NCBI GenBank assembly: GCA_009928645.1
Contig: SACH01000004.1
Location: 1-64,000 of the forward strand
From: Gammaproteobacteria bacterium
GTDB taxonomy: Bacteria; Pseudomonadota; Gammaproteobacteria; Chromatiales; Chromatiaceae
Length of the DNA: 64,000 nt
Direction of reading: 5' to 3'
Shown: positions 1-64,000 of the stretch, piece by piece
How positions within the stretch are numbered: position 1 is the stretch's first letter
Layout of the letters: the number at the start of each line of letters is the position of its first letter
Made by a program: the position numbers and the translations under genes
The notes under the pieces: generated by a model
Told to the model about the DNA's origin: nothing
Database searches by the model: none
The model's input: the letters and a program-made list of their open reading frames with translations, nothing else

Positions 1-294
1 AGTCTCGATGCCCAGGTCATCCCCGAGGACATCAGCAACCACGGCCAGGTGGATCTCACCGTCAGGATCGCCGGCTACACCTATGTCATGGAGATCAAGC
101 TGCGGCGCGACGCCCTCCCGGCCGATCCCGCCGACCCAGGCGGCGCCAACCCGGCCCTCGCCCAGATCCAGGCCCGCGGTTACAGTGACAAGTACCGTGG
201 TGCTCCCGGCAAGGGCTTGTTCGAGGTCGGTCTGGTGTTTGGCCGCGCGGAACGTAACCTCTTTCAGGCCGATTGGCGGGCGGTGGGGGGCTGA
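1..294 (+). CDS. C-terminal fragment of a PD-(D/E)XK nuclease-domain protein (AAA-ATPase-like/DUF1703 type), truncated by window edge
   Basis: Frame +1 is open from base 1: ...GQVDLTVRIAGYTYVMEIKLRRD...ALAQIQARGYSDKYR...; the D-x(n)-EIK nuclease core and QI..RGYxxKY tail are typical of this family. Confidence 0.75.
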   Translation, partial: SLDAQVIPEDISNHGQVDLTVRIAGYTYVMEIKLRRDALPADPADPGGANPALAQIQARGYSDKYRGAPGKGLFEVGLVFGRAERNLFQADWRAVGG

Positions 295-404
295 GAGGTG
301 GAGACCGGGCCGGCAAAGGGGACCTCAGCCAGTCCGCTTTAGCCAGTACGCTCATAAAGTAGTTCTTGTGTGAGCCCATGTCACAGGACGCGGGGATTCA
401 GCCA

Positions 405-1469
405 TCAAGCCTCGCCGTCGGTGTCCTTACGCCGCGCCCGGGGGTGGGCCTGGTCATAGACCTGGGCCAGGTGCTGGAAGTCCAGATGGGTGTAGATCTG
501 GGTGGTGGCGATGTTGGCGTGGCCAAGAAGTTCCTGCACCGCACGCAGGTCGCTGGAGGATTCCAGCAGGTGGCTGGCGAAGGAGTGGCGCAGCAGGTGA
601 GGGTGCAGGTGGCGGCCGGCGCCCCGTTCCATCGCCCAGCGGGCGAGGCGTTGCTCGACGGTGCGGGGGTGGATGCGCCGCCCGCGCTGACTGACGAAGA
701 GGGCGGGCTCATCGGCGGCGGCGAGCAGGCCGCGGACCTCGCGCCAGCGCTTGACCGCCGCCAGGGCCTGGGCGCCCACGGGGACCCGGCGGCGCTTGGC
801 GCCCTTGCCCAGGACCTCCAGGCTGGCGTCCTCCAGGTCGATGTCGTTGAGGTTGACCGACACCAGTTCCGCCAGGCGCAGGCCGCTGGAGTAGAAGAGC
901 TCGATCATGGCCTGGTCCCGGAGGGCGAGGGGATCCTCGTCCGGGGCCTGGTCGAGGAGGGCGCAGAGGCCGTCGGCCTCGAAGGTCACCGGCAGCTTGC
1001 GTTCGCTCTTGGGGGCGCGGACGCCCTGGGCGGGGTTGAAGCCCAGCCGGCCCTCCCGCAGCAGATAGCGGAAAAAGCTGCGCAGGGCGGACAGTTCCCG
1101 CTGCAGGGTCTTGCCGCCGGCCCCGGCACGATGACGCCAGGCGACGTAGCGACGCACCTCGTCGGTGGTCATGCGCGTCCAGTCCGTCCCCAGGCCGGCG
1201 CCCTCCCGCCAGGCGGCGATGCCGGTCAGGTCGCGGCGGTAATTGCTCAGGGTGTGGGGGGAGAGGCGCCGCTCGTGGCCAAGATGTGCCAGGAAGGCGT
1301 CCACGTCGGGGGAGTCGCTGGTTGTGCCGCCAGTATCGCCGGTCACACCAGGGCTGACGTCGGCGCTGTCGTTGCCTCGGGCGCTCGGACTGGCACCGGC
1401 ACCAACCCTGCCCGAGACACGCGCGCTTTTGTCCGGGCGGTCACCACCAGGGATTCCGGGCTCAGGCAT
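405..1469 (-). CDS. xerC: Tyrosine recombinase XerC
   Basis: SAM-like N-domain ([23 protein letters not shown]) and catalytic SGLRLAEL...[13 protein letters not shown]...[16 protein letters not shown]; start overlaps the end of the DUF484 gene. Confidence 0.95.
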
Positions 1470-2223
1470 GATCCGGCCCTTGCCGCTCCAGGGCGATGAG
1501 GCAGGCGCCGACCAGTTCGCCCAGGCGGTGGAGTTGCTCCGTGCCCATGTCCGGGGCGAAGCGGGTCGGGTCCGCGCTGCCGATGGCCAGGAGCCCCTCC
1601 TGGCTCGGGGTGCGGAGGGGAATGAGGGCCGCGGACTGGATCGGGCGGCTGGTGGTTGGAAAGAGGGCGTCGGCGCTGGCCGGGTCCAGGGGACCGCATT
1701 GCACAGGAATCTGGGCATGGACCTGGGCCGCGGCAGAAACCTGGACCTGGTCGGGTCCCTGTGGCCGGGCGGGTAATTCGACCTGGGCCGGGATGGGGTC
1801 ACCCGGGGGGGGGCGGTCCGGCGGTCGGTCCATCCCCATCCTCAGCGGCCCCAACTCGCCGGGAAAGATCAGGCTGACGGCCTCGGTGTCAAATTCCCGG
1901 CACAGACCCACCCTGAGCACGGCTTCCAGGGCAGGTCGGTCAGCGGCCAGGATGAGCTGGATGGTCAAGTGGTGCAGTCGCCCCGCCAGGGTCTCGTTAT
2001 CCCGGGCCCGGGCGATGAGTTGTGCCAACAGCCGCCGTTCGCCTTCTACCTGGGCGCGCAGCAGGCCCATCTGATGTTCCACCAGGGACAGGGTGCCCGC
2101 CGGGCCATGGGGCAGGCGCAGCCGGGTGGTCAGTTCGGGGTGGCGGAGAAAGAAGTCAGGGTCGGCCTCCAGGAAGGCGGCAACCTGTGCTTCTTCGGCC
2201 GGTAGCTTCAGGGTCATCGCCAC
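1462..2223 (-). CDS. DUF484 family protein (GAF-like)
   Basis: [43 protein letters not shown]; conserved position between dapF and xerC. Confidence 0.93.
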
Positions 2224-2426
2224 ATCTCCGCGGTCACCAGGCGGCTGATCAGCCGCTCGCCTTTCCTGGTCGGCGTGATAGTCACGGGATCATCTTTCAT
2301 TATCAGAGGGGTGGCGTGCCTCCTCATGATACTTTGCCCGTTCACGATTCTCCTCGTGTCCATGGTCACCAGACGGTTCATCAGCCGCTCGCCTCTCATG
2401 AGCCAGGTCGTGGCGGGGGCGGTCAT
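2214..2426 (-). CDS. Small hypothetical protein (about 70 aa) with an internal repeat, between dapF and DUF484
   Basis: ATG overlaps the dapF stop (ATGA) and the ORF end overlaps the DUF484 start; contains [11 protein letters not shown] and [11 protein letters not shown]. Confidence 0.45.
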
Positions 2427-3313
2427 AGCTGGATCTCCCCGGTAAAGACGGTGACCGCTGGGCCCGTCATCCACACCGGCTGGTCGTCACCTGCCCAGCA
2501 AATGACTAGGTCACCACCGGGGAGGCTGACCCGCACCCGTTCCGCCAGCAGGCCAAGCCGGCGACCCACCGCCACCGCGGCGCAGGCCCCGGTGCCACAG
2601 GCCAGGGTCTCCCCGGCGCCCCGTTCGTAGACCCGCAACCGGATCCGGTCCGGGGCGAGGACCTGCATGAAACCGACGTTCACCCGGCGGGGAAACTGGG
2701 GATGCCGCTCGATGCGGGGGCCGAGCCGCTCCACCGGGGCCTGGTCCAGGTCGCCGACGCGGAGTACGGCATGGGGGTTGCCCATGGAGACAGCGCCAAT
2801 GCGCAGGCTTTCGCCCTCGACCTCCAGGTCGTAGTCATTCGCTTCCGCCAGGTCGATGGCGTTTGCTGTCGCCGTCACCCCCGGCCCGGCCATCGCCGGC
2901 CGCGCCGCAGGGGCCAGAAAAGGGATGCGTGCGGGGAGGAAGATCGGCGGCCCCATGTCAACCCGTACCTGCCCGTCCGGCTCGATGTAGAGGCGGATGG
3001 GGCCGGCGGTGGTACCCACCGGGATCTCGGTCTTGGCCGTTAGCCCCTGGTCGCGCACGAAGCGTGCGAAGCAGCGGGCGCCATTGCCGCACTGCTCCAC
3101 CTCGGAGCCATCGGCGTTGAAGATGCGATAGTGGAAATCGGTCCCGACCAGGCGGGGGGGTTCCACCAGCAGGATCTGATCGCAGCCAACGCCGAAGCGG
3201 CGATCCGCCAGGAAGCGGCACTGCTCCGGGCTCAGGCCCACCGCCTGTCCGACGCCGTCGCAGACGACGAAGTCGTTACCCAAACCCTGCATCTTGGTGA
3301 AGCGCAGCTTCAT
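2423..3313 (-). CDS. dapF: Diaminopimelate epimerase
   Basis: [55 protein letters not shown]. Confidence 0.98.
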
Positions 3314-3927
3314 CCCCGCGTCCTCCGCCCTGGCCAGGGGAGTGAGGATAAGCTCATGATTTTGATCCCGGTGCGCATCTCAGCCTCGCGGTGATTTCCA
3401 GGAAGACGCTGACCAGCAGCCTTATCAACAAGACGCTGGCATTGTGGGCGATGCCTCGGGTTCTCACAAGCCAGTATCCCTGATAGCCAATCTGCATGAA
3501 ATCCCTGGGGTGAGTGTCCTCCGAAATGCCAGATCTGGCCCAAATCAGCCTAGGCTGATGGACTCTTTCATGTCCGCATCAGGATGTTAAGAGCATAAGC
3601 GTTAACTGATGTACCCGGTTTTGAGCTTTTTTGCCTGGATTCATGGTGAATAACCCGCCGAACCGCCGGATCACCGGGCGATGGGACGCACGCTTGCCCT
3701 TGACCAGGTTGCCTGGCATGCGCGTAAATTGTCCTCCCGACGCCCGGTATGCGCTTAGCTTGGTCGCTCCGCACAAGCTGATTCGCTCCGTATCAGGCAG
3801 GCCGTGCGTTCGGACCCCGGCCCTTGCGGGATTCGCCGGCCCGCAGGCCATGACCCGTCGTACCAGGCGCAACCGCCGGCGGCCCCGCGGTATCCAGGTC
3901 GCTACCGACCCAGACAACGGAGGACAC

Positions 3928-4545
3928 ATGTTCCAGGTCCGTATCCATGGCCGCGGGGGCCAGGGCGTCGTTACCGGCGCCGAAATGCTCTCCATTGCCG
4001 CCTTTCTCGAAGGCAAGCATGCCCAAGCCTTTCCCAGCTTCGGTTCCGAGCGCACCGGCGCCCCGGTGGTCGCCTTCTGCCGCATCGACACCAAGGAGAT
4101 CCGGCTGCGGGAGCCCATCATGGCCCCGGATGCCATCATCATCCAGGACCCTACCCTGCTGCATCAGGTGGACGTCTTCCAGGGGCTCAAGGCCGATGGC
4201 TTCGTCCTCATCAACTCCGCCAAGAGCTTCGACGACCTGGGGATCGACGAGGTAGCGGCCCGGCTACTCCCTGAGCGCCATGCCTGCGTCCCGGCCACCG
4301 AGATCGCCCTCAAGCACCTGGGGCGGCCCCTGCCCAACGCCGTGCTGCTCGGCGCCTTCTCCGGTCTGGCGGGGGAAATCTCCCTGCCGTCGGTGGTCTC
4401 CGCCATCCGGGACAAATTCACCGGTAAGGTCGCCGAGGGCAATATCGCCGCCGCCGCCGCCGCCTTTGAGCAGGTCAGGGCCCAGCTCGCCGCCTGCCAG
4501 CAGGTCAAGGAGCAACACGTTGCCCACCACCAGGAGGCCCGCTGA
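3928..4545 (+). CDS. 2-oxoacid (pyruvate):ferredoxin oxidoreductase, gamma subunit
   Basis: MFQVRIHGRGGQGVVTGAEMLSIAAFLEGKHAQAFPSFGSERTGAPVVAFCRID. Confidence 0.93.
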   Translation: MFQVRIHGRGGQGVVTGAEMLSIAAFLEGKHAQAFPSFGSERTGAPVVAFCRIDTKEIRLREPIMAPDAIIIQDPTLLHQVDVFQGLKADGFVLINSAKSFDDLGIDEVAARLLPERHACVPATEIALKHLGRPLPNAVLLGAFSGLAGEISLPSVVSAIRDKFTGKVAEGNIAAAAAAFEQVRAQLAACQQVKEQHVAHHQEAR

Positions 4546-5798
4546 TGGCCCTCAAGCAAATCGAAGGTTCCCATGGCGTCGCCGAGGCCGTTGCCCTCTG
4601 CCGGCCCGAGGTCATCTGCGCCTACCCCATCAGTCCCCAGACCCACATCGTCGAGGGCCTGGGGGGGATGGTGAAGGCGGGTGAGCTGAATGCCGAGTTC
4701 CTCAATGTCGAGTCCGAGTTCGCCGCCATGTCGGTGGCCATCGGCGCCTCGGCGGCCGGGGCGCGGACCTACACCGCCACCGCCTCTCAGGGCCTGCTGT
4801 TCATGGTCGAGGCGGTCTACAACGCCGCCGGTCTGGGTCTGCCCATCGTCATGACCGTGGCCAACCGCGCCATCGGCGCCCCCATCAACATCTGGAACGA
4901 TCACAGCGACACCATGAGCCAGCGCGACTGCGGCTGGCTGCAACTCTTCGCCGAGACCAACCAGGAGGCCCTGGACCTGCACATCCAGGCCTTCAAGATC
5001 GCCGAGGAGCTGTCCCTGCCGGTGATGGTGTGCATGGACGGCTTCATCCTCACCCACGCCTACGAGCGCCTGGACGTCCCCGACCAGGAGCGGGTGGACA
5101 ACTTCCTGCCACCCTTCGAGCCGCGCCAGGTCCTGGACCCGGCGGCCCCCCTGTCCATCGGCGCCATGGTCGGCCCCGAGGCCTATACCGAGGTGCGCTA
5201 CCTGGCCCATCTCAAGCAGCGCCGTGCCCTGGACCTGATCCCCCGGGTAGCGGCGGAGTTCAAGGCCATGTTCGGGCGCGACTCAGGAGGCCTCATCCGC
5301 CCCTACCGGCTGGAGGGGGCACGGACGGCGGTGGTGGCCTTGGGTTCGGTGCTGGGCACCATCAAGGACACCGTCGACCAGTTGCGGGAGGCGGGTCATT
5401 GCATCGGCGTTCTGGGTATCTCTTCCTTTCGCCCTTTCCCCCTCGAAGCGGTGCGCTATGCCTTGCGCGATGTCGAACGGGTCATCGTCGTCGAGAAGTG
5501 CTTCGCCGTCGGTGTCGGCGGCATCATGGCAATCAATGTCCGCCTGGCCCTGGACGGCACCCGTCAGCCGGTCCGCACCCTCGTCGCCGGACTCGGCGGG
5601 CGCGCCATCACCATGGACAGCCTGGCCCGCGCCTTCCAGCGGGGCATGGCGGACCAACTCGAGGCCATGACCTTCCTCGATCTCGACGAGGCCCTGGTGG
5701 AGCGGGTCTTGGAGCGCGAGCGCCTGACGCGCCGCTCCGGCCCCTCCGCCGAGGCCATTCTCCGGGAAGTCGGCGCCATCGCCGCCAAGATCGCCTGA
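4545..5798 (+). CDS. 2-oxoacid (pyruvate):ferredoxin oxidoreductase, alpha subunit
   Basis: EGSHGVAEAVALCRPEVICAYPISPQTHIVE...SEFAAMSVAIGASAAGARTYTATASQGLLFM; stop/start overlap with the gamma gene. Confidence 0.95.
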   Translation: MALKQIEGSHGVAEAVALCRPEVICAYPISPQTHIVEGLGGMVKAGELNAEFLNVESEFAAMSVAIGASAAGARTYTATASQGLLFMVEAVYNAAGLGLPIVMTVANRAIGAPINIWNDHSDTMSQRDCGWLQLFAETNQEALDLHIQAFKIAEELSLPVMVCMDGFILTHAYERLDVPDQERVDNFLPPFEPRQVLDPAAPLSIGAMVGPEAYTEVRYLAHLKQRRALDLIPRVAAEFKAMFGRDSGGLIRPYRLEGARTAVVALGSVLGTIKDTVDQLREAGHCIGVLGISSFRPFPLEAVRYALRDVERVIVVEKCFAVGVGGIMAINVRLALDGTRQPVRTLVAGLGGRAITMDSLARAFQRGMADQLEAMTFLDLDEALVERVLERERLTRRSGPSAEAILREVGAIAAKIA

Positions 5799-5808
5799 GG
5801 GGGACACC

Positions 5809-6816
5809 ATGAGCTACCAACCCGTCCGCTTCTACCAGACCGGCACCTTCACCGTCGGTAACCGCCTCCTCGACGAGGACGATCGCAGCGTCCAGGCCCT
5901 GCCGGTGCGCACCAACTCCCTCAATTCCGGGCACCGCGCCTGCCAGGGCTGCGGAGAGGCCCTGGGGGCGCGCTATGCCATCGACGCCGCCATGGCCGCC
6001 TCCGATCGCCAGTTGATCGCCGCCAACGCCACCGGCTGCCTGGAGGTCTTCTCCACCCCCTATCCCGAGACCTCCTGGCAGATCCCCTGGATTCATTCCC
6101 TGTTCGGCAATACCGCCGCGGTGGCCACCGGCATCGCCGCGGCCCTGCGCATCAAGGGCCGCTCCCAGGTGCGCGTGGTGGCCCAGGGCGGTGACGGCGG
6201 CACCACCGACATCGGCTTCGGTTGCCTGTCCGGGATGTTCGAGCGCAACGACGATGTTCTCTACATCTGTTACGACAACGAGGCCTACATGAACACCGGC
6301 GTCCAGCGCTCCTCGGCGACGCCGCCGGCCGCGCGCACCGCCACCACCCTGCCGGTGGGTCCGGAGCCAGGCAACGTCTTTGGCCAGGGGAAGAACGTCC
6401 CCGCCCTCGCCATGGCCCATGGCATCCCCTACGTCGCCACCGCCACCGTCGCCGATCTCCATGACCTGGAGTACAAGGTCAAGAAGGCCATCGGTATCCA
6501 TGGTGCCAAGTACCTCCATATCTTCGTTCCCTGTCCCCTGGGCTGGGGAGCGGCCTCCCACGACACCATCAAGCTGGCTCGCCTGGTCAAGGAATGCGGC
6601 CTCTTTCCGGTGTTCGAGGCCGAGCACGGCGAGGTCACCGGGGTGGCCAAGATCCGTAAGCCCATCCCGGTGGAGGACTATCTGCGACCCCAGCGCCGCT
6701 ACGCCCACCTCTTCGGCAAGACCCCGGCCACCGAGACCCTGGCCAGGATTCAGGCCATGGCCGACCGCAACATCCGCAAATTCGGCCTGCTCGCTGACCA
6801 GGGAGCCCGCCCATGA
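5809..6816 (+). CDS. 2-oxoacid (pyruvate):ferredoxin oxidoreductase, beta subunit (TPP-binding)
   Basis: GHRACQGCGEALGARYAID, GDGGTTDIGFGCLSGMFERNDDVLYICYDNEAYMNTG. Confidence 0.95.
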   Translation: MSYQPVRFYQTGTFTVGNRLLDEDDRSVQALPVRTNSLNSGHRACQGCGEALGARYAIDAAMAASDRQLIAANATGCLEVFSTPYPETSWQIPWIHSLFGNTAAVATGIAAALRIKGRSQVRVVAQGGDGGTTDIGFGCLSGMFERNDDVLYICYDNEAYMNTGVQRSSATPPAARTATTLPVGPEPGNVFGQGKNVPALAMAHGIPYVATATVADLHDLEYKVKKAIGIHGAKYLHIFVPCPLGWGAASHDTIKLARLVKECGLFPVFEAEHGEVTGVAKIRKPIPVEDYLRPQRRYAHLFGKTPATETLARIQAMADRNIRKFGLLADQGARP

Positions 6817-8447
6817 CCACCGTCCAGCACAAACCCTTTGCCATCACCCTCAAGGTCGGCTCCTCCCTGGCCAACAAGACCGGCTCCTGGCGCACCTTCC
6901 GCCCGGTCTATCTCGACCGGATGCCGCCCTGCAACCACCAGTGCCCGGCGGGGGAGAACATCCAGGCCTGGCTCTTCCATGCCGAGGAGGGCAACTACGA
7001 GCAGGCCTGGCGGCAGATCATGGCCGACAACCCCTTCCCCGCCATCATGGGGCGGGTCTGCTACCACACCTGCGAGAGCGCCTGCAACCGCGGCCAGGTC
7101 GACCAGGCGGTGGGCATCAACGCCGTGGAGCGCTTCCTCGGCGATCAGGCCCTCAAGTATGGCTGGGCCATCGAACCGGGCAAACCGACGGGGAAGCGGG
7201 TCCTGGTGGTCGGTGCCGGTCCTGCCGGACTGTCCGCCGCTTATCACCTGGCGCGCCTGGGTCACGCCGTCACCGTGCTCGAGGCCAGCCCCAAGGCCGG
7301 GGGCATGATCCGTTATGGCATCCCCAAGTACCGCATGCCGCGGGAGAAGCTCAACGCCGAGATCCAGCGCATCCAGGCTATGGGGGTGGAGATTCGCCTC
7401 AACACCCGGGTGACTGATCTGCAACGGACCCTGGCGGAGGGTGGCTTCGATGCCTGTTTCCTGGCGCTCGGCCTGCAACTGGGCCAGCAACTGGCCATCC
7501 CCCAGACCGGCGGTCTGCCGGTCCTCGACGCCATTGGCGTGCTGCGGGCGGTGGAGTTGGAGGAACCGGTGGCCCTCCACGGCCATGTGGTGGTCAACGG
7601 CGGTGGTAATACCGCCATCGACGTCGCCCGCTCGGCCATCCGCCTGGGGGCCCTGTCGGTGACGGTGGTGGTGCGCCGCGGCCGTGAGTTCATGCCCGCC
7701 CATCCCTCGGAGATCCGCGAGGGGCTCGAAGAGGGCATGCGGCTGCTCAACCTACGCCAGATTACCGCCATCCAGGACCGCACCCTGACCCTGGAGGTCA
7801 TGGTGCCGGTGGAGGGCGGCCAGATCATCCGCAGCGGCCAGACCGAGATCCTCGAGGCCGACGTCCTGGTCCAGGCCTTTGGCCAGAGCGGTGACTTCGC
7901 CGCCTTTGAGCAGCTCCCCGGCCTGGTCATCGCCGACGGGGCGGTCCAGGTCGGCCCGGACCTGATGACCGGGGCGGCCGGCATCTTTGCTGGCGGGGAC
8001 ATGATCCCCTGGGCGCGCAACGCCACCGCGGCCATCGGTCTGGGTAAAAAGGCGGCCCGGCATATCGACGCCTGGCTGCGCGGGCAAGCGTATCGGCCCC
8101 GACCCAAGGCCGAGGTCGCCGACATCGGCAAGCTCAACACCTGGTATTACTCCGACGCCCCGCGCACCGTCCGCCCCCTGCTGGACGTGGTGCGCCGCAC
8201 CAGCGGTTTCGCCGAGGTGGTGGGCAACCTGGACGAGGGCAATGCCCTGTTCGAGGCGCGGCGCTGCATGAGCTGTGGCAACTGCTTCGAGTGCGACAAT
8301 TGCTATGGCGTCTGCCCCGACAACGCCGTCATCAAGCTGGGCCCGGGCAAGCGCTTTCGTTTCAACTATGACTACTGCAAGGGCTGCGGCATCTGCGCCG
8401 CCGAGTGCCCCTGCGGGGCGATCAAGATGGTGCCGGAGGAGATCTGA
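6813..8447 (+). CDS. GltD-like FAD/NAD(P) oxidoreductase with C-terminal 2x[4Fe-4S] ferredoxin domain (fused delta-like subunit)
   Basis: RVLVVGAGPAGLSAAYHLARLGH, VVNGGGNTAIDVARSA, C-terminal CMSCGNCFECDNCYGVCPDNA...CKGCGICAAECPCGAI. Confidence 0.92.
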   Translation: MTTVQHKPFAITLKVGSSLANKTGSWRTFRPVYLDRMPPCNHQCPAGENIQAWLFHAEEGNYEQAWRQIMADNPFPAIMGRVCYHTCESACNRGQVDQAVGINAVERFLGDQALKYGWAIEPGKPTGKRVLVVGAGPAGLSAAYHLARLGHAVTVLEASPKAGGMIRYGIPKYRMPREKLNAEIQRIQAMGVEIRLNTRVTDLQRTLAEGGFDACFLALGLQLGQQLAIPQTGGLPVLDAIGVLRAVELEEPVALHGHVVVNGGGNTAIDVARSAIRLGALSVTVVVRRGREFMPAHPSEIREGLEEGMRLLNLRQITAIQDRTLTLEVMVPVEGGQIIRSGQTEILEADVLVQAFGQSGDFAAFEQLPGLVIADGAVQVGPDLMTGAAGIFAGGDMIPWARNATAAIGLGKKAARHIDAWLRGQAYRPRPKAEVADIGKLNTWYYSDAPRTVRPLLDVVRRTSGFAEVVGNLDEGNALFEARRCMSCGNCFECDNCYGVCPDNAVIKLGPGKRFRFNYDYCKGCGICAAECPCGAIKMVPEEI

Positions 8448-8527
8448 ATGTCGCTTGTCTTGTCGTGACTTTCACGCGAACCCTTACCCAAACCCTAATA
8501 CCCGTTGGCGGATCAGGAATCTTGTAG

Positions 8528-10789
8528 ATGTCGGAAGAACTGAGAAAGAGCGCCCTGGACTATCACCGTTATCCCCGGCCGGGCAAGCTGGCGATCCAGG
8601 CCACCAAGCCCCTGGCCAATCAGCGCGACCTGGCCCTGGCCTATTCCCCCGGCGTGGCGGCGGCCTGCGAGGAGATCGCCGCCGATCCCCTCGCCGCCGC
8701 CCACTACACCGCCCGTGGCAACCTGGTGGCGGTGATCAGCAACGGCACCGCCGTCCTGGGCCTGGGGGCCATCGGCGCCCTGGCCTCCAAGCCGGTGATG
8801 GAGGGCAAGGCGGTCCTCTTCAAGCAGTTCGCCGATATCGATGTCTTCGATATCGAGATCGACGAACGGGACCCGGAGCAGCTCATCGAGACCATCGCCC
8901 GGCTGGAGCCCTCCTTCGGCGGGATCAACCTGGAGGACATCAAGGCCCCCGACTGCTTCATCGTCGAGAAGGCCCTCAAGGCGCGGATGAAGATCCCGGT
9001 CTTCCACGACGACCAGCACGGCACCGCCATCGTCGTCGCCGCCGCCATCCGCAATGGCCTGATGCTGTTGGGCAAGGAGATTGAGGAGGCGCGTCTGGTC
9101 ACCGCCGGGGCCGGGGCCGCCGCCCTGGCCTGCCTGGACCTGCTGGTGTCCCTGGGCATGCGGCGGGAGCACATCCTGGTCACCGATATCGCCGGCGTGG
9201 TCTACGCGGGGCGCACGGCGGTCATGGACCCCTACAAGGCGCGCTATGCGGTGGATACCCCCCTGCGTACCCTGGAGGAGGCCCTGACCGATGCCGATAT
9301 CTTTCTCGGCCTCTCCGCTGGCGGTATCCTCAAAGCCCCCTGGTTGACGCGGATGGCGGAGAATCCCCTGATCTTCGCCCTCGCCAACCCCAACCCGGAG
9401 ATCGCGCCGGAGGAGGCCCAGGCCGCCCGGCCGGACGCGGTCATCGCCACCGGGCGCACCGACTACCCCAACCAGGTCAACAACGTCCTCTGCTTCCCCT
9501 TCCTGTTCCGTGGCGCCCTGGATTGTGGCGCGACCGAGATCAACGAGGACATGAAGCGCGCCTGCGTCGAGGCCATCGCCGCCCTGGCCCGCGCCCGGCC
9601 CTCGGACATCGTCCGCCAGGCCTATGGCGGCAAGGACCTGCGCTTCGGCCCGGAGTACCTGATCCCCAAGCCCTTCGACCCCCGTCTCATGGAAGTGGTC
9701 GCCCCGGCGGTGGCCGCCGCCGCCATGGCCTCCGGCGTCGCCTCCCGGCCGATCGAGGACCTGGAGGCCTACCGCCAGGGCATGCAGCACCGGGTCATCC
9801 GTACCGGCATGACCATGAAGCGCATCTTCGACCTGGCGCGCAAGGAGACCCGGCGGGTGGTCTTCGCCGAGGGTGAGGAGGAGATGGTCCTGCAGACCGC
9901 CCAGCAGGCGGTAGAGGAGGGCATCGCCCGGCCCATCCTCATCGGTCGGCGCGCCGTCATCGAGCGGCGTCTCGCCAGCCTGGGCCTGAACCTGCGCCTG
10001 GACGAGGACTGCCGGGTGGTGGACCCCCAGGACAACCCCGACCGGGAGGCCCACTACGCCGCCTTCTATCAGCGCGCCAAGCGCCGGGGCTTCACCCCCG
10101 CCGAGGCCCGGGTCCACATCCGCGGGTCCGCCACCGCCCTGGCCGCCGTGCTGCTGCGCACCGGCGAGGCGGACGCCATGATCAGCGGTACCATCGGCCG
10201 CTACCGTAGCCATTTGGAGCAGATCGAGCTGATCGTCGGTCGGGCCCGGGGGGTGGAGCACATGGTCGCCATGACCGCCGTCGTCCTCCCCACCGGCCCG
10301 GTGTTCATCGCCGATACCGATGTCCAGCCCGATCCGGATACCGAGGCCCTGGTGGAGATCACCGCCCTCTGCGCCGACGAGGTGCGACGCTTCGGCATCG
10401 AGCCCAAGGTCGCCCTGCTGTCCCATTCCAACTTCGGCAGTCACCAGGACCCCTCGGCGCGCAAGATGCATCATGCCCTGTGCCGCATTCAGCGCGCCTA
10501 CCCGGACCTGGAGGTGGAGGGGGAGATGCGCGCCGACCTGGCCCTGTCCGCCACCATGCGTCAGGAGCGTTTCCCGGACTCCCAACTGGAGGGCCGGGCC
10601 AACCTGTTGATCATGCCCAATCAGGATGCCGCCAATATCGCCTTCAACCTGCTCAAGGTGATGGGCGACGGCACGGCCATCGGCCCCATCCTGCTGGGCG
10701 CCGCCAAGTCCGCCCACGTCGTCACCCCCGGGATCACGGTGCGGGGCCTGCTCAACATGACCGCCCTGGCGGCGGTCCAGGCGCGGTAG
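8528..10789 (+). CDS. maeB: NADP-dependent malic enzyme with C-terminal phosphotransacetylase-like domain
   Basis: ALDYHRYPRPGKLAIQATKPLANQRDLALAYSPGVA, FHDDQHGTAIVVAAA, C-terminal PTA-like ...LLSHSNFGSHQDPSARKMHHAL. Confidence 0.95.
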   Translation: MSEELRKSALDYHRYPRPGKLAIQATKPLANQRDLALAYSPGVAAACEEIAADPLAAAHYTARGNLVAVISNGTAVLGLGAIGALASKPVMEGKAVLFKQFADIDVFDIEIDERDPEQLIETIARLEPSFGGINLEDIKAPDCFIVEKALKARMKIPVFHDDQHGTAIVVAAAIRNGLMLLGKEIEEARLVTAGAGAAALACLDLLVSLGMRREHILVTDIAGVVYAGRTAVMDPYKARYAVDTPLRTLEEALTDADIFLGLSAGGILKAPWLTRMAENPLIFALANPNPEIAPEEAQAARPDAVIATGRTDYPNQVNNVLCFPFLFRGALDCGATEINEDMKRACVEAIAALARARPSDIVRQAYGGKDLRFGPEYLIPKPFDPRLMEVVAPAVAAAAMASGVASRPIEDLEAYRQGMQHRVIRTGMTMKRIFDLARKETRRVVFAEGEEEMVLQTAQQAVEEGIARPILIGRRAVIERRLASLGLNLRLDEDCRVVDPQDNPDREAHYAAFYQRAKRRGFTPAEARVHIRGSATALAAVLLRTGEADAMISGTIGRYRSHLEQIELIVGRARGVEHMVAMTAVVLPTGPVFIADTDVQPDPDTEALVEITALCADEVRRFGIEPKVALLSHSNFGSHQDPSARKMHHALCRIQRAYPDLEVEGEMRADLALSATMRQERFPDSQLEGRANLLIMPNQDAANIAFNLLKVMGDGTAIGPILLGAAKSAHVVTPGITVRGLLNMTALAAVQAR

Positions 10790-10865
10790 GCGCCGGCTCG
10801 CGGTGTAAAAGTCTTGACGCCAGCCCTTCTGGGCCTGAACGCGAAGGGTGGTGTGGCATCCGGGG

Positions 10866-10991
10866 GGGTGTCGACCGCAGGGAGGCGGTCGTCATGCCCC
10901 CAGGGTTTAGTCTCGGTGCCACCCCCCGCCAGACGCCCCCCGGGTGTCTGAGCATCCGACCCGGTAAAACCGCAGATGGATTGACGGTGGG
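10866..10991. repeat. Degenerate relative of the 20.9-kb REP-like element
   Basis: Shares TGTCGACCGCAGGGANGCGGTCGTCA (inner hairpin 10873-10890) and CCGCCAGACGC with the element at 20941. Confidence 0.65.
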
Positions 10992-11062
10992 TATATACTA
11001 GCCGGCATCCGCCCGGATCCAGGCTGTACTCGGCGGCTTCCACCGAACCTCGCGGAGGCCCC

Positions 11063-11263
11063 ATGCATCGCATCAGTTTGACCCGGCAGCGCCTGACGGC
11101 CTTGGCCTTCTTCGGGCTTCTGCTCTTCTTCTCGCCCCTGATCGGGGTCTTCGACCGGCCAGTCACCCTCCTGGGCGTGCCCCTGCTGCCGCTCTACCTC
11201 TTCAGCGCCTGGGCCCTGCTGATCGCCTTGAGCGCCTGGATCCTGGCCGCGGGCCGGAAATGA
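11063..11263 (+). CDS. Small two-TM membrane protein preceding the symporter-like sensor kinase
   Basis: 66 aa, hydrophobic: LTALAFFGLLLFFSPLIGVF...LLPLYLFSAWALLIALSAWILAAGRK; upstream and co-directional with 11307. Confidence 0.7.
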   Translation: MHRISLTRQRLTALAFFGLLLFFSPLIGVFDRPVTLLGVPLLPLYLFSAWALLIALSAWILAAGRK

Positions 11264-11306
11264 TCCGCGGCCTGGCCCGGCCGGCGCGGTGCCGGGGCGG
11301 TGATCC

Positions 11307-14057
11307 ATGACGCTGAGCGGGCCCCTGATCGCCGGCGTCTCCTTCGCCTATCTGGGGCTGCTGTTCGCCCTGGCCTACTGGGCCGACCGACGGGCGGACC
11401 AGGGCCGGTCGGTGATCGACCGACCCACGGTCTATGCCCTGTCCCTGGCCGTCTACTGTACCGCCTGGACCTTCTACGGCAGCGTCGGGCGGGCGGCGAC
11501 CGGGGGGCTGGGCTTCCTCACCATCTACCTGGGACCGACCTTGATCGTGCTGCTCTGGGGGGGGCTGCTGGTGAAGATGGTCCGGGTGTGCAAGGTCGAG
11601 CGCATCACCTCCCTCGCCGATTTCATCGCCACACGCTATGGCAAGAGCCACCTCCTCGGCAGCCTGGTGACGGTGATCGCCGTCATCGGCGTGGTGCCCT
11701 ACATCGCCCTGCAGCTCAAGGCGATCTCCCGCAGCTTCACCATCCTCCAGGAATACCCCGCCATCGTCATGCCGGACCCGGCGGCGACCCAGCCGATCTG
11801 GCACGACACGGCCTTCGTGGTCGCCCTGCTGCTGGCCATCTTCACCATCCTCTTCGGCACCCGCCACATGGATGCCAGCGAACGCCACGAGGGCCTGGTG
11901 GCGGCCATCGCCTTCGAATCTCTGGTCAAACTGGCGGCCTTTCTGGCGGTGGGGATCTTCATCGTCTACCAGCTGTATGGCGGGGGAGAACTTGCTCAGG
12001 CGCGGCTGGACGCCGCCGCGGTACCGGCCGCTCAGGCCCTTTTCCAGCCGCGCCTGGGTGAGTTCGCGGACTGGATCGGCATCTCCTTTCTGGCGGCCCT
12101 GGCGGTCATGTTTCTCCCCCGTCAGTTCCAGGTGGCAGTGGTCGAGAACAGCCACGAGCGGCATATCCAGCGCGCCATCTGGCTCTTCCCCCTCTACCTG
12201 CTGCTCATCAATCTCTTCGTCCTGCCCATCGCCCTGGCGGGGGTCCTGACCTTCGGCGCCGGGGGCGTGGACGCGGATACCTTCGTCCTGACGCTGCCCA
12301 TGGCCCTGGGCCAGCCCTGGCTGGCGCTGATCGTCTTCATCGGCGGCCTGTCGGCGGCGACGGGCATGGTCATCGTCGAGACCATCGCCCTGGCCACCAT
12401 GGTCAGCAACGACCTGGTGCTGCCGGCCCTGCTGCGGCGCTGGCAAGGGACCCTGCCCCCGGAGGCGGACATGGGCCGCCTGCTGCTGTTCATCCGCCGT
12501 GGGGCGATTCTCGCCATCCTCATGCTGGGCTATCTCTACTACCACCTGGCCGGGGATGCCTATGCCCTGGTGAGCATCGGGCTCATCAGCTTCACCGCCG
12601 TGGCCCAGTTCGCCCCGCCCATCCTGGCGGGCCTCTACTGGCGGGGTGGCACCCGGGAGGGGGCCCTGGCCGGTCTGGCGGCGGGCTTCGCCATCTGGCT
12701 CTACACCCTGCTGATCCCCTCCTTCGCCAAGTCCGGCTGGTTGCCCCTGGACTTCATCGAACAGGGGCCCTTCGGCATCGGGCTCCTCAAGCCCCAGGCC
12801 CTCCTGGGCCTGACGGGGCTCGACGAGATCACCCACGCCCTGGTGTGGAGCCTGACCGCCAATGTGGGCGCCTTCCTGCTGGTCTCCAGTTGGCGGCTGC
12901 CCAAGGCGGAGGAACTGGCCCAGGCCAGTGCCTTCGTCGGTGCCCTCCGGCCCCAGCGCCAGGCCCATCAGACCCTGTGGCGGGGCCGGGCCGAGGTGGC
13001 CGAGCTGGTCGCCCTGGCGGAGCGCTTCCTGGGCAAGCCCCGGGCAGTGGCGGATTTCGCCCGCTTCGCCCGTTCCCGGGGGCTGGCCCGGGCGGAGGAG
13101 CTGCCGGCGGACGCCTCCACGGTCTATTTTGCCGAGACGCTGCTGTCCGGGGCCATCGGTGGTGCCTCGGCGCGGGCCCTGGTCGCCTCCGTCACCAAGG
13201 AGGAAGTGCTGGGCTTAGAGGAGGTCATGGACATCCTCGACGAGGCCTCCCAGATCCGCGCCTACAGCCACGAACTGGAGCGCAAGTCCACCGAGCTGGA
13301 GGCGGCGACGGCGGAATTGCGCGCCGCCAATCTGCGCCTGCGGGAGCTGGACCGGCTCAAGGACGACTTCATGTCCTCGGTCACCCACGAGTTGCGCACC
13401 CCCCTGGCCTCCATCCGCGCCTTCGCCGAGATCCTCCACGACGACCCGGAGCTGGACCTGGCGGAGCGCCAGCGGTTCCTCGGCATCCTGGTGAGCGAGA
13501 CCGAACGTCTGTCGCGCCTGGTCAACCAGGTGCTGGACCTGGCCAAGATCGAGTCCGGTCACGTGGACTGGCAGGCCGACGAACTGGATCTGGCGGAGGT
13601 GATCGAACAGGCGGCCATCAGCGTCGGCCAGCTCCTGGAGGAGGGGGGCCAGCGGCTGGAGCTGGACCTGGAGCAGGGGGGCGGCGCCCGGGTGCGGGCG
13701 GATCGCGATCGCCTCATGCAGGTCATGGTGAACCTGCTGTCCAATGCCGCCAAATTCTCCCCCCAAGGGACCGGCCATATCCGGGTGGTGATGGCGGCGG
13801 TCGCGGCGGGGTGGCGGGTGAGCGTCAGCGATAACGGTCCCGGTATCCCGGTGGCGGAGCTGGACTGGGTCTTCGAGAAATTCCACCAGTCCAACGCCGG
13901 CGGCAAGAAGCCCCTGGGTACCGGCCTGGGCCTGCCCATCTGCAAGGAGATCATCGCCCATTTCGACGGTCGCATCTGGGCCGAGGCCCCCGCCAGCGGG
14001 GGGGCTTGCATCCTGTTCGAGCTGCCCGCGCTCCCCCGGGCCGCCCCGGTGACCTGA
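11307..14057 (+). CDS. Hybrid Na+/solute symporter-type sensor histidine kinase (CbrA-like)
   Basis: N-terminal multi-TM SSSF domain (YALSLAVYCTAWTFYGSVGRAATGGLGFLTIYLGP); C-terminal HisKA/HATPase (FMSSVTHELRTPLASIRAFAEIL, NLLSNAAKFSP, GTGLGLPICKEI). Confidence 0.95.
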   Translation: MTLSGPLIAGVSFAYLGLLFALAYWADRRADQGRSVIDRPTVYALSLAVYCTAWTFYGSVGRAATGGLGFLTIYLGPTLIVLLWGGLLVKMVRVCKVERITSLADFIATRYGKSHLLGSLVTVIAVIGVVPYIALQLKAISRSFTILQEYPAIVMPDPAATQPIWHDTAFVVALLLAIFTILFGTRHMDASERHEGLVAAIAFESLVKLAAFLAVGIFIVYQLYGGGELAQARLDAAAVPAAQALFQPRLGEFADWIGISFLAALAVMFLPRQFQVAVVENSHERHIQRAIWLFPLYLLLINLFVLPIALAGVLTFGAGGVDADTFVLTLPMALGQPWLALIVFIGGLSAATGMVIVETIALATMVSNDLVLPALLRRWQGTLPPEADMGRLLLFIRRGAILAILMLGYLYYHLAGDAYALVSIGLISFTAVAQFAPPILAGLYWRGGTREGALAGLAAGFAIWLYTLLIPSFAKSGWLPLDFIEQGPFGIGLLKPQALLGLTGLDEITHALVWSLTANVGAFLLVSSWRLPKAEELAQASAFVGALRPQRQAHQTLWRGRAEVAELVALAERFLGKPRAVADFARFARSRGLARAEELPADASTVYFAETLLSGAIGGASARALVASVTKEEVLGLEEVMDILDEASQIRAYSHELERKSTELEAATAELRAANLRLRELDRLKDDFMSSVTHELRTPLASIRAFAEILHDDPELDLAERQRFLGILVSETERLSRLVNQVLDLAKIESGHVDWQADELDLAEVIEQAAISVGQLLEEGGQRLELDLEQGGGARVRADRDRLMQVMVNLLSNAAKFSPQGTGHIRVVMAAVAAGWRVSVSDNGPGIPVAELDWVFEKFHQSNAGGKKPLGTGLGLPICKEIIAHFDGRIWAEAPASGGACILFELPALPRAAPVT

Positions 14058-14187
14058 ACTGCCTGACCGGGGATCCGCCCAATACCCGTAAGCCTAATCA
14101 GACCCTTGACCCGTCCCAGATACCTACGCAACGCCTGATCAGACCCTTAACCCCTACCCGGACCCCGCCTGGAGGTGAATCGTCCCC

Positions 14188-14562
14188 ATGAGCAAGCAAG
14201 TTCTGATCGTCGATGACGAGCCCCACATCGTCATCTCCCTAGAATTCCTCATGAAACGTGAGGGCTACAGAGTGGCCGTGGCCCGCGACGGCGAGGAGGG
14301 TCTCGCCGCCATTCGGCAAGGGCGCCCGGATCTGGTCATCCTCGACGTCATGATGCCGAAACTGAACGGCTTCGAGGTCCTGGAGGCGGTGCGCGCCGAC
14401 CCCGCCCTGGCCGGGGTGCGCATCCTCATGTTGACCGCCAAGGGCCGGGCGGCGGAGCACGGCAAGGGGCTGGCCCTCGGCGCGGATGCCTACATGCCCA
14501 AGCCCTTTTCCACCCGGGAACTGGTGGACAAGGCCAAGAACCTGCTGGCGGAGGCAGCCTAA
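14188..14562 (+). CDS. Single-domain (CheY-like) response regulator
   Basis: VLIVDDEPHIVISLEFLMKREGY...DLVILDVMMPKLNGFEVLE...MLTAKGR...AYMPKPFSTRELV. Confidence 0.95.
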   Translation: MSKQVLIVDDEPHIVISLEFLMKREGYRVAVARDGEEGLAAIRQGRPDLVILDVMMPKLNGFEVLEAVRADPALAGVRILMLTAKGRAAEHGKGLALGADAYMPKPFSTRELVDKAKNLLAEAA

Positions 14563-14567
14563 ACGCC

Positions 14568-16046
14568 ATGAGCGAAGCCAACCCTGCCGCCATGACCGCT
14601 GCCGAGGGGCTGGACCTGAGTCGCGAGGGCGGCGATCAGCTCCCTCTCCGGACCCTGGCCAGTCGCTCCCCGCTGGTGATGCCCCCCACGGCGACCCTGC
14701 GCGAGGTCCTCTTCGCCGTCAGCCAGGGACGCGAGGATGCCGTGGTGGTGGCCGATACCGCCAGTGGCCTGCCGCTGGGCCTGGTCACCCTCCGTCAGCT
14801 GCTGCACCTGCTTACCTTCGCCGATACCGATCTGGATGCCCCGGTGGCCGCCTACATGATCGGCGCCCCCCTCACCCTGGTGGCGGATGCCCCCGCCCAT
14901 CGCGCCAAGGTCCTCCTCGCCAAGCAGGGGGTTGGCCATGTCCTGCTGGTGGAGCCGGACGGGCGTTTCGCCGGGCTCATCCACCAGGCCGACATCCTGG
15001 GGCTGCGCGCCGGGGGGGCGGAGGAACTGATCGGCGCCATCGCCGCCGCCCGGGACCATCAGGCCATGGCCGCCGTCGCCAGCAAGGTTCGGCGGCGCGG
15101 TGCCGAACTGTTCCGCGCCGGCATGGGGGTGGAGGCCCTTTGCCAGTGGCTGTCGGGCCTCAACGACCTCATCGCCATGCGCGTCATCGAACTCATCGAG
15201 GACGAATTTGACCTGCCCGCGGTGCCCTGGTGCTGGCTCCTCTTCGGCTCCGAGGGTCGTCTGGAGCAGACCTTCACCACGGATCAGGACAATGGCCTGC
15301 TCTTCGAACCGGGCAAGCCCGAGGACACCGAGAACCTGCGGGCCGCCTTTCTGCCGTTCGCCCAGGCCGTCAACGATGCCCTGCATTTCTGTGGCTTCGA
15401 ACGCTGCCGTGGCAACATCATGGCCGGCAATCCCCAGTGGTGCCTGAGCACGGCGGAGTGGCGGGAGTGCTTCGCGGGCTGGCTGAAGGTGCCGGAACCC
15501 GAGGCCCTGCTGCACGGCACCATCTTTTTCGACTTCCGGCCCCTTTATGGCCGTTACGAACTGGTGGATCAACTGCGGGCCTGGCTGCTGGCCAGGGCCC
15601 CGGAACACCCCCTGTTCCTGCGCGCCCTGGCCCAGCAGGCCCTGGACGTGGCGCCGCCCCTGGGCTTCGCCGGTCGGTTCGTCTACGACCGTAACCGGGA
15701 TTTTCCCCACACCATCGACCTCAAGATCCGCGGGGCGCGGCTCTTCGTCGATGTCGCCCGCATCGAGGGCCTGGCCAAGGGCATCTGGGCGACCAATACC
15801 GCGGAACGGCTCCGCGCCACGGGCACCGGCCCTGGTCGCTCGGCTGGGGACATTGCCGCCGAGGTCGAGGCCTTCCATCTGGTGCAACGCTTCCGCCTCC
15901 ACCAGCAACTGACGACGACGGACCTGGATGGGGCCAACCGCGTGGACCCCTCCCAACTGAACGAGCTGAACCGGCTGATGCTCAAGGAGGCCCTCAAGCA
16001 AGCGCGGAAAATGCAGTTGCGGCTGCAGCAGGGTTTCGGCTTGTAG
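14568..16046 (+). CDS. CBS-domain / DUF294 nucleotidyltransferase-like protein
   Basis: CBS segments plus WCWLLFGSEGRLEQTFTTDQDNGLLFE (NTase) and C-terminal substrate-binding-like domain. Confidence 0.9.
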   Translation: MSEANPAAMTAAEGLDLSREGGDQLPLRTLASRSPLVMPPTATLREVLFAVSQGREDAVVVADTASGLPLGLVTLRQLLHLLTFADTDLDAPVAAYMIGAPLTLVADAPAHRAKVLLAKQGVGHVLLVEPDGRFAGLIHQADILGLRAGGAEELIGAIAAARDHQAMAAVASKVRRRGAELFRAGMGVEALCQWLSGLNDLIAMRVIELIEDEFDLPAVPWCWLLFGSEGRLEQTFTTDQDNGLLFEPGKPEDTENLRAAFLPFAQAVNDALHFCGFERCRGNIMAGNPQWCLSTAEWRECFAGWLKVPEPEALLHGTIFFDFRPLYGRYELVDQLRAWLLARAPEHPLFLRALAQQALDVAPPLGFAGRFVYDRNRDFPHTIDLKIRGARLFVDVARIEGLAKGIWATNTAERLRATGTGPGRSAGDIAAEVEAFHLVQRFRLHQQLTTTDLDGANRVDPSQLNELNRLMLKEALKQARKMQLRLQQGFGL

Positions 16047-16411
16047 GGGTGGTCGCGCCTAGCCCCGGGCTAACCTGGCCTCTAGTGCCGACCTTTAGCT
16101 TTCGTAATCAATGAGTACAATGAGTTAGCTCGTCACTTGCGCCGAATAGTCGAAACCGGGGTAAGCCCAGGCGCAACCCCTCGGCGAGCAGGCGCTTCCC
16201 AGCCCCACCCCGCCCTGTCTCCGCTCCCCTGCGGAGGGAGGGTGAGGCGGAGGCTAGGCGTGGGGAGGGCGCGTAGGGGATGGCAAATGCCCCCAGCATC
16301 GGCGGATGCGGGGGCGGTGAGCCTGGTTCCCCGGCGCGTCACCACTCGGGAACGGCAAGAGCGCGAGCGCCCTACCATCGGCGCGGGCTTACGCAAGGGG
16401 GGCGAGGTTCC

Positions 16412-17425
16412 TCAGCCCCCGGTCAGATTCATCCGCCGCCCGATCACCGCGGGCACGCCGATCTGGAAGTGATGACTGGCGGGTTTCATGCGCATGGCGT
16501 CGATGATGGCGGCGCGGAGGCGCTCGTCCTCGCCGGGATGGCGGCGGAGGAGGGCGCGCAGGTCGAGGGCGTCCTCCTGGCCCAGGCACAGCAGCAACTG
16601 GCCTTCGGCGGTGACCCGGACCCGGTTGCAGTCGGCGCAGAAGTTGTGGCTATGGGGGGAGATGAAGCCGACCCGGGTGGGGCTGCCGGGGATACGGTAG
16701 TAACGGGCCGGGCCGCCGGTGGACTCGGTGGTGGGGATGAGCGGGATGTGGGGGCTGATGAGGGCGCGGATGCGCTCGCTGGAATAGAAATCCCTGGCGC
16801 GGCGGTCGACCTCGCCCACGGGCATCTCCTCGATGAAGCTGAGGTTGATGCCCTTGCCTAGGGCGAAGCGCACCAGATCGAGGATCTCGTCGCCATTGCG
16901 CTCGCCGAGGATGAGGGTGTTGAGCTTGATGCGCTCGAAGCCCGCGGCCAAGGCGGCGTCGATGCCGGCCAGGACCTGGTCCAGGTCCCCGTGGCGGGTC
17001 AGCTCGCTGAAGCGCTCCGGGCGCAGGCTGTCCAGGCTAATGTTGATGCGCCGCACCCCGGCGGCGTGCAGGTCAGCGGCCCGTGCGGCGAGCTGGGAGC
17101 CGTTGGTGGTTAGCACCATTTCCTCCAGGCCCGGGAGGGCGTGGATGGCGTGCAGCAGTTCGATCAGATCCGGACGCACTAGGGGCTCTCCACCGGTGAG
17201 CCGCACCTTGCGCACGCCCAGGCTGACAAAGACCCGTGCCACCGCCAAGAGCTCGGCGGTGTTCAGGGTCTGGTCGCGCCGGGCGAAGCGCTGGTCCGGG
17301 TCCATGCAATAGACGCAGCGAAAGTCGCAGCGGTCCGTCACCGACAGGCGCAGGTAGGTGACATGCCGGCCGTAGGGGTCGACTAGCAAGGGTGCGGGGG
17401 GCGCGAGGGCGGTGGCGTCAGGCAT
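16412..17425 (-). CDS. moaA: GTP 3',8-cyclase MoaA (radical SAM)
   Basis: YLRLSVTDRCDFRCVYCM, RLTGGEPLVRPDL, C-terminal FCADCNRVRVTAEGQLLLCLGQ. Confidence 0.97.
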   Translation of the reverse strand: MPDATALAPPAPLLVDPYGRHVTYLRLSVTDRCDFRCVYCMDPDQRFARRDQTLNTAELLAVARVFVSLGVRKVRLTGGEPLVRPDLIELLHAIHALPGLEEMVLTTNGSQLAARAADLHAAGVRRINISLDSLRPERFSELTRHGDLDQVLAGIDAALAAGFERIKLNTLILGERNGDEILDLVRFALGKGINLSFIEEMPVGEVDRRARDFYSSERIRALISPHIPLIPTTESTGGPARYYRIPGSPTRVGFISPHSHNFCADCNRVRVTAEGQLLLCLGQEDALDLRALLRRHPGEDERLRAAIIDAMRMKPASHHFQIGVPAVIGRRMNLTGG

Positions 17426-17743
17426 GGGCGTGCCCCGGATTATGCTGCTTGTGGTTTACGGACATCAGCGATCGATTTTTGGCCATTGCGGAGCGGCTGG
17501 GGCGTGAGCTAAACGGGTCCCGGCCGGCTTGACAATTGCTTTCCCGCGGTCCACAGCACCCGCGGATGGCCCCGTTCCTCCCCAGGCCGAGCGATAACCG
17601 CGAGGCTGAGAGTCTATCCACGGCTATTTTGCCCCTTCAGCGTCGGGATGGCTATCGGCGGGCCTTTGCGCATCGGGAGGGCTATCGGCGGCCCCGGCAT
17701 CCCCTGATGACCCCAATTAGCGGCTGGCCAGCCTCTGCACAGC

Positions 17744-18085
17744 TCAGGCACCGAGCCGGCCCTCTTGCAACAACAGCAAGGCCTCGCGCATCTGCAGGAA
17801 GGCAATCAGGTATTCGAATAGGAGGCGCCACATCAATTCCATGAAGAAAAAGGCAGCCAGAAAAAGGAGCAGGAACAGCACCCGATCCCGCCGCCGGGTA
17901 TAGCGCCGGGCGAACTCGCCACCGGTCTGGATAGCCTGGTCGAGGTGGCCATAGCGCCGGCGCAACCAGACCAGCAGCCCCCAGGCGGCGAAGGGCACTC
18001 CCAGGGCGCCTAGATAGTAAAAGAAGGGCAGGGCATAGGGGGCCAGAAAGCGCCGGAAGGTCAGAATGTCGAGTAAGGTATCCAT
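17744..18085 (-). CDS. Small membrane protein (DUF4282-like), hypothetical
   Basis: MDTLLDILTFRRFLAPYALPFFYYLGALGVPFAAWGLLVWLRR...FLLLFLAAFFFMELMWRLLFEYLIAF. Confidence 0.75.
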   Translation of the reverse strand: MDTLLDILTFRRFLAPYALPFFYYLGALGVPFAAWGLLVWLRRRYGHLDQAIQTGGEFARRYTRRRDRVLFLLLFLAAFFFMELMWRLLFEYLIAFLQMREALLLLQEGRLGA

Positions 18086-18165
18086 CTTCAGGGTGAGCGT
18101 ATTATCAATATTCGCTAATATAGCCCGCACCCCGGCCCGGGGTTTGCCATCATCGGGAGCAGGCT

Positions 18166-19182
18166 ATGCACAACGGTACCACCATCACCCAATTCATCAT
18201 CGAAGAACAGCGCCGGGTCAGCGGCGCCACGGGCGATTTCACCTCCCTCCTCAACGACGTCGTGACCGCTTGTAAGGTCATCTCCAACCTGGTGAACCAC
18301 GGCGCCCTGGTGGGCATCCTGGGCAGCGCCGGCAGCGAGAACGTCCAGGGGGAGACCCAGAAAAAGCTGGACGTGCTCTCCAATGACATCTTCATCAAGT
18401 CCAACGAGTGGGCGGGACACCTGGCGGCCATGGCCTCGGAGGAGATGGACGACATCTATCCCATCCCCGCCACCTATCCCCGCGGCAAGTACCTGCTGAC
18501 CTTCGATCCCCTGGACGGGTCCTCCAACATCGACGTCAACGTCTCGGTGGGCACCATCTTCTCCATCCTGCGCTGCCCCGGTGAGGGCGCCGAGCCCAGC
18601 AAGCAGGCCTTCCTGCAACCCGGCACCCGGCAGGTCGCCGCCGGCTACGCCATCTATGGGCCCTCGACCATGATGGTCCTGACCACCGGCAATGGCGTCA
18701 ACGGCTTCACCCTGGACCAGAACATCGGCGAGTTTATCCTCACCCATCCCAACATCCGCATTCCCGAGGAGACCCGGGAGTTCGCCGTCAACGTCTCCAA
18801 CATGCGTTTCTGGGAGCCCCCGGTGCGCCGTTATGTCGACGAATGCCTGGCGGGCAAGGAAGGACCCCGCGGCGAGGACTTCAACATGCGCTGGATCGCC
18901 TCCATGGTCGCCGAGGTGCATCGCATCCTCACCCGCGGCGGGGTCTTCATGTACCCCCTGGACAGCAAGATGAAGGCCAAGGGCCAGGGTGGCAAGCTGC
19001 GCCTGCTCTACGAGGCCAATCCCATGTCCCTGATCGTTGAGCAGGCCGGTGGCCTGTCGATCACGGGCCCGGAGCGCATCCTCGATCTCCAGCCCGAGGA
19101 CCTGCATCAGCGGGTGCCGGTCATTCTCGGCTCCCGGTCAGAGGTGGCCCGCATCCAGGACTATCACCGGGAGGTCTGCTGA
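18166..19182 (+). CDS. fbp: Class I fructose-1,6-bisphosphatase
   Basis: [35 protein letters not shown]...[19 protein letters not shown]. Confidence 0.97.
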
Positions 19183-19413
19183 CCCCAGGCGTCTCTGGCC
19201 GACGTCTTTGCCGATAAGGAAATGTTCCAGAAAAATTGACCTTATCGCCCAGACTCCCCTTCCCCCAACCCCTCTCCCGCCCGGGGAGAGGGGCTTTGGC
19301 ATTGCAATTGTCAGCGTTCCGTTCGTTGTTGAACAATTCCTGAGCCCATTGGGGAGGTACTGACTATCCGTCCGGTTAAGCATCGCCCGGGATGAGCGGC
19401 GCGACGTGAGTTG

Positions 19414-20844
19414 TTACAGTTCCTCCGAGGCAAAATCCGCCAGTCGCGAGCGTTCCCCGCGGATCAGGGTGATATGGCCCCCATGGGGCCAGGGCTTGAA
19501 ACGGTCGACGACGTAGGTCAGGCCGGAGGTGGTCTCGGTCAGGTAGGGGGTGTCGATCTGGCCGATGTTGCCCAGGCAGACGATCTTGGTCCCCGGGCCG
19601 GCCCGGGTGATGAGGGTCTTCATCTGCTTGGCGGTGAGGTTCTGGGCCTCGTCGAGGATGATGTAGCGGTTGAGGAAGGTCCGGCCGCGCATGAAGTTCA
19701 GGGACTGGATGTGAATGCGGTTGCGCACCAGGTCGGTGGTGACCGCCCGCCCCCAGTCCCCGGTCTCGCCCCCCTTCGCCCCTTGGGTGAGGACCTCCAG
19801 GTTGTCCATCAGGGCGCCCATCCAGGGCGTCATCTTCTCCTCCTCGGTGCCGGGCAGGAAACCGATGTCCTCCCCCACCGGGATGGTCGCCCGGGTGACG
19901 ATGATGTCGCGGTAGACGGGCTTGTCGAGGACCTGGGCCAGACCGGCGGCCAGGGCCAGGAGGGTCTTGCCAGTGCCGGCGGTGCCGAGCAGGGTAACGA
20001 AGTCCAGGTCCGGGTCCAGCAGCATATTGAGGGCGAAGTTCTGCTCCCGGTTGCGGGCGGTGATGCCCCAGACGTTGTGGCGCGGGATCCGGTAGTCCGT
20101 CACCAGTTCGATGATGGCCTCCTCGGGGGTGGGCTTGCCCCGCACCAGGGCCTCGATGCCGTCCTCGCCCTCCAGGTACAGGCACTGACTGGGAAACCAG
20201 GTGGCGATGTCGGGGCCCCGGACGCGGTAGAAGGTGCGGCCCTCCTCGCGCCAGGAGTCCAGTTCCTTGGCGTGGCGGTCCCAGAAGTCCGGCGCCAGGG
20301 CCGTGACCCCGGTATAGAGCAGGTCCACGTCCTCCAGGACCTGGTCGTTGGCATAGTCCTCTGCCGGAATCCCCAGCACCGCCGCCTTGATGCGCAGGTT
20401 GATGTCCTTGGAGACCAGGATGACGGTCTGGTCGGGATGACGCGCCTGGAGGGCCTGGACCACACCGAGGATGGCATTGTCGGGATTGCTGCCGGGGAGC
20501 CCGCCCAGGAGGCCGATCTCCAGGTGCTCGGTCTGGAAGAAGAGGCGGCCGGTGGCGGGCAGGACATGGCCGCCCACGCCTTCCCGTAGGGGCTGTATGG
20601 GCAGGCCGGCGTCGATGTCGGCCTTGTCGGCCCCCTGCATCAGGCCATCGAGGAAGCGGCTGGCCTGGCGGGCGTTGCGGGCGACCTCTGACATCCCTTT
20701 CTTGCCCCGGTCCAGTTCCTCCAGGACCACCATGGGCAGGTAGATGTCATGCTCCTGGAAGCGATAGAGGGCCGTGGGGTCGTGCATCAGCACGTTGGTG
20801 TCTAGGACAAAAAGGCGGGGCTTGCGGTCGTCGCGCTTAATCAT
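19414..20844 (-). CDS. PIN domain-PhoH family ATPase
   Basis: N-terminal PIN (LFVLDTNVLMHDPTALYRFQEHDIYLPMVVLEELDRGKKG), C-terminal PhoH (LLGTAGTGKTLLALAAGL, YIILDEAQNLTAKQMKTLITRAG). Confidence 0.95.
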   Translation of the reverse strand: MIKRDDRKPRLFVLDTNVLMHDPTALYRFQEHDIYLPMVVLEELDRGKKGMSEVARNARQASRFLDGLMQGADKADIDAGLPIQPLREGVGGHVLPATGRLFFQTEHLEIGLLGGLPGSNPDNAILGVVQALQARHPDQTVILVSKDINLRIKAAVLGIPAEDYANDQVLEDVDLLYTGVTALAPDFWDRHAKELDSWREEGRTFYRVRGPDIATWFPSQCLYLEGEDGIEALVRGKPTPEEAIIELVTDYRIPRHNVWGITARNREQNFALNMLLDPDLDFVTLLGTAGTGKTLLALAAGLAQVLDKPVYRDIIVTRATIPVGEDIGFLPGTEEEKMTPWMGALMDNLEVLTQGAKGGETGDWGRAVTTDLVRNRIHIQSLNFMRGRTFLNRYIILDEAQNLTAKQMKTLITRAGPGTKIVCLGNIGQIDTPYLTETTSGLTYVVDRFKPWPHGGHITLIRGERSRLADFASEEL

Positions 20845-20940
20845 GGTGGGCTTAACGATGTGGGCTAACGATCATGAATTATGTTCAGCCACCCCGGCCG
20901 GGAAATATCCCCAGCACCCAGGACTCGTTATCGCCGCGGA

Positions 20941-21040
20941 GGGTCGGGTGGCGTCTGGCGGGGGTGTCGACCGCAGGGATGCGGTCGTCAAGCCTCCAGG
21001 GACGGATTCACGGCGTCCCCCGCCAGACGCTACCCGACCC
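20941..21040. repeat. Long hairpin/REP-like dispersed element
   Basis: 24-nt arms 20941-20964 and 21017-21040 complementary with one G/T mismatch; inner hairpin GACCGC-AGGGAT-GCGGTC at 20969-20986. Confidence 0.8.
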
Positions 21041-21134
21041 GGGGGTAAGCTGAAGATAGGTTTGCGATAGGTAAGAGTGGCTGGAGCTGTAACGGATTGA
21101 TGACAGGTTGCGCGGGGTCCTGGCCCCCGCCCTG

Positions 21135-21620
21135 TCAGGCCCCCGCGGCGAGGGCGCGCACGGCCTCCAGGACCTCCGGGACGTGGCCGGGGACTTTGAC
21201 GCCGCGCCACTCCCGGCGCAGGACTCCCTGAGCATCGATGAGGAAGGTGCTACGCTCCACCCCCAGGGACTCACGGCCATACATTTTCTTGACCTTGATG
21301 ACATCGAACAGGCGGCATAGGGCCTCGTCCGTGTCCGCCACCAGGTCGAAGGGAAAGCCCTGCTTGGCCTTGAAGTTCTCCTGGGCCTTGAGCCCGTCGC
21401 GGGAGGCGCCGAGGATGGCGGTGTCGAGGGCGGTGAAGTCGGCGAAGGCGTCGCGGAAATCCTGGCCTTCCTGGGTGCAACCGGGGGTGCTGGCCTTTGG
21501 GTAAAAATAGAGCACCAGGTGACGGCCATGGTAATCCGCCAACCGGGCCTGGCGGTTGCCGGTCAGGGTCAGGGCGAGGTCGCCGATAGGCTGGCCAAGG
21601 GTCGGGGTCATCGCATTCAT
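21135..21620 (-). CDS. bcp: Peroxiredoxin (BCP/PrxQ type)
   Basis: LVLYFYPKASTPGCTQEGQDFRDAFADF...LGASRDGLKAQENFKAKQGFPFDLVADTD. Confidence 0.95.
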   Translation of the reverse strand: MNAMTPTLGQPIGDLALTLTGNRQARLADYHGRHLVLYFYPKASTPGCTQEGQDFRDAFADFTALDTAILGASRDGLKAQENFKAKQGFPFDLVADTDEALCRLFDVIKVKKMYGRESLGVERSTFLIDAQGVLRREWRGVKVPGHVPEVLEAVRALAAGA

Positions 21621-21794
21621 TCTCCCTTCAAGCGGTTGTCACGAGGACCAGGTGATCGAAACGAGGGCAAGATCGCGCGCAATGGGTGTGGCCGTTATCT
21701 TCGTCGGCGGGATTAGGACCGAAGGCCCTTGGCGTTGCAGGGACTTAGCCCTCGGGCCTTCTGTCCTTTGCCTTGCACTGACAGCTATTGGCTG

Positions 21795-22340
21795 TCAGCC
21801 CTTGAGGGGCTCAAGCACGGCATCCAGGTTGAGGTCGTCGCAGTAGTCCATGAATTCCTCACGCAGCCCGGCAATATGGATGTCGGCGGGGATGCCCACC
21901 GTCATGCGCACCGCGAACATGGGGGTGCCCGTGTGGGCGGCGGCATAGGAGGAGGTGGACATGTCCTCGATATTAATGTTGCGCTCGGCGAAGAATTCGG
22001 CCAGGTTATTGACAATTCCCGGGTGATCCATGGCGACGACGTCCACCCCATAGGGCAGCAGGTTCTTGCCGGTGGCCCGCTCGCCGGTGCGCTTGGCGAT
22101 GATGGTCATGCCAAGCTGGCGCTCCAGTTCGGGCAGAATGTTTTCCACCTTGGCCAGGGTGTTCCACTTGCCCTCCACCAGGAGCATGATGGCAAACTCA
22201 CCTCCAAGGACCGTCATGCGGCTGTCTTCGATGTTGCAGCCCTGATCCAGGAGTACCTTGGAGAGGCGGTTGACGATGCCCGGGCGGTCCTCGCCGAGGG
22301 CGGAGATGACGAGATAGGTCTTCTTGGTTTGGGCGGTCAT
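21795..22340 (-). CDS. Glycine cleavage system transcriptional repressor-like, double ACT domain
   Basis: TYLVISALGEDRPGIVNRLSKVLLDQGCNIEDSRMTVLGGEFAIMLLVEG; start could extend to 22391. Confidence 0.88.
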   Translation of the reverse strand: MTAQTKKTYLVISALGEDRPGIVNRLSKVLLDQGCNIEDSRMTVLGGEFAIMLLVEGKWNTLAKVENILPELERQLGMTIIAKRTGERATGKNLLPYGVDVVAMDHPGIVNNLAEFFAERNINIEDMSTSSYAAAHTGTPMFAVRMTVGIPADIHIAGLREEFMDYCDDLNLDAVLEPLKG

Positions 22341-22556
22341 GGCTTGCGTGTCGTTAAGAAATTGAGTTTCCTGGCGATGGGATGGCTTCATGGCAAGGCG
22401 GGTGGGCCCGGGCGGCCCCTGAGGCCGGGCTGGTCACTACGGTCACTAGCCGGGAGTGTAGCATGCCCGCTTGCCGGCCTTGAATCGCCCGGCTTGTTTT
22501 CGCTGGAATAGCCTGGATAATATCCAAAATTTTTGCGCCGGTCGGGAGTAAAGTCC

Positions 22557-23432
22557 ATGTTCAGCGGCAGTATCGTTGCCCTCATCACCCCCATGCACGA
22601 GGACGGCCGCGTTGACGACCTGGCCCTCCGCCGTCTCGTGGACTTCCATGTCGCCGAGGGTACGGATGCCATCGTCGCCGTCGGCACCACCGGGGAGTCC
22701 GCTACCTTGGACGAGGAAGAGCACTGCCGAGTCATTGCCCAGGTGGTGGAATTCGCCGGCGGCCGGGTCCCGGTCATCGCCGGCACCGGGGCTAACTCCA
22801 CCACCGAGGCCATCCGTCTCACCCGCTGCGCCAGGATCGCTGGGGCCGATGCCGCCCTGCTGGTGACGCCTTATTACAATAAGCCGACCCAGGAGGGCCT
22901 CTATCTCCACCATAAGGCGGTGGCGGAGGCCGTAGACATTCCCCAGATCCTCTATAACGTGCCGGGCCGCACCGCCTGTGACATGCAGCCGGCGACGGCG
23001 GCCCGCCTGTCCCACATCCCCAACATCATCGGCATCAAGGAGGCAACCGGGGACTTGAGCCGGGTCGAGCCCCTGCGCCGCCAGTGCCGGCCGGGCTTCC
23101 TGCTCTTCAGCGGCGACGATGCCAGTGCCTGCGACTTTATGCTGCAGGGCGGTAATGGTGTCATCTCAGTCACTGCCAATGTCGCCCCGCGGCTTATGCA
23201 TGCGATGTGCGCCGCGGCCCTGGCGGGCAATGCCGACGAGGCTCATGCCATCAATGCCCGCCTGGATGGCCTGCATCACAAGCTGTTCGTCGAGTCCAAC
23301 CCCATCCCCGTCAAATGGGTGGTGGCGGAGATGGGTCTCTGCCCGCGGGGAATCCGCCTGCCCCTGACCTGGCTGTCGGCGGCGGCCGAGCCCCAGGTCC
23401 GGGATGCTATGCACCAGGCCGGCATCGACTGA
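22557..23432 (+). CDS. dapA: 4-hydroxy-tetrahydrodipicolinate synthase
   Basis: [59 protein letters not shown]. Confidence 0.97.
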
Positions 23433-23460
23433 ATCCCTGGCCTATCCCGACGCCCCACCC

Positions 23461-24779
23461 TTGGCGTGAAAGACACCAGCAGCATCTTTTATCGTCGGGG
23501 GTGTGGCGAGATCACTCCTGAAATTCAGCCCTGCACCCGGTTTCCAGCACCCCCATGCCCATCCGCACCGCCCTTGCCCTTCTCCTGCCGACCCTGACGC
23601 TGCTCGCGGCCTGCAGCAGCTTCAGCGTCGACGATTATCTGCCGGACCACAGTCTGGCCTACAAAAAGCAGCGCGAGGCCGGCGAGAACCTCGAACTGCC
23701 GCCAGATCTGGTGTCTGGCCAGTTCGACGACGCCATGGACGTGCCGGATCTGGGTGGTTCCGCCACCTATTCCGAGTACGTCGGCGAGCGCCAGCAGAAG
23801 CGCCAGGTCGCCCAGACCGGGGATGTCCTGCCGGACGTCAAGGACATCACCTATCACCGCGAGGGTGACCGCCGCTGGATTCAGGTCAATGCCAAACCCC
23901 AGGCACTCTGGCCTAGGTTGGAAGGTTTCTGGCGCGAGCGGGGTATCCTGCTGGCGGAAAAGAACCCCACGACCGGGGTGATGGTCACCGACTGGATCGA
24001 GAACCGCGCCCAGATCAAGAGCGACCCCATCACCAACCTGTTCCGCAAGGCCCTCGACAGCGTCTATTCCTCGGGTACCCGCGACCAGTTCCGCCTGCGT
24101 CTGGAACCCGGCCCCAAGCCCGGCACTACCGATGTCTTCCTCACCCATCGTGGTATGGAGGAACAATTACTGCGTAACACCGTGGGCGAGGAGGCTACCT
24201 CCAGGTGGCAGCCGGTGCCGTCCGATCCGGACAAGGAGGCGGCCATGCTGCGCTCCATCATGGTGTACCTGGGCGTCACCGCCGAGCGCGCCAAGCGGGT
24301 GGTGGCCGAGGGCGGTGCCCCGAGCAGCGGGGCCACCGGCGCCCCGGCCATGGCCCGGTCGCGGCTGGAGGCGGGGGGCAGCGTCCTGGTCATCGACGAC
24401 GAGATGCGCAATGCCTGGCGCCTGGTGGGTGGGGCCCTGGATCGCAGCGGCTTCGCGGTGGAGGACCGGGACATGACCCAGGGCGTCTACTATGTCCGCT
24501 ATGACGACCCCTCCAAGGCGGAAAAGAAGAAAGGCTTCTTCTCCAAGATGGCCTTCTGGCGCGATGACAAGGTGGATACCGTCACCCAGTATCAGGTTGC
24601 CCTCACCGGGAGCGGCAAGGAGACCCGGGTCATGGTGCGCGACCAGGCCGGCAAGCCGGACACCTCCCCTACCGCCCTCAATATTCTGAACCTGGTCAAG
24701 GAACAGTTGCGCTGACCTTCATGAAGGGCCTCGCCACATCCCTGGTGATGAAAGGCACTGCCGGTGTCTTTCACGCCAA
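23461..24779. repeat. 17-bp perfect inverted repeats flanking bamC
   Basis: 23461-23477 ttggcgtgaaagacacc; 24763-24779 ggtgtctttcacgccaa, exact reverse complements. Confidence 0.85.
23555..24715 (+). CDS. bamC: Outer membrane assembly lipoprotein BamC
   Basis: Lipobox LLAACSS; SFSVDDYLPDHSLAYKKQREAGENLELPPDL; tandem BamC-type domains. Confidence 0.9.
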   Translation: MPIRTALALLLPTLTLLAACSSFSVDDYLPDHSLAYKKQREAGENLELPPDLVSGQFDDAMDVPDLGGSATYSEYVGERQQKRQVAQTGDVLPDVKDITYHREGDRRWIQVNAKPQALWPRLEGFWRERGILLAEKNPTTGVMVTDWIENRAQIKSDPITNLFRKALDSVYSSGTRDQFRLRLEPGPKPGTTDVFLTHRGMEEQLLRNTVGEEATSRWQPVPSDPDKEAAMLRSIMVYLGVTAERAKRVVAEGGAPSSGATGAPAMARSRLEAGGSVLVIDDEMRNAWRLVGGALDRSGFAVEDRDMTQGVYYVRYDDPSKAEKKKGFFSKMAFWRDDKVDTVTQYQVALTGSGKETRVMVRDQAGKPDTSPTALNILNLVKEQLR

Positions 24780-24809
24780 CCCTTTGGGGGTGTGAGAGGC
24801 GAGGCCGGG

Positions 24810-25571
24810 ATGCGCTTCGCCACCCTCGGCAGCGGGAGCCGTGGCAATGCCTTGCTGGTGGCGGCGGGTGCCACCCGCCTGCTGGTGGACTGCGGCTTCG
24901 GTCTCCGCGAGACGGAGCGGCGGCTCGCCCAGTTCGGGGTCGGTGCCGCTTACCTCCAAGGCATCCTGGTCACCCACGAGCATAGCGACCACCTCCGCGG
25001 GGTTGCCGCTCTGGCCCGCCGCCATGGCATCCCGGTCTGGGCCACGACCGGCACCTGGAGCCGTTCCCCGGGCGCAGGCGTCGAGCGGCTCCACCTCATC
25101 GCCAGTACAGGGCCAGGGTTTCAGGTCGGCGATATCCGGGTGGAGCCCTTCCCCATCCCCCATGACGCCCGGGAGCCCTGCCACTACGTCCTCGAAAGTG
25201 GTGGTCGGCGGCTGGGTCTGCTGACCGATAGTGGGCACGTCACCCGGCATATCCGCCACCGCCTGAGCGAATGCGATGCCTTGGTGCTGGAATGCAATCA
25301 TGATGCCGAGATGCTTCGGCACGGCCCCTATCCGCCCTTTCTCCGGGCGCGGGTGGGTGGTGATTTTGGCCACCTGGGCAACCATCAGGCGGCGGAACTG
25401 GTCGACCAACTCCCCCACCGACATCTGACCCGCCTGCTGCTGGCTCATCTGAGCGAAAAGAACAATCACCCGGATCTGGCCCGCCAGGCCATCCTGGCGG
25501 TGGATGCCAGTCTGGCCGCGCGCCTCACCCTGGCCCACCAGGACCAACCCAGCCCCTGGCTGGCGGTTTGA
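24810..25571 (+). CDS. MBL-fold metallo-hydrolase (YycJ-like)
   Basis: MRFATLGSGSRGNALLVAAGATRLLVDCGFGLRE...GILVTHEHSDHLRGV. Confidence 0.92.
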   Translation: MRFATLGSGSRGNALLVAAGATRLLVDCGFGLRETERRLAQFGVGAAYLQGILVTHEHSDHLRGVAALARRHGIPVWATTGTWSRSPGAGVERLHLIASTGPGFQVGDIRVEPFPIPHDAREPCHYVLESGGRRLGLLTDSGHVTRHIRHRLSECDALVLECNHDAEMLRHGPYPPFLRARVGGDFGHLGNHQAAELVDQLPHRHLTRLLLAHLSEKNNHPDLARQAILAVDASLAARLTLAHQDQPSPWLAV

Positions 25572-25659
25572 GTGGCCGTGAATGACGCCGTTCCCGGGTG
25601 AGCCACAATCCTGACTTTTACCCTTCGCCATCCTCATCCCTGCCCAGCGCCATCCGACC

Positions 25660-26550
25660 ATGACCTATCCCACCATCGCAGACTTTGTCGGCAATACCCC
25701 CCTGGCCCGCCTCCAGCGCCTGCCCGGGGAGACCAGCAACCACATCCTGGTCAAACTGGAGGGTAACAATCCCGCGGGTTCGGTCAAGGACCGTCCGGCC
25801 CTGTCCATGATCCGCCGGGCCGAGGAGCGGGGCGAGATCCGTCCCGGTGATACCCTCATCGAGGCCACCAGCGGCAATACCGGCATCGCCCTGGCCATGG
25901 TGGCGGCTATCCAGGGCTACCGCATGATCCTCATCATGCCGGAAAACATGAGCTTGGAACGGCGGGCCCTGATGCGTAGCTATGGCGCGGAGATCATCCT
26001 GACAACCGCCGAGGGCAGCATGGAGGCCGCCATCGATCTGGCCCGGGCCATGGAGGCACGGGGAGAGGGCCGCATCCTCGACCAGTTCTCCAACCCCGAC
26101 AATCCCCGCGCCCACTACGAGACCACCGGCCCCGAGATCTGGCGCGACACGGGCGGTGCCGTCACCCATTTCGTCAGCTCCATGGGCACCACGGGTACCA
26201 TCATGGGCACCAGCCGCTACCTCAAGGAGCAAAATGCCGGGATCCAGATCGTCGGCGTCCAGCCCACCGATGGCGCCAAGATCCCTGGTATCCGGCGCTG
26301 GCCCGAGGCCTATCTGCCCCGGATTTATGAACCCAGCCGCGTGGACCGCATCCTTGATGTCACCCAGGTGGAGGCCGAGGACACCACCCGCGCCTTGGCC
26401 CAGCGGGAGGGTATCTTTTGCGGTATCTCCTCCGGTGGTGCCGTGGCCGCCGCCTTGCGCCTATCCACGGAGTTGTCGGGAGCGGTTATCGTGGTCATCG
26501 TCTGCGATCGGGGGGACCGTTACCTCTCCACTGGCGTGTTTCCGGCCTGA
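25660..26550 (+). CDS. cysM: Cysteine synthase B
   Basis: VGNTPLARLQRLPGE...LEGNNPAGSVKDRPALSMI...ATSGNTGIALAMVAA. Confidence 0.95.
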   Translation: MTYPTIADFVGNTPLARLQRLPGETSNHILVKLEGNNPAGSVKDRPALSMIRRAEERGEIRPGDTLIEATSGNTGIALAMVAAIQGYRMILIMPENMSLERRALMRSYGAEIILTTAEGSMEAAIDLARAMEARGEGRILDQFSNPDNPRAHYETTGPEIWRDTGGAVTHFVSSMGTTGTIMGTSRYLKEQNAGIQIVGVQPTDGAKIPGIRRWPEAYLPRIYEPSRVDRILDVTQVEAEDTTRALAQREGIFCGISSGGAVAAALRLSTELSGAVIVVIVCDRGDRYLSTGVFPA

Positions 26551-26748
26551 GGTACGAATGCCATGGTCGCCTGCGGGTGTCGCTATTAAGCGACATTTCC
26601 CGCACACATGGAGGGCATCAAGGGCTTTCAGTGAGTGGTTACCGATCGCTCCGTTGAGAATTTATTACAGAATAGGTTTCATAACTAAGAAATTAGTCAA
26701 GAAAGAGGGCACCCTTGCCGGACGACGCGCAGATGCCTGTTGTTTTCT

Positions 26749-26765
26749 GGCGACGTCGCCTTTTT
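26749..26765 (+). terminator. Possible intrinsic terminator (GGCGACGTCGCC-TTTTT)
   Basis: Palindrome followed by five T residues in the cysM-ldt intergenic region; short stem. Confidence 0.4.
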
Positions 26766-26863
26766 GCTGACAAACCAGGTCCGCAACGACTAGAATGATG
26801 TCCTGTCCAACAAATGAACATCAGCTCACGAACCAGAGCGATATCCGCCGGTGGTGGTGATCG

Positions 26864-28807
26864 GTGGAGAGGAGGCGTATGACGATGCGGCGCTGCAATC
26901 AGTTCAGCACATTAGGTCCTGTGGCGCCTGGGGTATTGGCGCGGGGGGTGCGGAAAGCGAGCCGGCGGGTACGGTGGTGGGGCACCGTCTTGGTGGCCAT
27001 TCTCGGCCTCTGGGTCTCGAGCCTGGCCCTGGCCGATGAGTTGCTCCGTCAGCGGCTCGGCGCCTTCCAGGAGGCGACCAAGCCGACCCTGGCGGGGGTG
27101 CGTCTGGCCGCCCCGCAACTGCTCGTGGAGGCCTATGCCGAGCGCGGTTTTGCCTTCGCCTGGGTCAAGCCGCGGCAGGTCACCGATTTCATCGCCCTGG
27201 CCGAGCAGAGTAGCGACGCGGGGCTGCGTCCCGCCGATTTCCACCTCCCGGAGATCACCCGGCTTCTGCCCGGCGCGGACCCCGGGGCGCTTCAGGGCGA
27301 GGAGCGGGTGCAGGCCGAGATCCTGCTCAGCGATGGCCTGCTGCGCCTGATCCACCATGTCCGCTACGGCAAGGTCGATCCCCGGGCAATCGACAAAAAC
27401 TGGAATCACGATGATGGTCCCAAGGGTGCCGCCCTGGTTGCCGATTTGCGCCGTGCCCTGGCCGCTCCCCACCTCATGGGCGCCGTGACCGCTCTACGCC
27501 AGGAACCCGGTTTCTACACCCGTCTCAAGGAAGGCCTGGCCCACTACCGGACCCTGGCCGCAGCCGGTGGCTGGCCGAGCATCCCCGCCGGCCCCAAGCT
27601 GGAGCCCGGGGCTCACGACGACCGGGTGCCCCTAATCCGCGAGCGCCTGCGCATCACCGGCGACTACCAGGGTCCCTCCCAGGTGACCGGCAATTATTAC
27701 GGGCCTGAATTAGAGAAGGCGGTGCGCCATTTTCAGGAGCGCCACAGCCTGGAAGTCGACGGCCGCATCGGTCGGGCCACCCTGGCCGCCCTGAACGTCA
27801 CCGCCGAGGAACGGGTGAACCAGATCCGTGTCAATCTGGAGCGGATGCGCTGGGTCAGCGATCAGCTACCCCCGGACTATCTGCTAGTCGATATCGCCGC
27901 CCAGCGCGTCGAACTCTACCGCGAGGGCCAGGAGGTCTGGCAGTCCAAGGCCATCGTTGGCCGCCCCGATCGCCCCACCCCCATCTTCCGCGATCAGATC
28001 GAGTATCTGGAATTCAACCCCACCTGGACGGTCCCTCCCACCATTCTCAAGGAGGACGTGGTGCCCAAGGCACGTAAGGATCCCAATGCCGTCCGTAAGA
28101 AAGGGCTAGAGATCATCGACCGCGGTGGCAACAAGGTGGAGCCCGAGGCCGTGGACTGGAGCGTCGCCGCCAACAATCTACCCTACACCTTCCGCCAGCC
28201 GCCCGGACCCAAGAATGCCCTGGGCCAGGTCAAGTTCATGTTTCCCAATCGGCACTCGGTCTACCTCCATGACACGGCTGATCGCCAGCTTTTCCAGCGT
28301 GCCACCCGCACCCTGAGTTCGGGCTGTGTGCGGGTGGACAAGCCTATCGAACTCGCCGAGTTGTTGCTCAATGACCCCAAGTGGAATCCGGATAAATTCG
28401 CCAGCGTCTTCGAGTCCAAGAAGCCGTCCTCGGTCCGCCTCAAGCAGCCCCTGCCGGTCATCCTCTCCTACTGGACGGCGGAGGCCGACGAGCAGGGGCA
28501 GGTCCAATTTCGCGACGACTTCTACGACCATGACCAGCCGGTGCTTGCCGCCCTCGACGGCCCCGGGGCTGGGCTGCGCCTCTTCCGTCCCGCCAGTCAG
28601 GAACCCGCCCCGGCCAAGGACAGCGTGCCCGATGCGGAGGCCAAGGACTGGATCACCGGCGCCGCCGCCAGCAGCGACAGCACCGCGGACCGCGACCAGG
28701 CTGCCGGCGGATCCCAACCCACGGCGGCCCCAAGCAAAGAGGCCAAGGCCGGGGCTCCGGAGCATAAGTCCAATACGGTGGCGACCTCCCCCAAACCCAA
28801 GGCTTGA
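26864..28807 (+). CDS. L,D-transpeptidase, YcbB/LdtD family
   Basis: PG-binding domain (LEKAVRHFQERHSLEVDGRIGRATLAALN), YkuD catalytic motif ...HDTADRQLFQRATRTLSSGCVRVDKP. Confidence 0.93.
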   Translation: MERRRMTMRRCNQFSTLGPVAPGVLARGVRKASRRVRWWGTVLVAILGLWVSSLALADELLRQRLGAFQEATKPTLAGVRLAAPQLLVEAYAERGFAFAWVKPRQVTDFIALAEQSSDAGLRPADFHLPEITRLLPGADPGALQGEERVQAEILLSDGLLRLIHHVRYGKVDPRAIDKNWNHDDGPKGAALVADLRRALAAPHLMGAVTALRQEPGFYTRLKEGLAHYRTLAAAGGWPSIPAGPKLEPGAHDDRVPLIRERLRITGDYQGPSQVTGNYYGPELEKAVRHFQERHSLEVDGRIGRATLAALNVTAEERVNQIRVNLERMRWVSDQLPPDYLLVDIAAQRVELYREGQEVWQSKAIVGRPDRPTPIFRDQIEYLEFNPTWTVPPTILKEDVVPKARKDPNAVRKKGLEIIDRGGNKVEPEAVDWSVAANNLPYTFRQPPGPKNALGQVKFMFPNRHSVYLHDTADRQLFQRATRTLSSGCVRVDKPIELAELLLNDPKWNPDKFASVFESKKPSSVRLKQPLPVILSYWTAEADEQGQVQFRDDFYDHDQPVLAALDGPGAGLRLFRPASQEPAPAKDSVPDAEAKDWITGAAASSDSTADRDQAAGGSQPTAAPSKEAKAGAPEHKSNTVATSPKPKA

Positions 28808-28825
28808 GGTCCCCCTGACACTTGC

Positions 28826-29434
28826 CTAGCCCTCTCCCTCGCCAAAGGCCTCCGTCCGGTAGCGGCTGACCCGGAGGCGGTCGGACCAGTAGTCTGGCGG
28901 CAGGTCCGCCTTTTGCTTCAAATGGCGCAGAAAGTCCCGCCGGTCAGGCAGGGATTCCCACACCGCGGGCAGGAAGGTCCCCCGGGCGGCGCCGGCCTCG
29001 AGGATCAGGCCGTCCCGCCCCGGCTCGATCAGGGCGAGCAGTTCCGCTTCGGAGCCAAAGCTCAGGGGTGTCGCCGGGGTCAGCACCGAGATCTCGATCT
29101 GCAAATCTTCCAACTCCCCTGTTGTGAGGGGCGGGAAACGGGGATCGCGAAAGGCGGCGGCGAAGGCGTTGTCCGCCACGTCCCGTACCAGGGGCTGGAT
29201 GGCCTCCAGGTGGCCGATACAGCCCCGCAACCGGCCCCCAGTCGTCAGGGTGACAAAGGCCGCCCGGCGGGCCCGCAGGGGTTCGTCAAACTCCTCGGGC
29301 GCCACCGGCAGGGGCCGGCCCGTCTCAAGACCCTGGACGATGGAATGGCGCGCCAACGCCAGCAGGGTCTGGCGGTGCGCTGGGTTTAGCGTGAAAGTTT
29401 CGGCAAAGTCTTGCATTTTCGGGGGGTGGCGCAC
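28826..29434 (-). CDS. AmmeMemoRadiSam system protein A (AMMECR1 family)
   Basis: RAAFVTLTTGGRLRGCIGHLEAIQPLVRDVADNAFAAAFRDPRFPPLT. Confidence 0.95.
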   Translation of the reverse strand: MRHPPKMQDFAETFTLNPAHRQTLLALARHSIVQGLETGRPLPVAPEEFDEPLRARRAAFVTLTTGGRLRGCIGHLEAIQPLVRDVADNAFAAAFRDPRFPPLTTGELEDLQIEISVLTPATPLSFGSEAELLALIEPGRDGLILEAGAARGTFLPAVWESLPDRRDFLRHLKQKADLPPDYWSDRLRVSRYRTEAFGEGEG

Positions 29435-29511
29435 CCTATCATGTCAGTTAGCGTAGAAGGATCCGCTATCGTCAGCGGCTAGATGGTTGGTGATCTTGCA
29501 TGCTCTTCGGC

Positions 29512-30420
29512 TCAGCCGAAGGCAAAGGCGCCATAGCCGACCACCTGATCCCGGGGACCCGCCGTATCACCGGAATTGCGCAGATCCAGCACTTGGCATT
29601 GAAGACCATGGTGGCGCGCCGCCCGCAGCAGTCCTTTCACCGGGATGCGGCCACAGGCCTGGTCGTCGCCGACGGCTGCCGGGTCCAGGGCGACGATGGC
29701 CTGGCTGGTGGCCGCATCCAGGCGGCGGGCGGTGGCGTAATTCAGGTAATGACTGAGATCCGAACTCACCAGGATCAGGGTCTCGTCCCCGCCCCACAGC
29801 CGCTCCAACACCTCCGCGACCTCCGCCGTCGAGGCCTCGCCCACCAGGAAGGGCACCAGGCGGAAGTCCTCCAGCAGCACTTGCAGGAACGGCAACTGCA
29901 CCTCCAGGCAATGCTCGCCCTGGAAGGGGGCCTCGAAGGCCCGCGCCTGGGGCAGATCGGCAATGGCCGCGAAGGCCTCCCGGTCCACTGGCACCTGGCC
30001 CAGGGGTGTAACGAAGGCCTCCGCCTGACTGTAGGCCAGGCCGTAAAAGGGTAACCGGTGGGAGGGGCCAAGCAGCACTACCCGACGGATAGCCGCGGTC
30101 CCTGCCGCCAGTTGGGCATAGGCACTCCCCGCCACCGGTCCCGAGTAGAGGTAACCCGCGTGAGGAACGATCAGCGCCTTGGGCCAGGGCTTGGGCCGCG
30201 ACCCACCCAGTGCAGCAGTCCCCTGCCGGCCCTCCGTTCCGCCCCCGGCCCCCTTCTCCTTGTCCGTCCCGCTTTCAGGCCCAGCGCTCGACGCAGCGCC
30301 TCGAGACCAGGGGCCTGCATCTGGGCCCAAGTGGGCATAGGCCCGGACCTGCGCCGCCAGGGTCCGGGGGTCCGCCGGGTAAAAGGTCCCGGCCACATTG
30401 GGATAACGTAGAACGCCCAT
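29512..30420 (-). CDS. AmmeMemoRadiSam system protein B (MEMO1 family)
   Basis: RYPNVAGTFYPADPRTL...PKALIVPHAGYLYSGPVAGSAYAQL...VVLLGPSHRLPFYG...LILVSSDLSHYL. Confidence 0.95.
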   Translation of the reverse strand: MGVLRYPNVAGTFYPADPRTLAAQVRAYAHLGPDAGPWSRGAASSAGPESGTDKEKGAGGGTEGRQGTAALGGSRPKPWPKALIVPHAGYLYSGPVAGSAYAQLAAGTAAIRRVVLLGPSHRLPFYGLAYSQAEAFVTPLGQVPVDREAFAAIADLPQARAFEAPFQGEHCLEVQLPFLQVLLEDFRLVPFLVGEASTAEVAEVLERLWGGDETLILVSSDLSHYLNYATARRLDAATSQAIVALDPAAVGDDQACGRIPVKGLLRAARHHGLQCQVLDLRNSGDTAGPRDQVVGYGAFAFG

Positions 30421-30574
30421 CGCTCGCCTCCTGGGCACTGCCCACCATGCAGCACCCCTCATTCACGACCCTGACCAGGTTCCCTGTCCCGTCTATGCTT
30501 AGTGTAGGTCCAAAATCCTCCCTTCGCCGACCGGCCAGGCCGGCGATCAGGCCCCACCCGAGGAGGGCAACGCC

Positions 30575-31654
30575 ATGATCCCACCCCTCAGCTATCACCC
30601 CACTCGCTACTGGCATCGCCTTGCAGACGGCCGGGTCCAATGCGACCTCTGCCCCCGCAACTGCCATATCAAGGAGGGTCAGGCCGGGCTTTGTTTTATC
30701 CGCGCCTGTCATGACGGCGCGGTGGTCCTCACCAGCTACGGACGTTCCAGCGGCTTCTGCGTCGATCCCATCGAGAAGAAGCCCCTGAATCATTTCCTCC
30801 CCGGCACCCCGGTCCTCTCCTTCGGCACCGCCGGCTGTAACCTCGCCTGCAAGTTCTGTCAGAATTGGGACATGAGCAAGTCCCGTGAGGTCGATACCCT
30901 GGCCGTGAGCGCCACCCCGGAGGCCATCGCCCGCCGGGCAGCCGAACTGGGCTGCCGCAGCGTCGCCTACACCTACAATGATCCGGTCATCTTCCTGGAG
31001 TATGCCGTCGATACCGCCCAGGCCTGCCGCGCCCGGGGCATCCGCAACGTCGCCGTCACCGCGGGTTATATCAATCCGGGGGCACGGGAGGAGTTCTTTG
31101 CCGCCATGGACGCCGCCAATGTTGACCTCAAGGCCTTCAGCGACGACTTCTACCACCGGCTCTGTGGCGGGCATCTTCAGCCCGTGCTCGACACCCTGGA
31201 GTACCTGCACCAGGAGACCAAGGTCTGGGTGGAACTCACCACCCTGCTTATTCCCGGCCACAACGACAGTGACGCGGAGATCGAGGCCATGACCCAGTGG
31301 GTGGTGTCCCACCTGGGGCCGGAGGTGCCCATGCACTTCACCGCCTTCCACCCGGACTGGAAGATGCTGGAGGTGTCGCCGACGCCGGCCACCACCTTGA
31401 GCCGGGCCCGCGAGATCGCCCGCCGCAATGGCGTGCGCTACGCCTACACCGGGAATGTCCACGACCGCCGGGGGGAGAGCACCTGGTGCCACCAGTGTGG
31501 CAATCTGCTCATCGAGCGTGACTGGTATGAGCTGGGGACCTGGGGCCTCGACGCCCACGGTCGCTGTGCCGTCTGCGGCACCCCCTGCGCCGGGGTCTTC
31601 GAGGCCCGGCCCGGAGGCTGGGGTAGCCGTCGTCAGCCAGTGGCCATGGCATGA
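30575..31654 (+). CDS. amrS: AmmeMemoRadiSam system radical SAM enzyme
   Basis: VQCDLCPRNCHIKEGQAGLCFIRAC...GTAGCNLACKFCQNWDMSKSRE. Confidence 0.95.
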   Translation: MIPPLSYHPTRYWHRLADGRVQCDLCPRNCHIKEGQAGLCFIRACHDGAVVLTSYGRSSGFCVDPIEKKPLNHFLPGTPVLSFGTAGCNLACKFCQNWDMSKSREVDTLAVSATPEAIARRAAELGCRSVAYTYNDPVIFLEYAVDTAQACRARGIRNVAVTAGYINPGAREEFFAAMDAANVDLKAFSDDFYHRLCGGHLQPVLDTLEYLHQETKVWVELTTLLIPGHNDSDAEIEAMTQWVVSHLGPEVPMHFTAFHPDWKMLEVSPTPATTLSRAREIARRNGVRYAYTGNVHDRRGESTWCHQCGNLLIERDWYELGTWGLDAHGRCAVCGTPCAGVFEARPGGWGSRRQPVAMA

Positions 31655-32733
31655 CGCCCTCCCGGTTGCAAGAGGATGACCCGGTGGCGGAACCCGCGGC
31701 GGGTTTGGCGGCGGAACCGGCAGTTGGTCTGGCGGCGCATCCGGACGCGCCTAGCGCTGGCCCGACCGTGCCGCCGACTGCCGACCCTCCCATGCCACTC
31801 CCCCGCGACCCGACCATGCCACCGACCGTCGACCCGCCTCTGGTCCAGGGGCGGCCGGGCGTCCTGCGGGAGGTCTGTCGGCCGCTGACCTTCGCCGTCC
31901 GCGTCCTGCGCGCCTTTCGACGCAATCAGGGCATGCTCCTCTCCGGGGCGGTCGCCTATTACATGCTCTTGTCCATCATCCCGCTCATGCTCCTGTTACT
32001 GGTGGGCCTGTCCAACCTCGTCCCCGAGCCTCAGTTGCTGGAGGCGGTCCGTGAGGAGCTCAACCTCTTCATGCCCGGCATGGCGGAGACCGTCGCAGAG
32101 CAACTGGAGCAGTTTCTGCTCAACCGGCACCTGATCGGCTGGCTTGGCGTGCTCGTGCTGATCTTCTTCGCCACCATGGCCTTCAGCCTCCTGGAAAATG
32201 CGATGTCGGTGATCTTCGTCCACCGGGTCGCCGTGCATCGGCGGCATTATCTGGTCTCCGCCCTGATCCCCTTCCTCTTCATTGCCCTCATCGGGGCCGG
32301 CCTGTTGTTCATCACCTTCGCCAGCAGCGCCCTGGAGGCCCTGTCCCAGACCCAGTGGGAACTCTTTGGCCGGCATTGGGGTCTGGACGGCCTCTCCGTG
32401 CCGCTCATCTACCTCTTCGGCCTGGGCGGGGAGGTCCTGCTCTTCACCTCCCTCTACCTGGTCATGCCCCACGGCAGCATCGCCACCCGCCATGCCCTGG
32501 TCGGCGGTCTGGTTGCCGCCATCCTCTGGGAGATCAGTCGCCACGTCCTGGTCTGGTATTTCAAGACCCTGTCGCTGGTGAACCTCATCTACGGCTCCTT
32601 CGCCGGCGCCGTCGTCGTCCTGCTCACCTTCGAGGTCGCCGCTCTCATCCTCCTGCTTGGCGCCCAGGTCATCGCCGAGTTCGAGCGCTGCAAGGCGCCG
32701 GAGGATGAGGAGGCTTCTGGCTTCAATACCTGA
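31651..32733 (+). CDS. YihY/virulence factor BrkB family membrane protein with Ala/Pro-rich N-terminal extension
   Basis: FRRNQGMLLSGAVAYYMLLSIIPLMLLLLVGL...; C-terminal LLTFEVAALILLLGAQVIAEFER. Confidence 0.93.
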   Translation: MTPSRLQEDDPVAEPAAGLAAEPAVGLAAHPDAPSAGPTVPPTADPPMPLPRDPTMPPTVDPPLVQGRPGVLREVCRPLTFAVRVLRAFRRNQGMLLSGAVAYYMLLSIIPLMLLLLVGLSNLVPEPQLLEAVREELNLFMPGMAETVAEQLEQFLLNRHLIGWLGVLVLIFFATMAFSLLENAMSVIFVHRVAVHRRHYLVSALIPFLFIALIGAGLLFITFASSALEALSQTQWELFGRHWGLDGLSVPLIYLFGLGGEVLLFTSLYLVMPHGSIATRHALVGGLVAAILWEISRHVLVWYFKTLSLVNLIYGSFAGAVVVLLTFEVAALILLLGAQVIAEFERCKAPEDEEASGFNT

Positions 32734-32761
32734 ACCGCACTCGCGCTTGCAACCGGCGCCG

Positions 32762-32784
32762 GGGGGCGGATAATCCGCCCCCTT
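32762..32784 (+). terminator. GC-rich hairpin with short T-run between brkB-like gene and rdgC
   Basis: GGGGGCGGA-taa-TCCGCCCCC-TTTT; may instead overlap a promoter -10 (GATAAT). Confidence 0.4.
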
Positions 32785-32803
32785 TTGCCCCGGAGTCGAT
32801 GCC

Positions 32804-33760
32804 GTGTTCAAGAACCTCCGTCTCTTCAAGCTAGACGACCCGGCCGCGGTCGACCTGGATCGCTGCGAGGCCCAACTGGCGGCGCGGCGCTTCCGCCCCT
32901 GCGGTCCCCTGGAGACGGCGACCATGGGCTGGGTTCCGCCCCTGGGCGAGGAGACCAGCGCCCTGAGCCACCTGGCCGGCGATTGCGTCCTGATCTGCGT
33001 CCGCCGCCAGGAGCGGCTGCTACCCGCCGCCGTGGTGGCGGAGACCCTGGACGAGAAGATCGCCGAGATCGAGGACCGCGAGGCGCGCACGGTGGGGCGC
33101 AAGGAGCGGCGCCAGGTCAAGGACGAGGTACTGCTGGACCTGTTGCCCCGCGCCTTCACCCGCTCGCGCCGCGCCTGCGCCTATCTGGATCGCCAGACCG
33201 GCTGGCTGCTGGTGGACAGCGCCAGCGCCAAGGCCGCCGAGGACCTGGTGGACCTGCTGCGCGAGACCCTCGGCTCCCTGCCCGTGCACCCGCCGCGCCC
33301 GCCCCGGCCGCCCGAACTCCTCCTGACCCAGTGGGTCACCACCGGCGAACTGCCCGCCGGCCTGACCCTGGGCGACGAATGCGAGTTGCGCGACGCCCAG
33401 GACGAGCAGGCGGTGGTCCGTTGCCGCGGCCATGACCTGGCCGCCGAGGAGATCGCCACCCACCTGCGCGCTGGTAAGCAGGTCACCAAGTTGGCCCTGG
33501 ACTGGCGGGAGGGCCTGACCTTCGTGCTGCAGGAGGACCTGTCCCTCAAGCGCCTGCGCTTCGCCGACGAACTGCTGGAGGAGGGGTTGGATGCTGGGCA
33601 GGAAGACGAGGCCGTCCGGCTAGATGCCGAGTTCATCCTCATGACCGGGGAACTGCGCGCCCTGATGGCCTGCCTGGAGGAGGCATTCCTCCAGGCGGAG
33701 GCTCCCGCGGATCTGGCGGCTTCGGCGGCTCTGGCGGCGGAGTCCGACCCGCCGTTTTAG
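32804..33760 (+). CDS. rdgC: Recombination-associated protein RdgC
   Basis: MFKNLRLFKLDDP...FRPCGPLETATMGWVPPLG...LLPAAVVAETLDEKIAEIE. Confidence 0.95.
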   Translation: MFKNLRLFKLDDPAAVDLDRCEAQLAARRFRPCGPLETATMGWVPPLGEETSALSHLAGDCVLICVRRQERLLPAAVVAETLDEKIAEIEDREARTVGRKERRQVKDEVLLDLLPRAFTRSRRACAYLDRQTGWLLVDSASAKAAEDLVDLLRETLGSLPVHPPRPPRPPELLLTQWVTTGELPAGLTLGDECELRDAQDEQAVVRCRGHDLAAEEIATHLRAGKQVTKLALDWREGLTFVLQEDLSLKRLRFADELLEEGLDAGQEDEAVRLDAEFILMTGELRALMACLEEAFLQAEAPADLAASAALAAESDPPF

Positions 33761-34020
33761 CCACCCGGGAGTCAAAACCCTCGGCGGGCTCTTGGCGGCA
33801 GAATACTGACTTGGAAAGCAACCGCGGTCATCACTGGCATCACGGCTGCCCATGCATCCCTTTGGCTGAGTAGGGAAGGCGATAACTCTAGCGAGTTCGC
33901 GAGGGCCAGCTGGGGAACCAGCCAGGCCCTTCGGCCCTAATAACTTGGCCGCATCCCCGACCTAACTTGGCCAGGGCTAGGGGGACGTGCAGGGGCTGGC
34001 AAGGGACTCAATTTGCCAGC

Positions 34021-35028
34021 TCAGACGCCGTAATAGCCCCGATACCAGTCCACGAAGCGCGCGACCCCCGTCTCCACCGGGGTATCGGGCTTATAGCCGG
34101 TATCCCGCACCAGGTCGGTGACATCGGCGTAGGTGTCCGGCACATCACCGGGCTGGAGCGGCAGCAGGGTCTTTTCAGCTTTCCGGCCCAGGCAGTCCTC
34201 CAGCACTTCGATGTAGCGCAACAACTCCACCGGGTGTTGGTTGCCGATGTTGTAGACCCGGTAGGGCGCGGCGCTGGTGGCCGGGTCCGGGGTGGCGCCA
34301 TCCCAGGCCGGGTTGGCGGCGGCGGGGCGGTCGAGGACGCGGATCACCCCCTCGACGATGTCGTCCACGTAGGTGAAGTCCCGGCGGTGGCGGCCATAGT
34401 TGAAGACCTCGATGGGCTCACCGGCGAGGATGGCCTTGGTGAACTTGAACAGGGCCATGTCCGGCCGGCCCCAGGGGCCGTAGACGGTGAAGAAGCGCAG
34501 GCCGGTGGTCGGCAGCCGGTAGAGGTGGCTGTAGGTGTGGGCCATGAGCTCGTTGGCCTTTTTGCTGGCGGCGTAGAGGCTCAGGGGGTGGTCGACGTTG
34601 TGGTGCACCGAGAAGGGCATGACGGTATTGGCGCCGTACACCGAGCTGCTGGAGGCGAAGACCAGGTGCTCGACCTCATGGTGGCGGCAGCCTTCCAGGA
34701 TGTTGGCGAAGCCAGTCAGGTTGGTGTCCACGTAGGACATGGGGTTCTCGATGGAGTAGCGCACCCCGGCCTGGGCGGCCAGGTTGACCACCCGCTGGGG
34801 CCGGTGCGCCTGGAAGGCGGCGGCGACGCCCTCCCGGTCCTGGATGTCCAGGCGCAGGTCGGTAAAGCCCGGATGGGCCAGGGTACGGGCCAGGCGGGCT
34901 TGCTTGAGCCCCACGTCGTAGTAGTCGTTGAGGTTGTCGACGCCGATCACCTCATCGCCCCGTTCGAGCAGGCGCAGGGAAAGGGCGGAGCCGATGAAGC
35001 CGGCGCTGCCGGTGACGAGTACTTTCAT
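34021..35028 (-). CDS. NAD-dependent nucleotide-sugar epimerase (UDP-glucuronate 4-epimerase-like)
   Basis: [61 protein letters not shown]. Confidence 0.93.
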
Positions 35029-35343
35029 GGTGAGGGCCTCAAGGTGAATCCAATCGCCTGACTACGGCCAGAGGGCCGGCTATCGTGAAATGATATACCC
35101 GATTTACTGCGCTTTCTGGCCTGGATGGGGGGTCGGGAGACCTGAGCCGGGGGCCGCGACAGCGCTCATGCCGACGGTTAGGCCTGTGACAGGAGCGGTT
35201 TAAGGCGGCTCTTGGCAAACACCATCCGAGTGACACTACCCCTTCCCGGGGTAACTGGACAGGTGCCGGTGGTGGCGATCGCCAACCGCCGCCACTGTCC
35301 AACCGCAAGGCAGGGGGTGTCCCAAGCAGTGGTCCGGGCTAGA

Positions 35344-35928
35344 ATGGCCGGCATGAAAATGCGATTACACCCGCTCTATAAAAAACTGCTCCTGCTAGCC
35401 ATCGTGCTGGGCCCCCTCTACTGGCTCGTCCTCACCGAGGACGGCCAGTTGCGCGTGGACGCCGTCCTCCTGACCCTGGCCGGGGAGCCGGAACTCAATC
35501 TGACCATCGAAGGGCTGAACAGCGAGCTTACGGAAGCGCAGTTTCACCAGCTTTTTCCCGACTTGGCGCTGGACTGCGCCCCGGCCGCGACCCCCTTTGG
35601 CGATCGGGCCTGCCGAATGGAGATTGGCCTCTTCAACACGGTGCCGGCGCGGGCTTTTACCCTCTATCTGGTGGGTGACCGGGCGCGGGCGGTGCGGGTG
35701 GATTACCGTCCCCGATCCCAGGGGGCGCTGGAGGCGCAGTTGCGGCACCGCTTGGGGGTGACCGGCCAGCGGGACCCCGAACACCCCGATGCCCAGACCT
35801 GGCGGGTCACCGATGGCCTGGTGCTGATGCCCGCCGCCCAGCCCAAGGACCCGAGCCAGGCCGCCCTCTTCTGGCTCTCCGCCGCCGCACTCAGCCAGGT
35901 CAAGGAACGGGGGGTGGTCGCGCAGTGA
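35344..35928 (+). CDS. Hypothetical single-TM protein
   Basis: Open frame with N-terminal hydrophobic segment KLLLLAIVLGPLYWLVL; coherent acidic C-domain. Confidence 0.65.
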   Translation: MAGMKMRLHPLYKKLLLLAIVLGPLYWLVLTEDGQLRVDAVLLTLAGEPELNLTIEGLNSELTEAQFHQLFPDLALDCAPAATPFGDRACRMEIGLFNTVPARAFTLYLVGDRARAVRVDYRPRSQGALEAQLRHRLGVTGQRDPEHPDAQTWRVTDGLVLMPAAQPKDPSQAALFWLSAAALSQVKERGVVAQ

Positions 35929-36201
35929 ATGGCCCGCCTGGTCCCGGTTACCTCCCTTGGGCTGGTGCCAGGTGCGGACCCGTCCAGAATCCCTCCCGGG
36001 TGCATCGCAGTCTGTTAACGGGGCCTAGTCGTTACCCGTCCTCACCCTACCCATACCCTCTCCGGGCGCATCACGGTCTGGGACCCGTGTGGAACCTCTC
36101 ATCGGGCACACCCGGGCGGGGAATCGATGCGCTGGATTTCTCTCCTGTCAGCGGCAACCGGCTGGCTGACGGCTCTCAACCCATGCTCAGGAGTATCACT
36201 C

Positions 36202-36501
36202 ATGGCGAACGAAGGCTATCACGAACCCGTGGCGGAACTGTCGGACGAAACTCGCGACATGCACCGGGCCATCATTTCCCTGATGGAGGAACTGGAGGCG
36301 GTGGACTGGTACAACCAGCGCGTCGATGCCTGCAAGGACAGCGAACTCAAGGCCATCCTCGCCCATAACCGCGACGAGGAGAAGGAGCACGCCGCCATGG
36401 TGCTGGAATGGATCCGCCGCCGGGACCCCAGCTTCGACCATGAATTGCGCGATTATCTGTTCACCGACCAGCCCATCGCCCACGAGAAGGGGGCGCATTA
36501 G
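36202..36501 (+). CDS. Encapsulated-ferritin-like (EncFtn) protein, stand-alone
   Basis: 99 aa: ETRDMHRAIISLMEELEAVDWYNQRVDACKDSELKAILAHNRDEEKEHAAMVLEWIRRRDPSF...YLFTDQPI; matches the recalled EncFtn core including the two-helix EExEH iron site. Confidence 0.88.
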   Translation: MANEGYHEPVAELSDETRDMHRAIISLMEELEAVDWYNQRVDACKDSELKAILAHNRDEEKEHAAMVLEWIRRRDPSFDHELRDYLFTDQPIAHEKGAH

Positions 36502-36604
36502 CGGCGAGTTACTTGGGCGCCCGGCGTGGCGCAATCCAAGTGTCTGGTGTCCCGGGTGCTGACCCAATAGCGATTGCCAATGCCTCGAGTTGGACGATGA
36601 TGTC

Positions 36605-36616
36605 GTTACATGTAAC
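36605..36616. promoter_or_regulatory. 12-bp palindrome GTTACATGTAAC upstream of the TA pair (candidate operator)
   Basis: Perfect palindrome 12 nt before the ATG at 36628, just upstream of the SD-like GGGGAGGG. Confidence 0.5.
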
Positions 36617-36627
36617 ACGGGGAGGGC

Positions 36628-36849
36628 ATGATGACATACGTTAATGCACGCGTTCAGAAGCATCGCGATGCCCTTCGCCGGGCAGGACTGCGGCCGGTGC
36701 AGATTTGGGTCCCCGACACTCGACAGCCAGACTTTGCCGAGGAATGTCGTCGCCAGGCGCGACAGGTCGCGCTTGCGGATAGGGCCGACAGCGAACTGCG
36801 GTACCTCATGGATGAAGCTTTGGCGGATATGGATGGCTGGACGGCATAG
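36628..36849 (+). CDS. MazE-like antitoxin (DUF3018 family)
   Basis: NARVQKHRDALRRAGLRPVQIWVPDTRQPDFAEECRRQARQVALADRAD; stop overlaps the downstream toxin start. Confidence 0.88.
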   Translation: MMTYVNARVQKHRDALRRAGLRPVQIWVPDTRQPDFAEECRRQARQVALADRADSELRYLMDEALADMDGWTA

Positions 36850-37190
36850 TGCGCGGTGATCTGGTCACGGTTGCCATGCCTGGCAAATTTGGAAAACCCA
36901 GACCTGCGTTGGTGATCCAGTCCGACCAATTTGATGAGCACCCCAGTGTCACCCTGTTGCCGGTGACGAGCACGCTCGTCACCGTTCCGCTCTTGCGCAT
37001 CACCCTTGAGCCAAGCGAAGAGAATGGCTTGCAGAAGATTTCACAGGTGATGGTGGACAAAGCCATTACGGTGAAGCGGGACAAGGTGGGTACGGCTTTT
37101 GGTCGCATTGATCCGAAGGTGTCGCTTGAGGTGGAACGTTGCCTCGCCCTGTTTTTTTGGCATTGTGACGTGAATCATTGCGCGTCTTGA
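36849..37190 (+). CDS. MazF/PemK-like type II toxin
   Basis: RGDLVTVAMPGKFGKPRPALVIQSDQFDEHPSVTLLPVTST...KISQVMVDKAITVKRDKVGTAFGRID. Confidence 0.92.
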   Translation: MRGDLVTVAMPGKFGKPRPALVIQSDQFDEHPSVTLLPVTSTLVTVPLLRITLEPSEENGLQKISQVMVDKAITVKRDKVGTAFGRIDPKVSLEVERCLALFFWHCDVNHCAS

Positions 37191-37225
37191 TCGTCGATCC
37201 CTTGCCCGCGCGACCGGGAAGGTGA

Positions 37226-39982
37226 CTAAGGGTCCAGCGCTGGAGATGGAACCGGCGCCAGCCTGGGTCTTTCCTGAGTGAACCACACCTGCAAAGCGGA
37301 TTCCCCCGCCGGCCATTGGCCTTTGAGGCGGTTGACGGGCTCTGGCCCGATGAAGGCGAGATAGCCGTATTTGCCATAGTGGGGCAGCTTGCGTGCCAGG
37401 CCGGGGAGGGCCGCGGCGGTGCTGCTGGCGATCAGGCCCAGGGGGCGGCCGGCTTGCTCTCGCACCAAGGCCAGGCTGGCGTCGTCGCCCTGGATGACTT
37501 GATCCCCCAGGGCCTGGCGGGCATCGTCGCGCTGAACGACCTGATCGCCCGGGGGTCGGCGGGTGTCGCCGCCCTGGTTCATCGGTTCAACCTGGGTCAG
37601 GCTCACCTTGTCCCCCCTGACGACCTGCTCAACCAGGGTCAGGCGACGCTGCGCGGGGTCTAGGCCAGGCGCCCTGGCCGCCAATGCGGGCAGGAAACGG
37701 TTGCTCCAGCCCAGCAGCCAGACGGGTCGATCCTCGGGCAGGCGCTCCAAGTCCCGGTCCAGGACCAGTTCCCACCCCGGGGCCTGGCCAAGCCAGGCCT
37801 GCGCCAGTTGGCGGTAACCCGTGGCCAGCTCGGCGGGTTCCGCCGCCGCCAGGACCATTAGGCCGCGCTCGGCGCCGAACAGGGCGCTGAGGCTGGGGGG
37901 ATTCTCCCCCGGCGCCAGGTGGCGGAAGAGATCGAACTCGGGGTCCAGGGCCAGGCGCAGGGGCGCGGCCGGCAGATCGAGGGCGAAGTCCAGGGTGCTG
38001 GCGTCCATGGACAGGCGGTGCTGGATCAGGCCGCCATCCGCCAGGTGGACCACCAGGGGGACTTGCATGGGGAAGGGAACTTCGGGCTGGGTCTGCTCCA
38101 CGCGTCCCATCAGCCGGTAACTGCCGATGGGACGAGCGCTGGGGGCTGGATGCCCGGTGGCCAGGCCTGGGATGGCCACTTCCTTGCTGATCGGGGTCCC
38201 GTTAGCCACTTCTGCACCGGACGGGGCACTGCCAGTCACTTCCGCCCCGGTCGGAGCCCTGTCAGCCACTACAGCCCTGATCGTGGCCATCCCTGACGGG
38301 TCTTCGCCACTGGGCGCGGCAGGATTGGCCGGTGGTTCGAGGATCACCCTGGACAGGGCCAGCTCCGGGGCCCCGGTCCGCTGGGTCCAGGCGGCGAAAA
38401 AGCCCTGGAGATCCCGGCCACTGACCTGCTCGAAGGCGATCCGCAGTTGCTCGTAGCCAGCCGCGCGAAAGGCGTTGTCGGCGTAAAAGCGCCGCAGGCC
38501 AACGACGAAGGTCTCGTCACCCAGGTCGCGGCGCAGCATGTGGAAGAGCATCAGGCTCTTACCATAGCCGATGGCCTGGGAGGCGGAGCCGTGGCGGCCG
38601 CGGAAGGCGCTCAGGGGGAAGTCCTCACCGTCGCGCACATAGTCGGCATAGGCCTGGAGGCCGTCGCGCCGGTACTGGGCGCCCTGGCCCTCCCGTTCCT
38701 TGAGCAGATGGTCGGCCAGGTAGGCGGTCAGCCCCTCGCTCCAGTTGCCGGTCGCGTAGTCGATATAGACACTGTTGCCCCACCAGTTGTGCAGGATCTC
38801 GTGGGGATAGGAGCTGTGGAGGATGAAGGGCAGGCGGATGACCTGGGGGCCGAGGAGGGTGAAGGAGGGCATGCCGTAGCCCGTCTCCCAGAAGTTCTCC
38901 ACTAGGGCGAACTTGGCGTAGGGATAGGGGCCGATCAGGTCGCTGTAGAGGGCCAGATAGTCCGCCGTGGCGTCGAGGTAGCGCCGGGCCAGCGCCTCGT
39001 CCGCCTGGCGCAGGTAGACCTGGGCCTCGCCCTGGGGGGTGGGCTGGACATAGGCGGTGAAGGGGGCGGCGATGAGGTAAATGTCGTCCTGGGGCCGGTC
39101 CTCCCGCCAGGCCATGCGTACCCTCGCCGCGGTTGCCCCAGCCGGTTCCGTGGTCGCCCCAGCCGGGGTGGGGCTGTCCGTGGCGATCGTTGGCGTGGTG
39201 TTCTCCGGGTAGGTGCCCCGAGTGATGGTGGTTTGGTCGGGCCCGGCGCCCTGGGAGACGGCGCTCCAGCCGGGGGGCAGGTCCACCTGGAGACGGAAGC
39301 GATAGAGGGCGTCCTCGAAGCGCGGGTACCAGCCGCTGCCACCGTCCAGGACCACGCCCTCGGCGCTGATGATGCCCCGGGTCCACTGCCGGGCCCGCCC
39401 CATGCCCTCCGTGAGCTGCTCCAGGTCGCCACGGATGGGGCCGGCATAGCCCAGGGTCACGGGGCCGGGGCCCTGGCGGCGCAGGCGGAAGGCCTCCAGG
39501 CCGGACCGAAGGCCCAAGGGCTCCAGCCGCGCCGCGCCCGCCAGTACCCGGGGCTCGAGCCCGGGGTGGAGGAGGAAGGTCCAGTCCTCCCGCTCCTCCG
39601 GCAGGGTCAGGGTGGCGGTCACGGCCAGGATGCCCGGGTCCGGTTGCAGGCGCGCCTCCAGGTCGTAACCGATCAGGGCCTGGGCGCCCAGGCCGGGGAC
39701 GGCGACGAGCAGAAGGCAAAGGGCCAGCCAGGGCCATGAGCCCCGGGTCCGGGGCCGAGTAGGGCGATCCGTGGAACTCAACGGTGAGGGAGGCAAGATC
39801 GTGGATGGGCGTGACATGGGGCTACCCCGCGACATTTGGCTGCATGTTATGACTGTATCAACCGGGAACGGATGTTCAAATCTTCTGTCCCGACCGAGGA
39901 TCGCTATGCAAGGGTTTTGGCCTGGCCTGGTCTTGGTAGGGAAAAAGGGCGCTACCGGCCTTCGGGAAATGGCGGCGGGCCA
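37226..39982 (-). CDS. M1 family (aminopeptidase-type) metallopeptidase with in-frame repeat insertions; exact start uncertain
   Basis: HEILHNWWGNSVYIDYATGNWSEGLTAYLADHL (HExxH-x18-E); ORF extends to 40030, several candidate Met starts. Confidence 0.88.
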   Translation of the reverse strand, partial: WPAAISRRPVAPFFPTKTRPGQNPCIAILGRDRRFEHPFPVDTVITCSQMSRGSPMSRPSTILPPSPLSSTDRPTRPRTRGSWPWLALCLLLVAVPGLGAQALIGYDLEARLQPDPGILAVTATLTLPEEREDWTFLLHPGLEPRVLAGAARLEPLGLRSGLEAFRLRRQGPGPVTLGYAGPIRGDLEQLTEGMGRARQWTRGIISAEGVVLDGGSGWYPRFEDALYRFRLQVDLPPGWSAVSQGAGPDQTTITRGTYPENTTPTIATDSPTPAGATTEPAGATAARVRMAWREDRPQDDIYLIAAPFTAYVQPTPQGEAQVYLRQADEALARRYLDATADYLALYSDLIGPYPYAKFALVENFWETGYGMPSFTLLGPQVIRLPFILHSSYPHEILHNWWGNSVYIDYATGNWSEGLTAYLADHLLKEREGQGAQYRRDGLQAYADYVRDGEDFPLSAFRGRHGSASQAIGYGKSLMLFHMLRRDLGDETFVVGLRRFYADNAFRAAGYEQLRIAFEQVSGRDLQGFFAAWTQRTGAPELALSRVILEPPANPAAPSGEDPSGMATIRAVVADRAPTGAEVTGSAPSGAEVANGTPISKEVAIPGLATGHPAPSARPIGSYRLMGRVEQTQPEVPFPMQVPLVVHLADGGLIQHRLSMDASTLDFALDLPAAPLRLALDPEFDLFRHLAPGENPPSLSALFGAERGLMVLAAAEPAELATGYRQLAQAWLGQAPGWELVLDRDLERLPEDRPVWLLGWSNRFLPALAARAPGLDPAQRRLTLVEQVVRGDKVSLTQVEPMNQGGDTRRPPGDQVVQRDDARQALGDQVIQGDDASLALVREQAGRPLGLIASSTAAALPGLARKLPHYGKYGYLAFIGPEPVNRLKGQWPAGESALQVWFTQERPRLAPVPSPALDP
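37479..37646. repeat. Degenerate 42-nt tandem repeat (about 4 units) inside the M1 peptidase gene
   Basis: Units start at 37479, 37521, 37563, 37605; encode DQVIQGDDASLALV / DQVVQRDDARQALG / EPMNQGGDTRRPPG / EQVVRGDKVSLTQV. Confidence 0.75.
38175..38288. repeat. Degenerate 30-nt tandem repeat (3.8 units) inside the M1 peptidase gene
   Basis: gccacttccttgctgatcggggtcccgtta / gccacttctgcaccggacggggcactgcca / gtcacttccgccccggtcggagccctgtca / gccactacagccctgatcgtggcc. Confidence 0.8.
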
Positions 39983-40087
39983 GTATGATCCCGCCCTACC
40001 TGACCCCAGATAGCGCCGAAAGGGGCACATTCGACCCGGTAAAACCCAAGAGCGATTCGCGGTGGGAAGAAATTGACCCGCTGTGAC

Positions 40088-40187
40088 CGTTCAGACCCCT
40101 CTCCCCAGCCCTCTCCCGTCAGGAGGGAGCAAGGGCACCAGCGGCTTGCGCTACCGAGGCCCTCCTGGGGCGCGAGGGGTCTGAACG
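40088..40187. repeat. Inverted-repeat element (14-bp perfect arms, 100 bp)
   Basis: 40088-40101 cgttcagacccctc; 40174-40187 gaggggtctgaacg. Confidence 0.8.
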
Positions 40188-40270
40188 AATCGGCCAATCT
40201 CTGCGATCCTGGGCTTGGGCCGGCCCCCCGACCTCTGCCATTTTCGCCACTTACAGCCAGTGAGAAACCC

Positions 40271-41503
40271 ATGTCCGATCTGCCTCATCCCTTACGCGCG
40301 ACGTTTGGCGGCTTCCTGTTCCTCTGCCTGGTGCCGCCTGCCCTTGGCCAGGCCGCGACACCGCCGGCAGCCGTACCCCTGGGGGAGGACCAACTCCTGG
40401 ATACCCGCACCGCCGTGCTCGACCTGGCCAACCTGACCAACCTTGAGGCCCTGATCCCCCGCCTGGCGGAACGCCGGGTGGTGTTCGTTGGCGAGGCCCA
40501 TGACCGCTACGAGGACCACCTGAATCAGTTGGCGATCATTCGCGGGCTGCACCAGCAGGGCGCGGACCTGGCCATCGGCATGGAGATGTTCCAGCAGCCC
40601 TTCCAGCCAGCCCTGGATGCCTATATCGCCGGGGAGATCGACGAGGCCGAGCTGCTGCGGCGCACGGACTACTTCGAGCGCTGGCGCTTCGACTATCGCC
40701 TCTATCGGCCCATCCTGCGCTTCGCCCGGGAGCAAGGCATCCCCGTCATTGCCCTCAACCTGGAGCGGGAGATCACCGCCAAGGTCGGCCAGGGCGGGCT
40801 GGAGGCCCTGTCCCCGGAGGAGCGCGCTCGCATACCCGCGGAGATCGAGAGCGATGATCCCGCCTACCGGCAGCGGGTCAGGGCGGTCTTCGACCTGCAT
40901 CCCAAGGGCAACCGGGAGCAAAAGGCGGAGGGCGATGCTCAGGACTCGGAACAGGACTTCGAGCGTTTTCTCGCCGTTCAGTTGCTGTGGGACGAGGGCA
41001 TGGCCGAGCGCGCCGCCCGTTATCTCCAGGACCACCCCGGTAAACAATTGGTGATTCTCGCCGGCAGCGGCCATCTGGAGTACGGCCAGGGCATCCCCAG
41101 CCGCCTGTCGCGCCGCTTAGCCACGTCTACGTCCGCCCCCCCGTCATCCGCCATCGTCCTCAATGGCGGCCAGCGCGACCTGGAGCCCCAGGTCGCCGAC
41201 TTCCTGCTTTACCCTCATCGGGTCGAACTGGCCGCCACCGGTCGCTTGGGGGTGATGCTGGATACGGCGGCCAAGGGTCCCGGTGTCGCCGTCCAGGGCT
41301 TCAGCGATAACAGCGGGGCCGCGGCGGCCGGGATGAAGGAGGGCGACCGTATCGTGCGGGTCGGGGACCAGGCGATCGATGTCTATGCTGACATCCGGCT
41401 GGCGCTCATGGACAGTCGTCCCGGTCAGAAGCTGTCGGTAGCGGTGGAACGGGGTGAGCCTGGCGCCGCGGAACGCCTCACCCTCGAGGTGGAATTACAC
41501 TGA
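40271..41503 (+). CDS. ChaN/Tiki-type heme-binding domain protein with C-terminal PDZ domain
   Basis: RRVVFVGEAHDRYEDHLNQLAIIRGLHQQGADLAIGMEMFQQPFQPALDAYIAGEIDEAELLRRTDYFERWRFDYRLYRPIL; C-terminal GVAVQGFSDNSGAAAAGMKEGDRIVRVGDQAID. Confidence 0.92.
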   Translation: MSDLPHPLRATFGGFLFLCLVPPALGQAATPPAAVPLGEDQLLDTRTAVLDLANLTNLEALIPRLAERRVVFVGEAHDRYEDHLNQLAIIRGLHQQGADLAIGMEMFQQPFQPALDAYIAGEIDEAELLRRTDYFERWRFDYRLYRPILRFAREQGIPVIALNLEREITAKVGQGGLEALSPEERARIPAEIESDDPAYRQRVRAVFDLHPKGNREQKAEGDAQDSEQDFERFLAVQLLWDEGMAERAARYLQDHPGKQLVILAGSGHLEYGQGIPSRLSRRLATSTSAPPSSAIVLNGGQRDLEPQVADFLLYPHRVELAATGRLGVMLDTAAKGPGVAVQGFSDNSGAAAAGMKEGDRIVRVGDQAIDVYADIRLALMDSRPGQKLSVAVERGEPGAAERLTLEVELH

Positions 41504-41785
41504 CGGCCCGTGCCTAGCGGGGGCTTCATGCCTGCGCCGGTTGGTCTCACGCTGTCCGCGAGAACCAGGAGCAGGATAGAGAAGGGCTCTCATGCCGGGG
41601 GGGAATATCCTTGTGGATTCTTCCGGGTCGGGTGGAGTCTGGCTGGGGATGTGGATACATCCCCGCTGGCTTGATGGCGTCATGATTGGGGCCGAAACCC
41701 CAGTCAAATGACCACTGTTTTCCCGGGCCTGACCGATAATCAGGAGGTTTCTGGTGTATACGTCGAGAAAAGCCAGAGGCCAGTT

Positions 41786-42478
41786 TCAGAGACGAGAGTC
41801 GAAGGCCCGCGCCCTACGCCCCAGGCGTACCTGGGGTAGGAAGAAGCCGATGAGGATGCCGCCGACGATGACCCCACCGCCGATAAGGAACCAGCGCTGG
41901 TTGTTACTGTGGTCGAGTTCCCGGTTGATTTGCTCTAACTCGGCCACCTGGCGGGTCAGATCGGCGACCGTCTGACGCAGCTCACCCCGCTCCCGCAGGA
42001 TGCGCGGGGCGTCGCCGGCGGCCTGGCGGATGCTGAGCAACTCCTCCTCCAGTCGGCGCTTGTCGGCGAGGGTGGCCTCCAGGCTGGCCTGGACCTCCTG
42101 CAGGGAGGGGGGTAGGGCGGCGAACCGGGCCTCCAGTTCCTCGACCTTGGCTTCCAGGCCGGCGACCTGATCCCGGGCGGCGGGCTCCACCTGAAGCCGG
42201 TCGCTGGCGACGAAGCCGATGAGACCATCCTCGGTCTTGACCCTGGCATAGCCGCTCTTGTCGTTGCTGCCGAGGACCTCCAGGGGGGTACCGGTGGTCA
42301 GGGTGCGCCGCACCTTGTATTTGAGACTCTCGCCGGCCCGCAGGGGGACCTCGCACTGATCACTGATGTAGCGGGTCTCGGCCCCCGCCAGGGACGGGAC
42401 GACCAGCCAGGGCGTGGCCAGCCACAGGGCCATCAAGAGACTGGGCAGGCGCCAAAGCGAGGATGCGCGGTGGTTCAT
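41786..42478 (-). CDS. TIGR04211 family SH3-domain protein with coiled coil and C-terminal TM
   Basis: ETRYISDQCEVPLRAGESLKYKVRRTLTTGTPLEVLGSNDKSGYARVKTEDGLIGFV; QINRELDHSNNQRWFLIGGGVIVGGILIGFFLP. Confidence 0.9.
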   Translation of the reverse strand: MNHRASSLWRLPSLLMALWLATPWLVVPSLAGAETRYISDQCEVPLRAGESLKYKVRRTLTTGTPLEVLGSNDKSGYARVKTEDGLIGFVASDRLQVEPAARDQVAGLEAKVEELEARFAALPPSLQEVQASLEATLADKRRLEEELLSIRQAAGDAPRILRERGELRQTVADLTRQVAELEQINRELDHSNNQRWFLIGGGVIVGGILIGFFLPQVRLGRRARAFDSRL

Positions 42479-42490
42479 GGCTTCAGTACC

Positions 42491-43429
42491 TTAACCGCCG
42501 GACTCCCAAACTGGTCCCAGCAGCAAGAATTCCAGCAAAGCCTTCTGGCTGTGCAGCCGGTTTTCCGCCTCATCCCAGACCACCGACTGGGGGCCGTCGA
42601 TGACCCCGGCGGACACCTCCTCGCCGCGGTGCGCCGGCAGGCAGTGCATGAAGAGGGCGTCCGGCCGGGCCAGGGCCATCATGGCCTCGTCGACGATATA
42701 GCCGGCAAAGGCGCGCAGACGGGCCTCCTGTTCGGCCTCCTGGCCCATGCTGGTCCAGACGTCGGTGACCACCAGGTCCGCCCCGGCCACCGCCGTGCGG
42801 GGATCGCGCAGCAGGACGCAGCGCTCGCCGGCGGCGGCGAGGAGCCCGGGGTCGGGGTCGAAGCCCTCTGGACAGGCGAGGCGCAACTGAAAATCGAACA
42901 GAGGCGCGGCCTCCAGATAGGACTGGCACATGTTGTTGCCGTCGCCCACCCAGACGACGGTGCGGCCGCGGATGTCGCCGCGGTGCTCGAACCAGGTCTG
43001 CATGTCCGCCAGCAACTGGCAGGGGTGGAGGTGGTCGGTGAGGGCGTTGATCACCGGCACACGCGAATGGGCGGCGAACTCCTCGACGATGGCATGGGCG
43101 AAGGTGCGGATCATGATCACGTCCACCATCCGCGACAGGACCCGGGCGCTGTCGGCGATGGGCTCGCCGCGGCCGAGCTGGGTGTCCCGGGGGGAGAGGA
43201 AGATGGCATGGCCGCCGAACTGGGCCATGCCGGCCTCGAAGGAGACCCGGGTGCGGGTTGAGGCCTTCTCGAAAATCATGCCCATGACCTTGTTGGTCAG
43301 GGGGGCATAGACTTCCCCGGCCTGGTGCCGATGTTTGAGTTCCGTGGCCCGCCGTAGCAGGGCCCGGGCCTCGGCCGGGGTCAGGTCGGTCAGGCGGAGG
43401 AAGTGGCGAAGGGGGCGCAGGTCCGACAT
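42491..43429 (-). CDS. argF: Ornithine carbamoyltransferase
   Basis: [66 protein letters not shown]. Confidence 0.97.
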
Positions 43430-43436
43430 GGCACTC

Positions 43437-44636
43437 TCAGCCCCCGTGGGCCGGGGGAGGCGGGGTGGCAAGGAAATCCCCGATCAGCCGCGCCAGCCCC
43501 CCGACCAGCAGGTCGGCCTGGGCCGGTTCCAGGATCAGGGGCGGCAGCAGCCGGATGACCCGGTCGGCGGTGACGTTGATCAGCAGCCCGGCGGCCAGGG
43601 CCTGGGCGACCAGATCGGCGCAGGGCCGGTCGAGCTCGATGCCGATCATCAGCCCCCGACCGCGGATGTCCAGCACCCCGGGCTGGTGGGCCAGGGCCTG
43701 GCGGAAGCCGGCCTGGAGCTGCTCGCCCCGCTCGGCGGCCTGGGCTACCAGGCCTTCTCCCTCAATGACTTCCAGCACGGCACTGGCGGCCCGGCAGGCC
43801 AAGGGGTTGCCACCAAAGGTGGAGCCGTGCGTGCCGGGGCCGAAGACCGCCGCCGCCGCCCCCCGCGCCAGGCAGGCGCCGATGGGTACGCCGTTGGCCA
43901 GGCCCTTGGCCAGGGTCATGACGTCGGGTTGGATACCGCTATGTTGATGGGCGAAGAGCTTGCCGGTGCGTCCCATGCCGGTCTGGATCTCATCCAGCAT
44001 CAGCAGCCAGCCGTGGCGGTCGCAGATCTCCCGCAGGCGTGGCAGGTAGTCGGCGGCGGGGACGCGGATGCCGCCCTCGCCTTGGATGGGCTCGACCAGG
44101 ATAGCGACCAGATCGTGGCGGTTGGCCCCGGCGGTCTCCACCGCCGCCAGGTCGTCGTAGGGGACGCGGACGAAGCCCTGCACCAGGGGCTCGAAGCCGG
44201 CCTGGACCTTGCGGTTGCCAGTGGCGGTGAGGGTGGCCAGGGTTCGGCCGTGGAAGCTGTTCTCCATGACCAGAATCGCGGGTTTTTCCACACCCTGGTG
44301 ATGACCATGGAGACGGGCTAGCTTGATGGCGGCCTCGTTAGCCTCGGCCCCGGAGTTGCCGAAGAAGACCCGGTCCATGCCCGCCAGGGCGGTCAGGCGG
44401 GCGCCGAGCTCGGTCTGGGCGGCGATCTGATAGAGGTTAGAGGTATGCACCAGGGACCCGGCCTGGTCGCACAGGGCCTCCCGTACCGCGGGATGGGCAT
44501 GGCCCAGGCCGCAGACGGCGATGCCCGCCAGGGCGTCGAGATAGCGCGTGCCGGCCTGATCCCAGAGCCAGGCGCCCTCGCCGTGGGTGAAGGTGACGGG
44601 CAGGCGCCGGTAGGTCGCCATCAAGGGGTCGGTCAT
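43437..44636 (-). CDS. argD: Acetylornithine aminotransferase
   Basis: [76 protein letters not shown]. Confidence 0.95.
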
Positions 44637-44659
44637 ACTCAGAACCCTTCCTTAGCCAA

Positions 44660-44696
44660 AAAAGAAAAAGGCGGCTCCGGCTGAACGGGAGCCGCC
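44660..44696 (-). terminator. Intrinsic terminator in the argD 5' leader (putative attenuator)
   Basis: Minus strand: GGCGGCTCC-cgttcagcc-GGAGCCGCC-TTTTTCTTTTTT; ends about 24 nt before the argD ATG. Confidence 0.88.
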
Positions 44697-44721
44697 TCAG
44701 ATCACATTGTCAAGGGCCTGG

Positions 44722-44751
44722 ATTATAGCCAGGTCCGCGAAGCACTGCCAA
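44722..44751 (-). promoter_or_regulatory. Sigma70-like promoter upstream of argD
   Basis: Minus strand TTGGCA-(18 nt)-TATAAT; -35 at 44751-44746, -10 at 44727-44722. Confidence 0.7.
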
Positions 44752-44924
44752 GCCCTTGACTACTATTACGATTTTGCGACATGTCGCGCGGAGGGGACAA
44801 CCAGGATGCAATCTGGTGGTCGGGCCTTTTCCTGCGAGCTAATAAGTTGAAATAAATTGCGTTTCACACCTGAGCTCCTGGTTCGCCGGGCCGGCCAGAC
44901 AGGCATCGTCCCGGCCCCGGGGCG

Positions 44925-45899
44925 CTATTCAGCCGCCGGGGGCGGGACAAGGGTTGGTGCCGAGGCGAGCGGCGCCGCGGGCGTGGCCAGGGGCGTGACG
45001 GTATGCGGCAGATGCGCCAACAGCACGGCGGCGAAGGCCGCCAGGGCCTGGAGACGTGGGAAGCTGCGGCGGTAGACCAGGGAGATGCGGCGGAAGGCGT
45101 CGGGCAGGTCCAGCCGCCGGGCGATGATGCCGGAATCAGTCATCCAGCCGCCGCGGATGGCCAGGGCCGGCACCAGGGTGCAACCAAAGCCGGCCCCGAC
45201 CAGTTGCAGCAGGGTTTCCAGGCTGGCCGCTCGCAGGTCCGCCATCTCCCCCTGGTGGGGGCGCTCCCGCAGGTGACAGACCTCCATGACCTGATGGGTC
45301 AGACAGTGGCCCTCGGCCAGGAGCAGCAGTTCGATCTCGGTCAGGTCTTGAGCATTGATCTCTTCCTTAAAATGAAGGGGATGGTTGCGGGGATGGGCGA
45401 GCCAGAAGGGCTCATCGAAGAGGGGGGCCTGGACCAGTTCGGACTGGTCGACGGGGGTGGCCAGCAGGGCCGCGTCCAGGTCATGACGCTGTAGTCGGGC
45501 CAACAGGGATTCGGTCAGCTCCTCCGAGAGGACCAGGCGCAGTTGCGGATACTGGCGTTTGAGGGGCATCAGTAACAGGGGTATGAGGTAGGGGCTGAGG
45601 GTGGGGATGGCGCCGATGCGCAGGGGGCCGTCAAGGGGGTCCTGATGGGCACGGGCGAGACGGTCGATGGCCTCCACCTGTTCCTGCAACAGGCGGGCAT
45701 GGTGGAGAATGGTCTGGCCGATGGGGGTGATCTCGACCGAGCGATTGGTGCGCTCGAAGAGGGTCACCCCCAGTTCCTCCTCCAGTTTCTTAATCTGTCC
45801 GCTCAGGGTCGGCTGGCTGACGTGGCAGCTCTCGGCCGCCCGGCCGAAGTGACGGGCATCGGCAACTGCCAGGATATATTTGATGTCGCGCAGATTCAT
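44925..45899 (-). CDS. oxyR: OxyR-type LysR family hydrogen-peroxide-responsive regulator
   Basis: MNLRDIKYILAVADARHFGRAAESCHVSQPTLSGQIKKLEEELGVTLFERTNRSVEIT; LLLAEGHCLTHQVMEVCHLRE (OxyR-like Cys region). Confidence 0.9.
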   Translation of the reverse strand: MNLRDIKYILAVADARHFGRAAESCHVSQPTLSGQIKKLEEELGVTLFERTNRSVEITPIGQTILHHARLLQEQVEAIDRLARAHQDPLDGPLRIGAIPTLSPYLIPLLLMPLKRQYPQLRLVLSEELTESLLARLQRHDLDAALLATPVDQSELVQAPLFDEPFWLAHPRNHPLHFKEEINAQDLTEIELLLLAEGHCLTHQVMEVCHLRERPHQGEMADLRAASLETLLQLVGAGFGCTLVPALAIRGGWMTDSGIIARRLDLPDAFRRISLVYRRSFPRLQALAAFAAVLLAHLPHTVTPLATPAAPLASAPTLVPPPAAE

Positions 45900-46097
45900 C
45901 GGGGCGCTGGCATTCTCGCTATCTCCAGGATACAGGTTCAAGGATAATCAAAAGTCAGACCAATTTCCCCAGCCGATGCCCAACGGTTGCGCCGGGCTGA
46001 TCGGCTCGCCACCCGACCCTCCCTTATCGCTCCTGATAGCGCAAGAGGCCGGGTATGAGGGGGCCGACATTCATGTCAACCCTGAAGACGCCAACCC

Positions 46098-47288
46098 ATG
46101 AAGATTCTGTTCGCTCCCAATGCCCTCAAGGGGAGTTGCGGTGCCGGCGCCGCGGCCCGGGCCCTGGCGCGGGGGGCGCGGCGGGCGGCGCCACAGGCCG
46201 AACTGGTCGCGGTGCCGGTCGCCGACGGAGGGGATGGGCTGCTGGAACTGGCGATCGATGCCTGGGGGGCCCGGCGCATCCCGGTCCGGGTCACCGGCCC
46301 CTGTTTCGCCCCGGTGGAGGCAGCCCTGGCCTGGGTGCCGGAGCGCCGGTTGGCCCTGATCGAGATGGCCCTGGCCAGTGGCCTGGCCCTGGTGCCCGAG
46401 GCCGAGCGCAATCCCCTCCTCACCACCACCCGGGGGACCGGTGAGCTGATCCGCGCCGCCCTCGACCTGGGGGCCGAGACCTTGCTGGTCGGCATCGGCG
46501 GCAGCGCTACCACCGATGGCGGCATCGGTATGGCCAGCGCCCTGGGCTATCGGTTTCTTGACGCCGCCGGGCGCGAGGTAGCGCCCACCGGCGCCGGCCT
46601 TGCCGCCCTTGCCCGCATCGACGCCAGCGGTGCCGATCAGCGGCTGGCCAGGGTCGACCTCCAGGCGGTGTGCGATGTGGACAATCCTCTGACGGGCCCC
46701 CGGGGCGCGGCGGCCGTCTATGGTCCCCAGAAGGGGGCCAGCCCCGCACAGGTGGCGCGACTGGATGCCGGGCTCGTCAACCTCGCGGCCCTGGTGGCGG
46801 AAGGGTTCCCCAAGGACTCCTCGGCTGAGCTGGCTTCGCGGGCGCTGGCCGAGCAGCCTGGGGCCGGCGCCGCCGGTGGCCTGGGGTTCGGCCTGCAGGC
46901 CTTCTGTGGCGCCCGGTTGCGGCCGGGGGCCGAACTCGTTCTGGAGATGCTGGAATTCGACCGCCACCTCGTCGGGACCGATCTCGTCCTCACCGCGGAA
47001 GGGCGGCTGGATAGCCAGACCCTGGCCGGCAAGGCCCCAGCACTGGTCGCCGCGCGGGCCAGGCATGCTGGCATTCCCTGTATCGCCATCGCCGGCAGCC
47101 TGGAACCTGGCCTGCCGGGGCTGGCCGACCGGGGCTTCACCGCCGTCCTCAGCCTTTGCCCCGGGCCCCTGAGCCTGGCTGATGCCATGGCCCGGACCGA
47201 GGAACTGCTCGAAGAGGCGGCGGAACAGGTGGTGCGGATTTTTCTCGCCGGCCGCCAGCCCCGGCGGGAATTTCCTGATTCCACCTGA
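46098..47288 (+). CDS. Glycerate kinase (GlxK/GarK family)
   Basis: MKILFAPNALKGSCGAGAAARALARGARR...VPVADGGDGLLELAID...LLVGIGGSATTDGGIGMASALGYRFLDAAG. Confidence 0.93.
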   Translation: MKILFAPNALKGSCGAGAAARALARGARRAAPQAELVAVPVADGGDGLLELAIDAWGARRIPVRVTGPCFAPVEAALAWVPERRLALIEMALASGLALVPEAERNPLLTTTRGTGELIRAALDLGAETLLVGIGGSATTDGGIGMASALGYRFLDAAGREVAPTGAGLAALARIDASGADQRLARVDLQAVCDVDNPLTGPRGAAAVYGPQKGASPAQVARLDAGLVNLAALVAEGFPKDSSAELASRALAEQPGAGAAGGLGFGLQAFCGARLRPGAELVLEMLEFDRHLVGTDLVLTAEGRLDSQTLAGKAPALVAARARHAGIPCIAIAGSLEPGLPGLADRGFTAVLSLCPGPLSLADAMARTEELLEEAAEQVVRIFLAGRQPRREFPDST

Positions 47289-47342
47289 TCCTCAAAGCTC
47301 CCCTTTTCGCCTTCGGTCCGGCGGGGCAGAATAGGGGGCCAA

Positions 47343-47383
47343 GACCCCAGACCCCAGACCCCAGACCCCAGACCCCAGACCCA
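47343..47383. repeat. Heptanucleotide tandem repeat (GACCCCA)5-6
   Basis: Five perfect units 47343-47377 plus a partial GACCCA. Confidence 0.95.
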
Positions 47384-47463
47384 AGATTCCTGAATCTGCT
47401 CTTTGCAGCCACGCCCCTGAAGGGGGACCCTCGCCTGCCTGATATCCGTCCTACCCTGTTGCC

Positions 47464-47892
47464 ATGTATAAACAGCGCGCATCCACCATCGGCTCTTTCA
47501 CGGCTGGGCCGTACTCACCCCGGCGGCGGAAATACCTCCCGCATCCCCTGGTTCTCGCCCTCATGACCCTCCTGCTCGCCCCGCTCCCGGTCAAGGCGGA
47601 GAAGTTGCCGCCGATCTGGGGCTACGGGGTCAAAACCTGCACCGCCTTCAACGCCGCCGTCAAAGGACGGGACGCCGGGGATGACCTGCAGGACCTGGAA
47701 TATCTGCGCTACAAGGACTGGCTCACGGGCTTCGTCACCGGGCTCAACCTGTCCCTGGGCAAGGACGTGCTGGTTGGCGCTGACATCGACGGTGCCCTGA
47801 ACCGCATCGCGGCCTGGTGCAAGGGTCATGAAAAGGAAGACTTTTTTTCTGCCAGCATGGACCTGGTGCGGATGCTCGGCAAGCTGCGCTAG
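47464..47892 (+). CDS. Hypothetical secreted protein (signal peptide, two conserved-looking Cys)
   Basis: LVLALMTLLLAPLPVKA-EKLPPIWGYGVKTCTAFNAAV...NRIAAWCKGHEKEDF. Confidence 0.7.
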   Translation: MYKQRASTIGSFTAGPYSPRRRKYLPHPLVLALMTLLLAPLPVKAEKLPPIWGYGVKTCTAFNAAVKGRDAGDDLQDLEYLRYKDWLTGFVTGLNLSLGKDVLVGADIDGALNRIAAWCKGHEKEDFFSASMDLVRMLGKLR

Positions 47893-48056
47893 CTTTGGTG
47901 AGCGGCATCACCACCCCGGGACTCAATGGCAAGCGATGGCGGCAAGGGAACCGGCATTGCGGTTGCTGGAAACCTGCGGTTGATGGAAACCAGGCTCAAT
48001 CTCCAATGACTGGCTTTTGGCAGCGTCAATGATTGGCTTCAGGAAGCTGGACTAGG

Positions 48057-50012
<1,956 letters not shown>

Positions 50013-50140
50013 ACGATGGCGCATGACGTGAACGACAGCGTTGGCTGAACGATGGCGTATCAAGATCGTCATTACCCTGGCCGCACTGGGCGGGACATGG
50101 CCCTTTTCGCCCTTGCTCCGGGGGCTGATAATTCGTTTCC

Positions 50141-51751
50141 ATGAGCCAGCAATCCGGTGACCCCGCCAATCTCCAGCCCTCCTGCCCGGTGAGGGCTGCC
50201 GCTGATGCGGATGCCGAGGCGGGGTTGTCGTTGGCCCTCCCCGAGCGGGATAGTCCTCCCGCCCGCCCCTTGGCGGTCGAGGTCGCCCGGCTGACCGCCT
50301 GCCTGCAAGCCGAGCGGGAGGAGCATCGGCGCATCGAACGGGAACTGCGCACCAGCCAGGAGACACTCCAGGCCTTCATGGATGCCATCACCGAATCGGC
50401 GCTGCTCATGGACGCCCAGGGGGGACTCCTGGCAGCTAACCGGACCATGATAGGGCGTCTCGGTCTAGACCCTCGCGCCGCGATCGGGAACTCGGTCTAT
50501 GCCCTCGTCCCACCGGATGTGGCCGCCCGGCGCCGGGCCTATGTCGAGCAGGTCATCCAGACCGGGCAACCGCTCTGTTTCGAGGACGAACGCCTGGGCC
50601 GGTGTATCGAGAATACCCTGTATCCGGTGTTCGACGACCAGGGCCTCGTTAGCTGCCTGGCCGTGCTGGGCCTTGATATCACCGAACGCCGCGAGACGCA
50701 GGCCGCTCTGGATGAAAACCGCCGGCGGTTGCAAACGCTCATCAGCAATCTGCCAGGGATTGCCTACCGCTGCCGGAATGATCCCGATTGGTCCATGGAG
50801 TTCCTGAGCGAGGGCTGTCAGGGCCTGACCGGCTATACCGCCGCGGAACTGATTGGCAACAGCACGTGCAGTTATGCCGATCTGATCCATCCGGCCGATC
50901 GGCGGTTGGTCTGGGAAGGGGTGCAGACGGGGGTTTGCCACCAGGGGCCCTTTCAGTTGACCTATCGGATTCGCACCGCCGATGGCGGAGAGAAATGGGT
51001 CTGGGAGAAGGGGCAGGGGATCTTCGATGCCGCCGGCCAGTTGGAGGCGCTGGAGGGTTTCATCACCGACATCACCGAACGCCGCCTGGCGGAGATGCGG
51101 CTCAACCAGACCCTGGCGGAACTGGAGCAGGCTAACCGGGCGTTGGCGCAAGCCAACGGGGCACTGGAAGAAGCCAAACGGGCCCTGGAGCAAAGCCTTG
51201 CCCGGCAGGCCGAGCTGGCGGTCCGCGATCCCTTGACGGGGCTCTACAACCGCCGCGACATGGATCGGGCCCTGCGCGAGGAACTGGCCCGCTGCGCCCG
51301 CTATGGCCAGCCGGTGGGTTTCCTGATCCTCGACCTTGATCACTTCAAGGCGATCAACGATACCTGGGGGCATCCCGCGGGGGATCAGGTCCTGATCGCC
51401 CTGGCCCGCCTGCTGGAAAAGGAGGTCCGCCCGAATGATCGCCTCATTCGCTATGGTGGCGAGGAATTTGCCCTCATCGCCCCGTTTCTCACTCCCACCG
51501 CCGGGGAGATGCTGGCGGAGCGCATCCGTGCGCGTGTCGCCGCGACCCCCTTTGCGTTCATCGGACCCGATGGACAGGCGCGCGCGGTGCGGCTGACGGT
51601 TAGCCTGGGTCTGGCCTGCGCCCCGATGGATGCCACCACGGCCGAGGGGCTCCTTGCCCAGGCCGACGCCGGCCTGTACCGGGCGAAACGGCGGGGGCGT
51701 AACCGGGTGGAAGGGCCCGTCGCCAGCGCGGGTGAGCACGAGGAATCGTGA
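50141..51751 (+). CDS. PAS-PAS-GGDEF diguanylate cyclase
   Basis: PAS segments (SALLMDAQGGLLAANRTMIGRLGL; GIAYRCRNDPDWSMEFLSEGCQGLTGY) and GGDEF-domain motif RYGGEEFALIAPF. Confidence 0.95.
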   Translation: MSQQSGDPANLQPSCPVRAAADADAEAGLSLALPERDSPPARPLAVEVARLTACLQAEREEHRRIERELRTSQETLQAFMDAITESALLMDAQGGLLAANRTMIGRLGLDPRAAIGNSVYALVPPDVAARRRAYVEQVIQTGQPLCFEDERLGRCIENTLYPVFDDQGLVSCLAVLGLDITERRETQAALDENRRRLQTLISNLPGIAYRCRNDPDWSMEFLSEGCQGLTGYTAAELIGNSTCSYADLIHPADRRLVWEGVQTGVCHQGPFQLTYRIRTADGGEKWVWEKGQGIFDAAGQLEALEGFITDITERRLAEMRLNQTLAELEQANRALAQANGALEEAKRALEQSLARQAELAVRDPLTGLYNRRDMDRALREELARCARYGQPVGFLILDLDHFKAINDTWGHPAGDQVLIALARLLEKEVRPNDRLIRYGGEEFALIAPFLTPTAGEMLAERIRARVAATPFAFIGPDGQARAVRLTVSLGLACAPMDATTAEGLLAQADAGLYRAKRRGRNRVEGPVASAGEHEES

Positions 51752-51912
51752 CCGGCCATCAGCGGTCACCCGACCGTTGCTCCCATGCCTCCTGGCTCAG
51801 ATCCGTCGTCGGTCATCCGATCGGGATCCCCAAGCCCCGAGCTTCCCCGCATAGTTCCCTCTCCCGGGACATGAGATCATGACAGCCCCTCCAACCGCGA
51901 CCCGGCACCGTC

Positions 51913-54333
<2,421 letters not shown>

Positions 54334-54483
54334 AGCGGAGGGCTGAAAGTGAGGGATGAAGGATGAAGAGTGAAGAGGGTGGGGGCTTCGGCGCGACCCT
54401 CATGCCCGCGAAGACCTCCAGCATGGATGCCGGGCCAGTGAATTTGGCTCGGCCTATGCCGCCGTGCCCAGACAGCGCGGGTT

Positions 54484-54843
54484 TCACCCCTCCGGTCGGG
54501 GGCCGGGATGACCGCCGTGAGCCGCTTCCGCCAACACCCGCCCGGCCCATTGGTTCAGGCTCAGTCGCTCGCGCTTGGCCGCCTTGATCGCCGCGGCATG
54601 AACGGCCGGATCGACGTGCAGCATCAGCTTGCCGCTGGCGGGCTTGTCGGGTTCCAGCTGGAGCTTGGCGCAGGCCTCCAGGTAATCATCGACCGCCTCC
54701 TCAAAAGCCGCGCGCAACTCGCTCACGGACTCGCCGTGAAAGCCGATGATGTCGCTAATATCGTTGACGTGCCCGATCAGGAGGTTGTCCCGGCCGTCAA
54801 ATTCCACGCGGGCGGTATAGCCCTTATAGGAGAGCAGGTTCAT
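54484..54843 (-). CDS. hicB: HicB family antitoxin
   Basis: YKGYTARVEFDGRDNLLIGHVNDISDIIGFHGESVSELRAAFEEAVDDYLEAC; C-terminal RHH-like LHVDPAVHAAAIKAAKRERLSLNQWAGRVL. Confidence 0.93.
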   Translation of the reverse strand: MNLLSYKGYTARVEFDGRDNLLIGHVNDISDIIGFHGESVSELRAAFEEAVDDYLEACAKLQLEPDKPASGKLMLHVDPAVHAAAIKAAKRERLSLNQWAGRVLAEAAHGGHPGPRPEG

Positions 54844-55094
54844 GGGGTGACTCCCAGGTATTGCAGAAAATTACGGGCATCTTCGACCTGGTATGGCTTC
54901 GCTTCCTTGGCTGGATGAGGGCGATGAAAAGTGGCCATCTGGCCCTGCTTGGCAAAGCGCACCCGTGAGCCGCGCCCTTCAATCACCTCGCAACCCACCG
55001 CGATCAGCAGCGCCTCGATCCGCGCCCATTCAAGACCGGTCAAGGTTGGGGTGGTAAACACATCCGCCAGGGTCTTACGGTGCTTGCTATTCAT
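54840..55094 (-). CDS. hicA: HicA family toxin
   Basis: LTGLEWARIEALLIAVGCEVIEGRGSRVRFAKQGQMATFHRPHPAKEAKPYQVEDARNFLQYLGV; ATGA overlap with hicB. Confidence 0.92.
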   Translation of the reverse strand: MNSKHRKTLADVFTTPTLTGLEWARIEALLIAVGCEVIEGRGSRVRFAKQGQMATFHRPHPAKEAKPYQVEDARNFLQYLGVTP

Positions 55095-55603
55095 GCCCTA
55101 TATGATTGCACATTCATCTTGCGGCACCATCAGTGGAAGGCGACCATGTCCGGCCTAGCTCATCCCAGGGATGATGAGGGAGTAGCATACAGCCACGACG
55201 ATATTGCCGGACTGGCGTCAGACTTGCCTGATGATGCCCCTTTGTTTCCCGATCAACGCTCTCCCTCTTGCCGCTTACCTGGTTGAAGATGGCATCTGGC
55301 CACCTGACGTTGCAGGCCGCCGTCACGCAATTCGAATGAGACGGGGGATCTTGATGACGAATGTCGCCAATCGCGCCACCCCGCCCATCCAACACCCGAC
55401 GCCAAAACCAGCTCCTGAGCCGGGGCCGGAACCGCGATCGTCTGCATGGATGGGTGCGTGGCGTTCAGCAGATCAGTGCCAGGGACGGTACACCCAAGCA
55501 AGCATGGCTTGACACAAAAGAGCGACATGCCAAACATCGCAAACATGACATCACAAGACGACTTCTCCGCTATCCCGCGCTCCACGAACTGAGAAAACCA
55601 TCA

Positions 55604-56470
55604 ATGAATCCGGCAGAGCTAAGGGAACTGATTCGCCAGGGTGAAAATTCCGGCGGCCTGCTGCACGCCGAGGCCCTGCCGGTCTCCGGCCGTAGCCTGG
55701 CCGATCTCGACCCGGCACGACTCACGGATTATCTGGGCCGCGTCCTGGCCGACGAGGTGCCACAAGACGCAACGGGCTGGCTCGACCGGCTGTGCGGCCT
55801 GGGTTTCATGACCGAGCGGGCAGGGGCGTCGCCGGTATGCACCATTGCGGGGGTGGTGTTGTTCGCCCACCGTCCGCGCCGTTTGCTGAGGCAGGCGGGC
55901 GTGCGCTGGATGGCGTTCGCGGGTGACGACATGGAGTACCAGGCCCTCGATGACAAGCTGCTGGATGCCCCCCTGGTCGGCCTCTGGGCGGTCGCTGGCA
56001 GCGGTGAGGTATTTCGCGCCCAACCGGGGTTGATCGAGCTGTTCATGGAACGGGCCCAGCCCTTCGTCTCCAGCGAATCGGCCGAACTGGCCGAGCACCT
56101 GCGCCGTGAACGGCGCTGGGAGTATCCTCCCGACGCCTTGCGCGAGGCCGTCGTCAACGCCATTGCGCACCGCGATTGGACGCGGCCCCTAGGGGTCGAG
56201 GTGGTGCGATATCGCGATCGGTTGACGGTCACCAGTCCCGGTGGACTGCAAAACTCGATGACGGTCGCCAAGATGCTGGCCGGACAGCGCTCGCCACGTA
56301 ATCCCATCATCGTCGGCGTCTTGCGCGACTATGGCTACGTCGATGCCCGGGGGATGGGCGTGCGCCGCAAGATCGTTCCCCTGATCCGGGCCTTTGCGGG
56401 GGCGGAGGCCCGGTTCGAGCCGACCGACGATTACCTGCGGGTGGTGCTTCCCGTGCGGGCCAGGGAGTGA
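55604..56470 (+). CDS. ATP-binding protein of the AlbA_2/HATPase_c_4 family apparently lacking its AlbA_2 domain
   Basis: MNPAELRELIRQGENS joined directly to GGLLHAEALPVSGRSLADLD...; C-terminal EAVVNAIAHRDWTRPLGVEVVRYRDRLTVTSPGGL. Confidence 0.75.
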   Translation: MNPAELRELIRQGENSGGLLHAEALPVSGRSLADLDPARLTDYLGRVLADEVPQDATGWLDRLCGLGFMTERAGASPVCTIAGVVLFAHRPRRLLRQAGVRWMAFAGDDMEYQALDDKLLDAPLVGLWAVAGSGEVFRAQPGLIELFMERAQPFVSSESAELAEHLRRERRWEYPPDALREAVVNAIAHRDWTRPLGVEVVRYRDRLTVTSPGGLQNSMTVAKMLAGQRSPRNPIIVGVLRDYGYVDARGMGVRRKIVPLIRAFAGAEARFEPTDDYLRVVLPVRARE

Positions 56471-56825
56471 CGCTCGCGATGACGATCCTAAAGATCAGCG
56501 AGGCAGACTGCATCCAGTTTTCGATGGTGAAACATACCTCCGAAATCGGCTGGACGCCGCTGACGTCAGTCGACGTGCGGAGAACGCCCTGAACACACCT
56601 CTCTGGTGCATTGACTGATGATCGGTGAGATACGCATGAACGACCCCGAACTCTTGGCCCTCAACTCCCATGCAGCGTCCTGATGAAAAAGGAGAATGCG
56701 CCTATCATCAAATCGTCATCTGCCTCTGGCAGTAAGCCTTCCCTCAACGATTCAGGGATTGCCGAACCCCGGGGCGTTTCTTTTGCCGCCGCTCTCTCAC
56801 GCCTGACGGGGAAGACCTGGTCGCC

Positions 56826-57950
56826 ATGAGCGCACCCGTCTCTTACCATCTCGGCAGGTTTCCTCCCTCGGATCTGGACTGGCGCTTGCTGATTCCCCTC
56901 ATCGGCAAGGCCAATGCGGCCCTGGCCCGGTACGACGGCCTGCTCTCGGCCATCCCGAATGCCTCGGTGCTGCTCTCCCCCCTGACCACTCAGGAAGCCG
57001 TGCTTTCCTCCAAGATCGAGGGCACCCATGTGACGATGGGTGAGGTTTTGGAACTGGAGGCGGGCGGAGAACCGGCGGATTTCACGCAGCCCAAGCGTGA
57101 TGAGGCCGAGGAGGTGCTTAATTACCGCGTCGCCCTGAATGTTTGCGCCAAGTCTTTGGCGGAGCGACCCCTTTCCCAGCACCTGTTGCGTGAGGCGCAT
57201 GCGGTGCTGATGCGCGGCGTCCGTGGCGAGGACAAGACGCCCGGCCAATACCGCGTCGATCAGAACTGGATTGGTCCCAAGGGCTGTTCCATCGATGAAG
57301 CAGGTTACGTGCCCATCGCGCCCGAGCACCTGCAGGCGGGGATGGACGCCTGGATGGCCTATCTCAGCGACCAGACCCAGCCCGATCCCTTGGTGCAACT
57401 CGCCATCGTGCATCTGGAATTCGAGGCCCTGCACCCCTTCCGCGATGGCAACGGACGTCTGGGGAGAATGCTGATTCCCTTGTTCCTCTACCAGCGGAGG
57501 CTTCTGGGCAGCCCCAACTTCTATATGAGCGGCTATTTGGAGGAGCACCGGGAAACCTACCAGGAGCGTTTGCGTGCCGTATCCCGCGATGATGGTTGGA
57601 CCACGTGGTGTGCTTTTTTCCTGGACGGCATCATCGAGCAGGCGGCGGAAAATGAGCGCAAGGCACGCGCCATTCTTGCCCTCTATGAGCGGGCGAGGGT
57701 GAATGTGGTAGAGGTAACGCACTCCCAGCATGCCCAACGAGCGGTGGACTTCCTGTTTCAGCAGCCGATCTTCTCCGCGACGCATTTCACCGAGGCCTCA
57801 CGGATACCCAAGCCCACGGCGACGCGAATCCTGGCGCTCCTGCGCGAGGCAGATCTGCTCCATACCCTGCGGGAGGGCCGAGGAAGGCGGACCGGCATCT
57901 ATGCCTTCCGTCAACTGCTGAATCTCGCCGAAGGTAAGGAGATTCTTTGA
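56826..57950 (+). CDS. Fic family protein (class II, N-terminal inhibitory motif, C-terminal wHTH)
   Basis: SSKIEGTHVTMGE inhibitory motif; HPFRDGNGRLGRMLIPLFLY catalytic motif; C-terminal HTH-like FTEASRIPKPTATRILALLREADLL. Confidence 0.95.
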   Translation: MSAPVSYHLGRFPPSDLDWRLLIPLIGKANAALARYDGLLSAIPNASVLLSPLTTQEAVLSSKIEGTHVTMGEVLELEAGGEPADFTQPKRDEAEEVLNYRVALNVCAKSLAERPLSQHLLREAHAVLMRGVRGEDKTPGQYRVDQNWIGPKGCSIDEAGYVPIAPEHLQAGMDAWMAYLSDQTQPDPLVQLAIVHLEFEALHPFRDGNGRLGRMLIPLFLYQRRLLGSPNFYMSGYLEEHRETYQERLRAVSRDDGWTTWCAFFLDGIIEQAAENERKARAILALYERARVNVVEVTHSQHAQRAVDFLFQQPIFSATHFTEASRIPKPTATRILALLREADLLHTLREGRGRRTGIYAFRQLLNLAEGKEIL

Positions 57951-57979
57951 GGCTCACCCGTGCGAGGAAGCAGGATATA

Positions 57980-58126
57980 TGACTCACAACGGCGTAAATA
58001 TGAGTCACAAATGCCGTTGTGGCTCGTCGGTGAGTCACAACCTCTACCTCGCCACCCTGGGTTTTGGCTCACGAAGGGCACTTTTGCGAGTCAAAACGTA
58101 GCTTTTGTTGCGCCCGTGAGTCACAA
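57980..58126. repeat. Array of TGAGTCACAA-type direct repeats
   Basis: tgactcacaa 57980; tgagtcacaa at 58001, 58031 and 58117; degenerate copies at 58066 (ggctcacgaa) and 58087 (cgagtcaaaa). Confidence 0.75.
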
Positions 58127-58170
58127 GCCAGCCAGTGCGGGCCTGACCGAGGGGCCAGGGGGGCCGCGCT

Positions 58171-58437
58171 TTGGCCTGGGCGGAGAGGCTCAAGGTCAAC
58201 CCTCGTGTCGTTCGCGTGCAGCGGATGCATGCCAAGTGGGGTTCCTGTTCGACCGCGGGCACCGTCACCCTGGCCCTCGACTTACTCGACCAGGAGGAAG
58301 GCTTCCAGGACTACGTCATCGTCCATGAATTACTGCACTTGCGCTATGCGAGCCACGGCAGGATGTTCAAGGCGCTGATGAACGCGCACGTCCCCGGTTG
58401 GCGGAAAATGGTGAAAGTCAGCCAACACCGTGACTGA
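58171..58437 (+). pseudogene. C-terminal fragment of a YgjP/DUF45-type M48-like metallopeptidase
   Basis: [37 protein letters not shown]...[31 protein letters not shown]-terminal half absent. Confidence 0.65.
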
Positions 58438-58523
58438 CTTGTCGTTGACGAGGGGTTTCCGGGAAGCTCCGCCTAACGATGATCCGGCGCGACTCCTTTT
58501 CGCCTCAGACGCCATGAGTTTGG

Positions 58524-59456
58524 TCAGGCAACCTCCCGTCTGATCTCGATCACCTTGTCCACGAACTCAAGGGCATGATCCCGGCGCCGCATCTCTTCGC
58601 GCACCACCGCGGTGGGGATGGGGGTGCAGAGGTCCTCCAGGAAGATGCGGGCCATGTGGACCATGAACTCCGGCTGGTCCTGATGGTGGATGCGGCAGGG
58701 CAGGCGGTAGACCCGCACCCGGGCCCCGTCGATGCCGGCGCAGGCGGCGATGAAGCCCTCGATATCGAGCTGGGTCAGGCCGGTGATGCCAAGATGCGCC
58801 AGCGACTCCACCAGGTTCGCGGCGCTGCCCTCGTCGCCGTTGAGGGTGAAGACCAGGCTGCCGCCCGGGTTCAGGGAGGCGAAGGCGGTGCGCGCCAAGG
58901 TGCCCCAGTCCTCGTGGAAGTAATAGATGGAGTGGGTGAAGGTGTTGAGGTCGCAGAGTCGCTGCTGGGCGCCGAGCTGGTGGTAGTCCAGTTCCAGGAT
59001 GGTGGCTGGCAGCCGGAGGGTGGCGACCCGGTGGCGAAGGTCCACCAGGCTAGCGACATCCCGTTCCACCAGGGTGATGTGGGCGAACGGCCGGAAGAGC
59101 CCTACCAGCCGACCCTTGCCACTGCCGATATCCAGGACCTGATCCCGCCGTGCCAGCCGGGGGAGGATGTGACGGGTGAAAAGCCCTTCCAGGGCCGGGG
59201 TCTCGGCACTGGCGTCGTAGAGCAGGGCGAGCAGGGTCTTGGCGTAATGGGGCTCCAGGGTGTCCCAGCCGCGCCCGATATCCTCGGGAAGAGGGTACTG
59301 TCTAAGGAAATCCCGTACCCGGCTCGCGGGGAGCCGGGCGCCGGTGGGGAGGGGATGGTTGAAGTCGAATCGCTCGACCGTGCTCAGCTCAGGGGGGCTC
59401 AGGTCAGGGGTGCTCAGTTCGGCTTGGCTCAGGTCAGGATGCTCAGATGGGGGGAT
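58524..59456 (-). CDS. Class I SAM-dependent methyltransferase; open frame to about 59456 but with no ATG/GTG/TTG start
   Basis: Manual translation: ...HPDLSQAELSTPDLSPPELSTVERFDFNHPLPTG...LLALLYDASAETPALEGLFTRHILPRLARRDQVLDIGSGKGRLV...; SAM motif I lies upstream of the first in-frame GTG (59069). Confidence 0.75.
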   Translation of the reverse strand: MPPSEHPDLSQAELSTPDLSPPELSTVERFDFNHPLPTGARLPASRVRDFLRQYPLPEDIGRGWDTLEPHYAKTLLALLYDASAETPALEGLFTRHILPRLARRDQVLDIGSGKGRLVGLFRPFAHITLVERDVASLVDLRHRVATLRLPATILELDYHQLGAQQRLCDLNTFTHSIYYFHEDWGTLARTAFASLNPGGSLVFTLNGDEGSAANLVESLAHLGITGLTQLDIEGFIAACAGIDGARVRVYRLPCRIHHQDQPEFMVHMARIFLEDLCTPIPTAVVREEMRRRDHALEFVDKVIEIRREVA

Positions 59457-61674
59457 GCTGGCTCAGATAGTCCACCAGTGCCGTCTCGGGCATGGGCTTG
59501 CTGTAGGCGAAGCCCTGCACCCATTCCACCCCCAGGGCCTCGAGCTCGGCGCGCTCGCCGGCGTCCTCCACCCCTTCGCCGATGACCGTTAGTCCCAGGT
59601 CGCGTCCCAGTTGGACGATGGAGCCGGTGATGGCGCGCGTCGGGACGTCGCGGTGGATGCGGGCGACGAAGGCGCGGTCGATCTTGAGACCATCCACGGC
59701 CAGGTCGCGCACCGCGGAGAGGCCGCACCAGCCGGCGCCGAAGTCGTCGAGGAGGACCCGCACCCCCTGGACGCGCAGGGCGCGCAGCACCTCATTGGCG
59801 GTGTCGGGATTGCGGATGAGGGCGTCCTCGGTGACCTCGACGATCAGGCTGTGGGCCGGGGCCCCGGCCCGATCCAGGGCGTCCCGAACCTGGTCGAGGA
59901 GCCAGGGGGTGACCAGGTCCGGGGAGACGTTGACGGTCACGGCATGACCCTGGCCGAGACGGTGGATGGCGGCCACAGCGCGGTGGAGCACCAGGGCCGT
60001 CAGCGGCACCATGAGCCCGGCATGTTCGATCTCGCCCAGGAATTGCCCGGGGGGGACCAGGGTCCCGTCCTGCCGCCAGCGGACCAGGGCCTCCATGGCC
60101 AGCAGGGTGCTATCGTCGATGCGGACGATGGGCTGGTAGTGCAACTCGAAGGCCGCCCCGCCATCCTGGAAGTCGGCGCGCAGGCGGGCGCGCATGCGCA
60201 GGCGCTGGACCGAACTCGGGGCCTCCTGGCCGCTGTAGGCGCGGATCAGGCCCGGCCCCTCCCGCTTGGCGTGGTGCATGGCCAGGTCCGCCTCCTTGAG
60301 CAGGGGGCCGATGGCGGGCACCGGGTCGAGGGTGGCGCTGACCCCCATGCAAGCAGTGAGGGCCACGGGCACGCCGTCGATTTCGAAGGGCTGCTCCAGG
60401 GCCGCCCGCAGCCGTTCGGCGCCGGCGAAGGTCTGGCTGGGGTCGGCGAGGCGCATGAGCATGGCGAACTCGTCGCCCTCCAGGCGGGCCAGGACGTTCC
60501 CCGGGCCCAGGCATCCGCCTAGGCGTTCGGCGGTCAGGGTCAGCAGGCGGTCTCCGCGCTCGTGGCCCAGGCTGGCGTTGATGTCGGCGAAGCGGTCCAG
60601 GCCCAGGGCCACGAGGCACCAGCCGGTGGGGGAAGCGAGGGCCTTGCCCGGGAGTTCCGGCAGGGCGTGGAGGGCATGGCGGTTGGGCAAGCCGGTGAGG
60701 TCATCGGTGAAGGCCCGGCGTCGCTGCTCGTTGGCCTCCGCCGCGTCGCGGATGGCATAGTTCAGCCGGAACAGGGACAAGGCCAGGGTGGCGATCGCCG
60801 TAAAGCGGGCAAAGTCGCCGAAGGAACCCTCCGGACCCCAGCCAAGGGCCAGCCCCGAGACCATCACTGCCAGGGAGGCCGGCAGCATACCCCGTAACGA
60901 CTGGATCTGGGGGGGCGGCATGGTCTCCAGCCCCAGGATGGCCGCTCCAGCCAGGGCGAGGACGCTGACCAGCCAGCCGATATCCAACCAGGTACCCTCG
61001 ACGTAGGCGTCATAGGCCGAGAGGACCCAATAGAGGCTGTCCGACAGGGCGAAGGTCAGAAAGCCCAGGGCGATCAGCCACCAGCCCGGGGAAACGCGCC
61101 AGCGCTGGACGTAGGCCAGGAGCAGGGCCAGGGCCATGAGGACGAGATCACCGGTGACGTAGAGGCCGGCGACCACCAGCCCATCCTCTCCCGCGGCAGC
61201 GGAAGCGGGCCGCCACCACTGGATGAGGATGGCCAGAATCACCAGCAGGCCACCGCTGAAGACCAAGGCATCGAGCAGGTTGCGATCGCGCCGGGGGACC
61301 TTGCCCATCAGCAGCCAGAGGGCGAGGATCGCCAGGGGATAGAAGGCCAGCCACAGGGCATCTTCCGGGGGCAACCAGGCTGTTTCTTCCCGCAGGCGGC
61401 CAACGACCGCCCACCAGACCTCACCGAAGGCATAGAGGATCATGCTGGCGGCGAGCAAGGCCCAACCGACGGTCTGTGGGCCACCCCGCAGGGCGCGCAG
61501 GATACTGATCAAAGCGGCCAGGAGGATCACCCCCGTGTAGGCCCCGCCGTCGATCCAGGGCAGATAGTCGCCGGGGGCACGCCAGGCCACGGACCCGGCG
61601 AAGACCAGCGCCAGCAGGATGGCAATGGCCAGAATGGCCAGCATGATATGTCTTGATCCGGTTTCGCGCGGCAT
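59443..61674 (-). CDS. Membrane-anchored GGDEF-EAL protein
   Basis: Multi-TM N-terminus; GGDEF-like domain with degenerate LEGDEF; EAL domain FELHYQPIVRIDDSTLLAMEALVRW. Confidence 0.93.
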   Translation of the reverse strand: MPRETGSRHIMLAILAIAILLALVFAGSVAWRAPGDYLPWIDGGAYTGVILLAALISILRALRGGPQTVGWALLAASMILYAFGEVWWAVVGRLREETAWLPPEDALWLAFYPLAILALWLLMGKVPRRDRNLLDALVFSGGLLVILAILIQWWRPASAAAGEDGLVVAGLYVTGDLVLMALALLLAYVQRWRVSPGWWLIALGFLTFALSDSLYWVLSAYDAYVEGTWLDIGWLVSVLALAGAAILGLETMPPPQIQSLRGMLPASLAVMVSGLALGWGPEGSFGDFARFTAIATLALSLFRLNYAIRDAAEANEQRRRAFTDDLTGLPNRHALHALPELPGKALASPTGWCLVALGLDRFADINASLGHERGDRLLTLTAERLGGCLGPGNVLARLEGDEFAMLMRLADPSQTFAGAERLRAALEQPFEIDGVPVALTACMGVSATLDPVPAIGPLLKEADLAMHHAKREGPGLIRAYSGQEAPSSVQRLRMRARLRADFQDGGAAFELHYQPIVRIDDSTLLAMEALVRWRQDGTLVPPGQFLGEIEHAGLMVPLTALVLHRAVAAIHRLGQGHAVTVNVSPDLVTPWLLDQVRDALDRAGAPAHSLIVEVTEDALIRNPDTANEVLRALRVQGVRVLLDDFGAGWCGLSAVRDLAVDGLKIDRAFVARIHRDVPTRAITGSIVQLGRDLGLTVIGEGVEDAGERAELEALGVEWVQGFAYSKPMPETALVDYLSQHPPI

Positions 61675-61908
61675 CGCTCCCTCCTGACGTTTTTTGGCGC
61701 GGGGCTCGTTCAAACCCGCGGCTAACAAGGCTTCGTGAGACTGGCCAGATGCCCGCTTGCGGTCAAACCTCGCCCGGTAAGGGGAGAAGGCGAGATTTTT
61801 TCCACCATCGGCCGGCAACCCGGGGCGGTTGGCCACCCGCAGCGACTGCCGGGGTTCCCCCCCATCCCCTCTGGCCGGCTAAATGGGGAGGAATCGGCTT
61901 CTGGGATC

Positions 61909-64000
61909 TCAGATAACGGGCAGGCCCTCAAGAACGGCTCCGGCTGCCAGATCCAGGGGGCGGAAGGTGGTGAGGAAGTTGGTCATGTCCTCCGCGGCGA
62001 GGGGCTTGCTGACCCAATAGCCCTGGATGGCGTCACAGCCAAGTTCCAGCAGGCAGTGGGCCTGTTGCGGGGTCTCGACTCCCTCAGCGACCAGCTCCAG
62101 GCCCAGACTGTGGCCCAGGGCGATGACGGCCTTGACGATGGCGGCGCTGTTGGCGTTGGTCGTCAGCTCGCGGATGAAGGAGAGGTCGATCTTGAGCTTG
62201 GCGACGTCGAGTTGTTGCAGATAGGCCAAGGAAGAATAGCCGGTACCAAAGTCATCGATGGCCAGGCCGACACCCAGATGGGTCAGTTTGGTCAGGATCT
62301 GCATGGACTGGGCCGCGTCGCCCATCACGACGCTCTCTGTGATCTCGAGGCTGAGCAATTGGGGCGGGGTACCGGTATCGCGCAGGGCTGCCGTCACTGA
62401 CTTGATCAGGTCGCCGCGGTTGAGCTGCACCGTGGAGACATTAACCGCCACGGGTCCATAGGGGAGACCGGATTCGGACCAGGCCGTGATTTGCCGGCAG
62501 GCCTCCCGCAGCGCCCAGTCACCCAGGCGGGTGATGAGGCCACTCTCCTCGGCCAGGGGGATGAACTCCGCCGGGGGTATCCAGCCCCGGTCCGGATGCC
62601 GCCAGCGGGCGAGGGCCTCGAAGCCGAGGATACCGCCGGAGCGCAGATCCACCTGGGGCTGGTAATGGAGGGCCAGTTGCCCGGCCTCCAGGGCCAGGCG
62701 CAGGTCGGCTTCCAGGGTGAGGCGCTTGCGGGCGCGTTCCGTCATCTCCGGGGTGAAAAAGCGCAACAGGCCCCGCCCCTGGGCCTTAGCCTGGTGCAGG
62801 GCGGCGTCGGCGCTGCTTTGCAAGGTAGCGGCGTCCCCGCCATCGGCGGGGTAGACGGCCACGCCGATGCTGGCGCCGATAAAGAGCTTGTTGCCGTTGA
62901 GGGCGAAGGGTTGGTTGAGCGCTTCCAGCAGCCGCTGGGCGAAGAGATCGATGCCGGGTAGGCTGGCCTCGCGCTGAAAGATGATGTTGAACTCGTCACC
63001 GCCGATGCGGGCGATGGCGTCCACCTCCGGCAAGACGGCCCGCAGGCGTTTGGCGACCTCCACCAGGACCCGGTCGCCGGCCTCGTGACCCAGGCTCTCG
63101 TTGATGGTCTTGAAGTGGTCGAGATCGAGGAACAGCAGGCCGAATTCCTTGCGCTCGTGCTCGGCCTGTTGGATGGCCAGGTGCAGCAGTTCGGCGAAGA
63201 GGGTGCGATTGGGAAAGCCGGTCAGGGGGTCGCGGTGGAGGAAGAAGTCCCGCTCCACCTCGGCGCGGTGGCGGGCGGTCATGTCGCGATTGGAACCCCG
63301 CCGGCCGAGGAAGCGGCCCTCGGCATCGTAGACCGGTTTACAGATGTGCTCGATCCAGCGCTCGTTCCCCGCACGGTCGCGCAGCCGGAGCAGGCGCAGC
63401 TCGGTCTGGGGGTTGCAGAAATGGGCGTTGTGGTCCTGCCAGTCCCGCTGATCGTCGGGGTGGACGAGCCGTTCCATCAGGCCGGGGTCGGCGAAGAACT
63501 CCGCGGGGGTGTAGCCCGAGACCTCCTCGCAGGCCGGGGAGACGTAGAGGAAGCTGCCGTCCGGGCCACGCCAGTATTCCCAGTTGGGGGAGTAGTCGGC
63601 CAGGACCCGGTAGCGCTGCTCGCTCTGTTCCAGCAGGGCGGTGCGCTGGGCCACCACTTCCTCCAGGTGGTTGCGCAGCCGGGCCAGCTCCAGGTGGGTG
63701 CGCACCCGGGCGCGGACCTCGTCGATGTCGAAGGGCTTGGTGATGTAGTCGGCCGCGCCGATGGCGAAGCCCCTGACCTTGTCCTGGGTGGCATCGACCA
63801 GGGTGACAAAGATGATGGGGATGCGCGCCCCGAGGGGCATGGCCTTGATCCGCTGGCAGACCTCGTAGCCGTCCATGCCGGGCATGAGGATGTCGAGCAG
63901 CACCATCTCGGGGGGATGGGGTCCCGCCACCAGTTCCAGGGCCTTGGGCCCGGAGTTGGCGACCAGGATCTGGTACTCGTCCTTGAGGGCCTCGATCAGG
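61909..64000 (-). CDS. Response regulator (REC)-PAS-GGDEF-EAL protein, 5' end beyond window
   Basis: [81 protein letters not shown]; frame open to 64000. Confidence 0.95.

What the first reader, a model, noticed from the sequence alone, without database searches (positions are those of the whole stretch)
36202..36501. Orphan encapsulated-ferritin protein without encapsulin shell gene or cargo-loading tail
Seen: a 99-aa protein with the EncFtn core (MEELEAVDWYNQRVDA...AHNRDEEKEHAAM) that stops at ...IAHEKGAH, with no visible hydrophobic cargo-loading peptide. Known: characterised EncFtn proteins usually carry a C-terminal targeting peptide and sit next to an encapsulin gene. Here the downstream neighbours are a MazEF-like pair and an M1 peptidase, and no shell gene was recognised in the window. 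Inference: a free-standing EncFtn ferroxidase acting outside a nanocompartment, or one loaded in trans.
Basis: partly seen in the sequence, partly recalled or inferred. Interest (0 to 1): 0.65.

Follow-up and report, generated by a model that had tools for sequence, protein, structure and literature searches.

The report
Shell-less encapsulated-ferritin-type protein (s-FLP)
The gene encodes a small iron-oxidising protein of the 'encapsulated ferritin' family that has no protein shell to live in; this turns out to be the commonest form of the family in these bacteria, and in many relatives it sits inside a hydrogen-peroxide-defence operon, which points to a job outside any nanocompartment.

Summary
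Window 36202-36501 (+) encodes a 99-aa EncFtn-family protein (PF22277, E 5.6e-45) with every ferroxidase residue, no targeting peptide, and no encapsulin gene in its own genome or in a complete genome of the same genus. It is not a rarity or a damaged cargo gene. It belongs to a class already named 's-FLP' (crystal structure 3k6c, NE0167, 84% identical, no tail). I found a clean split: 0 of 179 shell-less copies carry a targeting motif, against 33 of 34 copies next to a shell. In a class-wide sample, 83 of 103 copies stand away from a shell, and 79 of the 83 genomes holding such a copy have no encapsulin gene at all. Loading in trans is therefore unlikely as the general rule. New here: s-FLP is the third gene of an RBR-RFO-sFLP-DUF3501 operon (the aerobic-type rubrerythrin cluster) in 20 of 83 class-wide copies from 16 families and in 36 of 116 same-family copies. 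Shell-linked copies are there 0 times in 36. In the window's genus the gene stands apart from that cluster. Best reading: a cytosolic decameric ferroxidase that removes Fe(II) during oxidative stress. The oxidant, the assembly and the fate of the iron are inferred, not shown.

The parts
36202..36501 (+). s-FLP gene: 99-aa shell-less EncFtn-family ferroxidase
   Evidence: PF22277 E 5.6e-45 and TIGR04535 over cut-off; 3k6c chains are the best sequence match and the best fold match, 84% identity, rmsd 1.1 A; AlphaFold2 mean pLDDT 91.7 with helices 15-43, 47-74, 76-85, 92-97
36286..36312 (+). Codons E29, E30, E32, W36 and Y37: first half of the ferroxidase and metal-entry site (R. rubrum E31, E32, E34, W38, Y39)
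   Evidence: Aligned to Rru_A0973; 98-100% conserved in 179 shell-less copies, 97-100% in 34 shell-linked copies; residue roles from PMC5012862
36364..36390 (+). Codons H55, E59, E60, E62 and H63: second half of the ferroxidase site and putative exit site (R. rubrum H57, E61, E62, E64, H65)
   Evidence: 98-100% conserved in both groups; R. rubrum E62A abolishes activity (PMC5012862)
36466..36498 (+). C-terminus ...DQPIAHEKGAH: conserved I-A-H end in place of a targeting peptide
   Evidence: 0 of 179 shell-less copies carry a targeting motif against 33 of 34 shell-adjacent copies; position 94 is H in 89% of shell-less and E in 97% of shell-linked copies; last residues pLDDT <50
36189..36193 (+). 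Ribosome-binding site AGGAG
   Evidence: Sequence, 8 nt before the ATG
36140..36201 (+). Conserved leader just before the start codon; function unknown
   Evidence: 58 of 62 bases identical to the congener G110, compared with 275 of 300 in the gene; otherwise absent from 55 relatives

Best explanation
The gene encodes an s-FLP: a two-helix EncFtn-fold subunit that pairs to form a di-iron ferroxidase site and very likely assembles into a decameric ring, as NE0167/3k6c does. It works in the cytosol, not inside an encapsulin. It most likely binds and oxidises surplus Fe(II), using O2 or H2O2, to limit Fenton damage under oxidative stress. Its open ring cannot hold a mineral core, so the Fe(III) is probably handed on or kept as very small amounts. 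Shown here: family, intact active site, absence of tail and of encapsulin gene, shell-less kin as the majority form, and a repeated operon link to rubrerythrin, RFO and DUF3501 in relatives. Inferred: decamer, ferroxidase activity of this very protein, oxidative-stress role in this genome, fate of the iron.
For: Profiles and fold. All catalytic, entry and exit residues 98-100% conserved in shell-less copies, and R. rubrum EncFtn is a proven ferroxidase without its shell (PMC5012862). No encapsulin in the own genome or in the complete congener. Class-wide: 103 EncFtn copies, 20 beside a shell, 83 not; 79 of 83 genomes with a shell-less copy lack PF04454 altogether, while all 19 encapsulin genomes have a copy beside the shell, tailed wherever it could be read whole. 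Same-family sample: 97 of 113 such genomes lack PF04454. Tails: 0/179 against 33/34 with motif. The window row falls in an all-shell-less clade of 98 rows (SH-aLRT 85); TP and shell-less labels need 4-6 changes against about 28 when shuffled. Oxidative-stress link: gene order RFO-sFLP-DUF3501 on one strand in 30 of 30 loci, with RBR upstream in 17 of them; 20/83 class copies from 16 families, 36/116 family copies, 0/36 shell-linked copies; s-FLP and DUF3501 co-occur (odds ratio 4.2, p 3e-8). Other close neighbours include 1-Cys peroxiredoxin (3), catalase (2) and ferrochelatase (1).
Against: In this genus the s-FLP is not in that operon. The complete congener keeps RBR and DUF3501 on another contig, and the window's draft shows neither, so a stress role here rests on relatives. 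Most s-FLP copies (about 70-75%) are outside the cluster and have mixed neighbours. R. rubrum EncFtn showed no peroxidase activity and, without its shell, precipitated iron (PMC5012862), so a shell-less one needs some other outlet for Fe(III). Decamer, activity and expression of this protein were not tested. The co-occurrence test ignores phylogeny.
Confidence: 0.7

Rival explanations
1. s-FLP is a dedicated fourth part of the aerobic-type rubrerythrin system: it takes electrons from the RFO Fe-S protein, or works beside rubrerythrin, so that H2O2 is consumed by its di-iron site (a peroxidase, or H2O2-driven ferroxidase), rather than serving general iron handling.
For: Fixed gene order RBR-RFO-sFLP-DUF3501 in all loci seen, in 16 families; operon membership changes about 16 times on the tree, so the link recurs or was lost repeatedly. 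Which oxidant EncFtn prefers is stated as unknown (PMC7762939). A Dps has been reported in a similar cluster (PMC7852563).
Against: Most s-FLPs, this one included, are outside the cluster; 25 of 83 s-FLP genomes have no DUF3501 at all; R. rubrum EncFtn had no peroxidase activity.
Confidence: 0.2
2. s-FLP is loaded in trans into an encapsulin encoded elsewhere, through an unrecognised short C-terminal signal.
For: The 2024 review leaves this open, arguing that an 8-aa linker is enough in fusion forms (PMC11202242). Some genomes hold both an s-FLP and a shell (13 same-family genomes with an intact shell, 4 in the class sample).
Against: 79 of 83 and 97 of 113 genomes with an s-FLP have no PF04454 gene. 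In genomes with both, an intact shell sits beside its own tailed EncFtn. Neither this draft nor the complete congener has a shell. Family 2 shells were searched with PF19307 and not found, but no control rang, so that result says little.
Confidence: 0.04
3. A former shell cargo that recently lost its tail and shell and is decaying.
For: Cargo and shell-less forms share a core (mostly 54-70% identity) and both exist in this bacterial family.
Against: The ORF and all catalytic residues are intact; it is 95% identical to the congener's protein with the same kind of end; 98 rows of its clade are all shell-less; no shell remnant at the orthologous site.
Confidence: 0.03

Closest known systems
s-FLP class; NE0167 of Nitrosomonas europaea, PDB 3k6c (Eren et al. 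2024, PMC11202242; called non-encapsulated by Giessen and Silver 2017 as cited there)
   Same: Same length class, 84% identity, same fold, same tail-less I-A-H end, same ferroxidase residues
   Different: Four extra C-terminal residues (KGAH). Otherwise a plain member
EncFtn cargo with targeting peptide (FLP-TP): R. rubrum Rru_A0973 (5da5), H. ochraceum (5n5f)
   Same: Same core fold and same metal-site residues
   Different: No 20-58 aa tail with a motif such as LTLGSLK or LGIGSLK, no adjacent shell gene, differing residues at positions such as 28, 57, 58, 81, 84 and 94
Aerobic-type rubrerythrin cluster RBR-RFO-DUF3501 (Cardenas et al. 2016, PMC5114695)
   Same: In many relatives the s-FLP is the third gene of this cluster
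   Different: In the window's genus the s-FLP is elsewhere; that paper's main text names only the three genes and 'HYP'
Dps, ferritin and bacterioferritin cages
   Same: Di-iron ferroxidase chemistry; Dps also guards against Fe plus H2O2
   Different: EncFtn forms an open ring, not a cage, so it cannot store a mineral core by itself

Membership tests
EncFtn (PF22277 / TIGR04535) | Profile score over the curated cut-off | tested here: met
   151.5 against 27 bits; 141.1 against 125 bits
EncFtn (PF22277 / TIGR04535) | Ferroxidase ligands E32, E62, H65 and Y39 (R. rubrum numbering) | tested here: met
   E30, E60, H63 and Y37 present by alignment
EncFtn (PF22277 / TIGR04535) | Two long antiparallel helices plus a short third helix | tested here: met
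   AlphaFold2 pLDDT 91.7; best PDB matches 3k6c, 5da5, 5n5f
EncFtn (PF22277 / TIGR04535) | Fe-dependent decamer with ferroxidase activity | not testable with these tools
   Needs purified protein; inferred from 3k6c and R. rubrum work
Encapsulin cargo (FLP-TP) | C-terminal targeting peptide | tested here: not met
   Ends 5 aa after core position 94, no motif
Encapsulin cargo (FLP-TP) | Shell gene next to it or in the genome | tested here: not met
   No PF04454 in own genome or complete congener; own draft is 92% complete
s-FLP (short, tail-less EncFtn) | About 95-100 aa, no tail, groups with NE0167-type proteins | tested here: met
   99 aa; 3k6c best match; all-shell-less clade
RBR-RFO-sFLP-DUF3501 cluster | Gene lies between RFO and DUF3501 on one strand | tested here: not met
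   Not in the window; congener has RBR and DUF3501 on another contig; neither found in the own draft

The most novel reading that the evidence does not exclude
EncFtn-type rings act mainly without shells in Gammaproteobacteria (GTDB sense, betas included), and s-FLP is an unrecognised fourth member of the aerobic rubrerythrin peroxide-defence system, working as an H2O2-linked Fe(II) oxidase in the open cytosol.
Probability: 0.3. Interest if true: 0.62.

Novelty: new member of a known kind. Interest (0 to 1): 0.45.

Why it matters
The family is named and taught as encapsulin cargo, and EncFtn is said to need its shell for iron storage. The counts here suggest that, in one large bacterial class, most members have no shell at all, so the family name misleads annotation (TIGR04535 calls this protein 'encapsulin-associated'). 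They also bear on a question that a 2024 review leaves open: whether s-FLPs are encapsulated. The operon link gives a concrete, testable function for s-FLP and a possible fourth partner for the RBR-RFO-DUF3501 system, whose electron path and DUF3501 role are unknown.

Tried and rejected
Recent tail loss by frameshift: rejected (congener has the same kind of end, and the clade's 98 rows are all shell-less). Hidden shell nearby: an encapsulin model built from relatives, run over the stored s-FLP loci, found none beside s-FLP genes. Family 2 encapsulin search with PF19307: no match, but no control rang, so not used as evidence. A conserved partner gene shared by all s-FLPs: none; the first clustering showed only small groups (Pst-PhoU in 7 loci, MscS in 5, the RBR group in 6), and Pfam on close neighbours then brought out RFO and DUF3501. 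MazEF as a functional partner: rejected, since the pair is missing at the same site in the congener. Promoter and terminator scan around the gene: nothing useful. Rfam and tRNA scans of the window: no hits. Pasteurella PMCNA_RS00975 paper: about a putative encapsulin-like protein in a prophage island, not about EncFtn. My first impression that the leader is far better conserved than the gene was too strong: 58/62 against 275/300.

Full report
What is there. The ORF at 36202-36501 (+) encodes MANEGYHEPVAELSDETRDMHRAIISLMEELEAVDWYNQRVDACKDSELKAILAHNRDEEKEHAAMVLEWIRRRDPSFDHELRDYLFTDQPIAHEKGAH, 99 aa, with AGGAG eight bases before the ATG. It matches PF22277 EncFtn-like at E 5.6e-45 and passes the curated cut-off of TIGR04535. 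The best solved relative by sequence is 3k6c, protein NE0167 of Nitrosomonas europaea, 95 aa and also without tail. An AlphaFold2 model (mean pLDDT 91.7) matches 3k6c first (84% identity, 1.1 A), then the R. rubrum and H. ochraceum encapsulated ferritins.

Active site. By the alignment, R. rubrum positions E32, Y39, E62 and H65 (ferroxidase centre), E31 and E34 (entry) and H57, E61 and E64 (exit), as listed in PMC5012862, correspond to E30, Y37, E60, H63, E29, E32, H55, E59 and E62 here. All are conserved in 98-100% of 179 distinct shell-less copies and 100% of 34 shell-linked copies. The protein is therefore equipped as a ferroxidase; activity itself was not tested.

Neighbourhood. Upstream lies an unassigned gene at about 35356-35925, and further on an epimerase and RdgC. 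Downstream are MazE-like and PemK genes and an M1 peptidase. A genome of the same genus (G110) keeps the same order, but there the s-FLP and peptidase stretches are separated by about 210 bp, against about 720 bp in the window, and the MazEF pair is missing. The toxin-antitoxin pair is thus a local insertion, or a loss in the congener, not a partner. The s-FLP looks monocistronic here.

Shell. PF04454 finds nothing in the own genome; there is one EncFtn copy. The assembly is a 92%-complete draft, but the complete congener G110 gives the same answer. In 195 genomes of the surrounding order sample (all from one family), 132 EncFtn copies were counted over the cut-off (the weakest, cage-ferritin-like matches left out); 16 lie beside an encapsulin and 116 do not. 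Of 113 genomes with a shell-less copy, 97 have no PF04454 match anywhere. The 13 same-family genomes that have both an intact shell and an s-FLP also have a separate tailed EncFtn beside the shell. In a class-wide draw of 369 genomes, 103 copies were counted, 20 beside a shell; 79 of 83 genomes with a shell-less copy have no encapsulin, and all 19 encapsulin genomes have an EncFtn beside it.

Tail. In the loci held, 179 distinct shell-less copies end a median of 1 residue after core position 94 (at most 9, except two with 26 and 28), and none has a targeting motif. Of 34 shell-adjacent copies, tails are 20-58 residues and 33 carry the motif; the other is at a split encapsulin locus (L198) (sequences). 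The sample was partly chosen by similarity to the window protein, so the ratio of the two classes should be read from the genome draws, not from this set. On trees of the 88-column core the two labels cluster strongly (4 to 6 changes against about 28 in shuffles), and the window protein lies in a clade of 98 rows that are all shell-less (SH-aLRT 85). With so few columns most forks are unresolved.

Operon link. Pfam on close same-strand neighbours showed a CCG-domain Fe-S protein and DUF3501 as the commonest families, followed by MscS, 1-Cys peroxiredoxin and catalase. Models built from these genes show one arrangement, RFO-sFLP-DUF3501 on one strand, in 30 of 30 loci that hold at least two of the partner genes, with rubrerythrin upstream in 17; most of the other 13 have only about 1.5 kb of flank, too little to show it. 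In the class draw, DUF3501 lies within 2.5 kb of 20 of 83 shell-less copies, in 16 families, and of none of the 20 shell-linked copies; in the family draw the figures are 36 of 116 and 0 of 16. By chance two single genes would lie this close in about 0.15% of genomes. Presence of s-FLP and of DUF3501 are associated (58/25/101/185, odds ratio 4.2, p 3e-8, no correction for kinship). The RBR-RFO-DUF3501 cluster is known as the aerobic-type rubrerythrin system (PMC5114695), and a Dps has been reported with it (PMC7852563). I found no paper in the held library that names an EncFtn-type protein as part of it; subscription papers are mostly not held. In the window's genus the cluster is on another contig, and neither RBR nor DUF3501 was found in the own draft.

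How it probably works. From established work, EncFtn without its shell oxidises Fe(II) but cannot mineralise iron (PMC5012862), and whether O2 or H2O2 is preferred is unknown (PMC7762939). Put together with the data above, the likeliest role is a cytosolic ring that takes up and oxidises surplus Fe(II), limiting Fenton chemistry, with Fe(III) passed on. The step from 'ferroxidase site present' to 'oxidative-stress role' rests on relatives' gene order and is an inference for this genome.

Verdict. It is an ordinary member of a class already named s-FLP. What is worth following is not the window copy but the class: its large shell-less majority and its place in the rubrerythrin operon.

Noticed in passing
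window 36628-37190: MazE-like/PemK pair is absent at the same site in the congener G110 (about 720 bp against about 210 bp between the s-FLP and peptidase stretches): a recent insertion here or a loss there.
   Followed up: partly
window 36140-36201: Leader before the s-FLP start is 58/62 identical to G110 and contains GTCAGC...GCTGAC inverted arms; not found in other relatives.
   Followed up: partly
L040, L056, L128, L138, L140, L141, L142: s-FLP lies just downstream of a PstS-like/Pst/PhoU-type phosphate operon on the same strand in seven loci (assigned by eye from sequence and order), a possible iron-phosphate link.
   Followed up: no
L205:2464-2832: Shell-less EncFtn with a 29-aa Lys/Ala/Pro-rich tail and no targeting motif; no encapsulin found in that genome.
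   Followed up: no
L117, L118, L119, L122: Partial or broken encapsulin genes in same-family genomes; in three of these genomes (G192, G071, G093) the s-FLP remains but no tailed EncFtn was seen, suggesting shell loss with s-FLP kept.
   Followed up: partly
L193:1453-2928: EncFtn core and the encapsulin C-terminal part run together in one open frame (genome G389), perhaps a deletion fusion or an assembly fault.
   Followed up: no
L124:1500-1795 (own genome, contig C544): A ferritin-like frame matching only the second half of PF00210, the only ferritin match over cut-off in this genome; N-terminal half missing or mis-assembled.
   Followed up: no
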